From: Bacteroidaceae bacterium | GTDB lineage: Bacteria > Bacteroidota > Bacteroidia > Bacteroidales > Bacteroidaceae | Assembly: GCA_017480685.1 (NCBI GenBank) | Contig: JAFUSD010000114.1 | Coordinates: 1 to 46,047, forward strand | DNA: 46,047 nt | Reading direction: 5' to 3' | Part shown: positions 1 to 46,047 of the stretch, piece by piece | How the letters are laid out: each line of letters opens with the position of its first letter | How positions within the stretch are numbered: position 1 is the first letter of the stretch | The notes under the pieces: generated by a model | What the model was told of the DNA's origin: nothing | What the model saw: the letters and a program-made list of their open reading frames with translations, nothing else | Databases searched by the model: none | Program-made: the position numbers and the translations under genes

Positions 1-110
1 AACTGTTTTAGTGTATGTTCAGAACTGTTTATTTTTGTGTTCAGAACTGTTTTAGTGTATGTTCAGAACTGTTTTAGTGTGTGTTCAGAACTGTTTTTGT
101 GCGGTTGGTG
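1..110. repeat. 22-bp tandem array A
   Basis: Five direct units of exactly 22 bp start at positions 1, 23, 45, 67 and 89; the last keeps only its first half. The conserved part is AACTGTTT plus a closing GTTCAG, and each junction reads GTTCAGAAC, a near-palindrome. The window opens inside the array, so it may continue to the left. It ends a few bases beyond the stop codon (115-117) of the minus-strand TPR gene, so it is a 3' flank of that gene. No spacers of unique sequence separate the units, so it is not a CRISPR. Confidence 0.92.
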
Positions 111-114
111 GGTG

Positions 115-1815
115 TCATTTGTCGAGATACTTGGCTATTATCTCTTTTGCTGTGTTGTCGCCCAATGCCGCTGCCTGCTCCAGGTTTTTGCGTGCAAGGT
201 CGGTCTCTCCTTTTTGTATCTGTGCATATCCCATCATTCGGTATGCATCGTTGCTGTCGGGGGCAAGCTTGAGTATCTGGTTGGCGGTCTGTATGCATTC
301 GTCGAGTTGGTTCACACGTAGCTGCAGGCCGCATTTCTCTATGAGGAAGGCGAGGGTGTTGGGTGCCATGCTTATGGCTTTGTCGATGTCGTCGAGTGCT
401 TGTTGATACATTCGTGCGTTGGTTTCGAGTCGTGCGCGGTCGAAATAGAATGTGGCGTTTACCTTTTGTCCGTTGATGAAGCAGTATTGGTTGTAGTCGT
501 TTACTGCTTCGCGATACTTGCCTGCCAGGGCGTTGAGTTGTCCGTGCCTCAGTACGTAGTTGGCTGCTTCGGCTGGCAGTGGCTGGCTGAATGTGGCCAG
601 TGCACTGTCGATGAGTGCTATCTGTATGTCCAGGCTGTCGCCTTTTCCTTCGTGTGCCAGGCTTGCGGCGTATAGTGTTGAGGGTGTGCGTGCGGGGCTG
701 TTGTTTATTGCGTCGAATATGCTGAGTGCTCCATCGTAGTCGTGTTTCGACATGAGCATTTGTGCTTTCAGTAGTTTGTGTTCGGTGAGTGTGGGCTTGA
801 GTTCGATGGCTTTGTCTATGTAGTTTAGTGCAAGGTCGTAGGTCCAGGGTTCGTATGCGGGTGTGGGTTGGTAGAGTAGCTTGGTGTATATGATGTCGGC
901 CATCTTGGAGTATGCAAATGATTTGTCGTCGCTCAGTTTGAGGAAGGTCTGCATGTCGGCTTCTGCTTCGTCGAAGCGTTGGAGGTCGATTAGCAGGGTG
1001 GCTCGCCGGCTGTAGCCTTCTGCGTTGCCGGGGTATGTGGCGTTGAATTGGTTGAGCAGGTCGAGGTAGTCTTCGTTGCTCATTGACTGTGACTTGATGT
1101 ATATGTAGACGAGTGCTTCTTCGGCAGAGTCGGGCAGTCCTTTGGGCATGTGTATGGCATCGAGTGCCATGTTGTTTACTTTTGTGGTGATTGCCTTTAT
1201 GGTCAGTGTCTCGGCAAATTCTGCACCGAGGGCATAGCCGTTGAGGCCCATTGATGGTTGGACGGTGCCTATCCACTCGCCTGCCGAGTTGAAGACGGGT
1301 GCTGAGGTGTAGGTCTCGTCTGTGGCGTATGATAGTGTGTAGTATGGTTTTCCATCGGCTACTTGTTTGCTTTCTACGATGCGTGCCGAGGGGCAGTTCT
1401 TGATTTTGTCGGCTGAGTATTTCAGTATGAATACCATGGCGTCTATGGTGGGTGGTGTTTTTGCTTTGACGAGTGGTGTGGGTTTCTTCACGTCGGCTAC
1501 TCTGAATTTCACGAGTGAGTAGGTGTCGTCGGCTCCAAGTATTCGTTGCACGTTGTGTTTCTGTCCTGATGCATCGGTGACTATTGCGCTGCTGGCTCCT
1601 TTGAACAGGGTGTAGTCGGCTATGGCGTCGCCGTCGGCGGATATGAAGAAGGCTGTGCCGCTGCCTAATTGTTTGCCTTCTTGGTCGTATGTGCTTACTG
1701 CGAGCAGCGATTTCTGTGCCTTTGCTGCCCAGTTGGGTGCGGCGGCTTCCTGTGCGTGTAGGGGTGTGATGCTTTGGTATGCTATGATGAGCAATAGTAA
1801 CAGCTTTTTATTCAT
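115..1815 (-). CDS. Exported degenerate trypsin-fold protein with TPR repeats
   Basis: 566 residues with a signal peptide (about 1-21, ending HAQ). Residues 30-200 follow the layout of HtrA/trypsin-like proteases: GSGTAFFIS at 51-59 and a VFN..G.WIG strand at 174-183. The catalytic triad appears lost: where HtrA has NHHV there is ADYTLF (66-71), where it has DLALLK there is TYSLVKF (98-104), and the GNSGGP serine loop reads TYTSAPV (168-174). From about 220 to the end come tetratricopeptide repeats, with signatures such as AEGYSRRATLLIDLQRFDEAE and DAYRMMGYAQIQKGETDLA. It follows recN by 27 bp on the same strand, so the two are probably cotranscribed. Likely a periplasmic scaffold or substrate-binding protein rather than an active protease; the true function is unknown. 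Confidence 0.85.
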   Translation of the reverse strand: MNKKLLLLLIIAYQSITPLHAQEAAAPNWAAKAQKSLLAVSTYDQEGKQLGSGTAFFISADGDAIADYTLFKGASSAIVTDASGQKHNVQRILGADDTYSLVKFRVADVKKPTPLVKAKTPPTIDAMVFILKYSADKIKNCPSARIVESKQVADGKPYYTLSYATDETYTSAPVFNSAGEWIGTVQPSMGLNGYALGAEFAETLTIKAITTKVNNMALDAIHMPKGLPDSAEEALVYIYIKSQSMSNEDYLDLLNQFNATYPGNAEGYSRRATLLIDLQRFDEAEADMQTFLKLSDDKSFAYSKMADIIYTKLLYQPTPAYEPWTYDLALNYIDKAIELKPTLTEHKLLKAQMLMSKHDYDGALSIFDAINNSPARTPSTLYAASLAHEGKGDSLDIQIALIDSALATFSQPLPAEAANYVLRHGQLNALAGKYREAVNDYNQYCFINGQKVNATFYFDRARLETNARMYQQALDDIDKAISMAPNTLAFLIEKCGLQLRVNQLDECIQTANQILKLAPDSNDAYRMMGYAQIQKGETDLARKNLEQAAALGDNTAKEIIAKYLDK

Positions 1816-1842
1816 AGTTGGTTGGGTTTTGTGTGGTTGGGC

Positions 1843-3510
1843 TCAGTTGGTTCTCAGCAGTTCGGCTGCGTTGCTGCGTGCTGCCTGGGTTATGGTTGCT
1901 CCGCTCAGCATGTGTGCTATTTCGTCGATTCGTTCTTCGGTGCTGAGGTGGGTTATGTGTGTGGTTGTCTGGAATAGTTCGTCGGTTTTGTAGACTTTGT
2001 AGTGTTCGGTTGCGCGTGCTGCTATTTGTGGCAGGTGGGTGATGCTTATCACTTGTCGTCCGCCTTGTGCCATGTCGGCCATGATGGTTGCCATCTTGTC
2101 GGCTATGTTGCCTGATACTCCGGTGTCGATTTCGTCGAGTATGATTGTGGGTAGCTGGCGTGCGCCTGCCGTCTGGGCTTTGATGGCGAGCATCACTCTC
2201 GACATTTCGCCTCCCGAGGCTGTTTGTGAGAGTGGCTGTGGTGGTATGTTTTTGTTGGCGCTGAAGAGGAAGGTGGCGGTGTCTACTCCGCGGTTGCCGG
2301 GTTCGGGCAGGCGTCCCATGACGATGTTGAATGTGGCGTGTGGCATGCCCAGTGCTTTCAGCATGTCTGTGGTGGTTGCCTCTATCTGTGTCTTGGTCTT
2401 GTGGCGCATGGCTGATATTATTTCGGCTTGTGCCATGAGGTGGTCGTAGGCATCGTCGCGGGCGGCTTCGAGTTGTGTGAGGTGTTCGTCGCTTTGGTCT
2501 ATGGCTGCCAGCCGACGGTCGAGCTCTGCCTTGAGTGTGAGCAGTTCGTCGATGCTTGTGCAGTGGTGTTTCTTTTGTAGGGTGTATATGGTTGCGAGGC
2601 GTTCGTCTACGTAGGTTTGCCGCCGTGGGTCGAAGTCGAGGCTGTCGGCCTGGCTTGTTATTTCTTCGTAGATGTCTTGCAGTTCTATGCGGCAGCTTTC
2701 TATGCGTGTGGCCATTGCCGACGATGGCTGGTGGTGGGCTGCGATGCTTTTGATGGCGTTTTCTGCCTGGCGCACGAGGCTGAGGGCGCTGTTGTCGTTG
2801 TCGGTTGTGAGGGCGGATGCTGCTGTGTAGAGTGCATTTTTTATTTCTTCGGCATGGCTCAGCACTTGCTGTTCGGCTTCGAGTTCGGCTTGTTCGTCTG
2901 GATGCAGTTGTGCGTCGCCTATCTGTTCTGACTGGAATCGCAGGTAGTCTTCTTCGTTTACGGCCGATTCATAGTCGCGGCGTGCTTCCTCCAGTTGCCG
3001 GCATGCGTCGGTGTAGTGGTTGTAGAGTTGTGTATAGGTTTCGAGTGCGGCTTGTGTCTGGCCTATGGCGTCGATGGTTGCCAGCTGATAGTTGGCGGCA
3101 GCCAATAGTAGGCTTTGGTGTTGTGAGTGGATGTCGATGAGTTGGTCGCCCAGCTGTTTTATGGTGCTGAGGCTCACTGGTGTGTCGTTGATGAATGCTC
3201 GGCTTTTGCCTCCGGCTGTGAGCTCGCGGCGCAGGATGCAGAGTTGGCCGTCGTAGTCGAGGTCGGCTGTGGTGAAGAAGTCTGACAGGTCCATGCCCGA
3301 GGTGTCGAATTCGGCTTCGATTACACAACGGCGTTCGCCGGCGCGTATTGCGCTGTGGTCGGCCCTGCCGCCGAGCAGCAGGTTTATGGCACCCAGGATG
3401 ATTGACTTGCCGGCGCCCGTCTCGCCTGTGAGCACTGAGAATCCTGGCTGCAGATTGATGTCGAGTTGGTCAATCAGTGCGTAGTGTTCTATATGTAGCG
3501 ACCGTATCAT
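1843..3510 (-). CDS. recN: DNA repair ATPase RecN
   Basis: 555 residues, a usual length for RecN, the SMC-like ATPase that acts at DNA double-strand breaks before RecA recombination. Visible motifs: Walker A GETGAGKS at residues 29-36, a long central coiled-coil region, the ABC signature SGGEMSRV and Walker B ILDEIDTGVSG near the C-terminus. The frame is open up to 3750, but the start at 3510 (MIRSLHIEHYALID) matches where RecN proteins begin and the extra upstream codons cross array B and look non-coding. A TAACTTTG box on the minus strand at 3568-3561 fits a -7 element. First gene of a likely two-gene unit with the TPR protein. Confidence 0.96.
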   Translation of the reverse strand: MIRSLHIEHYALIDQLDINLQPGFSVLTGETGAGKSIILGAINLLLGGRADHSAIRAGERRCVIEAEFDTSGMDLSDFFTTADLDYDGQLCILRRELTAGGKSRAFINDTPVSLSTIKQLGDQLIDIHSQHQSLLLAAANYQLATIDAIGQTQAALETYTQLYNHYTDACRQLEEARRDYESAVNEEDYLRFQSEQIGDAQLHPDEQAELEAEQQVLSHAEEIKNALYTAASALTTDNDNSALSLVRQAENAIKSIAAHHQPSSAMATRIESCRIELQDIYEEITSQADSLDFDPRRQTYVDERLATIYTLQKKHHCTSIDELLTLKAELDRRLAAIDQSDEHLTQLEAARDDAYDHLMAQAEIISAMRHKTKTQIEATTTDMLKALGMPHATFNIVMGRLPEPGNRGVDTATFLFSANKNIPPQPLSQTASGGEMSRVMLAIKAQTAGARQLPTIILDEIDTGVSGNIADKMATIMADMAQGGRQVISITHLPQIAARATEHYKVYKTDELFQTTTHITHLSTEERIDEIAHMLSGATITQAARSNAAELLRTN

Positions 3511-3560
3511 GAAGTTTCGGTAATGATTGTGGCCTTGGCTTGCAAGGCGCGATTTGTGTG

Positions 3561-3568
3561 CAAAGTTA
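3561..3568 (-). promoter_or_regulatory. Probable recN -7 box
   Basis: Reads TAACTTTG on the minus strand, an exact match to the Bacteroidota TAnnTTTG -7 consensus, 51 bp before the recN start codon. No good TTTG -33 element is found 19-21 bp further upstream. The rest of 3511-3844 contains array B and no gene that I can support. Confidence 0.5.
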
Positions 3569-3716
3569 GTCAAAATAATCGACATAGGGGTTGTGCGATG
3601 TGAAAAATTGTGTGCACACCCCCTCCGATTCCTCTGCTCGGTGTGTATATCGGCATGTCTGCTGTCAACGGTGGGTTGCAGGTGTGTGGGGCGCATGCCT
3701 GTGGTGTGTGAAAAAT

Positions 3717-3798
3717 GAGGATATCCTCGCAGGCCTGCGAGGATATCCACAACGTGTGTTTAGGATATCCTCACACGGTCGTACGGATATCCTCGCAA
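3717..3798. repeat. 22-bp GATATC array B
   Basis: Four copies of the palindrome GGATATCC sit at 3719, 3741, 3763 and 3785, exactly 22 bp apart. In the first copy the palindrome extends to GAGGATATCCTC. Between cores the sequence varies, so the period is better conserved than the spacer. The array lies between the recN start and the stop of the minus-strand SDR gene (3845), thus in the 3' flank of the latter. The same core and period recur in arrays C and D. Confidence 0.92.
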
Positions 3799-3844
3799 AT
3801 TGGTGGGTGCGGCGGTGTGCCGGTGTGGTGCCTGCCGTGTGTGT

Positions 3845-4642
3845 TTATGGCTGTTTGCCTATGTATGCCAGTATGCCTCCGTCTACATAAAGTATGTGTC
3901 CGTTGACGGCGTCGGATGCGTGTGAAGCAAGGAATACGGCCGGTCCGCCCAGCTCTTCGGGGTTGAGCCAGCGGCCTGCAGGTGTCTTGGCACAGATGAA
4001 CGAGTCGAACGGATGACGGCTGCCGTCGGCCTGACGCTCGCGCAGCGGTGCTGTCTGTGGGGTGGCAATGTAGCCGGGGCCTATACCGTTGCACTGTATG
4101 TTGTACCCGCCATACTCTGAGCAGATGTTGCGGGTGAGCATCTTCAGACCGCCCTTGGCTGCAGCATAGGCCGAAACGGTCTCGCGGCCAAGTTCTGACA
4201 TCATTGAGCAGATGTTTATGATTTTGCCCTCGCGACGCTCCATCATCTCGGGAATCACTGCCGACGACACGATGAACGGACCCACGAGGTCGATGTCGAT
4301 AACCTGCTGAAACTCCTGACGCTTCATCTCATGCATCGGGATGCGCTTGATGATGCCGGCATTGTTCACCAGTATGTCAATCTGGCCTACCTCGGCGTGA
4401 ATCTTCTCTACAAGTGCCTTGACGTCATCTTCCTTGGTCACATCGCAGATGTAGCCGTGCACGTTCTCGATTCCTGCATCGTGGTAGGCTGCGAGTCCGC
4501 GGTCTACCAGCTCCTGGTTGATGTCGTTGAAGACTATGTTCTTTATGCCTGCACCGGCAAATGCCTTGGCTATGTTGAAGCCTATGCCGTAGGATGCGCC
4601 GGTAATCCACGCATTCTTTCCTTCAAGTGAAAACATGTTCAT
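3845..4642 (-). CDS. kduD: SDR dehydrogenase, KduD / gluconate 5-dehydrogenase type
   Basis: 265 residues, a classical short-chain dehydrogenase/reductase. The cofactor-binding TGASYGIG is at 14-21, NNAG at 93-96, and the catalytic Ser146, Tyr159 and Lys163 (YAAAK) are in place. It closely resembles proteins annotated gluconate 5-dehydrogenase or 2-deoxy-D-gluconate 3-dehydrogenase, which interconvert keto-deoxy-gluconate forms with NAD(P)H. The next gene upstream is kduI, whose product is the substrate of KduD, so the KduD role in breakdown of unsaturated uronates from pectin or glycosaminoglycans is favoured by context. Substrate cannot be fixed from sequence alone. A second in-frame ATG at 4636 is possible. 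Confidence 0.85.
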   Translation of the reverse strand: MNMFSLEGKNAWITGASYGIGFNIAKAFAGAGIKNIVFNDINQELVDRGLAAYHDAGIENVHGYICDVTKEDDVKALVEKIHAEVGQIDILVNNAGIIKRIPMHEMKRQEFQQVIDIDLVGPFIVSSAVIPEMMERREGKIINICSMMSELGRETVSAYAAAKGGLKMLTRNICSEYGGYNIQCNGIGPGYIATPQTAPLRERQADGSRHPFDSFICAKTPAGRWLNPEELGGPAVFLASHASDAVNGHILYVDGGILAYIGKQP

Positions 4643-4749
4643 GATTTATGATTTTACTATTTACTATTTACGTTTTATTATTAAGTTATTTTGCTATTAC
4701 CAATAGATGGCTAATTGGCAATGCCCCCAGGGGGGGAGAGCACTCCCTT

Positions 4750-5592
4750 TTATTTCAAGTCGGTAATCTTATAGAAGTCTTGGTCGCCATAGTCTTGGTT
4801 CTCGCCACCCATACCCCAGATGAACGTGTAGTTATGTGTGGCAGCAGCCGAGTGAATCGACCACTCGGGCGAGAGCACCGCCTGGTCGCCTCGCATCCAG
4901 ATGTGTCGCGTCTCTTCGATTTCGCCCATGAAGTGGCACACAGCCTGGTCTTCGGGCACCTCGAAATAGAAATACGCCTCCATGCGGCGGCTGTGGACGT
5001 GAGCCGGCATGGTGTTCCACACACTGCCAGGCTTCAGCTCCGTCATACCCATCTGCAGCTGGCAGCTGTCGAGGGTCTTCTGCACAATCATGCGGTTTAT
5101 CACGCGGTCGTTGCTGTCCTCAAGACAACCCAGGGCCAGTATGTCGGCATCGGCCTTGGTCACCTTCTTGTTGGGATACTCCTTGTGAGCCGTTGTGGAG
5201 TTAATGTAGAACTTGGCAGGACATTTGCCATCATTGCTCATAAATACCACGTCGCGGTCGCCGCGACCTATGTAGAGCGCTTCCTTATAGTCGAGCTCGA
5301 ACACCTCGTCGCCCACCTTCACGCAGCCCTTGCCACCCACGTTGAACACTCCAACCTCGCGGCGTGTAGTGAAGAAGGGTGCCTTCAGGGGGTCGATGGC
5401 CTCAAGCTTCAGAGGCTCGCTCACAGGCATCGCACCGCCTACAATCATGCGGTCATACATTGAATATACCAGATTCACTTCATCCTCACCAAATACCTTC
5501 TCGATGAGGAAATCACGGCGCAGGCGCGCAGTGTCGTAGTGCTTCGCGTCTTCGGGATGCGCCGCATAACGGATTTCATAGTTTGTCTTCAT
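4750..5592 (-). CDS. kduI: 5-dehydro-4-deoxy-D-glucuronate isomerase KduI
   Basis: 280 residues, the usual KduI length. KduI converts 5-keto-4-deoxyuronate, released from pectin or glycosaminoglycan lyase products, into 2,5-diketo-3-deoxygluconate. It has the cupin-type fold; the predicted zinc ligands are His198, His200, Glu205 (AHVHSRRMEAYFYF) and His247 (EWSIHSAA). It is followed after 107 bp by the KduD-like gene on the same strand, a common pairing. The gap holds an AT-rich stretch and a C/G-run near 4728 (cccccagggggg) but no clear terminator. No lyase or transporter of the pathway is within the window. Confidence 0.95.
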   Translation of the reverse strand: MKTNYEIRYAAHPEDAKHYDTARLRRDFLIEKVFGEDEVNLVYSMYDRMIVGGAMPVSEPLKLEAIDPLKAPFFTTRREVGVFNVGGKGCVKVGDEVFELDYKEALYIGRGDRDVVFMSNDGKCPAKFYINSTTAHKEYPNKKVTKADADILALGCLEDSNDRVINRMIVQKTLDSCQLQMGMTELKPGSVWNTMPAHVHSRRMEAYFYFEVPEDQAVCHFMGEIEETRHIWMRGDQAVLSPEWSIHSAAATHNYTFIWGMGGENQDYGDQDFYKITDLK

Positions 5593-5659
5593 CTGCTTTG
5601 TTATATAAAAAAGTTAATAATACGTGTCCAGACGGCAGGCCGCTGCGATGGCAGCATGA

Positions 5660-8566
5660 CTAATAGCCGAAAATGTCAGCGAGTGTCACCCTGTGGATGT
5701 TGCCAAGTGTAGAGAGATATTCCATGTCGAGATCCGATTCATCGCCGAGAATCAAGTACTTGTATGTACGGTTTGCGATGTTGTTTTTATGGAATTCAAC
5801 CACATCCTCGAGGGTCATGTCGCTCACCCTGGCGTAGATATCGCTGTTGATATCGTGGTCGAGGTTGTGACGGCGAGCATTGAGGAAACTCGAGAGTACA
5901 CCCTGCTTTATGGTGCGCTCAGTGGCAATGCGCTTGAGGATGGCATCCTTGGCAAGCTGGAATGCCGATGCACTTTGCGGCATGTTTGCAAGTATGTCGT
6001 GGAATGTGTTGATGCAGTCGGGCATCTTGTCGTTCTGAGTGATGATGTAGGTGTAGAACGAGTTCTTGCTCGTGGCGTAAGCACCTGTGGCATAGTTGGC
6101 CGACGCACTGTAGGCAAGTCCGCGTGCTTCGCGCAGTTCCTGGAATACGATGGCATTCATGCCGCCCCCATAGTACTCGTTAAACATCGTGATGTCGGGA
6201 ACGAGCTGCGGGTTGTAGCTCTGTCCGTCAGACGAATACATGGTCATGTAGATGTTCTTGGCAACGTAGGGAGCTATGTAGACCTCGTTCTCGGGCGTGT
6301 CGAGCAAGGTATAAGCCTCGGTTTCGGTGAGTGGAATGGGTCGGTCGGCCATGTGGTGATTGGCCTCGATGAAGTCGGTGAACTCGTCTTGAGCCATCGG
6401 ACCATAGTACACGATGGTCTGCTGATAGTTCTGCAGGTTGGAAATGGTGTCGAGCAACGCTTGCGGGTCGATAGCTTTGAGCTGCATGGCCGACAGGATG
6501 TTGGTGTAGCTGTTCTGCGGTCCATACATTCCCCATGCCCTGAGTCGTGCGAAGCAGTTCTGCTGATTGAGCTTAGCATCGGCGCGGCTCTTGAGCAAGT
6601 CATCTACCAGATTGTCGTAAACTGCTTGGTCAGCCACTGCATCGTGCATCCACTGCTCGCAGAGGGCTACGGCAGCCGGCATGTTCTCGGCAAGCCCCGA
6701 TATGCTGACAACGGTCTCTTCGTCGTCGGTCGAGATGCTGATGCTGCATGCAAGTCGGTAGAGTTCGGCTTTGAACTTCTCGGGCACGAGCTCGGATGTG
6801 CCGAGGTAGTCGAGGTATGTTGACGCCAGTTGAATGTGTGGGTCTGCCTTGTCGCCACGTGCTATGCGATATCTGAGCGAGAAGATCTGGTTTGATGTGT
6901 TTTGCTTGTATATGAGTTCGTTGCCATTGCTGAGCGTGGCGGTGCTGAGGTCGCGGTTGTAGTCGACGAATACCGGTTCGATGGGTTTCACCTTGCTCTC
7001 TACGATAGCCTGCACAAAGGGGCTGGTCTTGTCGCGGTTGGTCTCGATGGGCGATATGGCCGGCTTGTCGATTTTCTTCTCGTTGGGGTCAACGCCCTGG
7101 CGCTTGTAGATGCATGCATATCCGTTGGTGAGGTTATGGCATGCAAAGTCTACCACATCGGCCTTGGTTATCTTGCTCAGGCGGTCGATGCGTTCCACCT
7201 CGTCTTTCCATTCGGTACCGTTCACGAATGATTCTACAAACATGTTGGCTCGCGATTCGTTGTCCTCAAGTTGGTGCATGAGTGAGAGTTTCATGTTGTT
7301 GATGATTGCTTCGAGCAGCGTGTCGTCGAAGTCGCCGGCTTTCAGCTTCTCTATCTCGGCAATCATGAGGTTGCGCACGTCTTCCAGGCTTTGACCTTCC
7401 TTGGGATATCCCAGTGCCAGGAGCATTGAGTAGTCGCTCATCGCGTAGTTTCCTGCTCCTGATGCCAGCACGGTTTGTGCTTGGTTGAGGTCTATGTCGA
7501 AAAGTCCTGCCTTGTTGTTCGACAGTAGCTGCTCTATGATTGAGAGGTAGTCGGCGGCAGGGTCTTTCTTTCCAGGGAAGGCCCATGCCAGCACCGTCTC
7601 TTCTTGTTCGGGGCCGTATATGTCGCGTACCACGGGCTCTGTCAGTGGCTTCACGTCCTTGGGCAGTGCGTCGTGCAGGGCGGGTATGTCGGGGTTAGGC
7701 TCCCAGTCGCCGAAGTAGCGCTCGATGATGTCTACCACTTCGTCGGGGTCGAAGTCGCCGCTCATGCATATAGCCACGTTGTTTGGCACGTACCACTTGC
7801 TGAAGTGCTCCTTGATGGTGGTGATTGACGGGTTCTTGAGGTGTTCCTGCGAGCCGAGCACGGTCTGCTGTCCGTATGGATGGTTGGGGAAGAGTATGTT
7901 GTTGGCAGCCTGAAACACTTTGCGTATGTCGCGTGTGAGGCTTATGTTGTATTCTTCGTACACGGCTTCGAGCTCGGTGTGGAATCCGCGAATCACCATG
8001 TCTTTGAAGCGGTCGGACTGTATCTTTGCCCAGTTTTCCACTTCGTTCGACGGTATGTCCTCGGTGTAGCAGGTCACGTCTTCGCTGGTGTAGGCGTTGG
8101 TACCTATCGACCCTATTGACGACATGAGTTTGTCGTATTCGTTGGCAATGGCATACTTGGATGCTTCGTGTGATATGCTGTCGATTTGGTGGTACAGGTT
8201 GCGACGCTCGTCGGGGTCGGTCTTGGTGCGATATACCTCGTAGAGTTGTTCGATCTGGTCGAGCAGCGGTGCTTCCTTCTCGTAGTCGCTTGTGCCAAAC
8301 GATGTGGTGCCCTTAAACATGAGGTGCTCCAGATAGTGTGCCAGTCCTGTGTTTTGGCTCGGGTCGTTCTTGCCGCCTACGCGCACAGCTATGTAGGTCT
8401 GTATGCGTGGCTGGTCTTTATTGACCGAAAGGTAGATTTTCAGTCCGTTGTCGAGGGTGTAGATGCGTGCCTGCATGGGGTCGCCCTTCACCGATTCATA
8501 CTTGTGGCTGCTTTGGCATGCTGCCAGAAGCAGTACACTGATGCACATGAGGAGTGTTTTTTTCAT
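5660..8566 (-). CDS. M16 family zinc peptidase lipoprotein
   Basis: 968 residues with a lipoprotein signal (LLLAACQSS; lipidated Cys17). The inverted zinc motif HxxEH is HYLEH at 77-81 in the context GLAHYLEHLMFKGT; the distal zinc glutamate probably lies in TELEAVYEE (about 198-206). Two M16 halves are present: the N-terminal one is catalytic, and the C-terminal half (from about 500) keeps the arrangement FNEYYGGGMNAIVFQELREARGLAYSA typical of the inactive partner. Likely a periplasmic or outer-membrane-anchored protease that degrades peptides. It lies 90 bp after the DUF4954 gene; cotranscription is possible. Specific substrate unknown. Confidence 0.93.
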   Translation of the reverse strand: MKKTLLMCISVLLLAACQSSHKYESVKGDPMQARIYTLDNGLKIYLSVNKDQPRIQTYIAVRVGGKNDPSQNTGLAHYLEHLMFKGTTSFGTSDYEKEAPLLDQIEQLYEVYRTKTDPDERRNLYHQIDSISHEASKYAIANEYDKLMSSIGSIGTNAYTSEDVTCYTEDIPSNEVENWAKIQSDRFKDMVIRGFHTELEAVYEEYNISLTRDIRKVFQAANNILFPNHPYGQQTVLGSQEHLKNPSITTIKEHFSKWYVPNNVAICMSGDFDPDEVVDIIERYFGDWEPNPDIPALHDALPKDVKPLTEPVVRDIYGPEQEETVLAWAFPGKKDPAADYLSIIEQLLSNNKAGLFDIDLNQAQTVLASGAGNYAMSDYSMLLALGYPKEGQSLEDVRNLMIAEIEKLKAGDFDDTLLEAIINNMKLSLMHQLEDNESRANMFVESFVNGTEWKDEVERIDRLSKITKADVVDFACHNLTNGYACIYKRQGVDPNEKKIDKPAISPIETNRDKTSPFVQAIVESKVKPIEPVFVDYNRDLSTATLSNGNELIYKQNTSNQIFSLRYRIARGDKADPHIQLASTYLDYLGTSELVPEKFKAELYRLACSISISTDDEETVVSISGLAENMPAAVALCEQWMHDAVADQAVYDNLVDDLLKSRADAKLNQQNCFARLRAWGMYGPQNSYTNILSAMQLKAIDPQALLDTISNLQNYQQTIVYYGPMAQDEFTDFIEANHHMADRPIPLTETEAYTLLDTPENEVYIAPYVAKNIYMTMYSSDGQSYNPQLVPDITMFNEYYGGGMNAIVFQELREARGLAYSASANYATGAYATSKNSFYTYIITQNDKMPDCINTFHDILANMPQSASAFQLAKDAILKRIATERTIKQGVLSSFLNARRHNLDHDINSDIYARVSDMTLEDVVEFHKNNIANRTYKYLILGDESDLDMEYLSTLGNIHRVTLADIFGY

Positions 8567-8616
8567 CTTTTATGGCTTGTGTGGGTTGTGTGATGTTTGT
8601 TTATTCTTCTATTTCC

Positions 8617-8660
8617 TTCGCTCGCGTTTTCTCTTCACTTCGCTCGCGTTTTCTCTTCAC
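8617..8660. repeat. 22-bp array G over a stop codon
   Basis: Two identical 22-bp units (8617-8638 and 8639-8660) containing CGCTCGCGTTTTCTC. The TGA stop codon of the minus-strand DUF4954 gene (8657-8659) is inside the second unit, and the next five bases (ttcac) start a further partial copy within the last codons. Read on the minus strand, the gene therefore ends in the array. Confidence 0.9.
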
Positions 8661-10348
8661 TTCACTTTCTCGAGGAACTCTTTCAGCTGTGTTTCTTCTA
8701 CGTCGCCCATTGCATATTCGCGTTCTGCGTCGTGGCGTATCATGTCGAGCCACTGTTCGTAGGCTTCGGTGTATTCGGGTGTTTGTGTGCCTACGTACAG
8801 GTATTTGTTGTGGCGGTTGTGTGTGGTGAGTGCTTCAACCAGTTCGTCGGTGGTTGTGATTTCTCCTTCGTCGATGTCGGATATGAGGTCGTCGATGTCT
8901 TTCTTGGGGCTGAGCATGCCGCACATGTCGAGCCACTGGTCGGTGGGTAGTGGCGCGGTGTAGAGTCGGAGTGCGAGGTCGTAGTATTTGATTCCGTCTA
9001 TCAGGGCTTTATATTTGATGTAGCATCCCTCGAAGCGGTATTCGTCGGCATCGAGTCCTTGCTGTTGTAGCAGCGACTGCAGCAGTTCTTTGCCTGCTAC
9101 GACGAATTGTATGATGTATGGATTTGGGAATTCGAAGTCGATGATGTCGCGTCGTGCCGACTGCGGGCGTCCGTCTCGCTTTGGCCATTTGTTGATATCG
9201 CGCCATGTGCCCACGGTCTTGAGGTTGATTCCGGGCACTATGTATGTCTTTTCTCCGGTGGCCAGTATGTATGAGAAAGGTAGGTTTTGCAGTCGTGGGT
9301 GTGTTGTGAGTTTGCCCATCACCATCGAGAAGGCTCCTATGTTTGCCGGCCAGAGTATGTGGCTGCCCGATGCGGTCTTTGCGCCTCGTTCGAGTGTGCC
9401 CCAGTGTATTGGCCCCATCTTGTAGGCGTGGTTGCTTTGGTTGGTGCCCGAGCCTGCGTTGTAGAACGAGAATTGTCCGCCGATGAGTAGTGTGGATTTG
9501 TGGTGTGAGCATGAGAATGGTCCGCAGAGTGCAGCGCATGACTCGCCGTTGTCCATGTATGCGTTGGCGAAGAAGAGGCTTGCTTCGGCCGAGAAGCCTT
9601 TGCCTATGTGTACTGCCTCGCCTACGAACGACTCGCTCACTTTGGCTCCGGTGGTCACGGTGGCTCCCTTGGCCACGACCGAGTTTTCTATTATGACATC
9701 GGGGCCTATCAGTGTCGGTGCGTCGGTGCTGCTCAGCAGTGTTGTGTTTTCTATGAGTGTGGCTCCTTGTATCTCGCACATGGGGCACACTGTTGTGTTT
9801 ACTATCTCTTTGGTGCCTGTGATGCGGCATCCGGCTCCAATCTCGCCTCGGGTGGCTTGTGGGCGTAGGCTCAGTTCGTGTAGTGCCAGTGTTCTCACCT
9901 GTGGGTAGTGCATCATGAGCCAGGCTATCTGTGCTGTTAGTTTGTCGTAGATGACCACGTTGCCGTCGCCGCCTTCGTTGAGCACCGATATGGTGGTTCC
10001 GTTGCCGAATGTGGGTCGTCCGGTACAGCTTATGATGCCTGTGTTGGCGATGTAGCATCCGTCGGCTATGTTGTAGTTGGAGATGTATCCTCCTATGTTT
10101 TCGATGAAGCATCCGTTGCCGATGCTCACGTCTTTCAGGGTTGCATGGGCTATCGTGGGCCGGCGTTCAAATCCTTCCTCTACGATGATGGTGCCCTTCA
10201 TGGTTCCAATCTCTATCTTTCCGTAGAAGCTGACGTCTTTCAGGCGTGTGACATCAAAGTCTTCGGCCACGGTCACCTTGCTCCAGCTTTCGGCGCAGCA
10301 GCCGCGTGTGGTCAGCTCTGCAATCTCTTGTGGGGTTAGTTGTCGCAT
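8657..10348 (-). CDS. DUF4954 family protein (left-handed beta-helix)
   Basis: 563 residues. The first two thirds carry many short hexapeptide-like turns (for example IGNGCFIENIGGYISNYNIADGCYIANTG, IGAGCRITGT, ATLIENTTLLSSTDAPTLIGPDVIIENSVV), the pattern of a left-handed parallel beta-helix as in acyl/nucleotidyl sugar transferases. It matches the DUF4954 family that is common in Bacteroidota; no signal peptide, so cytoplasmic. The activity is not known; a sugar-nucleotide or acyl-transfer role is only inference. It starts 2 bp after the hflX stop, so the two form an operon. The 3' end merges with repeat array G. Confidence 0.85.
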   Translation of the reverse strand: MRQLTPQEIAELTTRGCCAESWSKVTVAEDFDVTRLKDVSFYGKIEIGTMKGTIIVEEGFERRPTIAHATLKDVSIGNGCFIENIGGYISNYNIADGCYIANTGIISCTGRPTFGNGTTISVLNEGGDGNVVIYDKLTAQIAWLMMHYPQVRTLALHELSLRPQATRGEIGAGCRITGTKEIVNTTVCPMCEIQGATLIENTTLLSSTDAPTLIGPDVIIENSVVAKGATVTTGAKVSESFVGEAVHIGKGFSAEASLFFANAYMDNGESCAALCGPFSCSHHKSTLLIGGQFSFYNAGSGTNQSNHAYKMGPIHWGTLERGAKTASGSHILWPANIGAFSMVMGKLTTHPRLQNLPFSYILATGEKTYIVPGINLKTVGTWRDINKWPKRDGRPQSARRDIIDFEFPNPYIIQFVVAGKELLQSLLQQQGLDADEYRFEGCYIKYKALIDGIKYYDLALRLYTAPLPTDQWLDMCGMLSPKKDIDDLISDIDEGEITTTDELVEALTTHNRHNKYLYVGTQTPEYTEAYEQWLDMIRHDAEREYAMGDVEETQLKEFLEKVK

Positions 10349-10350
10349 AG

Positions 10351-11565
10351 TTAGTATAAAAAGTCGTTATATGGATATTTTTGTACGTGCAGTTCTTTCA
10401 CCCTGCGGTATAGCAGTTCTTTCAGTTGTGGCATGTTGGCTCCGGTCTGTGCCGAGACGAAGAAGCAGTCGCCCTCTCCGATGCGTGCCATCCAGGTTTG
10501 CATCAGTTCGTCGAGCGATATGTTTTCTTTGCGTCGTGGTGTGAGGTCGTCGGGGTCTTGCGGTGTCCATGTGTAGGCATCTATTTTGTTGAAGACGATT
10601 AGTGTCGGCTTGTCGGCCGCTTTGAGGTCGGCCAGCGTCTGTTCCACCACTCGTATCTGCTCTTCGAAGTCGGGGTGTGATATGTCTACCACATGTACGA
10701 GCATGTCGGCTTCGCGCACCTCGTCGAGTGTGGATTTGAATGAGTCTACCAGGTCGGTGGGCAGCTTTCGTATGAAGCCCACGGTGTCGCTCAGGAGGAA
10801 CGGCAGGTTGTCGATTATCACCTTGCGCACTGTGGTGTCGAGTGTTGCAAACAGTTTGTTCTCGGCAAACACCTCGCTTTTGGCCAGCAGGTTCATCAGT
10901 GTCGACTTGCCCACGTTGGTGTAGCCCACGAGTGCCACTCTGATGAGCCGGCCGCGGTTCTTGCGTTGGGTGTTCTTCTGTGTGTCGATGTCTTTGAGCC
11001 GTTGTTTCAGCAGCGACATTCGGTTGCGGATGATGCGTTGGTCCATCTCGAGCTGTGTCTCGCCAGGTCCGCGCAGGCCTACGCTGCCGCCTCGCTGCCG
11101 TTCCAGGTGGGTCCACAGCCGGGTGAGGCGCGGAAGCATGTAGCGGTATTGCGCCAGCTCCACCTGTGTCTTGGCTGTGGCGGTCTGTGCTCGCATGGCG
11201 AAGATGTCGAGTATGAGCGATGTGCGGTCCAGAATCTTGACCTGCAACACCTTTTCAATGTTTCTTATCTGCTTGGCCGACAGTTCGTCGTCGAATATCA
11301 CCATTCCTACTTCGCGCTCGGCATCTTCTTCTGCCTCTATGTATGCGCGAATCTCTTCCAGTTTGCCCTGGCCCACGTAGGTCACGCTGCTCGGACCGCC
11401 CACACGTTGTGTGAAGCGTGCCACCACCTTGGCACCGGCCGTGTCGGCCAGAAATTCAAGCTCGTCGAGATATTCGCGAGTTTTGCGCTCGTTCTGATAA
11501 GGTGTTATCAGACCCACGATGACAGCGGTCTCTACCTTGGGTTCGGATATTACAAATTCCTTCAT
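10351..11565 (-). CDS. hflX: GTPase HflX
   Basis: 404 residues. HflX binds the large ribosomal subunit and splits stalled ribosomes. The N-terminal HflX domain includes VGGPSSVTYVGQGKLEEI and FDDELSAKQIRNIE; a conserved linker GLRGPGETQLEMDQR is at about 163-177. The GTPase domain has G1 GYTNVGKS at 214-221, G3 DTVGF at 260-264 and G4 NKID. It is the first gene of a likely hflX-DUF4954(-M16) unit. A minus-strand TAATTTTG box at 11592-11585, about 20 bp before the start, is a plausible -7 element. Confidence 0.97.
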   Translation of the reverse strand: MKEFVISEPKVETAVIVGLITPYQNERKTREYLDELEFLADTAGAKVVARFTQRVGGPSSVTYVGQGKLEEIRAYIEAEEDAEREVGMVIFDDELSAKQIRNIEKVLQVKILDRTSLILDIFAMRAQTATAKTQVELAQYRYMLPRLTRLWTHLERQRGGSVGLRGPGETQLEMDQRIIRNRMSLLKQRLKDIDTQKNTQRKNRGRLIRVALVGYTNVGKSTLMNLLAKSEVFAENKLFATLDTTVRKVIIDNLPFLLSDTVGFIRKLPTDLVDSFKSTLDEVREADMLVHVVDISHPDFEEQIRVVEQTLADLKAADKPTLIVFNKIDAYTWTPQDPDDLTPRRKENISLDELMQTWMARIGEGDCFFVSAQTGANMPQLKELLYRRVKELHVQKYPYNDFLY

Positions 11566-11584
11566 TGCGTTTTGTTTCCGGTTG

Positions 11585-11592
11585 CAAAATTA
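11585..11592 (-). promoter_or_regulatory. Probable hflX -7 box
   Basis: Minus-strand TAATTTTG matches TAnnTTTG and lies 20 bp before the hflX start codon. A matching -33 element is not evident. From here to 12407 there is no gene I can support; the stretch holds element E, a 19-bp duplication, a stem-loop and a partial MITE-like copy. Confidence 0.4.
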
Positions 11593-11727
11593 CGCAAAAA
11601 GTTTCTAATAGCGTGTATGTCTGCTCAGTTTTTTTGTTGTGAAGCACAAGTTTTCTTGTTTGCAGCCTCGAAAAAATGCTCGCGCGTGCGTATATATTTT
11701 AATGTGTGGATATGGGTGCTTTTCTGT

Positions 11728-11890
11728 GAGGATATCTGAATTCTTTAATTTTCGACGTAAATTATTAAATTTGCGACGTAAATTATTAAATTTTCCGCCG
11801 AAAAACAGTAAATTTACGTCGAAAATTAAAGAATTCAGATATCCTCGCAACAAAAGTAGGACGTACGTGCAACAAAATACAGATATCCCT
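11728..11890. repeat. Mirror-image 22-bp modular element E
   Basis: A perfect 36-bp inverted repeat (11728-11763 against 11811-11846) brackets 47 bp of related AT-rich sequence. Each arm begins with GAGGATATC and passes GAATTC, TTAATTTTCGACG. Inside and beyond, cores follow each other at 21-22 bp: GATATC 11731, CGACGT 11753 and 11774, CGCCGA 11796, CGTCGA 11817, GATATC 11839, ACGTACGT 11861, GATATC 11882. The element thus joins the GATATC arrays to the AT-rich F2 element; a 24-bp stretch (11740-11763) is identical to 20031-20054. It could form a strong cruciform or RNA hairpin. Confidence 0.9.
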
Positions 11891-11933
11891 GCACCAAACA
11901 TCAAACGGCTGCGCGGCATCGGGGCGCTGCGGT

Positions 11934-11971
11934 ATGCAGTGTGCATGATAATATGCAGTGTGCATGATAAT
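11934..11971. repeat. 19-bp direct duplication
   Basis: Two adjacent identical 19-bp copies (11934-11952 and 11953-11971) beginning ATGCAGTGTGCATGATAA. Each contains the short palindrome TGCA twice. No associated gene. Confidence 0.8.
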
Positions 11972-11979
11972 ATGCGTAA

Positions 11980-12004
11980 CCCGATACTGCCGGTAAGTAT
12001 CGGG
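11980..12004. other. Perfect 9-bp stem-loop
   Basis: CCCGATACT (11980-11988) pairs with AGTATCGGG (11996-12004) around a 7-nt loop. No T-run follows, so it is not a convincing terminator. The context is the intergenic stretch between divergent hflX and the VTC gene. Confidence 0.6.
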
Positions 12005-12170
12005 ATGACATTAAGGCAGGCTCCTGCTCATGGGAAGGGCTTGTGTTTAATGCATAAAGCATAATGAATGATGAATAGTGGGGGCATGTGGGGCTTGTAA
12101 GTCGCCATAACTGTACGCAACAAATGATTCACTGCATTTCCAGACGGCGATATATAACTGTATTATTTGC

Positions 12171-12286
12171 TCAGGTGTCTTGCTGCTTTGATGGTGCAAT
12201 GAGGCTTCATTGTAACCGAAAAGCAGTGAAACCGATGACAACAGGAAGACAGCCAAAGCGCATAACGACCTAATGACCTATTTGGG
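12171..12286. repeat. Partial copy of the MITE-like element
   Basis: Aligns along its whole length with 25268-25382, sharing TCAGGTGT, TTGCTGCTTTG, a central CATTG hairpin, GTGAAAC and the right end CCTAATGACC.ATTTGGG (about three quarters identical by eye). The left terminal inverted repeat of the 25-kb copy is not found here, so this copy looks truncated or decayed on its left. It lies upstream of the VTC gene. Confidence 0.75.
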
Positions 12287-12390
12287 TTTAAGTGTCTCCA
12301 AATGCTGCAAAACGACACTGAAAGTATTCAAAATGCTGGCTAAAAATCAAAAAAACGACTTCGGCGCATGGCTGAATGAAATAAAAGCTA

Positions 12391-12398
12391 TAAATTTG
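12391..12398 (+). promoter_or_regulatory. -7 box of the VTC operon
   Basis: TAAATTTG, an exact TAnnTTTG match. No TTTG is present at the correct -33 distance. Transcription would start near 12405, only a few bases before the first ATG of the VTC gene, which suggests that the downstream ATGs at 12429 or 12441 are the real start. Confidence 0.45.
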
Positions 12399-12407
12399 TA
12401 GCGCAAT

Positions 12408-13220
12408 ATGCACCATGTGCATCAAACCATGTCCATACCTATGACCAATCCGCAAGACCTGGAGATACAATCATTGCTCGGCCACCTGCCTCCAATCACG
12501 CTGGAGCAGATGGAGTCGATAAAACTGATGAACCGGCTCGACACGAAGTATGTAGCCACCAAACGACAGCTGATGGAACTGCTGAAGATGGTGGAGGGTA
12601 AGTACTATGTGCAGGAGATTGGCGAGTACAGGATATGCCCCTACCGCACCACCTACTTCGACACACCCGAGCATCGCATGTATATGATGCACCACAACGG
12701 GTGGTCGCGAAGGGTGAAGGTGAGGGTGCGCACATACCTCTCGAGCGGCGACCTCACATTCCTCGAGGTGAAAAACAAGAACAACCACGGCCGCACGAAG
12801 AAGAAACGCATACAGGTGTCATCGCTCGAAACGGCACAACAGACCGAGGGCGCACCCGAGCTGGTCCAGAAGAAGGCACACATACCGTTCAGCTCGATGC
12901 ACCAAGTGGTGCAGAACTTGTTCGACCGCATCACGCTGGTCAACATGGCCAAGACCGAACGACTGACCATCGACTTCAACATCCGCTTCCACAACTTCGA
13001 GACGGGACTCGATGCCGACAGCGGTCAGCTTGTGGTCATCGAACTCAAGCGCGACGGAAATGTATACTCACCGATATGCTCCCTGTTGCGCGACCTCCAC
13101 ATACAGCCCACCGGCTTCAGCAAGTGCTGTATAGGCATGGTGTGGACCGACCCCAACCTGAAACACAACAACTTCAAGGCAAAGGTCATGAGGCTGGCGA
13201 AACTGAACAGCCTCGCCTGA
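12408..13220 (+). CDS. VTC-domain protein (polyphosphate polymerase-like)
   Basis: Up to 270 residues, matching the VTC domain family, the tunnel-fold triphosphate-type domain first known from the yeast vacuolar polyphosphate polymerase. The fold is visible as basic and acidic strands lining a tunnel: NRLDTKYVA near 42-50, YRTTYFDTPEHRMYM (about 79-93), RVKVRVRTY, TFLEVKNKNNHGRTKKKR, LTIDFNIRF and LVVIELKRDG. The bacterial function is not established; polyphosphate synthesis or binding of a phosphorylated ligand is inference. It begins a run of five same-strand genes and VTC proteins are commonly beside DUF4956 genes. ATGs at 12429 and 12441 are alternative starts; the conserved part begins after them. 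Confidence 0.85.
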   Translation: MHHVHQTMSIPMTNPQDLEIQSLLGHLPPITLEQMESIKLMNRLDTKYVATKRQLMELLKMVEGKYYVQEIGEYRICPYRTTYFDTPEHRMYMMHHNGWSRRVKVRVRTYLSSGDLTFLEVKNKNNHGRTKKKRIQVSSLETAQQTEGAPELVQKKAHIPFSSMHQVVQNLFDRITLVNMAKTERLTIDFNIRFHNFETGLDADSGQLVVIELKRDGNVYSPICSLLRDLHIQPTGFSKCCIGMVWTDPNLKHNNFKAKVMRLAKLNSLA

Positions 13221-13316
13221 CAGGGATGGGGGGAGGCTTCATCCGGATGTAAATGACAAAATAATTAAATAGTAGATAAATCGTAAATCGTAAATCGTCA
13301 AATAGTAAATAATACG

Positions 13317-14024
13317 ATGGAATCACTCAACGACTTCATGTCGCTCATCACTGGCGACACTTACCGCCTGCTCGACCTCGTGTTCAGGCTTTTGGTGAAC
13401 ACAGTGTTCACAGTCATCATCGCCCGCTTCTTCTACTTCCCCAAGAGCCGGCGCATCGACTTCTTCTTCACCTACGTGCTCGTGGGGTTCGGCATCTTCA
13501 TGCTCATACACCTCATGGGCGACGCCAAGCTGAAGACCGGTATCGCCATGGGACTCTTCGCCATCTTCTGCATCATGAGGTACAGAACCGAGTCGGTGCC
13601 TATCCGAGAGATGACATACCTCTTCCTCGTCATATCCCTCGCTGCCATCAACGGCCTTGCATGGATGGCCGACATAAGCGACAAGCATCCCGACTTCTTC
13701 GCACCCGAACTCACGGCCATGATTGAACTCACAGTCACCGACCTACTCTTCGTGCTCGTCATCTGGATAGCAGAAGGCGGAAAGTGGGTTACAAGCCTCA
13801 GTACAAAATACATAAAGTACGACAAGATAGACCTCATCACACCCGAACGCCGCGGCGACCTCATCGACGACCTGCGCAAGCGCACTGGCCTCAACATCAA
13901 GGATGTGGCCATAGGCTCTATCGACTTCCTCAAGGATATGGCCCTCATCAAGGTGTACTACACCGAGACCGACAATAAAGATAACGACGATTCACTGCAA
14001 AAAATGCCAAAACTGTATGACTAA
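13317..14024 (+). CDS. DUF4956 membrane protein
   Basis: 235 residues with about four hydrophobic helices in the first 150 (LVFRLLVNTVFTVIIARFFYF, FFFTYVLVGFGIFMLIHLM, IAMGLFAIFCIMRYRTE, MTYLFLVISLAAINGLAW) and a soluble C-terminal domain. The stretch GIAMGLFAIFCIMRYRTESVPIREMTYLF is typical of DUF4956. It overlaps the next gene by 8 bp and follows the VTC gene by 96 bp; VTC plus DUF4956 is a recurrent bacterial neighbourhood, suggesting a shared inner-membrane system. Biochemical role unknown. Confidence 0.87.
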   Translation: MESLNDFMSLITGDTYRLLDLVFRLLVNTVFTVIIARFFYFPKSRRIDFFFTYVLVGFGIFMLIHLMGDAKLKTGIAMGLFAIFCIMRYRTESVPIREMTYLFLVISLAAINGLAWMADISDKHPDFFAPELTAMIELTVTDLLFVLVIWIAEGGKWVTSLSTKYIKYDKIDLITPERRGDLIDDLRKRTGLNIKDVAIGSIDFLKDMALIKVYYTETDNKDNDDSLQKMPKLYD

Positions 14025-14949
14025 ACACATCATAGCCATAGCACTGCTGCTGTCACCAGCCACACTGCTGGCACAAGAAGACTTCGGGTATGACCTGAGC
14101 ATCGGCGGCGAAACAAAGATAACAAAGGGGTATAAGCTCGAGATGGAAGCCTCGATGCGTACACAGAACGACGCCCGCGACATAGACCGCTTTGTACTGG
14201 GAGCAGGAGTGTCACGCCGCTTGTGGCAAAACACAGACAAGACCCTGAGCGTGAAAGCAACCGTGGGTGCTGAGTTCCTCTGGACACATAGCTTGCAAGA
14301 AACCGAGATGAAATACTTCCACGAAGACGCCGACCTCGTGAAAGCCGGATACTTCCAGGTGGGCGACCTCCGCGGATGGAACGTCACCGACAGCTACTGG
14401 CGCAACCGCCTGCGCTTCAACGCATCGCTGTCGGCCAACTATGCGCCAGACAAACGGTGGACATTCACACTGAAAGAGACACTGCAGCACTCACACTACT
14501 TCACCGTCTCTGCTCATAGAATCAAGTATCGTCCCGACGAATACAACAGCCCGATCGACGATGAAGACAACATAGAATGGATTTACACACCATACCTCTA
14601 CGACGACGATACATACGCAGGCAATGACAACGTAGACGCCGACGGTAATGTAATAGGCCGAACACTGAACGAAGACATGGACCGCAAGTACCGTAAAGAC
14701 CGCACCATACTGCGCTCAAAGCTTACCGTGAGCTACGACATCAAGGGATTCCCGATAGATATCTTCGCTTCGGCAGACTATGGATGCGGACTCAACTACC
14801 ATGCCAACAAGTGGAGATTCAGCGGCGGCTACGACTACAAAATCAACAAAACCAACAAGCTGACCATGTTCTACAGATTCACAACACACGACGACGAAGA
14901 CGAGCCAAACGGACACCTCGTAGGGCTGGGATACAAGTTCGACTTCTGA
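14017..14949 (+). CDS. DUF2490 outer-membrane barrel protein
   Basis: 310 residues with a signal peptide (about 1-19, LLSPATLLAQ). The mature part is a series of amphipathic beta-strands with aromatic girdles (YWRNRLRFNASLSANY, RWTFTLKETLQHSHYF, KLTVSYDIKGFPIDIFAS) and a C-terminal Phe (YKFDF), as expected for an outer-membrane barrel. It matches the DUF2490 family. An acidic loop (about 170-220, rich in Asp/Glu, including DNVDADGNV) is an odd insertion that may be surface-exposed and bind calcium. Translational coupling with the DUF4956 gene is suggested by the 8-bp overlap. Confidence 0.85.
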   Translation: MTKHIIAIALLLSPATLLAQEDFGYDLSIGGETKITKGYKLEMEASMRTQNDARDIDRFVLGAGVSRRLWQNTDKTLSVKATVGAEFLWTHSLQETEMKYFHEDADLVKAGYFQVGDLRGWNVTDSYWRNRLRFNASLSANYAPDKRWTFTLKETLQHSHYFTVSAHRIKYRPDEYNSPIDDEDNIEWIYTPYLYDDDTYAGNDNVDADGNVIGRTLNEDMDRKYRKDRTILRSKLTVSYDIKGFPIDIFASADYGCGLNYHANKWRFSGGYDYKINKTNKLTMFYRFTTHDDEDEPNGHLVGLGYKFDF

Positions 14950-14990
14950 CATCACACAAATACAATAACTACATATAAAGATAAAGAAAC

Positions 14991-15398
14991 ATGAAAAAAC
15001 TAATTTCACTGATAGCAGCATTGTCGATAGCCGGAGCAATGCATGCCGACGACTACACACTCTACATCGTAGCCAACTCAACTACTAATTATACACTGGC
15101 CAAAGTGCAGAAAATCACTTTCGAAAACGGCAACGTAGTGGTGAACATGAAGGACGGCACCAAGCAGTCGACCGCCATTAGCGCCGTGAGCAGAATCTAT
15201 TTCGACATAGCAGCTGCATTTGAAGGCGAAGACGTGAACCAAGACGGAAGTGTGGACACACAAGACGTACTGGCTATATACGAGTTCATGCAGAACTATA
15301 CCGACGGTGCAACCATCGGAAATGAAGACGTGAACCAAGACGGAACGGTAGACACACAAGATGTCCTGCAAGTGTATGAATATATGCAAAACAACTGA
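14991..15398 (+). CDS. Small exported dockerin type I protein
   Basis: 135 residues: a signal peptide (about 1-19, ending MHA), a small beta domain (20-72, ending AVSRIYFD), then two dockerin-like repeats at about 81-101 and 113-133. Each repeat has a calcium loop DVNQDGxVDTQDV followed by a helix L.xYE(F/Y)MQN, as in type I dockerins. No cohesin is recognisable in the window. It sits between the DUF2490 barrel and the beta-helix gene, so it may dock onto a partner at the cell surface. The small N-terminal domain resembles the first 70 residues of the next protein (both end in an I..I.F motif before the functional domain). Confidence 0.88.
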   Translation: MKKLISLIAALSIAGAMHADDYTLYIVANSTTNYTLAKVQKITFENGNVVVNMKDGTKQSTAISAVSRIYFDIAAAFEGEDVNQDGSVDTQDVLAIYEFMQNYTDGATIGNEDVNQDGTVDTQDVLQVYEYMQNN

Positions 15399-15461
15399 CA
15401 AACCATCAGAACTAACGCATAAACACAAGACACATCCGACATCACATAACGATAATACGGC

Positions 15462-16760
15462 ATGAAAAGACTGTTTACCATCATAACCATTATGGCACTC
15501 GTGTGCTCTGAAAGCCTTCACGCTCAGAACGCATACGTCTGTCACGGCTATAGCTACGACACTTATGCTATAGCAGATATAGGCGATATGCAATTCTCGG
15601 CAAATAAAGACACTGTTGAAATCTGTGGCGAGACCTATGAGGTAGCAGACATTGACAGCATAACGTTCAGCGAACCGAAGTTCCCGACGATAAGCATCGT
15701 ATATAGCGGAAACTCGGCCACGGTGACTATTCCGTCATCGATCACGGGCGTGACGTGTACAAGCGGCACCAGCTCACATGTTGTGCTCACATCAACCAAC
15801 ACCACCACAGAATACCTCTACACAGCATCGGGCTCATCGACAAACGGCTCGCTCACCATCAACGGTTCCTATAAGATGTCGCTGATGCTGCCAGGACTGA
15901 CGCTGACATCGGGAACGGGCGATGCAATCGACATAGAGTGTGGCAAACGTATAGACATCATACTGAAGGAAGGAACCACCAATACCTTGGCCGACTATGC
16001 TGGCGGTGACCAAAAAGGGGCACTGTATGCCAAGGGACATATAGAGCTGAAAGGCGCCGGAACACTTAATGTCACTGGAAACTGTAAGCACGCAATATGT
16101 GCCAAGGAGTACTTCATAGTGAAAGCATCGGTGGGAACGGTGAACATACTTGCAGCCAAGAACGACGGCATACACTGCGGACGCGGCGAGAAAGGAAGTG
16201 AGCACAACTACTTCCAGATGAACGGCGGTACACTCAATATCAGCGGATGCGGAAGCGACTGCATCGACTCCGACGACTACGGATGCGTAAATATTAAAGG
16301 CGGTACGCTGAAGCTCGACGTCTCTGGCACCGATGCAGCCGGAATCCTTTGCGACAGCATCTACAAGCAGTCGGGCGGCGACATCACCTTCACTGCAGGC
16401 GGTCAGGAAAGCAAGGGAATCCATGCTTCCTACTCGGCCACATTCAAGGGTGGAACCGTGACAGGAACCGTGTCGGGTGCAGGAGCACGAGGCATACGTG
16501 GTAAGAAAGTGATAAAACTCACCGGAACCGTAAAGAACGGAGGAGCTCTCCTGTTCACCGGAACCGATGTAGAACTTACCGTAAGCGGCGAATACTACAG
16601 CACTACGCAATGTGTCGGCATACTGACAGATACCACATTGGAGCAAACCGGCGGCGACCTCACCATCACTGTCACCAACTCAAAGGCAGCCGACATTGTG
16701 GCGACAACCAGCGATACATGGACTGGCGGCACACGCAACGGTGTGGGCAAGGCACAATAA
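15462..16760 (+). CDS. Carbohydrate-binding beta-helix protein (Cthe_2159-type)
   Basis: 432 residues, signal peptide about 1-21 (CSESLHAQ). After a short N-terminal beta domain (EVADIDSITFSEP, about 60-72) it consists of right-handed beta-helix coils with repeating G.TLNI.G., GHIELKGAGTLNVTGN, NDGIHCG, SDCIDSDDYGCVNIKGGTL motifs. This pattern, including the KGALYAKGHIELKG and KHAICAKEYF turns, is that of the carbohydrate-binding family typified by Cthe_2159 (polysaccharide-binding beta-helix with calcium sites). It closes the five-gene set and is followed by a strong hairpin (16780-16807). Ligand cannot be told from sequence. Confidence 0.85.
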   Translation: MKRLFTIITIMALVCSESLHAQNAYVCHGYSYDTYAIADIGDMQFSANKDTVEICGETYEVADIDSITFSEPKFPTISIVYSGNSATVTIPSSITGVTCTSGTSSHVVLTSTNTTTEYLYTASGSSTNGSLTINGSYKMSLMLPGLTLTSGTGDAIDIECGKRIDIILKEGTTNTLADYAGGDQKGALYAKGHIELKGAGTLNVTGNCKHAICAKEYFIVKASVGTVNILAAKNDGIHCGRGEKGSEHNYFQMNGGTLNISGCGSDCIDSDDYGCVNIKGGTLKLDVSGTDAAGILCDSIYKQSGGDITFTAGGQESKGIHASYSATFKGGTVTGTVSGAGARGIRGKKVIKLTGTVKNGGALLFTGTDVELTVSGEYYSTTQCVGILTDTTLEQTGGDLTITVTNSKAADIVATTSDTWTGGTRNGVGKAQ

Positions 16761-16779
16761 TAATATAAAAATAACACAC

Positions 16780-16807
16780 GAGACCCTCTTACTCACAAGA
16801 GGGTCTC
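16780..16807 (+). terminator. 11-bp hairpin between the beta-helix gene and pyrH
   Basis: GAGACCCTCTT (16780-16790) pairs perfectly with AAGAGGGTCTC (16797-16807) around a 6-nt loop. The following TTAAA is a weak T-run. It ends only 16 bp before the pyrH start chosen here, so it may end the upstream operon, protect its 3' end, or cover pyrH initiation. Confidence 0.65.
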
Positions 16808-16823
16808 TTAAATGATATACAAT

Positions 16824-17531
16824 ATGCGATTCAAACGAATACTACTGAAGCTCAGCGGCGAGAGCCTCATGGGTCAGCGTGGCTATGGTATCGACCCCGA
16901 ACGCCTGGGCGACTATGCACGCCAGATAAAGGAAATCCACGATATGGGAGTGGAGATAGCAATCGTGATTGGAGGTGGAAACATATTCCGCGGCCTCAGC
17001 GGTGCCGGTCAGGGATACGACCGCGTGAAGGGCGACCAAATGGGCATGTGTGCTACGGTCATCAACTCGCTTGCCCTCTCGAGCGCACTCGGAGCCGCCG
17101 GTTGCAAAAACCGCGTACTCACTGCCATCAGGATGGAACCCATCGGCGAGTTCTACACCAAGTGGAAAGCCATCGAAGCCATGGAGCAAGGCGAAGTCGT
17201 GATATGCTCGGCAGGGACAGGCAACCCATACTTCACCACCGACACAGGCAGCAGCCTTCGTGGCATTGAAGTGGAAGCCGACGTGATGCTCAAGGGCACT
17301 CGCGTGGATGGCGTATATACAGCCGACCCCGAGAAAGACCCCACAGCAACGAAGTTCTCCGAAATCACATACGCCGAAGTGCTGGAGCGTGGCCTAAAGG
17401 TGATGGACCTCACTGCCATCTGCATGTGCCAGGACAACAACCTGCCTATCTACGTGTTCAATATGGACATCGTAGGCAACCTGAAGAAGGTGATAGAAGG
17501 TGAGGACATAGGAACATGGGTGCATAAATAA
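16824..17531 (+). CDS. pyrH: UMP kinase PyrH
   Basis: 235 residues from the ATG at 16824 (MRFKRILLKLSGESLMG), which matches the family start; the ATG at 16812 would add only four residues and overlap the hairpin region. PyrH phosphorylates UMP to UDP and belongs to the amino-acid kinase fold. Motifs: KLSGESLMG, VIGGGNIFRG, GDQMGM, the acceptor region GTGNPYFTTDT and DGVYTADPEKDP. Cytoplasmic hexamer. Separated from metG by 120 bp holding a 27-bp repeat. Confidence 0.96.
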   Translation: MRFKRILLKLSGESLMGQRGYGIDPERLGDYARQIKEIHDMGVEIAIVIGGGNIFRGLSGAGQGYDRVKGDQMGMCATVINSLALSSALGAAGCKNRVLTAIRMEPIGEFYTKWKAIEAMEQGEVVICSAGTGNPYFTTDTGSSLRGIEVEADVMLKGTRVDGVYTADPEKDPTATKFSEITYAEVLERGLKVMDLTAICMCQDNNLPIYVFNMDIVGNLKKVIEGEDIGTWVHK

Positions 17532-17545
17532 GAGCTACGGGCTAC

Positions 17546-17613
17546 CTGAGGGTTCTGGGGACTCCGAACTCTCTGAGATTTCTGAGGTCTCCGAGCTCTC
17601 TGAGTTCTACAAC
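17546..17613. repeat. 27-bp tandem duplication after pyrH
   Basis: Two 27-bp units (17546-17572 and 17573-17599) and the first part of a third (17600-17613), each opening CTGAG and containing TCTG and CTCCGA. It begins about 15 bp after the pyrH stop. Its period differs from the 22-bp arrays. Confidence 0.75.
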
Positions 17614-17651
17614 ACCCGCTATTCATTATTAATTATTCATTATTCAAAACT

Positions 17652-19709
17652 GTGAAGCAATATAAACGTACACTTGTGACATCGGCCCTGCCATACGCAA
17701 ACGGACCGGTGCACATAGGACACCTGGCTGGGGTGTATGTGCCAGCCGATATTTACGTGAGATATCTGCGCCTGAAGGGACGCGAAGTGTTGTTTGTGGG
17801 TGGTAGCGACGAGCATGGAGTGCCCGTCACTATCCGTGCCCGTAAGGAGGGCTGCACCCCGCAGGATGTGGTCGACCGCTATCATGGCATCATCAAGAAG
17901 TCGTTCGAAGACTTCGGTATCTCGTTCGACGTATATAGCCGCACCACCTCTGCGATTCATCATAAGTTTGCTGCCGACTTCTTCCGCAAGCTCTACGACG
18001 AAGGAAAGTTTGTTGAGATAGAGAGCGAACAATACTACGACGAGCAGGCAGGCGAGTTCCTCACCGACCGCAACATACGTGGCGAATGCCCTAAGTGTCA
18101 TGCACCCGAGGCATACGGCGACCAGTGTGAGAAGTGCGGTAGTACCTTGAGCCCCGACGAACTCATCAACCCATACAATGCCGTGACGGGCAATCCGCTC
18201 GTGAAGCGCAGCACCCGCCACTGGTATCTGCCGCTCGAGCAATACCAGCCATGGCTGGAGCAGTGGATACTGAACGAGCACAAAGAGTGGCGCCCCAACG
18301 TGTATGGCCAGTGCAAGTCGTGGCTCGACGGCGGACTGAAGCCGCGTGCCGTGACCCGCGACCTGAACTGGGGCATACCTGTTCCGGTCGAAGGGGCAGA
18401 AGGCAAGGTGCTCTACGTGTGGTTCGACGCCCCTATCGGCTACATCAGCAACACGAAGGAGCTGTGTGATGCCAACCCCGAGAAGTATGGCACATGGCAG
18501 CAGTGGTGGCAGTCGGACGAGAGCCGCCTCATTCATTTCATCGGAAAAGACAACATCGTGTTCCACTGCATCGTATTCCCGTCGATGCTGAAAGCACATG
18601 GCGACTACATCCTGCCCGACAACGTGCCGGCCAACGAGTTCCTCAACCTCGAGGGCAACAAGATATCGACATCGAAAAACTATGCTGTATGGCTCAACGA
18701 ATATCTCGAAGAACTGCCCGGACGTCAGGACGAACTGCGCTATGTGCTTACAGCCAACGCGCCCGAAACCAAGGACAACGACTTCACATGGGCCGACTTT
18801 CAGGCACGTTGCAATAATGAACTCGTGGCTGTTTACGGCAACTTCGTGAACCGCGCACTGCAACTCACCAAGAAATACTACGACGGCATAGTGCCCGAGT
18901 GTGGCCAGCTGACCGACACCGACCGCCAGACACTGGCCGAATTCTCGCAAGTGAAAGAGCGGGTTGAGGCCCTGCTTGAGGAATTCAAGTTCCGCGAGGC
19001 ACAGAAGGAAGCGATGAATCTGGCACGTATCGGCAACAAATACATAGCCGACGAAGAGCCGTGGAAGGTGATCAAGACCGATCCCGAGCGCGTGAAGACC
19101 GTAATCTACATATCGCTGCAACTCACAGCCAACCTCGCCATCGCCTTCGAGCCGTTCCTCCCATTCTCGTCGGCACGTCTGCGCGCGATGCTGAACATGG
19201 ACACCTTCCGCTGGGACGACCTGGGCAAGACCGACCTCCTGCCTTCGGGCAAGCAACTGGGCGAGCCTTCGTTGCTCTTCTCGAAGATAGAAGACGAGAC
19301 CATAAAGCAGCAGATGGACAAGCTGGAGGCCACCATCAAGGCCAATGCAGCAGCCGAGGCAAAGGCTGCTCCGGTGAAGGACACCATCACCTACGACGAC
19401 TTCCAAAAGCTCGACATCCGCGTGGGAACCGTGCTTGAATGTGAACGTGTACCGAAGATGAAGAAGCTGTTGCGCTTCCTTATCGACGACGGCCTCGAGC
19501 GTCGCACCATCGTCTCGGGCATCGCACAGTGGTATGAACCAGAGGCGCTCGTGGGCAAGCAAGTTCTGTTCATAGCCAACCTCGCACCACGCGAGTTCAA
19601 GAACGGACTTGTGAGCCAGGGCATGATACTCTCGGCCGAGGACTACGACGGTACGATTTCGGTCACTACCGTAGAGCACGCCGTGAAGGCCGGCAGCCAG
19701 GTGAGCTGA
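17652..19709 (+). CDS. metG: Methionyl-tRNA synthetase
   Basis: 685 residues, start codon GTG (17652); the encoded [19 protein letters not shown] matches the usual N-terminus and no nearer ATG exists. It charges tRNA-Met. HIGH is at 21-24, two zinc knuckles CPKC (146-149) and CEKC (159-162), and the KMSKS loop is KISTS (337-341). The C-terminal EMAP/Trbp111-type tRNA-binding domain (about 580-685, [17 protein letters not shown]) is present, as in long dimeric MetRS. Its last codons, with the TGA stop, merge into the 22-bp array F1. The minus strand is also open over nearly the whole length, which is a composition artefact. Confidence 0.97.
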
Positions 19710-19818
19710 CATGCCAGTCGGTTTGAACAGACATGCCAGTCGGTTTGAACAGACATGCCAGTCGGTTTGAGCTGATATACCAGTCGGTTTGAACAGACAT
19801 GCCAGTCGGTTTGAGCTG
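19709..19818. repeat. 22-bp tandem array F1 at the metG stop
   Basis: Five 22-bp units at 19709, 19731, 19753, 19775 and 19797, containing CCAGTCGGTTTGA. The unit ends alternate between GAACAG and GAGCTG. The metG end (CCAG.TGAGCTGA, 19697-19709) carries the same GAGCTGA as the units, so the array looks like an expansion of the gene's own terminus including its stop codon. Another 22-bp block (F2) follows about 120 bp later. Confidence 0.92.
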
Positions 19819-19941
19819 ATATAATTATACTACCGAGCCGTTTTTGATGGCTCATGAAGTTATAGCCTCGCTTCTGTTTCCACTTGTTTTGGTGGAGCGG
19901 AGGCGAGGCTTTTCTATGTATATGGGTCAATGAGCCACTGA

Positions 19942-20185
19942 TGTTTTGCCGACGATGATAATAAGTTTTGCTGCGCGTACGCACTAATTTTACTGCGCGT
20001 ACACGGAAGTTTTGCCGCAAGTGCGTAGTAATTCTTTAATTTTCGACGTAAATTTAATAATTTTCGGCCGAAAATCAGTAAATTTACGTCGCAAATTTAA
20101 TAATTTACGTCGAAAATTAAAGTTTTCCGATATATGCGCGACAAAACTCCTGCGTTCTTTCAGCAAAACTCCTGCGTTCTTTCAG
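19942..20185. repeat. 22-bp modular mirror element F2
   Basis: About eleven consecutive 22-bp units. TTTT marks start at 19944, 19966, 19988 and 20010; the AT-rich middle keeps the step; then CAAAACTCCTGCG recurs at 20142 and 20164. The centre holds a perfect 21-bp inverted repeat (20034-20054 against 20102-20122). The left outer units (TTTTGCTGCGCGTACGC) are mirrored by right outer units (GCGACAAAACTCC). The 24 bp at 20031-20054 and 16 bp at 20076-20091 are identical to parts of element E, but the distances between shared blocks differ by 21 bp, one unit. Confidence 0.9.
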
Positions 20186-20305
20186 CAATAGTTGTATTTA
20201 TGCCTAACACTATTGTTCCTTTCCTTAATATTTAATAAATAGGTGTGGATATCTAATAAAAAAGGTTAAAGTGGGGTGCGGCGAGCTTGGTTTTCGGGCT
20301 TTTTT

Positions 20306-20337
20306 CTTGTGTTATCTAATTGTTTAGATTACCTTTG
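20306..20337 (+). promoter_or_regulatory. Promoter and operator of the blaI-like gene
   Basis: A -33-like CTTG (20306-20309) is 20 bp from an exact -7 box TACCTTTG (20330-20337). In the spacer lies the perfect inverted repeat ATCTAA-TTGT-TTAGAT (20314-20329). A palindrome placed between the two promoter boxes is where a BlaI/MecI dimer would block RNA polymerase, so autoregulation is likely. Confidence 0.7.
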
Positions 20338-20369
20338 CCGTCGAAATCCAACGAAAGAAACGGAGTGTT

Positions 20370-20774
20370 ATGACCAGAGACAACAAGACACGGACCCTCA
20401 CTAAGGCCGAGATGGAGATAATGAATATCCTGTGGGACAGCGGTGAAGCACTGACCACACACGAAATCATTGCGCATTATTCCGACCCGAAACCTGCATA
20501 TTCAACCATCGCTACGTTTCTCAAGATATTGACGAAGAAAGAGTTTGTGCGGTCGAAAAAGCAGGGGAGTGGCAGTAAGACCTTGGCGTTTATGCCTCGC
20601 ATCACACGCGAGATGTATGCCAACCGCGTGATGCGCGACGTGAAAGACTCGCTCTTCGGCGGTTCGCTCAAGTCGATGTTCTCGTTCTTTGCACAGCACG
20701 AAGAGCTGTCGGACGAGGATTTGCAAGAAATAATATCAATCATCAAAGTCAACAACCCGTCGATATGTTCGTAA
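20370..20774 (+). CDS. BlaI/MecI-family repressor
   Basis: 134 residues, the usual size. The N-terminal winged helix is recognisable: LTKAEMEIMNILWDSGEALTTHEI followed by YSTIATFLKILTKKEFVRSKKQG. The C-terminal half is the dimerisation and protease-sensitive part. It overlaps the M56 peptidase gene by 10 bp, the classic repressor/sensor arrangement in which the peptidase inactivates the repressor on signal. The promoter spacer upstream carries a matching palindrome. No beta-lactamase or target gene is adjacent, so the regulated function is unknown. Confidence 0.93.
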   Translation: MTRDNKTRTLTKAEMEIMNILWDSGEALTTHEIIAHYSDPKPAYSTIATFLKILTKKEFVRSKKQGSGSKTLAFMPRITREMYANRVMRDVKDSLFGGSLKSMFSFFAQHEELSDEDLQEIISIIKVNNPSICS

Positions 20775-22057
20775 TAAAATCAGCCGTCACACTGGCGTTG
20801 CTCTATTGTTGCTACCATCTGTTGCTCAGCAAGTCGACACTGCATCGTGCCAACCGTTGCCTGCTGCTCGCCATCTTGATGGTGTCGGTCGCTGCACCGG
20901 CGGTGCACATACCCACCACGCACCCCGTGGCTTTCAACATAGAAGCTATGATGAAGGAGTCGATGCCGTCGGCCGAAGCAGCGAATATGACGGCCGACGT
21001 GGCAACGAACATGCAGGATGCAGCACCCGTGGCACCGCAGCCAGTGGTAGATGTGGCAAGCGTCTTGATGTGGATATACCTTGCGGGAGTGGTCGTGTTG
21101 CTTGCAGTGCGGATTGTTCAGCTCGTCCGTCTAGTCCGCTTCATGCGCCGTGGCATACGCCATACCGACTACGCAGGCCACACCGTCGTGCTCTTTCCTG
21201 GCAATGTGATGCCATGCAGCATATTTCGTTACATAGTGATGAGCGTATCCGACTACGAACACAACCGCGCCTTGCTCCTTGCTCACGAGCGCGAACACAT
21301 ACGTCTGGGCCACAGCTACGACCTGCTGTTGCTCAACCTTGTGACCCTGTTTCAGTGGTTCAACCCCTTCGTGTGGCTTCTGGGGCGCGACCTCCGTGCC
21401 GTTCACGAATACGGAGCCGACCATGCGGTCATCAGCCGAGGCATCGATGCAACTACATATCAACAGTTTCTTGTGACCAAAGCCGTGGGGATGCGTCTGC
21501 AGCCGTATGTCAACAGCATAGGTCACGGTTCACTAAAATCACGAATCATTATGATGTACAAATCAAAAACAACCCGTCACAACTTCATTCTCAGGACGCT
21601 CCTGCTGCTGCCTGTGCTCACATTCATCGTTGCAGCGTTTGCCACACCATCGGGCGTGCTGTCGTCCAGCCCGTTTGCTGTCGGCGATTCCACCGACACG
21701 GCCGATGTGAAGAGCCCGCTCATCATACTCGACGGCCAGATGATAAACGTCGATTCAGAAGGCAACCTCGTGTCCGCATACGTTTACGATTCGCTCGCTC
21801 GAAGCCGTAAGGAGATAACACTCGGCGTCTTTCCGCGCATGTTCACCGATGCAACACTGGAGCAGACAGAGGAGTATCTCGCGAATGTCTTAAACATAAA
21901 TAAGCCCGACATCGACAATCTCGAGTCGGTTACCGCCATGCGCGACACCCTCGCTACCAACCGTTATGGCCATAACGGTCGTAACGGAGTGATCGTCATC
22001 AACCTCCGTAAAAGGGCCGTCGACACCTCGAAAACAAGTGGAATCGGGCCGAATTAG
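20765..22057 (+). CDS. M56 (BlaR1-like) membrane metallopeptidase
   Basis: 430 residues. Hydrophobic helices at about 3-22, 33-48, 98-120 and 277-293 embed the M56 domain; the zinc motif HEREH is at 174-178 with Glu215 (EYGAD) as likely third ligand. There is no penicillin-binding sensor domain as in classical BlaR1. Instead the C-terminal periplasmic part (about 318-420) reads PLIILDGQMI ... LESVTAMRDTLATNRYGHNGRNGVIVINLRKR, a degenerate TonB-receptor plug-like motif seen in M56 proteins of this phylum. Signal sensed is unknown; it might be protein-protein contact at the envelope. Confidence 0.9.
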   Translation: MFVIKSAVTLALLYCCYHLLLSKSTLHRANRCLLLAILMVSVAAPAVHIPTTHPVAFNIEAMMKESMPSAEAANMTADVATNMQDAAPVAPQPVVDVASVLMWIYLAGVVVLLAVRIVQLVRLVRFMRRGIRHTDYAGHTVVLFPGNVMPCSIFRYIVMSVSDYEHNRALLLAHEREHIRLGHSYDLLLLNLVTLFQWFNPFVWLLGRDLRAVHEYGADHAVISRGIDATTYQQFLVTKAVGMRLQPYVNSIGHGSLKSRIIMMYKSKTTRHNFILRTLLLLPVLTFIVAAFATPSGVLSSSPFAVGDSTDTADVKSPLIILDGQMINVDSEGNLVSAYVYDSLARSRKEITLGVFPRMFTDATLEQTEEYLANVLNINKPDIDNLESVTAMRDTLATNRYGHNGRNGVIVINLRKRAVDTSKTSGIGPN

Positions 22058-22109
22058 AACGTATTTCGATAAAAAATGCATGTAAGGATGAAAAAAAACT
22101 GCAAAATGT

Positions 22110-22140
22110 TTTGTCAGTTCAAGAAAAGTCCTTAACTTTG
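22110..22140 (+). promoter_or_regulatory. Consensus promoter for tRNA-Glu and rpsT
   Basis: TTTG at 22110-22113, a 19-bp spacer, and TAACTTTG at 22133-22140: a full match to the Bacteroidota -33/-7 consensus. Transcription should start near 22147, about 60 bp before the tRNA. Confidence 0.8.
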
Positions 22141-22204
22141 CAGCCGCAAATCGTAGCGAAGACCAAAAGTCGACATGCGTTTTGCCGGACGGAAGTCCAA
22201 GGCT

Positions 22205-22276
22205 GGTCCCTTCGTCTATCGGTTAGGACGAGAGATTTTCATTCTCTAAAGAGCAGTTCGATTCTGCTAGGGACTA
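22205..22276 (+). tRNA. tRNA-Glu (anticodon TTC)
   Basis: Complete cloverleaf of 72 nt without encoded CCA. Acceptor GGTCCCT pairs with AGGGACT, the anticodon stem AGAGA/TCTCT closes loop TTTTCAT with anticodon TTC, and the T-arm is AGCAG-TTCGATT-CTGCT. It precedes rpsT. The 145 bp between them contain two TTGACAATT copies and no gene. Confidence 0.96.
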
Positions 22277-22421
22277 CAAAGAGAAATTGACAATTGATAA
22301 CATACAATTGACAATTTAGTTTCGGCTGCTGGCAGCCGGGCAACAAAAACAATAAGAGACGAAGAATTGAAAGAACGAGCCATAGCGGCTCACAACTCCG
22401 TAAAAAACAGAAAACAAGATA

Positions 22422-22676
22422 ATGGCAAACCACAAATCGACAATCAAGCGTATACGCCAAAACGAAAAGCGTAGACTGCACAACCGCTATTACGCAAAGA
22501 CCATGCGCAACGCACTGCGTAAACTCCGTGCAGAGAAAGACAAGGAAGTAGCACTCCAGATGTTCCCCAAGGTACAGAAAATGTTGGACAAACTTGCAAA
22601 GACCAACATCATCCACAAGAATAAGGCCGCTAACCTCAAGTCTGGCGCTATGAAGTATATCGCTAAGTTAGGATAA
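22422..22676 (+). CDS. rpsT: 30S ribosomal protein S20
   Basis: 84 residues, highly basic and helical, the usual S20 size. [18 protein letters not shown] at the start and [15 protein letters not shown] near the end are the conserved S20 regions. S20 binds 16S rRNA early in 30S assembly. Likely read from the promoter upstream of tRNA-Glu and ended by the strong terminator at 22701-22729. Confidence 0.98.
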
Positions 22677-22700
22677 GACATCAACCGGAACAAATTATAT

Positions 22701-22729
22701 AAGCGATGCACATGTGTATCGCTTTTTTT
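22701..22729 (+). terminator. rpsT intrinsic terminator
   Basis: AAGCGAT (22701-22707) pairs with ATCGCTT (22718-22724); the inner CACATGTG is also self-complementary. A run of seven T follows from 22723. Confidence 0.9.
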
Positions 22730-22738
22730 GTGTACCTG

Positions 22739-22804
22739 CATCTGCCAGCCAGTGCACTCCCGGCTCTGCGAGCACAAACTCGCGGCTTTGCGAGCGCGCA
22801 CTCA
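22739..22804. repeat. 22-bp array I after rpsT
   Basis: Two clear units at 22761-22782 and 22783-22804 (CGGCTYTGCGAGC) with a decayed first unit at 22739-22760 (TCTGCCAGC). It begins 10 bp after the rpsT terminator. Confidence 0.75.
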
Positions 22805-22914
22805 TTTTTCGACCCCCACACACATGTGTGTGGCCTGCATTGTCAGCAGAGGGCTCGATATACACACCTTTCAGAAAAAAAATCAACATTCATGCATATT
22901 TTTGTATGTCAATG

Positions 22915-22946
22915 CTTGCTCATGTCGTAATTTATTCGTAAATTTG
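22915..22946 (+). promoter_or_regulatory. Probable gyrB promoter
   Basis: CTTG (22915-22918), 20-bp spacer, TAAATTTG (22939-22946). An ATG at 22951 directly after the -7 box opens a 15-codon ORF (MKSEFVPIGLLVCRN) ending at 22998, 19 bp before gyrB. Whether it is translated is unknown. Confidence 0.6.
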
Positions 22947-23017
22947 TAGCATGAAAAGCGAGTTTGTGCCCATCGGGCTCCTCGTATGCAGAAATTGAAA
23001 TGTGATATAAACTACTA

Positions 23018-24997
23018 ATGGACGAAATACTACAGAACGGAGCCGACTACTCCGCAAGTAACATCCAGGTGCTCGAAGGCCTGGAGGCAGTGCGCAAACG
23101 CCCTGCAATGTATATTGGCGACATAAGCGAAAAGGGATTGCATCACCTCGTCTATGAGGTTGTCGACAACTCCATCGACGAGGCGCTGGCAGGATATTGC
23201 ACACACATCGAAGTAACAATCAACGAAGACAACTCGATAACCGTGCAGGACAACGGACGTGGAATCCCTGTCGATATGCACGAAAAGGAACACCGCTCGG
23301 CACTCGAGGTGGTGATGACCGTGCTGCATGCCGGTGGTAAGTTCGATAAAGGCTCGTACAAAGTGTCGGGCGGACTCCACGGCGTGGGTGTGAGCTGTGT
23401 GAACGCACTCTCAACCAAGATGATATCACAAGTGTTCCGCGACGGCAAGATATACCAGCAGGAATACTCGTGCGGCAAACCACTATACGACGTGAAGCAA
23501 GTAGGCACCACCGACCTGAGAGGCACACGCCAGCAGTTCTGGCCCGACGGCTCCATATTCATCACACGCACCTACCGCTACGACATCCTCGCCAACCGTA
23601 TGCGCGAACTCGCATATCTCAATGCAGGAATTACAATCACACTGCAAGACATGCGCCTCGACGTAAATGCCGAAGCAGGATATGAAGGCATACGCAAAGA
23701 CGTGTTCTACTCAGAAGGCGGTCTGCGCGACTTCGTGCGATACATCGACTCCACGCGCACACACCTCTTCAACGACATCATATACCTCAACACCGAGAAG
23801 AGCGAGACACCAATCGAGGCTGCCATCATGTACAACACCTCGTACTCGGAAAACATACACTCATACGTAAACAACATCAACACCATCGAAGGCGGTACAC
23901 ACCTACAGGGATTCCGCACCGCACTCACACGCGTGTTAAAGAAATACGTAAGCGACGATACAAAACTCACCGAACGACTTGCCAAGCAAAAGATAGAAAT
24001 CAGCCCTGAAGACTTCCGCGAAGGCCTCACGGCCGTCATCTCGGTCAAGGTGGCCGAACCACAGTTCGAAGGTCAGACCAAGACCAAGCTTGGCAACAAC
24101 GAAGTGATGGGAGCCGTGAACTCAGCCGTGGGCGAAGCACTGAGCAACTATCTCGAGGAACACCCCAAGGAGGCCAAGATGATAGTCGACAAGGTGGTGC
24201 TCGCAGCCGAGGCACGTATCGCAGCACGCACTGCACGCGAGAAAGTGCAACGCAAGAACCCAATGTCGGGAGGCGGACTGCCAGGCAAACTCGCCGACTG
24301 CTCCGACAAAGACCCAGCCAACTGCGAGATGTTCATTGTCGAGGGAGACTCGGCAGGCGGCTCAGCCAAGCAAGGACGCGACCGCCACTTCCAGGCCATA
24401 CTGCCAATACGCGGAAAGATATTCAACGTAGAACGCGTGAAATGGCATCAGGCATTCGACCACGAAGAAGTGAACAACATCATCAACGCCCTGGGCGTGA
24501 AGTTCGGACTCGACGAAAGCGACAGCAAAGAAGCCAACTACGACAAGTTGCGCTACTACAAGACCATCATCATGACCGATGCCGATGTCGATGGTTCACA
24601 TATCGACACCCTGCTGCTCACACTCTTCTTCCGCTACATGCCACAGCTCATACGCGACGGCCGACTCTATATCGCCACTCCGCCACTCTACAAATGCACC
24701 AAAGGCAAGATAAGCGAATACTGCTACGACGAGCAGGCACGACTCCGCTTCATCGACAAATATGGCGACGGAACAGCCGACAGCGTCAAGACACAACGTT
24801 ACAAAGGACTAGGTGAAATGAACCCCGAACAGCTTTGGGAAACAACTATGAACCCCGAGACACGACTGCTCAAGCAAGTAACCATCGACGATGCAGTCGA
24901 AGCCGACTACATCTTCTCGATGCTCATGGGCGACGATGTGCCGCCACGCCGCGAGTTCATAGAGCGCAACGCAACATACGCTAATATCGATGCGTAA
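23018..24997 (+). CDS. gyrB: DNA gyrase subunit B
   Basis: 659 residues. The ATPase subunit of DNA gyrase, which introduces negative supercoils. GHKL ATPase motifs: EVVDNSIDEALAG, DNGRGIPVD, the ATP lid VSGGLHGVGVSCVNALS; the TOPRIM region shows EGDSAGGSAKQGRDR and TDADVDGSHI; the C-terminal end contains QRYKGLGEMNPEQLWETTM. GyrB rather than ParE is favoured by the overall sequence, including the QRYKGLGEMN end. Monocistronic between its own promoter and the terminator at 25079-25128. Confidence 0.97.
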   Translation: MDEILQNGADYSASNIQVLEGLEAVRKRPAMYIGDISEKGLHHLVYEVVDNSIDEALAGYCTHIEVTINEDNSITVQDNGRGIPVDMHEKEHRSALEVVMTVLHAGGKFDKGSYKVSGGLHGVGVSCVNALSTKMISQVFRDGKIYQQEYSCGKPLYDVKQVGTTDLRGTRQQFWPDGSIFITRTYRYDILANRMRELAYLNAGITITLQDMRLDVNAEAGYEGIRKDVFYSEGGLRDFVRYIDSTRTHLFNDIIYLNTEKSETPIEAAIMYNTSYSENIHSYVNNINTIEGGTHLQGFRTALTRVLKKYVSDDTKLTERLAKQKIEISPEDFREGLTAVISVKVAEPQFEGQTKTKLGNNEVMGAVNSAVGEALSNYLEEHPKEAKMIVDKVVLAAEARIAARTAREKVQRKNPMSGGGLPGKLADCSDKDPANCEMFIVEGDSAGGSAKQGRDRHFQAILPIRGKIFNVERVKWHQAFDHEEVNNIINALGVKFGLDESDSKEANYDKLRYYKTIIMTDADVDGSHIDTLLLTLFFRYMPQLIRDGRLYIATPPLYKCTKGKISEYCYDEQARLRFIDKYGDGTADSVKTQRYKGLGEMNPEQLWETTMNPETRLLKQVTIDDAVEADYIFSMLMGDDVPPRREFIERNATYANIDA

Positions 24998-25078
24998 AGG
25001 ATGGAAGTATATAATTCGAATAACAAAATACGAATATAAGGAATAGAAACATTTCATTCAATTCTTACATATATTCTC

Positions 25079-25128
25079 GTGCCGACCAAAAAGAAGTGAT
25101 TCTGACCGCGTCGGCACATCTTTTTTTT
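25079..25128 (+). terminator. gyrB intrinsic terminator
   Basis: GTGCCGAC (25079-25086) pairs with GTCGGCAC (25110-25117) and is followed by a run of eight T (25121-25128). Confidence 0.85.
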
Positions 25129-25168
25129 GATTATATCAGCATTATATATTTGTTTCGAATTATCGCTG

Positions 25169-25212
25169 TCCGGTAATATATTTCGAATATTCCGGTAATA
25201 TATTTCGTATAT
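25169..25212. repeat. 22-bp array J after gyrB
   Basis: Two 22-bp units (25169-25190, 25191-25212) differing at one base, containing TCCGGTAATATATTTCG. TTTCGAAT also occurs at 25153, 28 bp before the next one, perhaps the rest of an older unit. Confidence 0.85.
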
Positions 25213-25220
25213 AAGACAAT

Positions 25221-25382
25221 CCCAAATCGGTCATTAGGGTTATGATGATAATAACTTTGATTTTAGTTCAGGTGTTTTGCTGCTTTGCGGTCGCAATGGG
25301 GTTTCATTGCAACCGCAAAGCGGTGAAACAGATGACAAAACGAAAGTTAGTCAGAGCATAACTGCCTAATGACCGATTTGGG
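25221..25382. repeat. MITE-like hairpin element
   Basis: Perfect 18-bp terminal inverted repeats: CCCAAATCGGTCATTAGG (25221-25238) and its complement at 25365-25382. Complementarity continues inward imperfectly (TTATG, TAACTTT), and the centre is another strong hairpin (GCTTTGCGGT ... ACCGCAAAGC). The whole 162 bp could fold as one long stem. No coding capacity. It lies between converging gyrB and ftsZ; a partial copy is at 12171-12286. Confidence 0.8.
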
Positions 25383-25446
25383 CTTATGTGAGTTTGAGTA
25401 TGGGCTTAAGTTGCTTCTGTGAAGTTATGGCGTTGCGTTGTACTTG

Positions 25447-26751
25447 TCATGAAAAACTGATTACCGACCCTGCTGCAGGAGCAGCTGCAGCTATCGAGTT
25501 GGACCGCTCATCGATGTTACGCAGGTCTTCACGTTTGCGCTTATATGTGGGAATCGACTCAACCATGCTTATCACGTCGTCGTTGTCGAGATCTTCGTCT
25601 TTGAATGCATAGGTGTATACCAGTTTCCTTATCGATGAACTGCTGTCGGTGGGCCCATACACGTTGATTCGTCTACGCTCGCGTTCTATTTCTTTCTCGG
25701 TGCGTTCTGCGGCTCGTTTGCGTTCTTCTTCGTTACGTTTGTTGATTCGGTTGGTCATGTCGGTAGAGTTGATGTCGCCTACGCCGAAACCTGTAGCCAG
25801 TATCGTCACTTTTACTTTCTCTCCAAGCGAGTGATCTACCGACAATCCCCACTTCGTCTCTATGATGTCGGCAGTCTGCATCTTAGCCATGAACTCGTGT
25901 ATTTCGTTCATCTCTTCCATCATGAGGCTCGGTGCGCCTTGGCTCTCATCGCCGCAGAATGCGATGTGAAGCAGCAACTTCTTTGAGTTGTAGATGTCGT
26001 TGTTGTTGAGCAGTGGTGAGTGTAGTGCGTCCTCGATTGCTTTCGAAATGCGGAGGTCGCCGCTGCCATATCCGGTGCTCATGATTGCCACGCCGCCATT
26101 GAGCAACACTGTCTTCACATCCTTGAAGTCGAGGTTGATGATTCCGTGCATGGTGATTATCTCGGCAATGCTTCGTGCAGCGTTACATAGGGTTTCGTCG
26201 GCTTTGCTGAAGGCATCGAGCACTGTGAGTTCTGGATATATTTCGCGCAGACGTTCGTTGTTGATTACGAGCAGTGCGTCGACGTTCTTGCTCATCTCTT
26301 CCACACCGTCGAGTGCCTGGTCAATCTTCTTTATGCCTTCCCAACGGAATGGTATGGTTACGATGCCCACGGTCAGGATGTCCATTTCTTTTGCTGTCTT
26401 GGCAATTACTGGTGCGGCGCCTGTTCCGGTTCCGCCACCCATGCCTGCTGTGATGAACACCATCTTTGTGCCATCGTTGAGCACTTTCTTTATGTCGTCT
26501 AACGATTCTTCGGCGGCTTGCTTTCCTGCAGCGGGGTTGTTGCCGGCTCCTAGTCCGTCTTTACCCAGTTGCAGTTTTGATGGCACTACAGAGTCGTTTA
26601 GTGCCTTGTTGTCGGTATTGCATACGATGAATGATACATCGTGAATGCCTTTGCTGTACATGTTGTTTACGGCGTTGCAGCCTCCTCCGCCTACGCCAAT
26701 CACTTTTATGATGCTGGTTTCCTCTTGTGGAAACGTGAATTCTACGTCCAT
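25447..26751 (-). CDS. ftsZ: Cell division protein FtsZ
   Basis: 434 residues from the ATG at 26751 (MDVEFTFPQEETSIIKVIGVGGGG); the frame stays open upstream but that part overlaps ftsA and is not FtsZ-like. FtsZ is the tubulin-like GTPase forming the division ring. GTP-binding GGGTGTG at 105-111; FRWEGIKKI and NLDFKDVKTVL (catalytic loop) are present. A charged linker (KRNEEERKRAAERTEKEIERE) leads to a C-terminal VESIPTYKRKRE peptide that is the likely partner-binding tail, followed by an unusual Ala-rich ending. Last gene of the dcw cluster, 31 bp after ftsA. Confidence 0.97.
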   Translation of the reverse strand: MDVEFTFPQEETSIIKVIGVGGGGCNAVNNMYSKGIHDVSFIVCNTDNKALNDSVVPSKLQLGKDGLGAGNNPAAGKQAAEESLDDIKKVLNDGTKMVFITAGMGGGTGTGAAPVIAKTAKEMDILTVGIVTIPFRWEGIKKIDQALDGVEEMSKNVDALLVINNERLREIYPELTVLDAFSKADETLCNAARSIAEIITMHGIINLDFKDVKTVLLNGGVAIMSTGYGSGDLRISKAIEDALHSPLLNNNDIYNSKKLLLHIAFCGDESQGAPSLMMEEMNEIHEFMAKMQTADIIETKWGLSVDHSLGEKVKVTILATGFGVGDINSTDMTNRINKRNEEERKRAAERTEKEIERERRRINVYGPTDSSSSIRKLVYTYAFKDEDLDNDDVISMVESIPTYKRKREDLRNIDERSNSIAAAAPAAGSVISFS

Positions 26752-26782
26752 AGTTTTTTCGGTTAAAGGGTTACGATATGGT

Positions 26783-28396
26783 TTATTCCTTGAGCAGGTC
26801 ATCAATCCAGCGCGACAGTTTGCCTATGGTTGAGTTGCTTTTCTTGGCATCTTTCACGGTGTTGAGCAGGTTCTCTGCCTCTTCTTCGCATTTTTGTGTC
26901 AGCACATCGGCTTCACGCAGTGATTGTTTGTACTTGTCTTTGTCGGCAAGCAGCTCTTTGTTCTGAATGTATGTGTCGGTTATGATTGCGGTTGCTGCGG
27001 TTGCAGTTTCTTCTGCGCTGCTCCATAGTTTCTTGTTTGATGGGTTTGCATTGATTGATTCTCCCATCTTTTGCATGCTGAGTATTGCGTTGCGCAGTTG
27101 TGTCTTGGTTTCCTCTATGTTGTTTAGCGCTTCTTCTTCTTCCTTCTGGCGCTTGGCTGCGGCTTCCTTGTGTGCGCTTATCTCGTCTTCCTTGTCTTTC
27201 ACAGCAAAGATGTCGGGGCCATTGTAGGGCTCGCCCACGCAGTTTTCGTCGCCTGCCAGCAGTAGTGAGATGATGGTGCATGTGGTTGCACTTTCGGTCG
27301 AGAGCAGGGTTATGTCGCTGTTTTTTATGAGTTGTGGAATGAGTTTGCGTGCAATCCTCACCTTGTCTATTTTCAGTGTGTTGGTGCATGCTTTGTCGAT
27401 GTTCTTGATGTTTGCACCGCCACCTGTGATGACTACGCCGCCCAGCAGTTTGTCGGCATATTCTGAGTTGTGGAGCTGATTCTCCACGTTGATGATTATT
27501 TCGTTGAGTCGGGCCTCGATGATTTGCTGTATGAGTGATATTTCGATTTCACGGCCGTCGGATGTGGTGTATGTGGGTTTCTTTTCGTTTTCGTTGTTGG
27601 GTGTGTTCTCCACAATTGCGTTGGCATATTTCAGCATCAGTTGCTCGGCTTCGGTCTCTTCTATCTGTAGGTCGCACAGGTCTTGCCTGATGCTGTTGAT
27701 GCCGATTGGCAGTGTTGTAATCTGCCTTACTATGTTGTTTTTCAGTACTGCAATGGTGGTTGTTCCGGCTCCGAAGTCTACCATTGCGGCTCCCGATCGT
27801 TTTTCGGCATCTGTAAGCAGGTTGTTAGCCAGTTCGAATGCAGATATGCGATAGTCGGCAATGTCCAGTCCGAGGTTCTCGAAACTGGTTTTTATGTTGC
27901 TGCGCAGCCGGTTGTTGGCAATTATGTTTAGGAATTCGCCTTCTATGTTGGTGCCCATGATGCCTACCGGATTGCTCAGTGTGTTTGAGTCGAGGGTGAA
28001 GCTTTGGGTGAAGAATCCTATGAGTTCGTAGTCGTCGATTGCCACTTCATGACTTTCGTCGGTGATGGCGTCTATGTGTCCTTGTGTGATGTAGGTTGGT
28101 GCCAGCATGTTTTTCTTCACTATGCTTTTCACCGAACGCACTGATTGTCCTGCCAGTCCGATGTATGTGCGTGTCACTTTCATCTTCAGTGAGGCTTCGA
28201 TTCGGCTTATCACGTTTCGGATGCTTTGTGTGGTCTTCTCTATGTTGTAGACCATTCCACGCCTCACGCAGTCGTAGGTCTTCTCTTCTGCGTAGGCCAG
28301 TATCTGCATGGTTCCATCCTTTTTCTTGCCTGCTATGGCTGCTATCTTGGATGAGCCCAGCTCGATTGCAACGATGATTGATTCCTGTTCTCCCAT
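26783..28396 (-). CDS. ftsA: Cell division protein FtsA with coiled-coil extension
   Basis: 537 residues, clearly longer than the usual 420-ish. The actin-like core (about 1-390) includes VAIELGSSKIAAIAG, MVDFGAGTTTIAV, VITGGGANIKNID. After it comes a Lys/Glu-rich probable coiled coil (about 400-515, AAAKRQKEEEEALNN ... TQKCEEEAENLLNTVKDAKK), and only then the amphipathic membrane helix IGKLSRWIDDLLKE (527-537). So the membrane anchor is kept but moved out on a long stalk. FtsA tethers FtsZ filaments to the membrane. Starts 1 bp after the ftsQ stop. Confidence 0.95.
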   Translation of the reverse strand: MGEQESIIVAIELGSSKIAAIAGKKKDGTMQILAYAEEKTYDCVRRGMVYNIEKTTQSIRNVISRIEASLKMKVTRTYIGLAGQSVRSVKSIVKKNMLAPTYITQGHIDAITDESHEVAIDDYELIGFFTQSFTLDSNTLSNPVGIMGTNIEGEFLNIIANNRLRSNIKTSFENLGLDIADYRISAFELANNLLTDAEKRSGAAMVDFGAGTTTIAVLKNNIVRQITTLPIGINSIRQDLCDLQIEETEAEQLMLKYANAIVENTPNNENEKKPTYTTSDGREIEISLIQQIIEARLNEIIINVENQLHNSEYADKLLGGVVITGGGANIKNIDKACTNTLKIDKVRIARKLIPQLIKNSDITLLSTESATTCTIISLLLAGDENCVGEPYNGPDIFAVKDKEDEISAHKEAAAKRQKEEEEALNNIEETKTQLRNAILSMQKMGESINANPSNKKLWSSAEETATAATAIITDTYIQNKELLADKDKYKQSLREADVLTQKCEEEAENLLNTVKDAKKSNSTIGKLSRWIDDLLKE

Positions 28397-28397
28397 A

Positions 28398-29168
28398 TTA
28401 TTTGTGTTTTTGTTTCTTGCAAATTATTTGTCCGTCGTATTCGAGGTCTATGGTTGTGTATTTGTCCCAGCCTATGGTGGGCACTGCTTCTTTGTAGAAG
28501 GTGCGCAGGCGGTTGAGTTTTTCGGCAAAGTTGTCGATGGTTCCAAGTTTTATTATTTGGTTCCCGATTCGTGGAACGATGTCTATGACGTATTCTCCGT
28601 CAGAGTTTGTCGAGATGTCCAGTTGTTCTATCTGGCTGTTCCAGAAGTCGTCTGAGGTGATGTAGTTGCCCAGTTTCGACAGGCTTTGCTGTGCATATTG
28701 CTGTGTGATGTTTCCTGTGGCAATGGGCATGTTGACGGGGTAGGTGGTTTTGGGTATGATTTTGCCGCGGCTGTCTACGTAGTATCCCACTCCGTCGGGG
28801 CGCAGTATGTAGATTACCGGGGTGCGTTGTGTGATGTCTATGTGTATTTTGTTGTTGGCTGTCTTGTAGCACGTGATGCTTTCTACGAAGTCGTTTTTCT
28901 TCAGGGTTTTCTCTATGCGCCGTGTGTCTATTTGGTCCATGGGCCTGTCTTTGGGGTGGATGTTGGCATTGCGCAGCATGTCTTCAACGATTGTGGTGTT
29001 GATGAATCCTGAGTGCCGGTTTTCCTTGATTACCAGTTCGACGCTTGTGCATGTGTTGGTTGCATCTTTCTGTTCGGCTGCCCAGAAGATGGCATATACG
29101 AAGTATGCGGCAACGCTGATGAACAGTATTGTCGCCGTTATGATTTGTATGCCTTTCTTCACATTCAT
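28398..29168 (-). CDS. ftsQ: Cell division protein FtsQ
   Basis: 256 residues: short cytoplasmic part, one membrane helix (about 8-30, IITATILFISVAAYFVYAIFW), then a periplasmic part with a POTRA-like region (ENRHSGFINTTIVEDMLRN ... FVESITCYKTANNKIHIDITQRTPVIYI) and the FtsQ domain. It links the FtsL/FtsB module to the Z-ring. Start ATG overlaps the murC stop (ATGA), implying translational coupling. Confidence 0.9.
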   Translation of the reverse strand: MNVKKGIQIITATILFISVAAYFVYAIFWAAEQKDATNTCTSVELVIKENRHSGFINTTIVEDMLRNANIHPKDRPMDQIDTRRIEKTLKKNDFVESITCYKTANNKIHIDITQRTPVIYILRPDGVGYYVDSRGKIIPKTTYPVNMPIATGNITQQYAQQSLSKLGNYITSDDFWNSQIEQLDISTNSDGEYVIDIVPRIGNQIIKLGTIDNFAEKLNRLRTFYKEAVPTIGWDKYTTIDLEYDGQIICKKQKHK

Positions 29169-30538
29169 GTCTGCAGTGTTTTTGCTATTTGCGGGGCGTA
29201 GTCTTCAATGTCTCCTGCTCCGAGCGATATGAGCACGTCGAAGTCTTTCTTGCTTACGGTGTCGATGATTTCGTCTTTTCTTATCATCACTTTGTCTATT
29301 CCCGGGCGCAGGTTGTCGTAGATGAGTTTGCTGGTGACCCCTGGTATTGGTTTCTCGCGTGCAGGATAGATGTCGCATAGTATGACTTTGTCGAGCAGCG
29401 AGAGGCTTTGCGCAAATTCGCGGTAGAAGTCGCGTGTGCGGGTGTAGAGGTGTGGCTGGAAGATGGCTGCAATGCGTTTGTCGGCATATAGTTCGCGCAC
29501 TGACTTGATGCTTTGCTCTATTTCGTTGGGGTGGTGGGCATAGTCGCTCAGGTAGACCATGTGGTCGGTCTTGAGGTGGAAGTCGAAGCGGCGGTCTACT
29601 CCGCTGTAGGTCTTCATGCCTTGGCGTATCTCGTCTGCGGTTGCGCCGTTGAGCCATGCAAGTGCCATGGCGGCTATGCCGTTGTCGATGTTTATGCTTA
29701 CGGGTACTCCCAGTTCTATGTCGGGGATGGTGGTGGTGGGTGTCACAAAGTCGAACAGTATGGTGCCGCCCCCTATGCGTATGTTCTTGGCGTGGAAGTC
29801 GCCTTCGTTGCGTGAGTAGGTGTAGGTCTTGACGTCGGGGCCTGTGTCGGGTTTCATCTCGAGCCCTGTGTGGATGATGAGTGCTCCGCCGGGTTGTATG
29901 AGTGTGGTGTAGTGGCGGAAGCTTTCGAGGTAGGCTTCTTTGGTGCCGTAGATGTCGAGGTGGTCGGGGTCGGTGGCGGTAATGACGGTCATGTAGGGTC
30001 TGAGGTGGTGGAATGAGCGGTCGAATTCGTCGGCTTCAATCACTACGTAGTCGCTCTGTGGCGCTAGGATGTAGTTGGTTCCGTAGTTTTTGGATATTCC
30101 GCCGAGGAATGCGTTGCAGTCGATGTGCGACTGGTGTAGTATGTGTGCCGCCATGGTCGAAGTGGTGGTCTTGCCGTGTGTTCCTGCCACGCAGAGGCCT
30201 TTGTGTGTCCGGGTGAGGAGTCCGAGCACCCATGCGCGTTTCTGTATTTCGAATCCTCCCTGGCGGTAGTATGTCAGTTCGCGGTGGTCGTCGGGGATGG
30301 CGGGTGTGTAGACCACGAGGGTAGTCTCTTTCTGCTTGAAGCAGGTTGGTATGTCGTCGGGGTTGTCGGTGTAGTGTATCTGTGCTCCTTCGGCTTCGAG
30401 TTTCTTGGTGAGGTCGGTGGGGGTTTTGTCGTAGCCTCCCACGTTGCAGCCTTGGGCCATGAAGTAGCGTAGCAGGGCGCTCATGCCGATGCCTCCTGCT
30501 CCTATGAAATAGACTGATTTTATTGTGTTGGGGTCCAT
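29165..30538 (-). CDS. murC: UDP-N-acetylmuramate--L-alanine ligase
   Basis: 457 residues. Adds L-Ala to UDP-MurNAc, the first peptide step of peptidoglycan precursor synthesis, in the cytoplasm. Rossmann GAGGIGMSAL at 13-22; ATP-binding GTHGKTTT at 119-126; central EADEFDRSFHHL and C-terminal DYAHHPNEI are typical of MurC. Starts 13 bp after murG and overlaps ftsQ by 4 bp. Confidence 0.97.
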   Translation of the reverse strand: MDPNTIKSVYFIGAGGIGMSALLRYFMAQGCNVGGYDKTPTDLTKKLEAEGAQIHYTDNPDDIPTCFKQKETTLVVYTPAIPDDHRELTYYRQGGFEIQKRAWVLGLLTRTHKGLCVAGTHGKTTTSTMAAHILHQSHIDCNAFLGGISKNYGTNYILAPQSDYVVIEADEFDRSFHHLRPYMTVITATDPDHLDIYGTKEAYLESFRHYTTLIQPGGALIIHTGLEMKPDTGPDVKTYTYSRNEGDFHAKNIRIGGGTILFDFVTPTTTIPDIELGVPVSINIDNGIAAMALAWLNGATADEIRQGMKTYSGVDRRFDFHLKTDHMVYLSDYAHHPNEIEQSIKSVRELYADKRIAAIFQPHLYTRTRDFYREFAQSLSLLDKVILCDIYPAREKPIPGVTSKLIYDNLRPGIDKVMIRKDEIIDTVSKKDFDVLISLGAGDIEDYAPQIAKTLQT

Positions 30539-30551
30539 GTGTGGTTTGTCT

Positions 30552-31658
30552 TTATTGTCTGATTATGCTGAACACTTCGTCGGCTATCTTGGCTGCCGAG
30601 TCGGGCAGTGCCAGTTTGCTTATTTCTTTGCTGAGCGATTGCAGTCGTTGTGGGTCGGTTGCCGTCTGTATGGCCAGTGGTATGAGTTGTGTGGTTGCGT
30701 CTGAGTCTTTCACGAGCAGGGCGGCTCCTTTGGTCGACAGTGCCATGGCGTTCTTCGTCTGATGGTCTTCGGCCACGTTGGGCGAGGGCACGAGTATGCA
30801 TGGTTTGCCGAGCAGGCACAGTTCGCTTATGCTGCTGGCTCCTGCTCTCGAGACCACGAGGTCGGCGGCTGCGTAGGCGGTGTCCATGTCGGATATGAAG
30901 TCGGCCACTCTGAGGTTGGCGGGCTGGCCCATGCGTTTCAGTTCGTCGGCAATGTGTGCGCTGTAGTATTTGCCGGTTTGCCACACTATCTGTACGTCTG
31001 ACGTGCCTATCTCATTGAGTGTGCCGAGCACGCTTTCGTTGATGGTGCGTGCGCCGAGGCTGCCGCCTATGATGAGTATTGTGGCCTTGTGGGGGTCGAG
31101 GCCTAGCTGCAGGCGTGCGTCTTCGCTGGTGAGGTGTGTCTCGGTGAGCGACTGCCGCACGGGGTTGCCTGTCATCATGATTTTATCGGCAGGGAAGAAG
31201 CGTTCCATGCCGTCGTAGGCCACGCATATGCGTTGTGCCGATTTGGCAAGCAGTTTGTTGGTCACTCCGGCATACGAGTTCTGCTCTTGTATGAGTGTGG
31301 GTATTCCCATCTGTGCGGCGGTCTTCAGCGTGGGGCCGCTGGCGTATCCGCCCACTCCCACTACGGCATCGGGCTTGAAGTCGGCTATGATTTTGCGTGC
31401 CATGCGCTGGCATTTCCATATCTTCCACAGCACCCGTATGTTTTTCAGTGGGTTTTTGCGGTCGAAACCCTCGATGGGCAGACCCTTGATGGGGTATCCG
31501 GCATCGGGCACACGTTGCATCTCCATGCGTCCCTCTGCACCCACGAAGAGTATTTCGGCGTCGGGGCGCTTGGCCTTTATGGCATTGGCTATTGATATGG
31601 CAGGAAATATGTGGCCGCCTGTGCCTCCTCCGCTTATGATGAATCGGTTTGGTTTCAT
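30552..31658 (-). CDS. murG: UDP-GlcNAc transferase MurG
   Basis: 368 residues, GT28 glycosyltransferase that turns lipid I into lipid II at the inner membrane face. GGGTGGHIFPA at 10-20, the second glycine-rich loop GGSLGAR and the donor-binding VSRAGASSISEL are visible. It is separated from ftsW by 156 bp holding repeat array C, the longest gap but two in the cluster. Confidence 0.97.
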   Translation of the reverse strand: MKPNRFIISGGGTGGHIFPAISIANAIKAKRPDAEILFVGAEGRMEMQRVPDAGYPIKGLPIEGFDRKNPLKNIRVLWKIWKCQRMARKIIADFKPDAVVGVGGYASGPTLKTAAQMGIPTLIQEQNSYAGVTNKLLAKSAQRICVAYDGMERFFPADKIMMTGNPVRQSLTETHLTSEDARLQLGLDPHKATILIIGGSLGARTINESVLGTLNEIGTSDVQIVWQTGKYYSAHIADELKRMGQPANLRVADFISDMDTAYAAADLVVSRAGASSISELCLLGKPCILVPSPNVAEDHQTKNAMALSTKGAALLVKDSDATTQLIPLAIQTATDPQRLQSLSKEISKLALPDSAAKIADEVFSIIRQ

Positions 31659-31732
31659 TGTGATGTGATGGTTGTTGGTTCTATGTGTGGTTGCGCCTGT
31701 GTAGTGGCGCGTATTTATATGTGGTTTCTGGC

Positions 31733-31810
31733 GAGGATATCCTCGCGGGGTGTTGACGATATCCTCGCAGGCCTGTGACGATATCCTCGCAGGCCTGTGA
31801 CGATATCCTC
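31733..31810. repeat. 22-bp GATATC array C inside the division cluster
   Basis: Four GATATC cores at 31736, 31758, 31780 and 31802, exactly 22 bp apart, in the context GATATCCTCGC. It ends 5-8 bp from the ftsW stop (31815-31817) and fills part of the ftsW-murG gap, so it should be transcribed with the cluster. Same core as arrays B and D. Confidence 0.92.
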
Positions 31811-31814
31811 GTTT

Positions 31815-33125
31815 TTATTCTATCCCGCTTGTGCTGAAATACTCGTCGGTCTCCAGCTTGCTCACTGCCTCGGCCGGTTCGTTGGGGCTTTCGCTCACTT
31901 TCTCTGCATAGCGGCTCACGCTGAGTATGACACCGAAGTAGAAGCAGGTGATGATGATTGATGTGCCGCCCTTGCTGATGAGGGGGAGCGGCTGGCCGGT
32001 TACGGGCAGCATGTGGACAGCTACACCCATGTTGATGAGTGCTTGCAAAACGAGCAGGATGCCAAGCCCCATGATGAGGAAGGCGGGGAAGAACTTGTCA
32101 CACTTGTTGGCAATCTTGCTCACACGTATGAGCAGTGCTACATACAGGAATATGACGAACAGGGCTCCGAAGATGCCAAGCTCCTCGACTATGATGGCAT
32201 AGATGAAGTCTGACTCGGCATGCGAGAGGAAGTCTCTCTGTACCGAGTTGCCGGGGCCGAGGCCTATGATGTTGGAGTTGGCTATGGCTATGTTGGCATT
32301 GCCCACCTGCCAGTTTTCCGACAGGTTATACTCGTTCTTGTCTTCGTATGTGGCCTGCTTGTCGGCATCGGTCTGTATGCCCAGTTTCTCTTGCAGGCGG
32401 TGTTTCCACGTCAGCACACGGCCTCCGGCCTTGCCTACAACCGTGTCGGGGGTGATGAGCAGGGTGGTGCCGGCCACGGCTCCTACAAAGCCCATGAAGA
32501 GCAGGCCCTTGAGCATCAACTTGTGTGGAATGTTGCCTATATACATCATCATGACTGCCACTGCAAACAGAATGAGGGCTGTCGACAGGTTTTCGGTGAA
32601 AATCAGTCCGCAAATGCCAAGGGTCAGTATGCTGCAAATCTTGAACGGCTTGGCATATCCACCCTTGGTGGCCATCACCACACGCTTGGTGCCCCGACGG
32701 TTGTGGACTATCTCCTCGTTCTGAGTCTTCGACAACACTGCCGCGAGCGACATGATGAGTGCTGCCTTTGCCACCTCAGACGGCTGGAACGAGAGGAAAC
32801 CAAGGTCAATCCAACGATTGCCACCATTGATGGTGCCGCCGAAAAACAGCACATAGAGCAGCAGCAGCACCGAGGCCGGAACCAGGAAGAACGGCAAGAG
32901 CTTGAAGTACTTGCATGGAATGCGGTGAACCACAAGTATGATGACCAACCCGATGAGCAGGAAACCTGCCTGGCGAATCATGGGGTCCCAGTGGTGACCC
33001 TGAGTGTAGGTGAGCGAACTCGATGCACTGTATATCTCAACAAGTGAAATCATGCACAGGAAGAAGTAAATCATCCATATCACTTTGTCGCCCTTGAACA
33101 AGTTGTTGCTTAAAATCTTCAGCAT
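31815..33125 (-). CDS. ftsW: SEDS glycosyltransferase FtsW
   Basis: 436 residues with about ten membrane helices. FtsW polymerises lipid II into glycan strands during division, together with FtsI. SEDS landmarks: NGGNRWIDLGFLSFQPSEVAK in the first third, HAESDFIYAIIVEELG, and MLPVTGQPLPLISKGGTS near the end. A long extracytoplasmic loop (about 225-285) lies between TM7 and TM8 as expected. It is FtsW rather than RodA by its position between murD and murG. Followed by repeat array C. Confidence 0.96.
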   Translation of the reverse strand: MLKILSNNLFKGDKVIWMIYFFLCMISLVEIYSASSSLTYTQGHHWDPMIRQAGFLLIGLVIILVVHRIPCKYFKLLPFFLVPASVLLLLYVLFFGGTINGGNRWIDLGFLSFQPSEVAKAALIMSLAAVLSKTQNEEIVHNRRGTKRVVMATKGGYAKPFKICSILTLGICGLIFTENLSTALILFAVAVMMMYIGNIPHKLMLKGLLFMGFVGAVAGTTLLITPDTVVGKAGGRVLTWKHRLQEKLGIQTDADKQATYEDKNEYNLSENWQVGNANIAIANSNIIGLGPGNSVQRDFLSHAESDFIYAIIVEELGIFGALFVIFLYVALLIRVSKIANKCDKFFPAFLIMGLGILLVLQALINMGVAVHMLPVTGQPLPLISKGGTSIIITCFYFGVILSVSRYAEKVSESPNEPAEAVSKLETDEYFSTSGIE

Positions 33126-33163
33126 AATATGTCTACTATATTTTTGTTATCCGGCTTTTAATA

Positions 33164-34495
33164 CTATAATTCCTTTACACACTGCTTAAACTGCTCGCCG
33201 CGGTCTTCCATGTTGTGGAAGAGGTCGAAGCTGGCACAGCAGGGGCTGAGCAGCACGCAGTCGCCCGGTTGTGCCATCTTGTAGCATGCGTCGACACAGT
33301 CTTTCATGCTACGCACGTCGGCTATAGGCAGGCCGAAGGAGTCGAAGTTCTCGTGCAGTTTCTTGTTGTCCACACCCAGGAATACCAGACCCTTGCACTT
33401 CTGGCGCACCAGGTCGTATATCTCGGTGTAGTCGTTGCCCTTGTCCAGGCCGCCAAGGATGAGCACCGTGGGTTGGGTCATACTCTCGAGGGCATACCAG
33501 CAGGCATTCACGTTGGTGGCCTTCGAGTCGTTGACGAAGTCGATGCCACGCACCCGTCCAGCCTTCTCGAGGCGGTGCTCCACGCCGGCAAAGTCGCTCA
33601 GGCTCTTGCGCAACTGCTCGTCGCTCACACCTGCAATCTTGGCTGTAATGCCGGCTGCCAGCGAGTTGTAGAGGTTGTGCTTGCCGCGCAGGGCCAGGTC
33701 GTCTTGCTCCATATTGAACGGTGTGGGTTGCTCAATGACGTATTCACCCTCGTCGGCGTAGGCTATGGCACCGTTGCCTTTTACCTCGGCAAATGGAAGC
33801 AAGCGGGCACGAAGCTTGTAGTGCTCGAGTTCACGCTTGATGATGGGGTCGTCGTTCCAGAAGATAAAGGCATCCTGCTCCGTCTGGTTCTGAGTGATGC
33901 GCATCTTCGAGTCTACATAGTTCTGCATCTTGAAGTCGTAGCGGTCGAGGTGGTCGGGCGTGATGTTCATCAGCACAGCCACGTCGGCCTTGAACTCATA
34001 CATGCCGTCGAGCTGGAAACTGCTCAGCTCAATCACGTAGTAGTCGAACTGCTCGGTTGCAACCTGCAAGGCCAGACTGCGGCCTATGTTGCCTGCAAGA
34101 CCCACGTTGTAGCCGGCATTCTTCATGATGTGGTATATGAGCGAGGTGGTGGTGGTCTTGCCGTTCGAGCCCGTGATGCAAATCATCTTGGCATCGGTGT
34201 AGCGACCTGCAAACTCAATCTCGGATATGATAGGTGTGCCCTGAGCCCTCAGTTTCTGAACCATGGGGGCCTTCTCGGGTATGCCAGGGCTCTTAATCAC
34301 CTCGTCGGCCGTGAGGATGAGGCTTTCGGTGTGTTGACATTCCTCCCACTCGATGCCGTATTGGTCGAGTTGCTGCTTATATTGTGGCTTGATGGCAGAG
34401 AGGTCGGACACGAACACATCGAATCCTTTCAGCTTGGCCAGCACTGCGGCTCCTGCTCCGCTCTCGGCGGCTCCAAGTATTACTATGCGTTTCAT
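33164..34495 (-). CDS. murD: UDP-MurNAc-L-alanine--D-glutamate ligase
   Basis: 443 residues. Cytoplasmic ATP-dependent addition of D-Glu to UDP-MurNAc-L-Ala. Motifs: GAAESGAGAAVLA at 8-20, P-loop GSNGKTTTT at 109-117, ITPDHLDRYDF, VNDSKATNV and LSPCCASFDLFHNMEDRGEQF at the end. Starts 2 bp after the mraY stop; 38 bp before ftsW. Confidence 0.97.
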   Translation of the reverse strand: MKRIVILGAAESGAGAAVLAKLKGFDVFVSDLSAIKPQYKQQLDQYGIEWEECQHTESLILTADEVIKSPGIPEKAPMVQKLRAQGTPIISEIEFAGRYTDAKMICITGSNGKTTTTSLIYHIMKNAGYNVGLAGNIGRSLALQVATEQFDYYVIELSSFQLDGMYEFKADVAVLMNITPDHLDRYDFKMQNYVDSKMRITQNQTEQDAFIFWNDDPIIKRELEHYKLRARLLPFAEVKGNGAIAYADEGEYVIEQPTPFNMEQDDLALRGKHNLYNSLAAGITAKIAGVSDEQLRKSLSDFAGVEHRLEKAGRVRGIDFVNDSKATNVNACWYALESMTQPTVLILGGLDKGNDYTEIYDLVRQKCKGLVFLGVDNKKLHENFDSFGLPIADVRSMKDCVDACYKMAQPGDCVLLSPCCASFDLFHNMEDRGEQFKQCVKEL

Positions 34496-34497
34496 CG

Positions 34498-35766
34498 TTA
34501 TCGTATTTTCAGTGTTATGATTGTGATGGCTGCAAGCAGTATGGTCACAATCCAGAATCTAATAGTTATCATGTTCTCGTGAAGCGGCGTGGAATTGCGC
34601 TTACACAGGTATTTGGCATCGGGCAAGAGCTGGCTGGGCAGCACACGGAAGTGGTCGTGGAGTGGGGCACGGCGGAATACACGCTGCTTCACTCCCACGC
34701 GGTTGCCGCGCTTGGCATACCACACCTGCAGTATCACCGACACACTCTCGGCCAACCACACACCGCAGAGAATCGGGATGAGCAACTCCTTGTGGATGAT
34801 GACTGCCGTCACTGCTATCACTCCACCGATGGCCAGTGACCCCGTGTCGCCCATGAACACCTTGGCGGGATATGCATTGTACCACAGGAAACCGACGAGC
34901 GCACCCACGAAGGCACACAGATATACCACAATCTCTTCCGAGCCCGGGATGTACATCACATTCAGGTAGCTGGCATAGTGTATATGTCCCGACACGTAGG
35001 CCAGAATGCCCAGAGCCGTTCCGATGATGGCAGCGTTGCCGGTACACATGCCGTCCATGCCGTCGTTGAGGTTGGCTCCGTTCGACACGGCTGTGATGAC
35101 AAACGTGGTGACGAGTATGAACAGAATCCATCCGCAGGCACGCTTGGTGCGACCGTCGCCTATCCAGTTGAAGGCTTCATAGTAGTCGAGGTTGTTGTTC
35201 TTGAAGAACGGCACGGTAGTCACGGTCGACTTGCGCGCTTCGCTCTTGTGATATACCACGGTCGACGACTCGGTCACGGTCTCCACATTTTCGCGTACAA
35301 CGGCCTGGGGCGAAAGCCAGAGCGCAATTCCTACCACGCTTCCAAGCAACAGCTGACCCAACAGCTTGTAGCGAGGTTTCATGCCGTCCTTGTTGCCGCG
35401 CAGCTTGATGAAGTCGTCGATGAAACCAAGGGCTCCGAACCACAGGATGGTGATGATGAGCAGGTTGATATATATGTTGTCGAGCCGCCCGAGCAACAGT
35501 GCCGGAATCACGACTGCACCCACGATAATGACTCCACCCATCGATGGCGTACCTTGCTTCTGAACGCCGTAAGGGTCGATTTCAGCATTGCGTGCCGACT
35601 CCAGGTGGCGCTTACGTTTCATATAGGTGATGAAACTCTTGCCCGCCCACATCGAGATGAGCAGCGAGAGCATCAGTGCAATCAGCGAACGGAACGATAT
35701 GTAGCTCCACATGCCCATGCCGGGTATGTGGAATTGCTCGAGATATTTTGAGAGGTAGTAAAGCAT
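34498..35766 (-). CDS. mraY: Phospho-MurNAc-pentapeptide translocase MraY
   Basis: 422 residues, ten predicted membrane helices. Makes lipid I from UDP-MurNAc-pentapeptide and undecaprenyl phosphate. Active-site blocks: GTPSMGGVII, FIDDFIKL, NLNDGMDGM, FMGDTGSLAIGG. The so-called HHH loop reads PLHDHFR, with Asp in place of the middle His; I do not know whether that is general in this phylum. A hydrophilic insertion (about 158-205) between helices is longer than in E. coli. Preceded by array H. Confidence 0.96.
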   Translation of the reverse strand: MLYYLSKYLEQFHIPGMGMWSYISFRSLIALMLSLLISMWAGKSFITYMKRKRHLESARNAEIDPYGVQKQGTPSMGGVIIVGAVVIPALLLGRLDNIYINLLIITILWFGALGFIDDFIKLRGNKDGMKPRYKLLGQLLLGSVVGIALWLSPQAVVRENVETVTESSTVVYHKSEARKSTVTTVPFFKNNNLDYYEAFNWIGDGRTKRACGWILFILVTTFVITAVSNGANLNDGMDGMCTGNAAIIGTALGILAYVSGHIHYASYLNVMYIPGSEEIVVYLCAFVGALVGFLWYNAYPAKVFMGDTGSLAIGGVIAVTAVIIHKELLIPILCGVWLAESVSVILQVWYAKRGNRVGVKQRVFRRAPLHDHFRVLPSQLLPDAKYLCKRNSTPLHENMITIRFWIVTILLAAITIITLKIR

Positions 35767-35797
35767 TGTCTGTTGGTGATTATTTGTCGGGGTCCGT

Positions 35798-35907
35798 TAG
35801 TTTGTTTGGACGATTTTGTTATTTCATCTGGCAGAACTTGTCAGTTTGTTTGGACGATTTTGTTATTTCATCTGGCCACTCTTGTTAGTTCATCTGGCAT
35901 ATCTTGC
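35798..35907. repeat. 22-bp array H across the murE stop codon
   Basis: Five consecutive 22-bp units from 35798, 35820, 35842, 35864 and 35886. Units 1 and 3 carry GTTTGTTTGGACGATTTTG, units 2 and 4 TTTCATCTGGC; unit 5 (TTCATCTGGCATATCTTG) lies inside murE and encodes its last residues KICQMN. The TAA stop (35885-35887) is at the unit 4/5 boundary. The alternation makes a 44-bp superunit. Confidence 0.9.
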
Positions 35908-37339
35908 GCACTTCTTCCTTGTCGTCGAAGTGGTGTTTTACGCCCTTGATTTCCTGATAGTCCTCATGTCCCTTGCCGGCAATGAGTATCACATCGCCTT
36001 TTTCGGCCATCATGCAGGCGGTGCGTATGGCTTCGCGGCGGTCGACGATAGAGACCACGCGGCGCATCTGCTCGGCATCGAGACCTGCCAGCATGTCGTT
36101 GATGATGTCTTGAGGCTCCTCGAAGCGGGGATTGTCGCTCGTGATGATGACGCGGTCGCTCTGGCGTACAGCCTCCTGTGCCATGAGCGGACGTTTACCC
36201 TTGTCGCGATTGCCACCGGCTCCGCACACCGTGATGACCTGTCCCTTGCCTTCGAGCACCCCGTGTATTGCGCTGAGAACATTCTCAAGGGCATCGGGGG
36301 TGTGGGCATAATCTACGATTGCTGTGAATCCGCCAGGGGTGTTGATGGCCTCGAGGCGGCCGCTCACCGGGTGCATGGTGCTCATTGCCACCAGCACTTC
36401 GTGGGGGTCTTGACCCAACATGACGGCGGTTCCATATACTGCAAGCAGGTTCGACACGTTGAAACGGCCTATGAACTGCACGCCCACCTCCTGTCCGCAG
36501 ATGTCGAGATACATGCCCTCGAAGTGACATTCTATGATTTTGGCCTTGAAGTCGGCTGCCTGTTGCACCGAATAGGTCTTGACCTTGGCGCGGGTGTTCT
36601 GCACCATGACCATACCGTTGCGGTCGTCGAGGTTGGTGATGGCGAATGCCGAGGCGGGCAGGTTGTCGAAGAACCGCTTCTTGGCATGCAGGTAGTTGTC
36701 GAAGGTCTTGTGGTAGTCGAGGTGGTCGCGGGTGAGGTTGGTGAATATGCCACCTGCAAATGTAAGTCCGCCTATGCGGTTTTGGGCTATTGCATGTGAA
36801 CTGACCTCCATGAACACGTAGTCGCATCCGGCATCGACCATCTGTGCCAACAGCTTGTTGAGCGTGATGGGGTCGGGCGTGGTGTGCTCTGTGGGTATTG
36901 CTTCACCGTCGATATAGTTCACAACGGTCGACAGCAGTCCGGCCTTGTAGCCCAGCTTGCGGAACAGGTTGTAGAGGGTTGTGGCAATGGTTGTCTTGCC
37001 GTTGGTGCCTGTCACACCTACCAGTTTCATCTTTGTCGATGGGTTGCCGCAGAATGTTGTGGCTATGTTGCCCACAATCTGTTCGCTGTTGGCCACCTTG
37101 ATGTAGGTCACATTGTCGTTGAGCACCGATGGCAGTTCCTCACATACCACCGCTGTGGCGCCGTTCTCGATGGCTTTGGTTATGTAGTTATGGCCGTCGG
37201 CCTGAGTGCCTTTCACTGCTATGAACATGTGGTCGGCGCCTATTTGTCGGGAGTCGATGTTCACGTCCTTGATGTCGCATGTGGTTGGTCCTACCACTTC
37301 GAGGGGCGATATGCTTGTCAGTATTTCGTTGAGTTTCAT
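35885..37339 (-). CDS. murE: UDP-MurNAc-tripeptide synthetase MurE
   Basis: 484 residues. Adds the third residue to UDP-MurNAc-L-Ala-D-Glu. ATP loop GTNGKTT at 111-117, [24 protein letters not shown] and the DNPR motif (402-405), which recognises meso-diaminopimelate; so the cell wall should be of the DAP type. Late region HEDYQEI is normal. The final six codons are part of repeat array H. It follows ftsI by 37 bp that hold a 19-bp duplication. Confidence 0.97.
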
Positions 37340-37343
37340 TTTT

Positions 37344-37381
37344 TTGTATGTGGTATGTTAACTTGTATGTAGTATGTTAAT
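37344..37381. repeat. 19-bp duplication over the ftsI stop codon
   Basis: Two 19-bp copies (37344-37362 and 37363-37381), each TTGTATGT.GTATGTTAA, differing at two bases. The ftsI TAA stop (37377-37379) lies in the second copy. Similar in placement to arrays F1, G and H but with a 19-bp step. Confidence 0.8.
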
Positions 37382-39596
37382 CTGTTGCCAGTTCCAGTTC
37401 CACCACTTGTCCGGGCACAACCTTGGAGCCTGATGGTATGCTTTGGTGTTTCACGTGTCCCTTGCCGGTGGCTTTGGCTTTCATGCCACGGCGTTCTATC
37501 TCGTATATTGCATCGCGCAGTCCCATGCCTATGAGGTTGGGCACGTGGTCGTATTCATTGCTTATGATGGTGAAGTCTATGTCTGTTCCGTCGGTTGAGG
37601 TGGTTGCTATGTCACCGTTGTCATATTTAGGTATCGTGGTCGATATGCCCAGATTGCCCAACACCAGTTGTGCAGCTTTGATGTCACCGCTCTTCACCTC
37701 GGGCACCATGGTTGCAAGCGAGTCTGTGGCGCGTGTCAGGTCACTTGTCACGGCGTTGGCATAGACGCTTTCGGCAATCTTCTTGAACACGGGTCCGGCC
37801 TGTCCGCCGCCCGATGCCAGTCCGTACTTCAGGCGTATGGCAACGATGCAGGTGTACTGTGGATTCTCGGCGGGGAAGTATCCGCAGAAGCTCACGAGGT
37901 GGCCGCCGCCTTTATATCCGCCCTTGCCGCCCACCTGGGCTGTTCCTGTCTTGCCAGCCACGGTGAAGTACTTGCTGCCGGCACGTTTGCCCACTCCTTC
38001 TTTCACCACCCTCACGAGTATTTCTTGTATCTGCTTTATGGCTTCGGGACGTGCTATCTGCTCTTTCAGTACCTTGACGGGCATCTTCTCTACGGTCTTG
38101 CCGTCGCGTTGCACTGCTTTCACAAATCGTGGTGCAACCATTGTGCCGTTGTTGGCGATAGCGTTGTAGAATGATACGGTCGAGATGGGTGGTATCTGGG
38201 TTTCATATCCTATCGACATCCATGCCAGTGCTGTCTTCGACCAGTTGCTGCCGTCGGGCTTTGGCATGCGTATCACCGGCTTGGCCGAGCCTACGAAGGG
38301 TAGTTCGAGGTCGGCACCAATGCCTATGCGGTGCAATCCCTCCACGAATTTCTCGGGTTTGTTGTGGTAGCGGGCATCGATGAGCCGGCTCACTCCTATG
38401 TTCGACGAGTACATCAGAGTGTGTGCCACGTCCATGTCGCCATATCCGCCTCGGTTCCAGTTGTGGTCTTTCATCATCGAGCCATACATGTTGTAGACTC
38501 CTCCGTTGCCGTTGGTGTGGTCGTTGAGGGTCAGTTCACCGTCGTCGAAGCCCACCAGGATGGATGCGGTCTTGAATGTGGAGCCAGGCTCCATGAGTGC
38601 TGCCAGTGCGAAGTTGCGTGCTTCGTAGTAGTTGCCGTCATCGTAGAGCGAGAGGTTTACGATGGCTTTCACGTCGCCTGTCTTGGTTTCCATCAGCACC
38701 ACCACTCCCATGTCGGCAAGTCCGTTGGTGCCTTTTATTACGTCAAACTCTTCGCGCAGTGCACTTTCACACACGTCTTGCATCGTGACGTCGATGGTTG
38801 ATACGATGTCGAATCCGTTTTGTGGCTTTATGTCGATGAGGTCGATGTATTTGCTCAGTATCTTGCGGCGGTGTTTGATGCCGGGCACTCCGCGCAGCAG
38901 CGAGTCGTAGGCCAGTTCCATGCCCGAGCGTGCTGAGTCTTTGGCTCCATACATCTCGCCCAGCGTACGTTTTGCGAGCGAACCGAACGGTTTTTTGCGG
39001 TTGTTGCGCTCTTCGACGGTCAGTCCCACGTAGTACTTGCGGCGCTGGAAGTCGCGGAAGAAGGGCAACTTGATGAGTTCGGTGTATTGTATGTAGTTGA
39101 GTGTGGTGCCCTTACACACCTCGAAGTATCGGCTTTGTGCATTCCACCCATCGGCCAGGTGACGGCGATATTCTGCTGCGGTCCTCTTTGGGCAGATAGC
39201 GGCCAGGCCGTTGCAGATGGTGTCGAGCATGGCGGCATATTTCTCGCCTTTGCCCATGAAGAGTGAGTCTTTGGTGAAGTGGAAGAGGCTGTCTTGCTTG
39301 GTGAATCGTCCGGTCTTGATGGCTTCTTTGGTCAGTCCCGACTTGAAGTCGATATACACTTTGTAGTCGGGCAGGCTGCTGGCCATGAGTTGCCCGTCGG
39401 CCGACAGGATATTGCCGCGCATGGCGGGCACGCTGAGGCTGTCCTGCTCGAAGTTGTTGCGGCGTTGGTCTTCCCAGAAGTTTTTGTCGAACACCATGGT
39501 CTTCACCATGTAGAAGAGTATTCCCACGCAGAAGACCAGTGCTATGATGAGCACCAGTGTGGTTTGGCTTGCTATGTATTTCTTTTCGAATTTCAT
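37377..39596 (-). CDS. ftsI: Division transpeptidase FtsI (PBP) with PASTA domain
   Basis: 739 residues. One membrane helix (about 12-30), a PBP dimer domain, then a transpeptidase domain with SxxK = STFK (339-342), SxN = SSN (397-399) and KTGTA (549-553). A C-terminal PASTA domain (about 670-737, HVPNLIGMGLRDAIYEIERRGMKAKATG) is present; PASTA is usual in this phylum but absent from E. coli FtsI. It crosslinks septal peptidoglycan with FtsW. Starts 12 bp after the ftsL-like gene. Confidence 0.96.
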   Translation of the reverse strand: MKFEKKYIASQTTLVLIIALVFCVGILFYMVKTMVFDKNFWEDQRRNNFEQDSLSVPAMRGNILSADGQLMASSLPDYKVYIDFKSGLTKEAIKTGRFTKQDSLFHFTKDSLFMGKGEKYAAMLDTICNGLAAICPKRTAAEYRRHLADGWNAQSRYFEVCKGTTLNYIQYTELIKLPFFRDFQRRKYYVGLTVEERNNRKKPFGSLAKRTLGEMYGAKDSARSGMELAYDSLLRGVPGIKHRRKILSKYIDLIDIKPQNGFDIVSTIDVTMQDVCESALREEFDVIKGTNGLADMGVVVLMETKTGDVKAIVNLSLYDDGNYYEARNFALAALMEPGSTFKTASILVGFDDGELTLNDHTNGNGGVYNMYGSMMKDHNWNRGGYGDMDVAHTLMYSSNIGVSRLIDARYHNKPEKFVEGLHRIGIGADLELPFVGSAKPVIRMPKPDGSNWSKTALAWMSIGYETQIPPISTVSFYNAIANNGTMVAPRFVKAVQRDGKTVEKMPVKVLKEQIARPEAIKQIQEILVRVVKEGVGKRAGSKYFTVAGKTGTAQVGGKGGYKGGGHLVSFCGYFPAENPQYTCIVAIRLKYGLASGGGQAGPVFKKIAESVYANAVTSDLTRATDSLATMVPEVKSGDIKAAQLVLGNLGISTTIPKYDNGDIATTSTDGTDIDFTIISNEYDHVPNLIGMGLRDAIYEIERRGMKAKATGKGHVKHQSIPSGSKVVPGQVVELELATD

Positions 39597-39608
39597 GTGG
39601 TTTGCGGT

Positions 39609-40070
39609 TCAGTCTTCTTGCTTTATGGCAAATGGTGGCGTGGTTGAGTGCAGCAGGGTTGAGTCGCCGTTGGCTTTCAGTTCCTTCACTATTTCCGACT
39701 GCCGGCTGGCGTTGAGCAGTTCGCTCTCGATGGTCAGCACCTTGTAGCGCTCTTCCTGCAGTTGCACCTTCAGGCTGTCGATTAGCAGCACGTCTTGTTG
39801 GCAGGCGTAGCGGTTGCCGGTGTAGAGTATTGCCAGCAGTACGAGGAACATGAAGAAGACTACCTGCTTGAGCATGAATCGGCTTTGCAGGATGTCGCCG
39901 CCGAGTATCGACTTTAGTGTGATGTCGCCCAGCGAGTCTTCGTCTTCGTCCTGGTCGGTGAATTGCTTGATTGCTTTGATGGCCTCTTCTTGCTCTTTGC
40001 GGTCTTTGCGTTCGGCTTCTTGCAGTGCTTCGGCAATTCCTTCGCTTATGTCTTTCTGTTCGTCGTTCAC
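39609..40070 (-). CDS. ftsL: FtsL-like division protein
   Basis: 153 residues. Start codon GTG (40070); no in-frame ATG until the membrane segment. Layout: about 65-residue acidic/basic cytoplasmic part (MNDEQKDISEGIAEALQEAE), one membrane helix (about 69-85, VVFFMFLVLLAILYTG), then a short periplasmic coiled coil (SLKVQLQEERYKVLTIESELLNAS). This and the place between rsmH and ftsI match the FtsL-like FtsL/DivIC proteins of Bacteroidota. Low sequence conservation keeps certainty moderate; the cytoplasmic tail is longer than in E. coli FtsL. Confidence 0.82.
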   Translation of the reverse strand: MNDEQKDISEGIAEALQEAERKDRKEQEEAIKAIKQFTDQDEDEDSLGDITLKSILGGDILQSRFMLKQVVFFMFLVLLAILYTGNRYACQQDVLLIDSLKVQLQEERYKVLTIESELLNASRQSEIVKELKANGDSTLLHSTTPPFAIKQED

Positions 40071-40089
40071 TGTCTTAACTTTTTATCGT

Positions 40090-41016
40090 TCACTTTTCTT
40101 TCTTCACTCCCACCCTCAGTTTTGCGCTCCGCGAGCGTGGATTCTGTTCCTGCTCCTCGGGTGTCGGGACTATTGGTTTGCGTGTCAGGGTAGTGTATGG
40201 CGCCGATATGTTGCCAAAGAAGTCTTTCTCTTCTTTGCCGTCGATGTTGCCGGTGCGCATCAGGTTTTTCACCATGCGGTCCTCGAGCGAGTGGTAGGTG
40301 ATGACCATCAGGCGGCCTCCGGGGCGTAGCACCTGTGTGGCGGCATTGAGCATCTCGGCCAGGGCGTCCATCTCGTGGTTCACCTCGATGCGTAGTGCCT
40401 GGAATGCTTTGGCCAGGTCTTTCTTTTCTCGGTCGCGTGGCATGAGTGGCATCAGTGTGTCGGTGAGTCGGGCTATGGTGTCGATTGCCTGTGTGGTGCG
40501 TGCCTTGACAATGGCTCGTGCTATCTGCCGTCCTTGGTTCAGTTCGCCGTAGGTGTGGAAGATGTTTGCAAGTGCCGCCTCGTCGTAGGTGTTGACTATG
40601 TGTGCGGCGGTGGTTGTAGCGCGTTGGTTCATGCGCATGTCGAGCGGTCCGTCGGCGCGGAAGGAGAATCCGCGGCTTGGGTCGTCGAAGTGGTGTGATG
40701 ACACTCCCAGGTCGGCCAGTATGGCGTCGACGCGATGGTCGCAGCCGTAGTATCGCATGAAGTTTCTGAGGTAGCGGAAGTTGCTGCGCACGAATGTAAA
40801 CCGCTCGTCGCCGCCAGGGGCATTTGCCTCTGCGTCGGCATCTTGGTCAAACGAGTAGAGGTGTGCCGTGGTGTCGAGTCGGCTCAGTATCTCTCTTGTG
40901 TGGCCGCCGCCACCCATAGTTGTGTCGACGTATATGCCGCCAGGGCGCAGGTCCATGGCGTCGATGCTGGCACCGAGTAGCACTGGCGTGTGGTATGTCT
41001 CTGCTGGGATGTTCAT
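40090..41016 (-). CDS. rsmH: 16S rRNA (cytosine1402-N4)-methyltransferase RsmH
   Basis: 308 residues. SAM-dependent methylation of C1402 of 16S rRNA. YHTPVLLGASIDAM, DTTMGGGGHTREIL (SAM loop), ADLGVSSHHFDDPSRGFSF and ITYHSLEDRMVKNLM are RsmH hallmarks. Follows mraZ by 144 bp that contain no gene (a GGGCTTCGCCC hairpin near 41128 and an alternating CGCGCGC run near 41080). 19 bp before ftsL. Confidence 0.97.
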   Translation of the reverse strand: MNIPAETYHTPVLLGASIDAMDLRPGGIYVDTTMGGGGHTREILSRLDTTAHLYSFDQDADAEANAPGGDERFTFVRSNFRYLRNFMRYYGCDHRVDAILADLGVSSHHFDDPSRGFSFRADGPLDMRMNQRATTTAAHIVNTYDEAALANIFHTYGELNQGRQIARAIVKARTTQAIDTIARLTDTLMPLMPRDREKKDLAKAFQALRIEVNHEMDALAEMLNAATQVLRPGGRLMVITYHSLEDRMVKNLMRTGNIDGKEEKDFFGNISAPYTTLTRKPIVPTPEEQEQNPRSRSAKLRVGVKKEK

Positions 41017-41160
41017 GTTCTGACTTGTATAGGGTGGCGCTGCTTCGGCGTTTTTGGGGCTTATATAATAAATAATGTACGCGCGCGAGACTGCTTAATT
41101 TTGCCTCGCTGCTCTTCAGTGCCAATGGGCTTCGCCCAGTGCTTCTGTGCGTTTTGTGCT

Positions 41161-41631
41161 TCAGATGTTTTGGGTTATGGCTGTAGGCATGTCGGCCATG
41201 ATGGCTTGCAGGTCTTCTCCGAGTGTAGATTGTTCGTTCAGCACCTGCTCACATCGCTGCTTGTCCCATATCTCGATATGGTCGTCAACTGCGAGGAAAC
41301 GCACGTCGGCAGTGATGCCTGCATAGTCGAGTTTACGTTTGTTGATGAGGATTCGGCCGTTGCTGTCAAGTTCTACCACTTCGGCGTCGGCCAGGAATTT
41401 GCGTAGCAGTTGTTGATGCGTCCCGTTCCACCGGTTGAGCCGTGACCGCAGCATGTCGAGCATCTCGTGCCACAGGCTTTCGGGATAGAGAACGAGGCAT
41501 GGCTGGAACAGGTCGACCCGAAGGATACATCGGCTTTCGCCGGCACCCTCGAGCACCTTTCGCAACGGTGCGGGAAGAAACACCCTGCCCTTTGCGTCTG
41601 CTTTTGCTGAATAGTCGCCTATAAATCGCAT
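41161..41631 (-). CDS. mraZ: Transcriptional regulator MraZ
   Basis: 156 residues from the ATG at 41631 (MRFIGDYSAKADAKGRVFLP); a TTG at 41634 is a less likely start. Two AbrB-like SpoVT repeats: D.KGRVFLPAPLR near the start and LDSNGRILINKRKLDYAG in the second half. MraZ binds upstream of its own gene and controls the dcw cluster. First gene of the cluster; three TGGNG direct repeats with a 10-bp step lie upstream at 41720-41744. Confidence 0.95.
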   Translation of the reverse strand: MRFIGDYSAKADAKGRVFLPAPLRKVLEGAGESRCILRVDLFQPCLVLYPESLWHEMLDMLRSRLNRWNGTHQQLLRKFLADAEVVELDSNGRILINKRKLDYAGITADVRFLAVDDHIEIWDKQRCEQVLNEQSTLGEDLQAIMADMPTAITQNI

Positions 41632-41702
41632 CAATCCTTACTTATTTAGGTTTTAGCCTATGAAACGCAGGGTAGATTCTGCGCTCATTTCGTTTTCGTC
41701 TG

Positions 41703-41744
41703 CAAATTTAGTAATTTTCCTCCACATTCCACCACTTTTCCCCA
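41703..41744 (-). promoter_or_regulatory. mraZ promoter with MraZ-box repeats
   Basis: On the minus strand TGGGG (41744-41740), TGGTG (41734-41730) and TGGAG (41724-41720) follow at an exact 10-bp step, that is TGGNN with 5-nt gaps, the architecture of MraZ binding repeats known from other bacteria. They are directly before a TAAATTTG -7 box (41710-41703). Binding would overlap the -33 region, fitting autorepression. Confidence 0.65.
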
Positions 41745-41842
41745 CTTTTTTTTGTCTTCACAAGCAATTTTTTTTGTTTGTGTTCGTAAATGTTTGTGTT
41801 TTAGGCGGTTTCGGGTGGGGCAAATTTGGACATAAAGGCAAA

Positions 41843-41861
41843 TGTAAACTGGCAGTTTACA
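41843..41861. promoter_or_regulatory. 19-bp palindrome between mraZ and the barrel gene
   Basis: TGTAAACTGGCAGTTTACA: perfect 9-bp arms around one base. It lies midway in the 435-bp divergent intergenic region, about 185 bp before the barrel gene's -7 box. Operator or hairpin; no assignment possible. The rest of the region holds homopolymer T tracts but no gene. Confidence 0.5.
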
Positions 41862-42027
41862 ATTGGCTTTGATAAAGACTGCTCCGAGGTTGCCGGCCGT
41901 GTCGTCGATTTTGTGCCATTGCAAAAAAAGCATGTCATCGGGCTTGTTCGTGCGCGTATGTAATGGTAAAAATAGGTGTTGATGCAAAAAAATAGTTATA
42001 ATGTGTTTCGAATTACAAATTTATTTG

Positions 42028-42035
42028 TATCTTTG
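42028..42035 (+). promoter_or_regulatory. -7 box of the barrel gene
   Basis: TATCTTTG matches TAnnTTTG, 31 bp before the ATG at 42067. A TTTC at 42006-42009 is a poor -33 with an 18-bp spacer. Confidence 0.5.
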
Positions 42036-42066
42036 TCGCCGAATACAACCCCAAAATCGTAGCATT

Positions 42067-42705
42067 ATGAAGAAAGTAGTCAGAATGTTTGCCGTGGTGA
42101 CTGCCCTGCTTATGGCAGTGCCTGCATGGAGTCAGGTCCAGTTTGGAGTGAAAGCTGGTCTGAATGTAACGAAAGTGTCGCTCGACAAGTCTACCGTCAT
42201 CGATGCCAACAATCGCATCGGTTGGTTTGCCGGCCCTATGCTCGACGTCTCGCTGCCCATCACCGGACTGGGCTTCGATGTAGCCGTGCTCTACAACAAC
42301 AAGACAATAGAGCTGGAGACTGAAGGCGCAACCGAATCGGAAACACTGAAGTATGTAGACGTGCCGGTGAACCTGAAAATCTCGCTCGGGCTTGGCAAGA
42401 AAGCAAGCATCTTCCTCACAACCGGTCCGCAATTCTCGTTCAACATAGGCGACGATGAGATATTTGAAGACATATCGAATGCCAAGCGACACTTCGAGCT
42501 TAAGAAGTCGGAGTTCAGTTGGAATGTAGGTGGCGGCGTGAAAGCCTTGAAACATCTGCAAGTGGCCTACAACTACAACGTAGCAGTAGGCAAGACTGCC
42601 GACGTGAACCTCGATGCCAGCTATTTCGGAGGAATGGCAGGCGATATAGTACAGAAGAAACTGACGAACAGTACCCACCAAATTTCGGTGGCGCTAATGT
42701 TCTGA
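42067..42705 (+). CDS. Outer-membrane beta-barrel (PorT-like) protein
   Basis: 212 residues from the ATG at 42067; the frame is open from 42001 but the signal peptide MKKVVRMFAVVTALLMAVPAWSQ begins here. The mature part has eight or so beta-strands with alternating hydrophobic residues (VQFGVKAGLNVTKVSL, IGWFAGPMLDVSLPI, FDVAVLYNNKTIEL, SWNVGGGVKAL) and ends in Phe, as in the outer membrane beta-barrel/PorT-like family of Bacteroidota. Function unknown. Two intrinsic terminators follow. Confidence 0.88.
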   Translation: MKKVVRMFAVVTALLMAVPAWSQVQFGVKAGLNVTKVSLDKSTVIDANNRIGWFAGPMLDVSLPITGLGFDVAVLYNNKTIELETEGATESETLKYVDVPVNLKISLGLGKKASIFLTTGPQFSFNIGDDEIFEDISNAKRHFELKKSEFSWNVGGGVKALKHLQVAYNYNVAVGKTADVNLDASYFGGMAGDIVQKKLTNSTHQISVALMF

Positions 42706-42727
42706 TACTGTCGATAAGCTGCTGACC

Positions 42728-42759
42728 GAGGGATGCACCGCGTGTGTGTCCCTCTTTTT
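42728..42759 (+). terminator. First terminator after the barrel gene
   Basis: GAGGGA (42728-42733) pairs with TCCCTC (42749-42754), followed by five T. Confidence 0.8.
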
Positions 42760-42768
42760 CTTTCTCTT

Positions 42769-42805
42769 GCCCGATGGACGAAAATGCGGTTTCATCGGGC
42801 TTTTT
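42769..42805 (+). terminator. Second terminator after the barrel gene
   Basis: GCCCGATG (42769-42776) pairs with CATCGGGC (42793-42800), followed by five T. The nearby GCGGTGAAACCGAT (42820-42833) resembles a part of the MITE-like element, but too short to claim. Confidence 0.8.
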
Positions 42806-42846
42806 GTGTGTTTTTTATGCGGTGAAACCGATATTTTGTATAAACG

Positions 42847-42970
42847 ACGATATCCTCACAGGGTGTTAAGGATATCCTCGCAGGGTGTTAAGGATATCCT
42901 CGCAGGGCGTTGACGATATCCTCGCAGGGCGTTGACGATATCCTCGCGGAGCGTTGACGATATCCTCGCA
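42847..42970. repeat. 22-bp GATATC array D
   Basis: Six GATATC cores at 42849, 42871, 42893, 42915, 42937 and 42959, exactly 22 bp apart, in GATATCCTCGCAGG. Largest of the GATATC arrays. Located downstream of the barrel gene and its terminators. Confidence 0.94.
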
Positions 42971-43036
42971 AGGTTGCGGATGAGCTTTTTTTTATGCCTT
43001 CAAGGCAGGAAAAATATCCGTTTGCCCAACTTTTTA

Positions 43037-43080
43037 CTTACATTTTACGAAAATGTAAGTTGAAAAGCGTAAAATGTAAG
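43037..43080. promoter_or_regulatory. Palindromic operator candidate
   Basis: CTTACATTTT (43037-43046) is followed by two inverted copies AAAATGTAAG at 43050-43059 and 43071-43080. Copies 1 and 2 form a perfect hairpin with a 3-nt loop; copies 1 and 3 form 13-bp arms including ACG/CGT. They sit just before a TAACTTTG -7 box (43103-43110). Confidence 0.6.
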
Positions 43081-43102
43081 CATTTTAACTCACTTTGTGT
43101 CG

Positions 43103-43110
43103 TAACTTTG
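43103..43110 (+). promoter_or_regulatory. -7 box of the BspA-like gene leader
   Basis: TAACTTTG, a full TAnnTTTG match; no -33 at the right distance, perhaps because activation needs a factor binding at 43037-43080. It predicts a leader of roughly 350 nt. Confidence 0.5.
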
Positions 43111-43179
43111 CGCCCGAAATGTGTACGCATATCATTGCTTGCGCAAAAAAGATAACGTGGATAACCTGAACATCAACAC

Positions 43180-43190
43180 GCTCTTTGACA
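43180..43190 (+). promoter_or_regulatory. boxA-like motif in the leader
   Basis: GCTCTTTGACA differs at one base from the core of the E. coli boxA antitermination signal (GCTCTTTAACA). Followed in the same leader by hairpins and a terminator. Confidence 0.45.
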
Positions 43191-43226
43191 TCCCGAATAG
43201 ACTCTCCTATCCATCCCGCATGGACT

Positions 43227-43344
43227 CTCCCACCTGAAAGGGGGAGTACCCGCAGGGGGAGTGGGTCTTCTCCCCGGAAGGTTAGTAGTCAATATTCTAA
43301 AGCGTAGACCCCCTCCGCTTCGCTCGTCCCCCTTTCAGGCGGGA
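43227..43344. repeat. Imperfect inverted repeat in the leader
   Basis: The segment 43227-43268 (CACCTGAAAGGGGGA...) is largely complementary to 43306-43344 (...TCCCCCTTTCAGGCGGG). Outside the arms CCATCCCGCATGG occurs directly repeated at 43211 and 43366. Such a fold would dominate the leader RNA. It may also be a remnant of a dispersed non-coding repeat. Confidence 0.65.
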
Positions 43345-43384
43345 CATTCCATCCGGAAGCCCCATCCATCCCGCATGGTTAATG

Positions 43385-43418
43385 CTTCTCCTGTTGGAGG
43401 AGACGGGAGAAGTTTTTT
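43385..43418 (+). terminator. Leader terminator before the BspA-like gene
   Basis: CTTCTCC (43385-43391) pairs with GGAGAAG (43406-43412), followed by six T; an inner CTCCTGTTGGAG hairpin competes. It is only about 50 bp upstream of the start codon, downstream of the predicted promoter, so it could act as an attenuator. Confidence 0.65.
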
Positions 43419-43468
43419 CTGAAATTTCTACAATCAATCAGATTATTAACAATTAAATCAACAACGTT

Positions 43469-46047
43469 ATGAAACAAAACTTAACGAAACACATCTTTGC
43501 AGCGCTCTGCCTGCTTCTGGCATCGGCTGCATGGGCTCAGACGTTTACCGTCGACAACTTGAGCTACACTGTGACTGGCCAAAATGCAGTCTCAGTGAGT
43601 AAGACCGACGGACTGACTGGCGATGTGGTCATCCCAGCCAGTGTTACCAACGACAAAGTGACGTATGCAGTCACGGCAATCCCGGAGTATGCTTTTGGTA
43701 ATACTGCCATCACCTCTGTCACCATTCCTGCTTCGGTGGTGAGCGTGGGTTCTTGTGCTTTCGAACAGTGCAGCCTGACCAGTATTGTTATTGAGGACAG
43801 CGAGACTCCGTTGAAATGGTTGGGTGGCACGTACTACACTCCGCTGTACAACATGGCCAACACTTCCAGCTACACACTTTATCTGGGCCGTACCCTTTCT
43901 ACGGAAGGTGATGGTTGCTATTTCCCCTATGCCACGAGCGTGACCATAGGCAACAAGGTTACCGCTATCAATAGCAAGTTGTTCCAGAATGCTACCAAGC
44001 TTGCCAGCGTGACTCTCGGCAGTGGTTTGACATCGATGGGTACATACGCCTTCGACGGTTGCACAACGCTGGCGTCCATCGATCTCTCGGTAGCCCCAGG
44101 CCTGACTGAAATACCCGAACGTGTTTTCAACGAATGCGATGCACTGACTGCAATCACCATCCCAGCCAGCGTGCAGACCATTGAGTCGTCTGCTTTCTAT
44201 AATATGGATGCAGACATCAACGTGACGATCGAGGATAGTGAGACACCGCTCACGCTGAACTGCGCATACAGTTATTATCCGATATTTGAGTCGAACAACA
44301 CGGTAACTGCATACGTAGGCCGTAACATCATCCGTACTGGCTATTATGCAAATCGACCAACGTTTGATGGCAGCCTCGTGGGTTTGACATTCGGCCCGAA
44401 GGTAACTGCAATCGGCGACTATGAATACCAGGACTGCTCGAACATTGCCGGTGCTGTCAATGGCTTGAGTAATGTAGTGAGCATCGGTGCCAAGGCTTTC
44501 AACAATTGCCCGAACATTACTTCCATCGAAATCGGCAATAAGCTGGCGACACTGGGAGAATATGCCTTCCAAGATTGTCAGAAGCTGGAAAGCATCAGTC
44601 TGCCAGGCACACTGAAGAAGATACCTACCGAGGCCTTCGAGAACTGCTTCGCACTGGCTACTGTCACCCTGGGCGAGGGTATCGAGGAAATTGGCAACGG
44701 TGCATTCTACGATACCGATGCACTGACCGAAATCACCATACCGGCATCGGTGAAGAAGATTGGTCGCGCACCATTCTATTGCAACAGCAATCAGGCTATG
44801 ACACGCATGATCATTGCCGATAGCGACACACCGCTGGAGTTTGCCAACGGAACATCGGAGTACAACTATGGCTATGATCACATAACCGATAATATTGTAT
44901 TAGATTACTTCTATCTCGGTCGTGACATAACTCGTGCAAAAACCGATCAAAGTTTGGTATATAGTGCCACAAATATAGAGATCGGTCCGAAGGTGACCAA
45001 CATCGATAAGCTCTTCGACCATACATCCGACGTGCAGAGCGTGAAGGTACACGCCCTGACACCTATCGCTATCAGCACCGATCCATTCGACAGCAATACC
45101 TATGCCAACGCTACACTGTGGGTTCCCGGTGGTACGAAGGCCGCCTATCAGGCTGCCGACTACTGGAAGAACTTCGGCAATATTGAGACATGGTCATTTG
45201 TGCTGAACTACACGGTGAACGGACATGGTACGATGGACATCGACGGCGAGGCTGCCGGAAATGGCGAGACGAAGACCGTGCGCAAGCCCAATGGCGACGG
45301 ACTGGCTAACTCGAACTGGACATGGACGGTGACTCCCGATGCAGGCTATGAACTGACGAGCCTGACGGTGGAAGATAAGACGGAGGCTACAGATCCGGCT
45401 GTTCAGGAAATCTTTGTTGGCAACGCAGGTTGGGAGAATCCTCACACCGAAGGAACTGCCATCAACCACGACCTCGACTACGTAGCCACCTTCGCCCCCA
45501 TCACCTACGCCATCACTTACGACCTCGCAGGTGGAACCGTTGCAACAGCCAACCCTGCTACATACAACGTAGAGAGCGCTGCATTCACACTCACCAATCC
45601 AACTCGCGAGGGTTACACCTTCGCAGGATGGACCGGCACTGACCTCACTGCAGCAACCACTACTGTAACCATTGCTAAGGGCTCGATTGGCGAACGCAGC
45701 TACACTGCTACTTGGACTCCTATTACATATAATGTGACCTACGACCTCGCAGGCGGAGCCGTTGCAACACCTAACCCAGCAACCTACAACATCGAGACCG
45801 CTGCATTCACACTCACCAACCCAACCCGCACTGGCTACACCTTCGCAGGATGGACCGGCACCGACCTCGGCGCAGCAACAGCTACAGTGACCGTGGCTCA
45901 GGGCTCGATGGGCAACCGCAGCTACACCGCTACTTGGACTCCAGTGACCTACACCATCACTTACGACCTTGCAGGCGGAGCAGTATCGACAGCTAACCCA
46001 ACAACCTACAACATCGAGACAGCTGCCTTCACACTCAACAACCCAAC
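43469..46047 (+). CDS. BspA-like leucine-rich repeat surface protein (partial)
   Basis: Open from the ATG at 43469 to the window end (at least 859 residues; no stop reached). Signal peptide about 1-24 (LLLASAAWAQ). Residues about 30-560 hold BspA/TpLRR-type leucine-rich repeats: repeated I.IPASV..I...AF.NC..L..V.LG and VTSIG..AF variants. A linker (about 570-675) follows, then InlB-type beta-grasp repeats of 74 residues starting near 679, with TYDLAGG.V.T.NP.TYN.E and GYTFAGWTGTDL; the corresponding DNA repeats with an exact 222-bp step (45521, 45743, 45965). Probably exported to the cell surface, perhaps via a C-terminal sorting domain outside the window; adhesion is a family-based guess. 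Confidence 0.92.
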   Translation, partial: MKQNLTKHIFAALCLLLASAAWAQTFTVDNLSYTVTGQNAVSVSKTDGLTGDVVIPASVTNDKVTYAVTAIPEYAFGNTAITSVTIPASVVSVGSCAFEQCSLTSIVIEDSETPLKWLGGTYYTPLYNMANTSSYTLYLGRTLSTEGDGCYFPYATSVTIGNKVTAINSKLFQNATKLASVTLGSGLTSMGTYAFDGCTTLASIDLSVAPGLTEIPERVFNECDALTAITIPASVQTIESSAFYNMDADINVTIEDSETPLTLNCAYSYYPIFESNNTVTAYVGRNIIRTGYYANRPTFDGSLVGLTFGPKVTAIGDYEYQDCSNIAGAVNGLSNVVSIGAKAFNNCPNITSIEIGNKLATLGEYAFQDCQKLESISLPGTLKKIPTEAFENCFALATVTLGEGIEEIGNGAFYDTDALTEITIPASVKKIGRAPFYCNSNQAMTRMIIADSDTPLEFANGTSEYNYGYDHITDNIVLDYFYLGRDITRAKTDQSLVYSATNIEIGPKVTNIDKLFDHTSDVQSVKVHALTPIAISTDPFDSNTYANATLWVPGGTKAAYQAADYWKNFGNIETWSFVLNYTVNGHGTMDIDGEAAGNGETKTVRKPNGDGLANSNWTWTVTPDAGYELTSLTVEDKTEATDPAVQEIFVGNAGWENPHTEGTAINHDLDYVATFAPITYAITYDLAGGTVATANPATYNVESAAFTLTNPTREGYTFAGWTGTDLTAATTTVTIAKGSIGERSYTATWTPITYNVTYDLAGGAVATPNPATYNIETAAFTLTNPTRTGYTFAGWTGTDLGAATATVTVAQGSMGNRSYTATWTPVTYTITYDLAGGAVSTANPTTYNIETAAFTLNNP

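Follow-up and report, generated by a model that had tools for sequence, protein, structure and literature searches.

Genes of the VTC and DUF4956 families have been reported together before. Gram-positive Pel clusters carry cotH, a poly-phosphate polymerase gene and a DUF4956 gene as accessory genes of unassigned role, and CotH was proposed to regulate Pel synthesis via protein phosphorylation (PMC7112168). The NELoc-2 locus of C. perfringens presents a VTC - 'tubulin/FtsZ' (membrane) - CotH - GT2 cluster (PMC2879425), and the eukaryotic VTC complex couples polyphosphate synthesis to translocation (PMC9911596). An earlier note on the DNA studied here had remarked that VTC and DUF4956 recur without an assigned role, which was in print already for the Pel clusters. 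In the literature searched we found no function for the VTC/DUF4956 run, and no account of the Bacteroidaceae five-gene operon described below or of a CotH-VTC association in Bacteroidota.

The locus lies at positions 12408-16760 of a 46,047-nucleotide stretch of DNA (the window) from a Bacteroidaceae bacterium, and is a variant of this known, unexplained VTC/DUF4956/CotH module. The CotH-PPP-DUF4956(-DUF4832) Pel set (PMC7112168) likewise has contiguous VTC/poly-phosphate-polymerase, DUF4956 and CotH genes; in place of CotH and the Pel genes, the window has genes for a DUF2490 protein, an ITF protein with a T9SS or dockerin tail, and a Cthe_2159 beta-helix. NELoc-2 (PMC2879425), whose layout of VTC, membrane protein, CotH and GT2 is that of a Romboutsia locus (L201), differs from the window in being Gram-positive and in having its VTC pair duplicated. 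The eukaryotic Vtc1/Vtc3/Vtc4 complex (PMC9911596) has TTM catalytic residues in common with the window protein and works with membrane helices, but in the window the membrane part is the putatively MgtC-like DUF4956 instead of the Vtc 3-TM domain, the SPX domain is absent and the parts reside on separate proteins. Our main reading, to which we assign a probability of roughly 0.42, is that a cytosolic polymerase works with an inner-membrane transporter to send polyphosphate outward, and that the beta-helix and the exported CotH kinases act there.

Gene organization of the locus

Five co-directional ORFs, all in the + strand, make up the locus: a cytosolic, triphosphate-tunnel VTC-domain protein resembling polyphosphate polymerases (12408-13220; PF09359 and a profile match to Vtc4, 3G3Q); a DUF4956 inner-membrane protein with a small C-terminal beta-alpha-beta-beta domain (13317-14024; PF16316, an AF2 model and a chain of hhalign comparisons); a predicted DUF2490 outer-membrane beta-barrel with signal peptide LLAQ|E (14017-14949; PF10677, AF2 and Foldseek); a small exported protein with an N-terminal ITF module and a dockerin-like pair (14991-15398; PF00404, alignment and the tails of relatives); and an exported beta-helix of the carbohydrate-binding Cthe_2159 type (15462-16760; PF14262 and a profile match to 4PEU/4PHB). 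The Pfam matches of all five exceeded the curated cut-offs, and together with the ORFs they bear out the families and the order given in the earlier note, as well as its claim that the run spans the cytoplasm (VTC), the inner membrane (DUF4956), the outer membrane (the DUF2490 barrel model) and exported proteins. Signal peptides were found in the last three proteins.

The 8-bp overlap and the final hairpin that had been pointed out are both present. The DUF2490 ATG is at 14017 and the DUF4956 stop at 14024, and the remaining intergenic gaps are 96, 41 and 63 bp. The flanking genes are hflX (-) and pyrH (+); between the operon and pyrH, the terminator-like hairpin at 16780-16807 (-19.5 kcal/mol, z -7.8 relative to shuffles) has a weak U-tract on the + strand and is listed as terminator-like on the - strand only. 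No promoter was resolved in the upstream sequence scanned, so we only infer that the run is co-transcribed. The Bacteroidetes -33/-7 promoter motif was not found in the operon leader, and an Rfam search gave no match.

Association with CotH and the envelope

We surveyed 198 Bacteroidota genomes, each at least 90% complete, and found VTC in 37, DUF4956 in 59 and CotH in 81. CotH was present in all 37 VTC genomes as compared with 44 of the 161 VTC-less ones (Fisher test, 8e-18); counted by genus, the association was 28/28 within 59/103 (p 4e-9). Both p values are inflated by relatedness, whereas physical linkage is independent of it: CotH was located 5 kb or less from VTC or DUF4956 in at least 11 of the 37 genomes, against an expectation of ~1% per genome. 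CotH, VTC, DUF4956 and DUF2490 genes formed a single run in five loci (L038, L098-L101); in L038 an LTD-CotH kinase with a T9SS sorting tail comes directly after DUF2490, and in L039 the CotH neighbour is convergent. Linked CotH genes encode signal peptides and some of them T9SS tails.

A DUF4956 profile scan of named genomes extended the comparison. The best 80 loci, 79 of them usable and not a random sample, included Bacteroidota, Ignavibacteria, Chloroflexi, Planctomycetes, Clostridia, Bacilli, Actinomycetes, Proteobacteria and others. Among these 79 best matches, VTC was 5 kb or less from DUF4956 in 70 loci (300 bp or less in 66), CotH in 44, HlyD-like proteins in 25 and Cthe_2159 beta-helices in 4; selected neighbour assignments were checked by Pfam. 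Two loci (L125 and L126) have DUF4956 copies with neither VTC nor CotH nearby, and one copy in L126 is two genes from a calcineurin-like phosphoesterase.

The genomic association of VTC/DUF4956 with CotH is near certain, and it suggests that a VTC-DUF4956-CotH envelope module is widespread, with the window operon as its Bacteroidaceae form. The partner set of the earlier note was right in that the run is conserved (see below) and incomplete in that it omitted the exported CotH kinase, the widely conserved partner of VTC/DUF4956. The window genome (Bacteroidales, 2.83 Mb, ~90% complete, judging from its proteins probably that of a Prevotella relative) has seven CotH genes, none adjoining the five-gene operon, and one of them (L089) encodes a C-terminal dockerin half resembling that of the operon. 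No CotH match was found in two VTC/DUF4956-bearing relatives (G042 and G050), nor in Bacteroides ihuae, which carries VTC/DUF4956 as well.

The DUF2490 protein (PF10677, 1.1e-9) gave a confident AF2 model of all-beta barrel strands (pLDDT 86.5, pTM 0.76) that matched outer-membrane barrels in Foldseek, and it is predicted to be an outer-membrane beta-barrel. Runs that lack DUF2490 in other lineages contain HlyD-like proteins instead, in some cases together with OEP, and this exchange suggests a substrate that crosses the envelope.

A doubtful alternative to polyphosphate delivery is that VTC/DUF4956 regulates or energizes the export of an exopolysaccharide, with CotH and the beta-helix as matrix proteins and polyphosphate, if it is made, as a cytosolic by-product or a signal. 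The HlyD/OEP partners do resemble exporters, and the Gram-positive clusters adjoin Pel synthesis genes (PMC7112168). In Butyrivibrio (L171, 9315-11995), VTC, DUF4956 and CotH are followed by MBOAT and AlgX-like genes, a hint of exopolysaccharide O-acylation, and the Romboutsia locus has a GT2 synthase. However, no glycosyltransferase was found in the window operon or in most of the Bacteroidota loci examined, and the VTC active site is fully kept.

The VTC enzyme and its membrane partner

The window VTC (PF09359, 5.8e-26, 91.9 bits for a cut-off of 23) lacks a signal peptide and has a pI of ~9.5. Translation more likely starts at the ATG at 12441, since the first 11 residues show no conservation. 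A phmmer search against the PDB returned spurious peptides only, and a profile was needed: one built from 23 VTCs matched the catalytic domain of yeast Vtc4 (3G3Q) with an E value of 3.7e-4. In this alignment Vtc4 K200, R264, R266, K281, R361, R373, E426 and K458 correspond to window K47, R106, R108, K122, R174, R185, E212 and K239. The R373 equivalent is kept in 136 of 137 bacterial VTCs and the other seven are invariant (in up to 137). We take K200, K281, R361 and R373 to be catalytic residues of Vtc4. For the remaining four there are published data: R264, R266 and E426 are residues mutated to inactivate yeast VTC (PMC9911596), and K458 is a catalytic residue (PMC4641920).

Hydrolases of the AtTTM3 type present four glutamates where Vtc4 carries basic residues (PMC4641920), and we mapped three of these positions in the window protein, two basic (R43, K214) and one acidic (D45). 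The acidic one, at -2 to K47 and equivalent to AtTTM3 Glu-4, is Asp or Glu in all 135 bacterial VTCs scored, so that another TTM chemistry is possible. It is a point in favour of an unlikely reading: instead of polymerizing, VTC would hydrolyse or sense triphosphate or polyphosphate, DUF4956 would carry ions or phosphate as other MgtC-family proteins do, and the set would deal with phosphate or divalent-cation stress at the envelope; the MgtC relationship of DUF4956 and the calcium-type surface domains (the EF-hand-like dockerin) would also fit it. The equivalents of Glu-2 and Glu-171, in contrast, are polymerase-like, Arg in 126 of 135 and Lys in 137 of 137 bacterial VTCs, respectively, and that of Lys458 is invariant. 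With the Vtc4 catalytic equivalents kept, the bacterial VTC is probably active and polymerase-like, yet not identical to Vtc4.

We also considered VTC as a substitute for polyphosphate kinase (PPK) and rejected it, as PPK is missing in 3 of 37 VTC genomes and in 16 of 161 others, with no anti-correlation. The window genome gave no PPK match (PF02503), unlike 179 of the 198 genomes of the phylum, and at ~90% completeness this may be a gap.

The DUF4956 protein (PF16316, 2.2e-48) was modelled by AF2 as five helices and the small C-terminal domain (pLDDT 77), and a fold search with the model found no significant match in the PDB. The profile of a second DUF4956 subfamily (A4), the one that occurs with CotH and HlyD, aligned by hhalign over almost its full length with an MgtC profile built from three sequences only (96.3%, score 65.8); the best of 12 block-shuffled controls scored 36.8, the reversed one 20.8, and unrelated membrane proteins were also well below. 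The window subfamily matched A4 at 99.5% and MgtC directly at 0.9%. DUF4956 thus appears to be a remote relative of MgtC, with the window subfamily linked through A4 only. An iron study lists the DUF4956-DUF2490 pair of B. theta (BT3498-99) jointly, with a value of 0.175 that is too weak for use.

Conservation of the operon and its surface proteins

DUF4956 was found in 35 of 61 relatives. All five genes, in the order VTC, DUF4956, DUF2490, small exported protein and beta-helix, were present in 12 of the 13 genus relatives with the locus; in the thirteenth the contig ends inside it. Six more genera of the family keep this order, mostly with different flanks, for a total of 19 five-gene loci including the window, and in one additional genus the fourth gene is missing from the run (L054). 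Other Bacteroidales families have VTC-DUF4956-DUF2490 or VTC-DUF4956. The five-gene set is a conserved operon, and the survey of relatives that the earlier note had called for found its neighbourhood retained. It is very improbable that five genes of unrelated functions stand together by chance or by synteny alone: pyrH is constant downstream and hflX upstream within the genus, and synteny could account for some of the conservation, but the order persists in the six other genera with their mostly different flanks and the core pair is adjacent across phyla. A small exported protein of ~135-140 aa was repeatedly seen 5' of VTC (L032, L035, L039 and L043), and no Pfam family exceeded the cut-off for the two tested (L032 and L035).

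The fourth protein matched Dockerin_1 (PF00404, 7.6e-10), in agreement with the dockerin of the earlier note, but the dockerin is not the conserved part of the protein. In the alignment of orthologues, the part kept is the N-terminal module. The dockerin-pair tail is confined to the subclade of the window; orthologues elsewhere in the family are devoid of it, and in other genera the tail is a T9SS sorting domain (TIGR04183 over the cut-off in L033, L041, L061 and L062). By this sequence comparison a dockerin has recently taken the place of a type IX sorting tail in the window subclade. A module shared by the N-termini of the fourth and fifth proteins was weak (18%) and was dropped.

Cohesin matches in the window genome were weak (best 1.6e-6). 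Weak cohesin-like proteins were present in 4 of 8 dockerin-tail genus relatives, window included, and in 0 of 5 without that tail (p 0.10), which is no more than suggestive. One cohesin-domain protein of the window genome (L207, 1802-2995; 1.1e-5) has a T9SS-like C-terminal motif and may dock the operon dockerin protein and the dockerin-tailed CotH (L089).

The beta-helix (PF14262, 1.9e-32) belongs by sequence to the solved Cthe_2159 family, its family profile matching 4PEU/4PHB with an E value of 7.4e-40. These matches place it in a carbohydrate-binding family, in agreement with the type proposed earlier, and it is a putative binder of polysaccharide; the window protein differs from Cthe_2159 itself in being an operon member. 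As a general partner of VTC/DUF4956, Cthe_2159 was discarded and judged clade-specific because only 7 of the 198 genomes carry it. A second Cthe_2159 gene of the window genome is seemingly split within GFGG repeats at two contig ends (L095/L096; C212 and C31), probably an assembly break.

Proposed mechanism and significance

Returning to outward delivery of polyphosphate, we take the observed association as the starting point and infer from it the polymer, its transport and its use as donor or scaffold. VTC, with its active-site residues kept, would build polyphosphate from the gamma-phosphates of ATP on the cytoplasmic side of the inner membrane, and the MgtC-like DUF4956 would pass the chain outward, much as transmembrane helices do in the eukaryotic VTC complex. 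The exit would be the DUF2490 barrel here and the HlyD/OEP-type proteins that replace it elsewhere. Once outside, the polyphosphate, or phosphate released from it, may support the exported CotH kinases and surface proteins associated with calcium or polysaccharide. The operon of this clade also has surface products of its own, the beta-helix and the small protein with a T9SS or dockerin tail, which may act there too. The coupling of a phosphate polymer to surface polysaccharide suggested by the earlier note is plausible. A complete polyphosphate secretion system, made and exported by VTC and DUF4956, carried across the outer membrane by DUF2490 or HlyD/OEP and serving CotH as phosphoryl donor or scaffold, is a tentative and rather doubtful form of the proposal. 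Several observations count against our explanation: the 44 VTC-less genomes with CotH, the VTC/DUF4956 genomes in which CotH was not found, the lack of a CotH gene beside the window operon, the acidic residue at -2 to K47 and the DUF4956 model that matched nothing in the PDB.

DUF4956 would gain a superfamily (MgtC) from this work, and DUF2490 gains a context. The presence of PPK in 34 of the 37 VTC genomes suggests that bacterial VTC proteins act in the envelope and not in storage. Exported CotH kinases are common and ATP is scarce outside the cell, and the near-strict link between CotH and VTC makes the question of the donor testable; secretion of polyphosphate, if true, would answer how extracellular kinases obtain high-energy phosphate.
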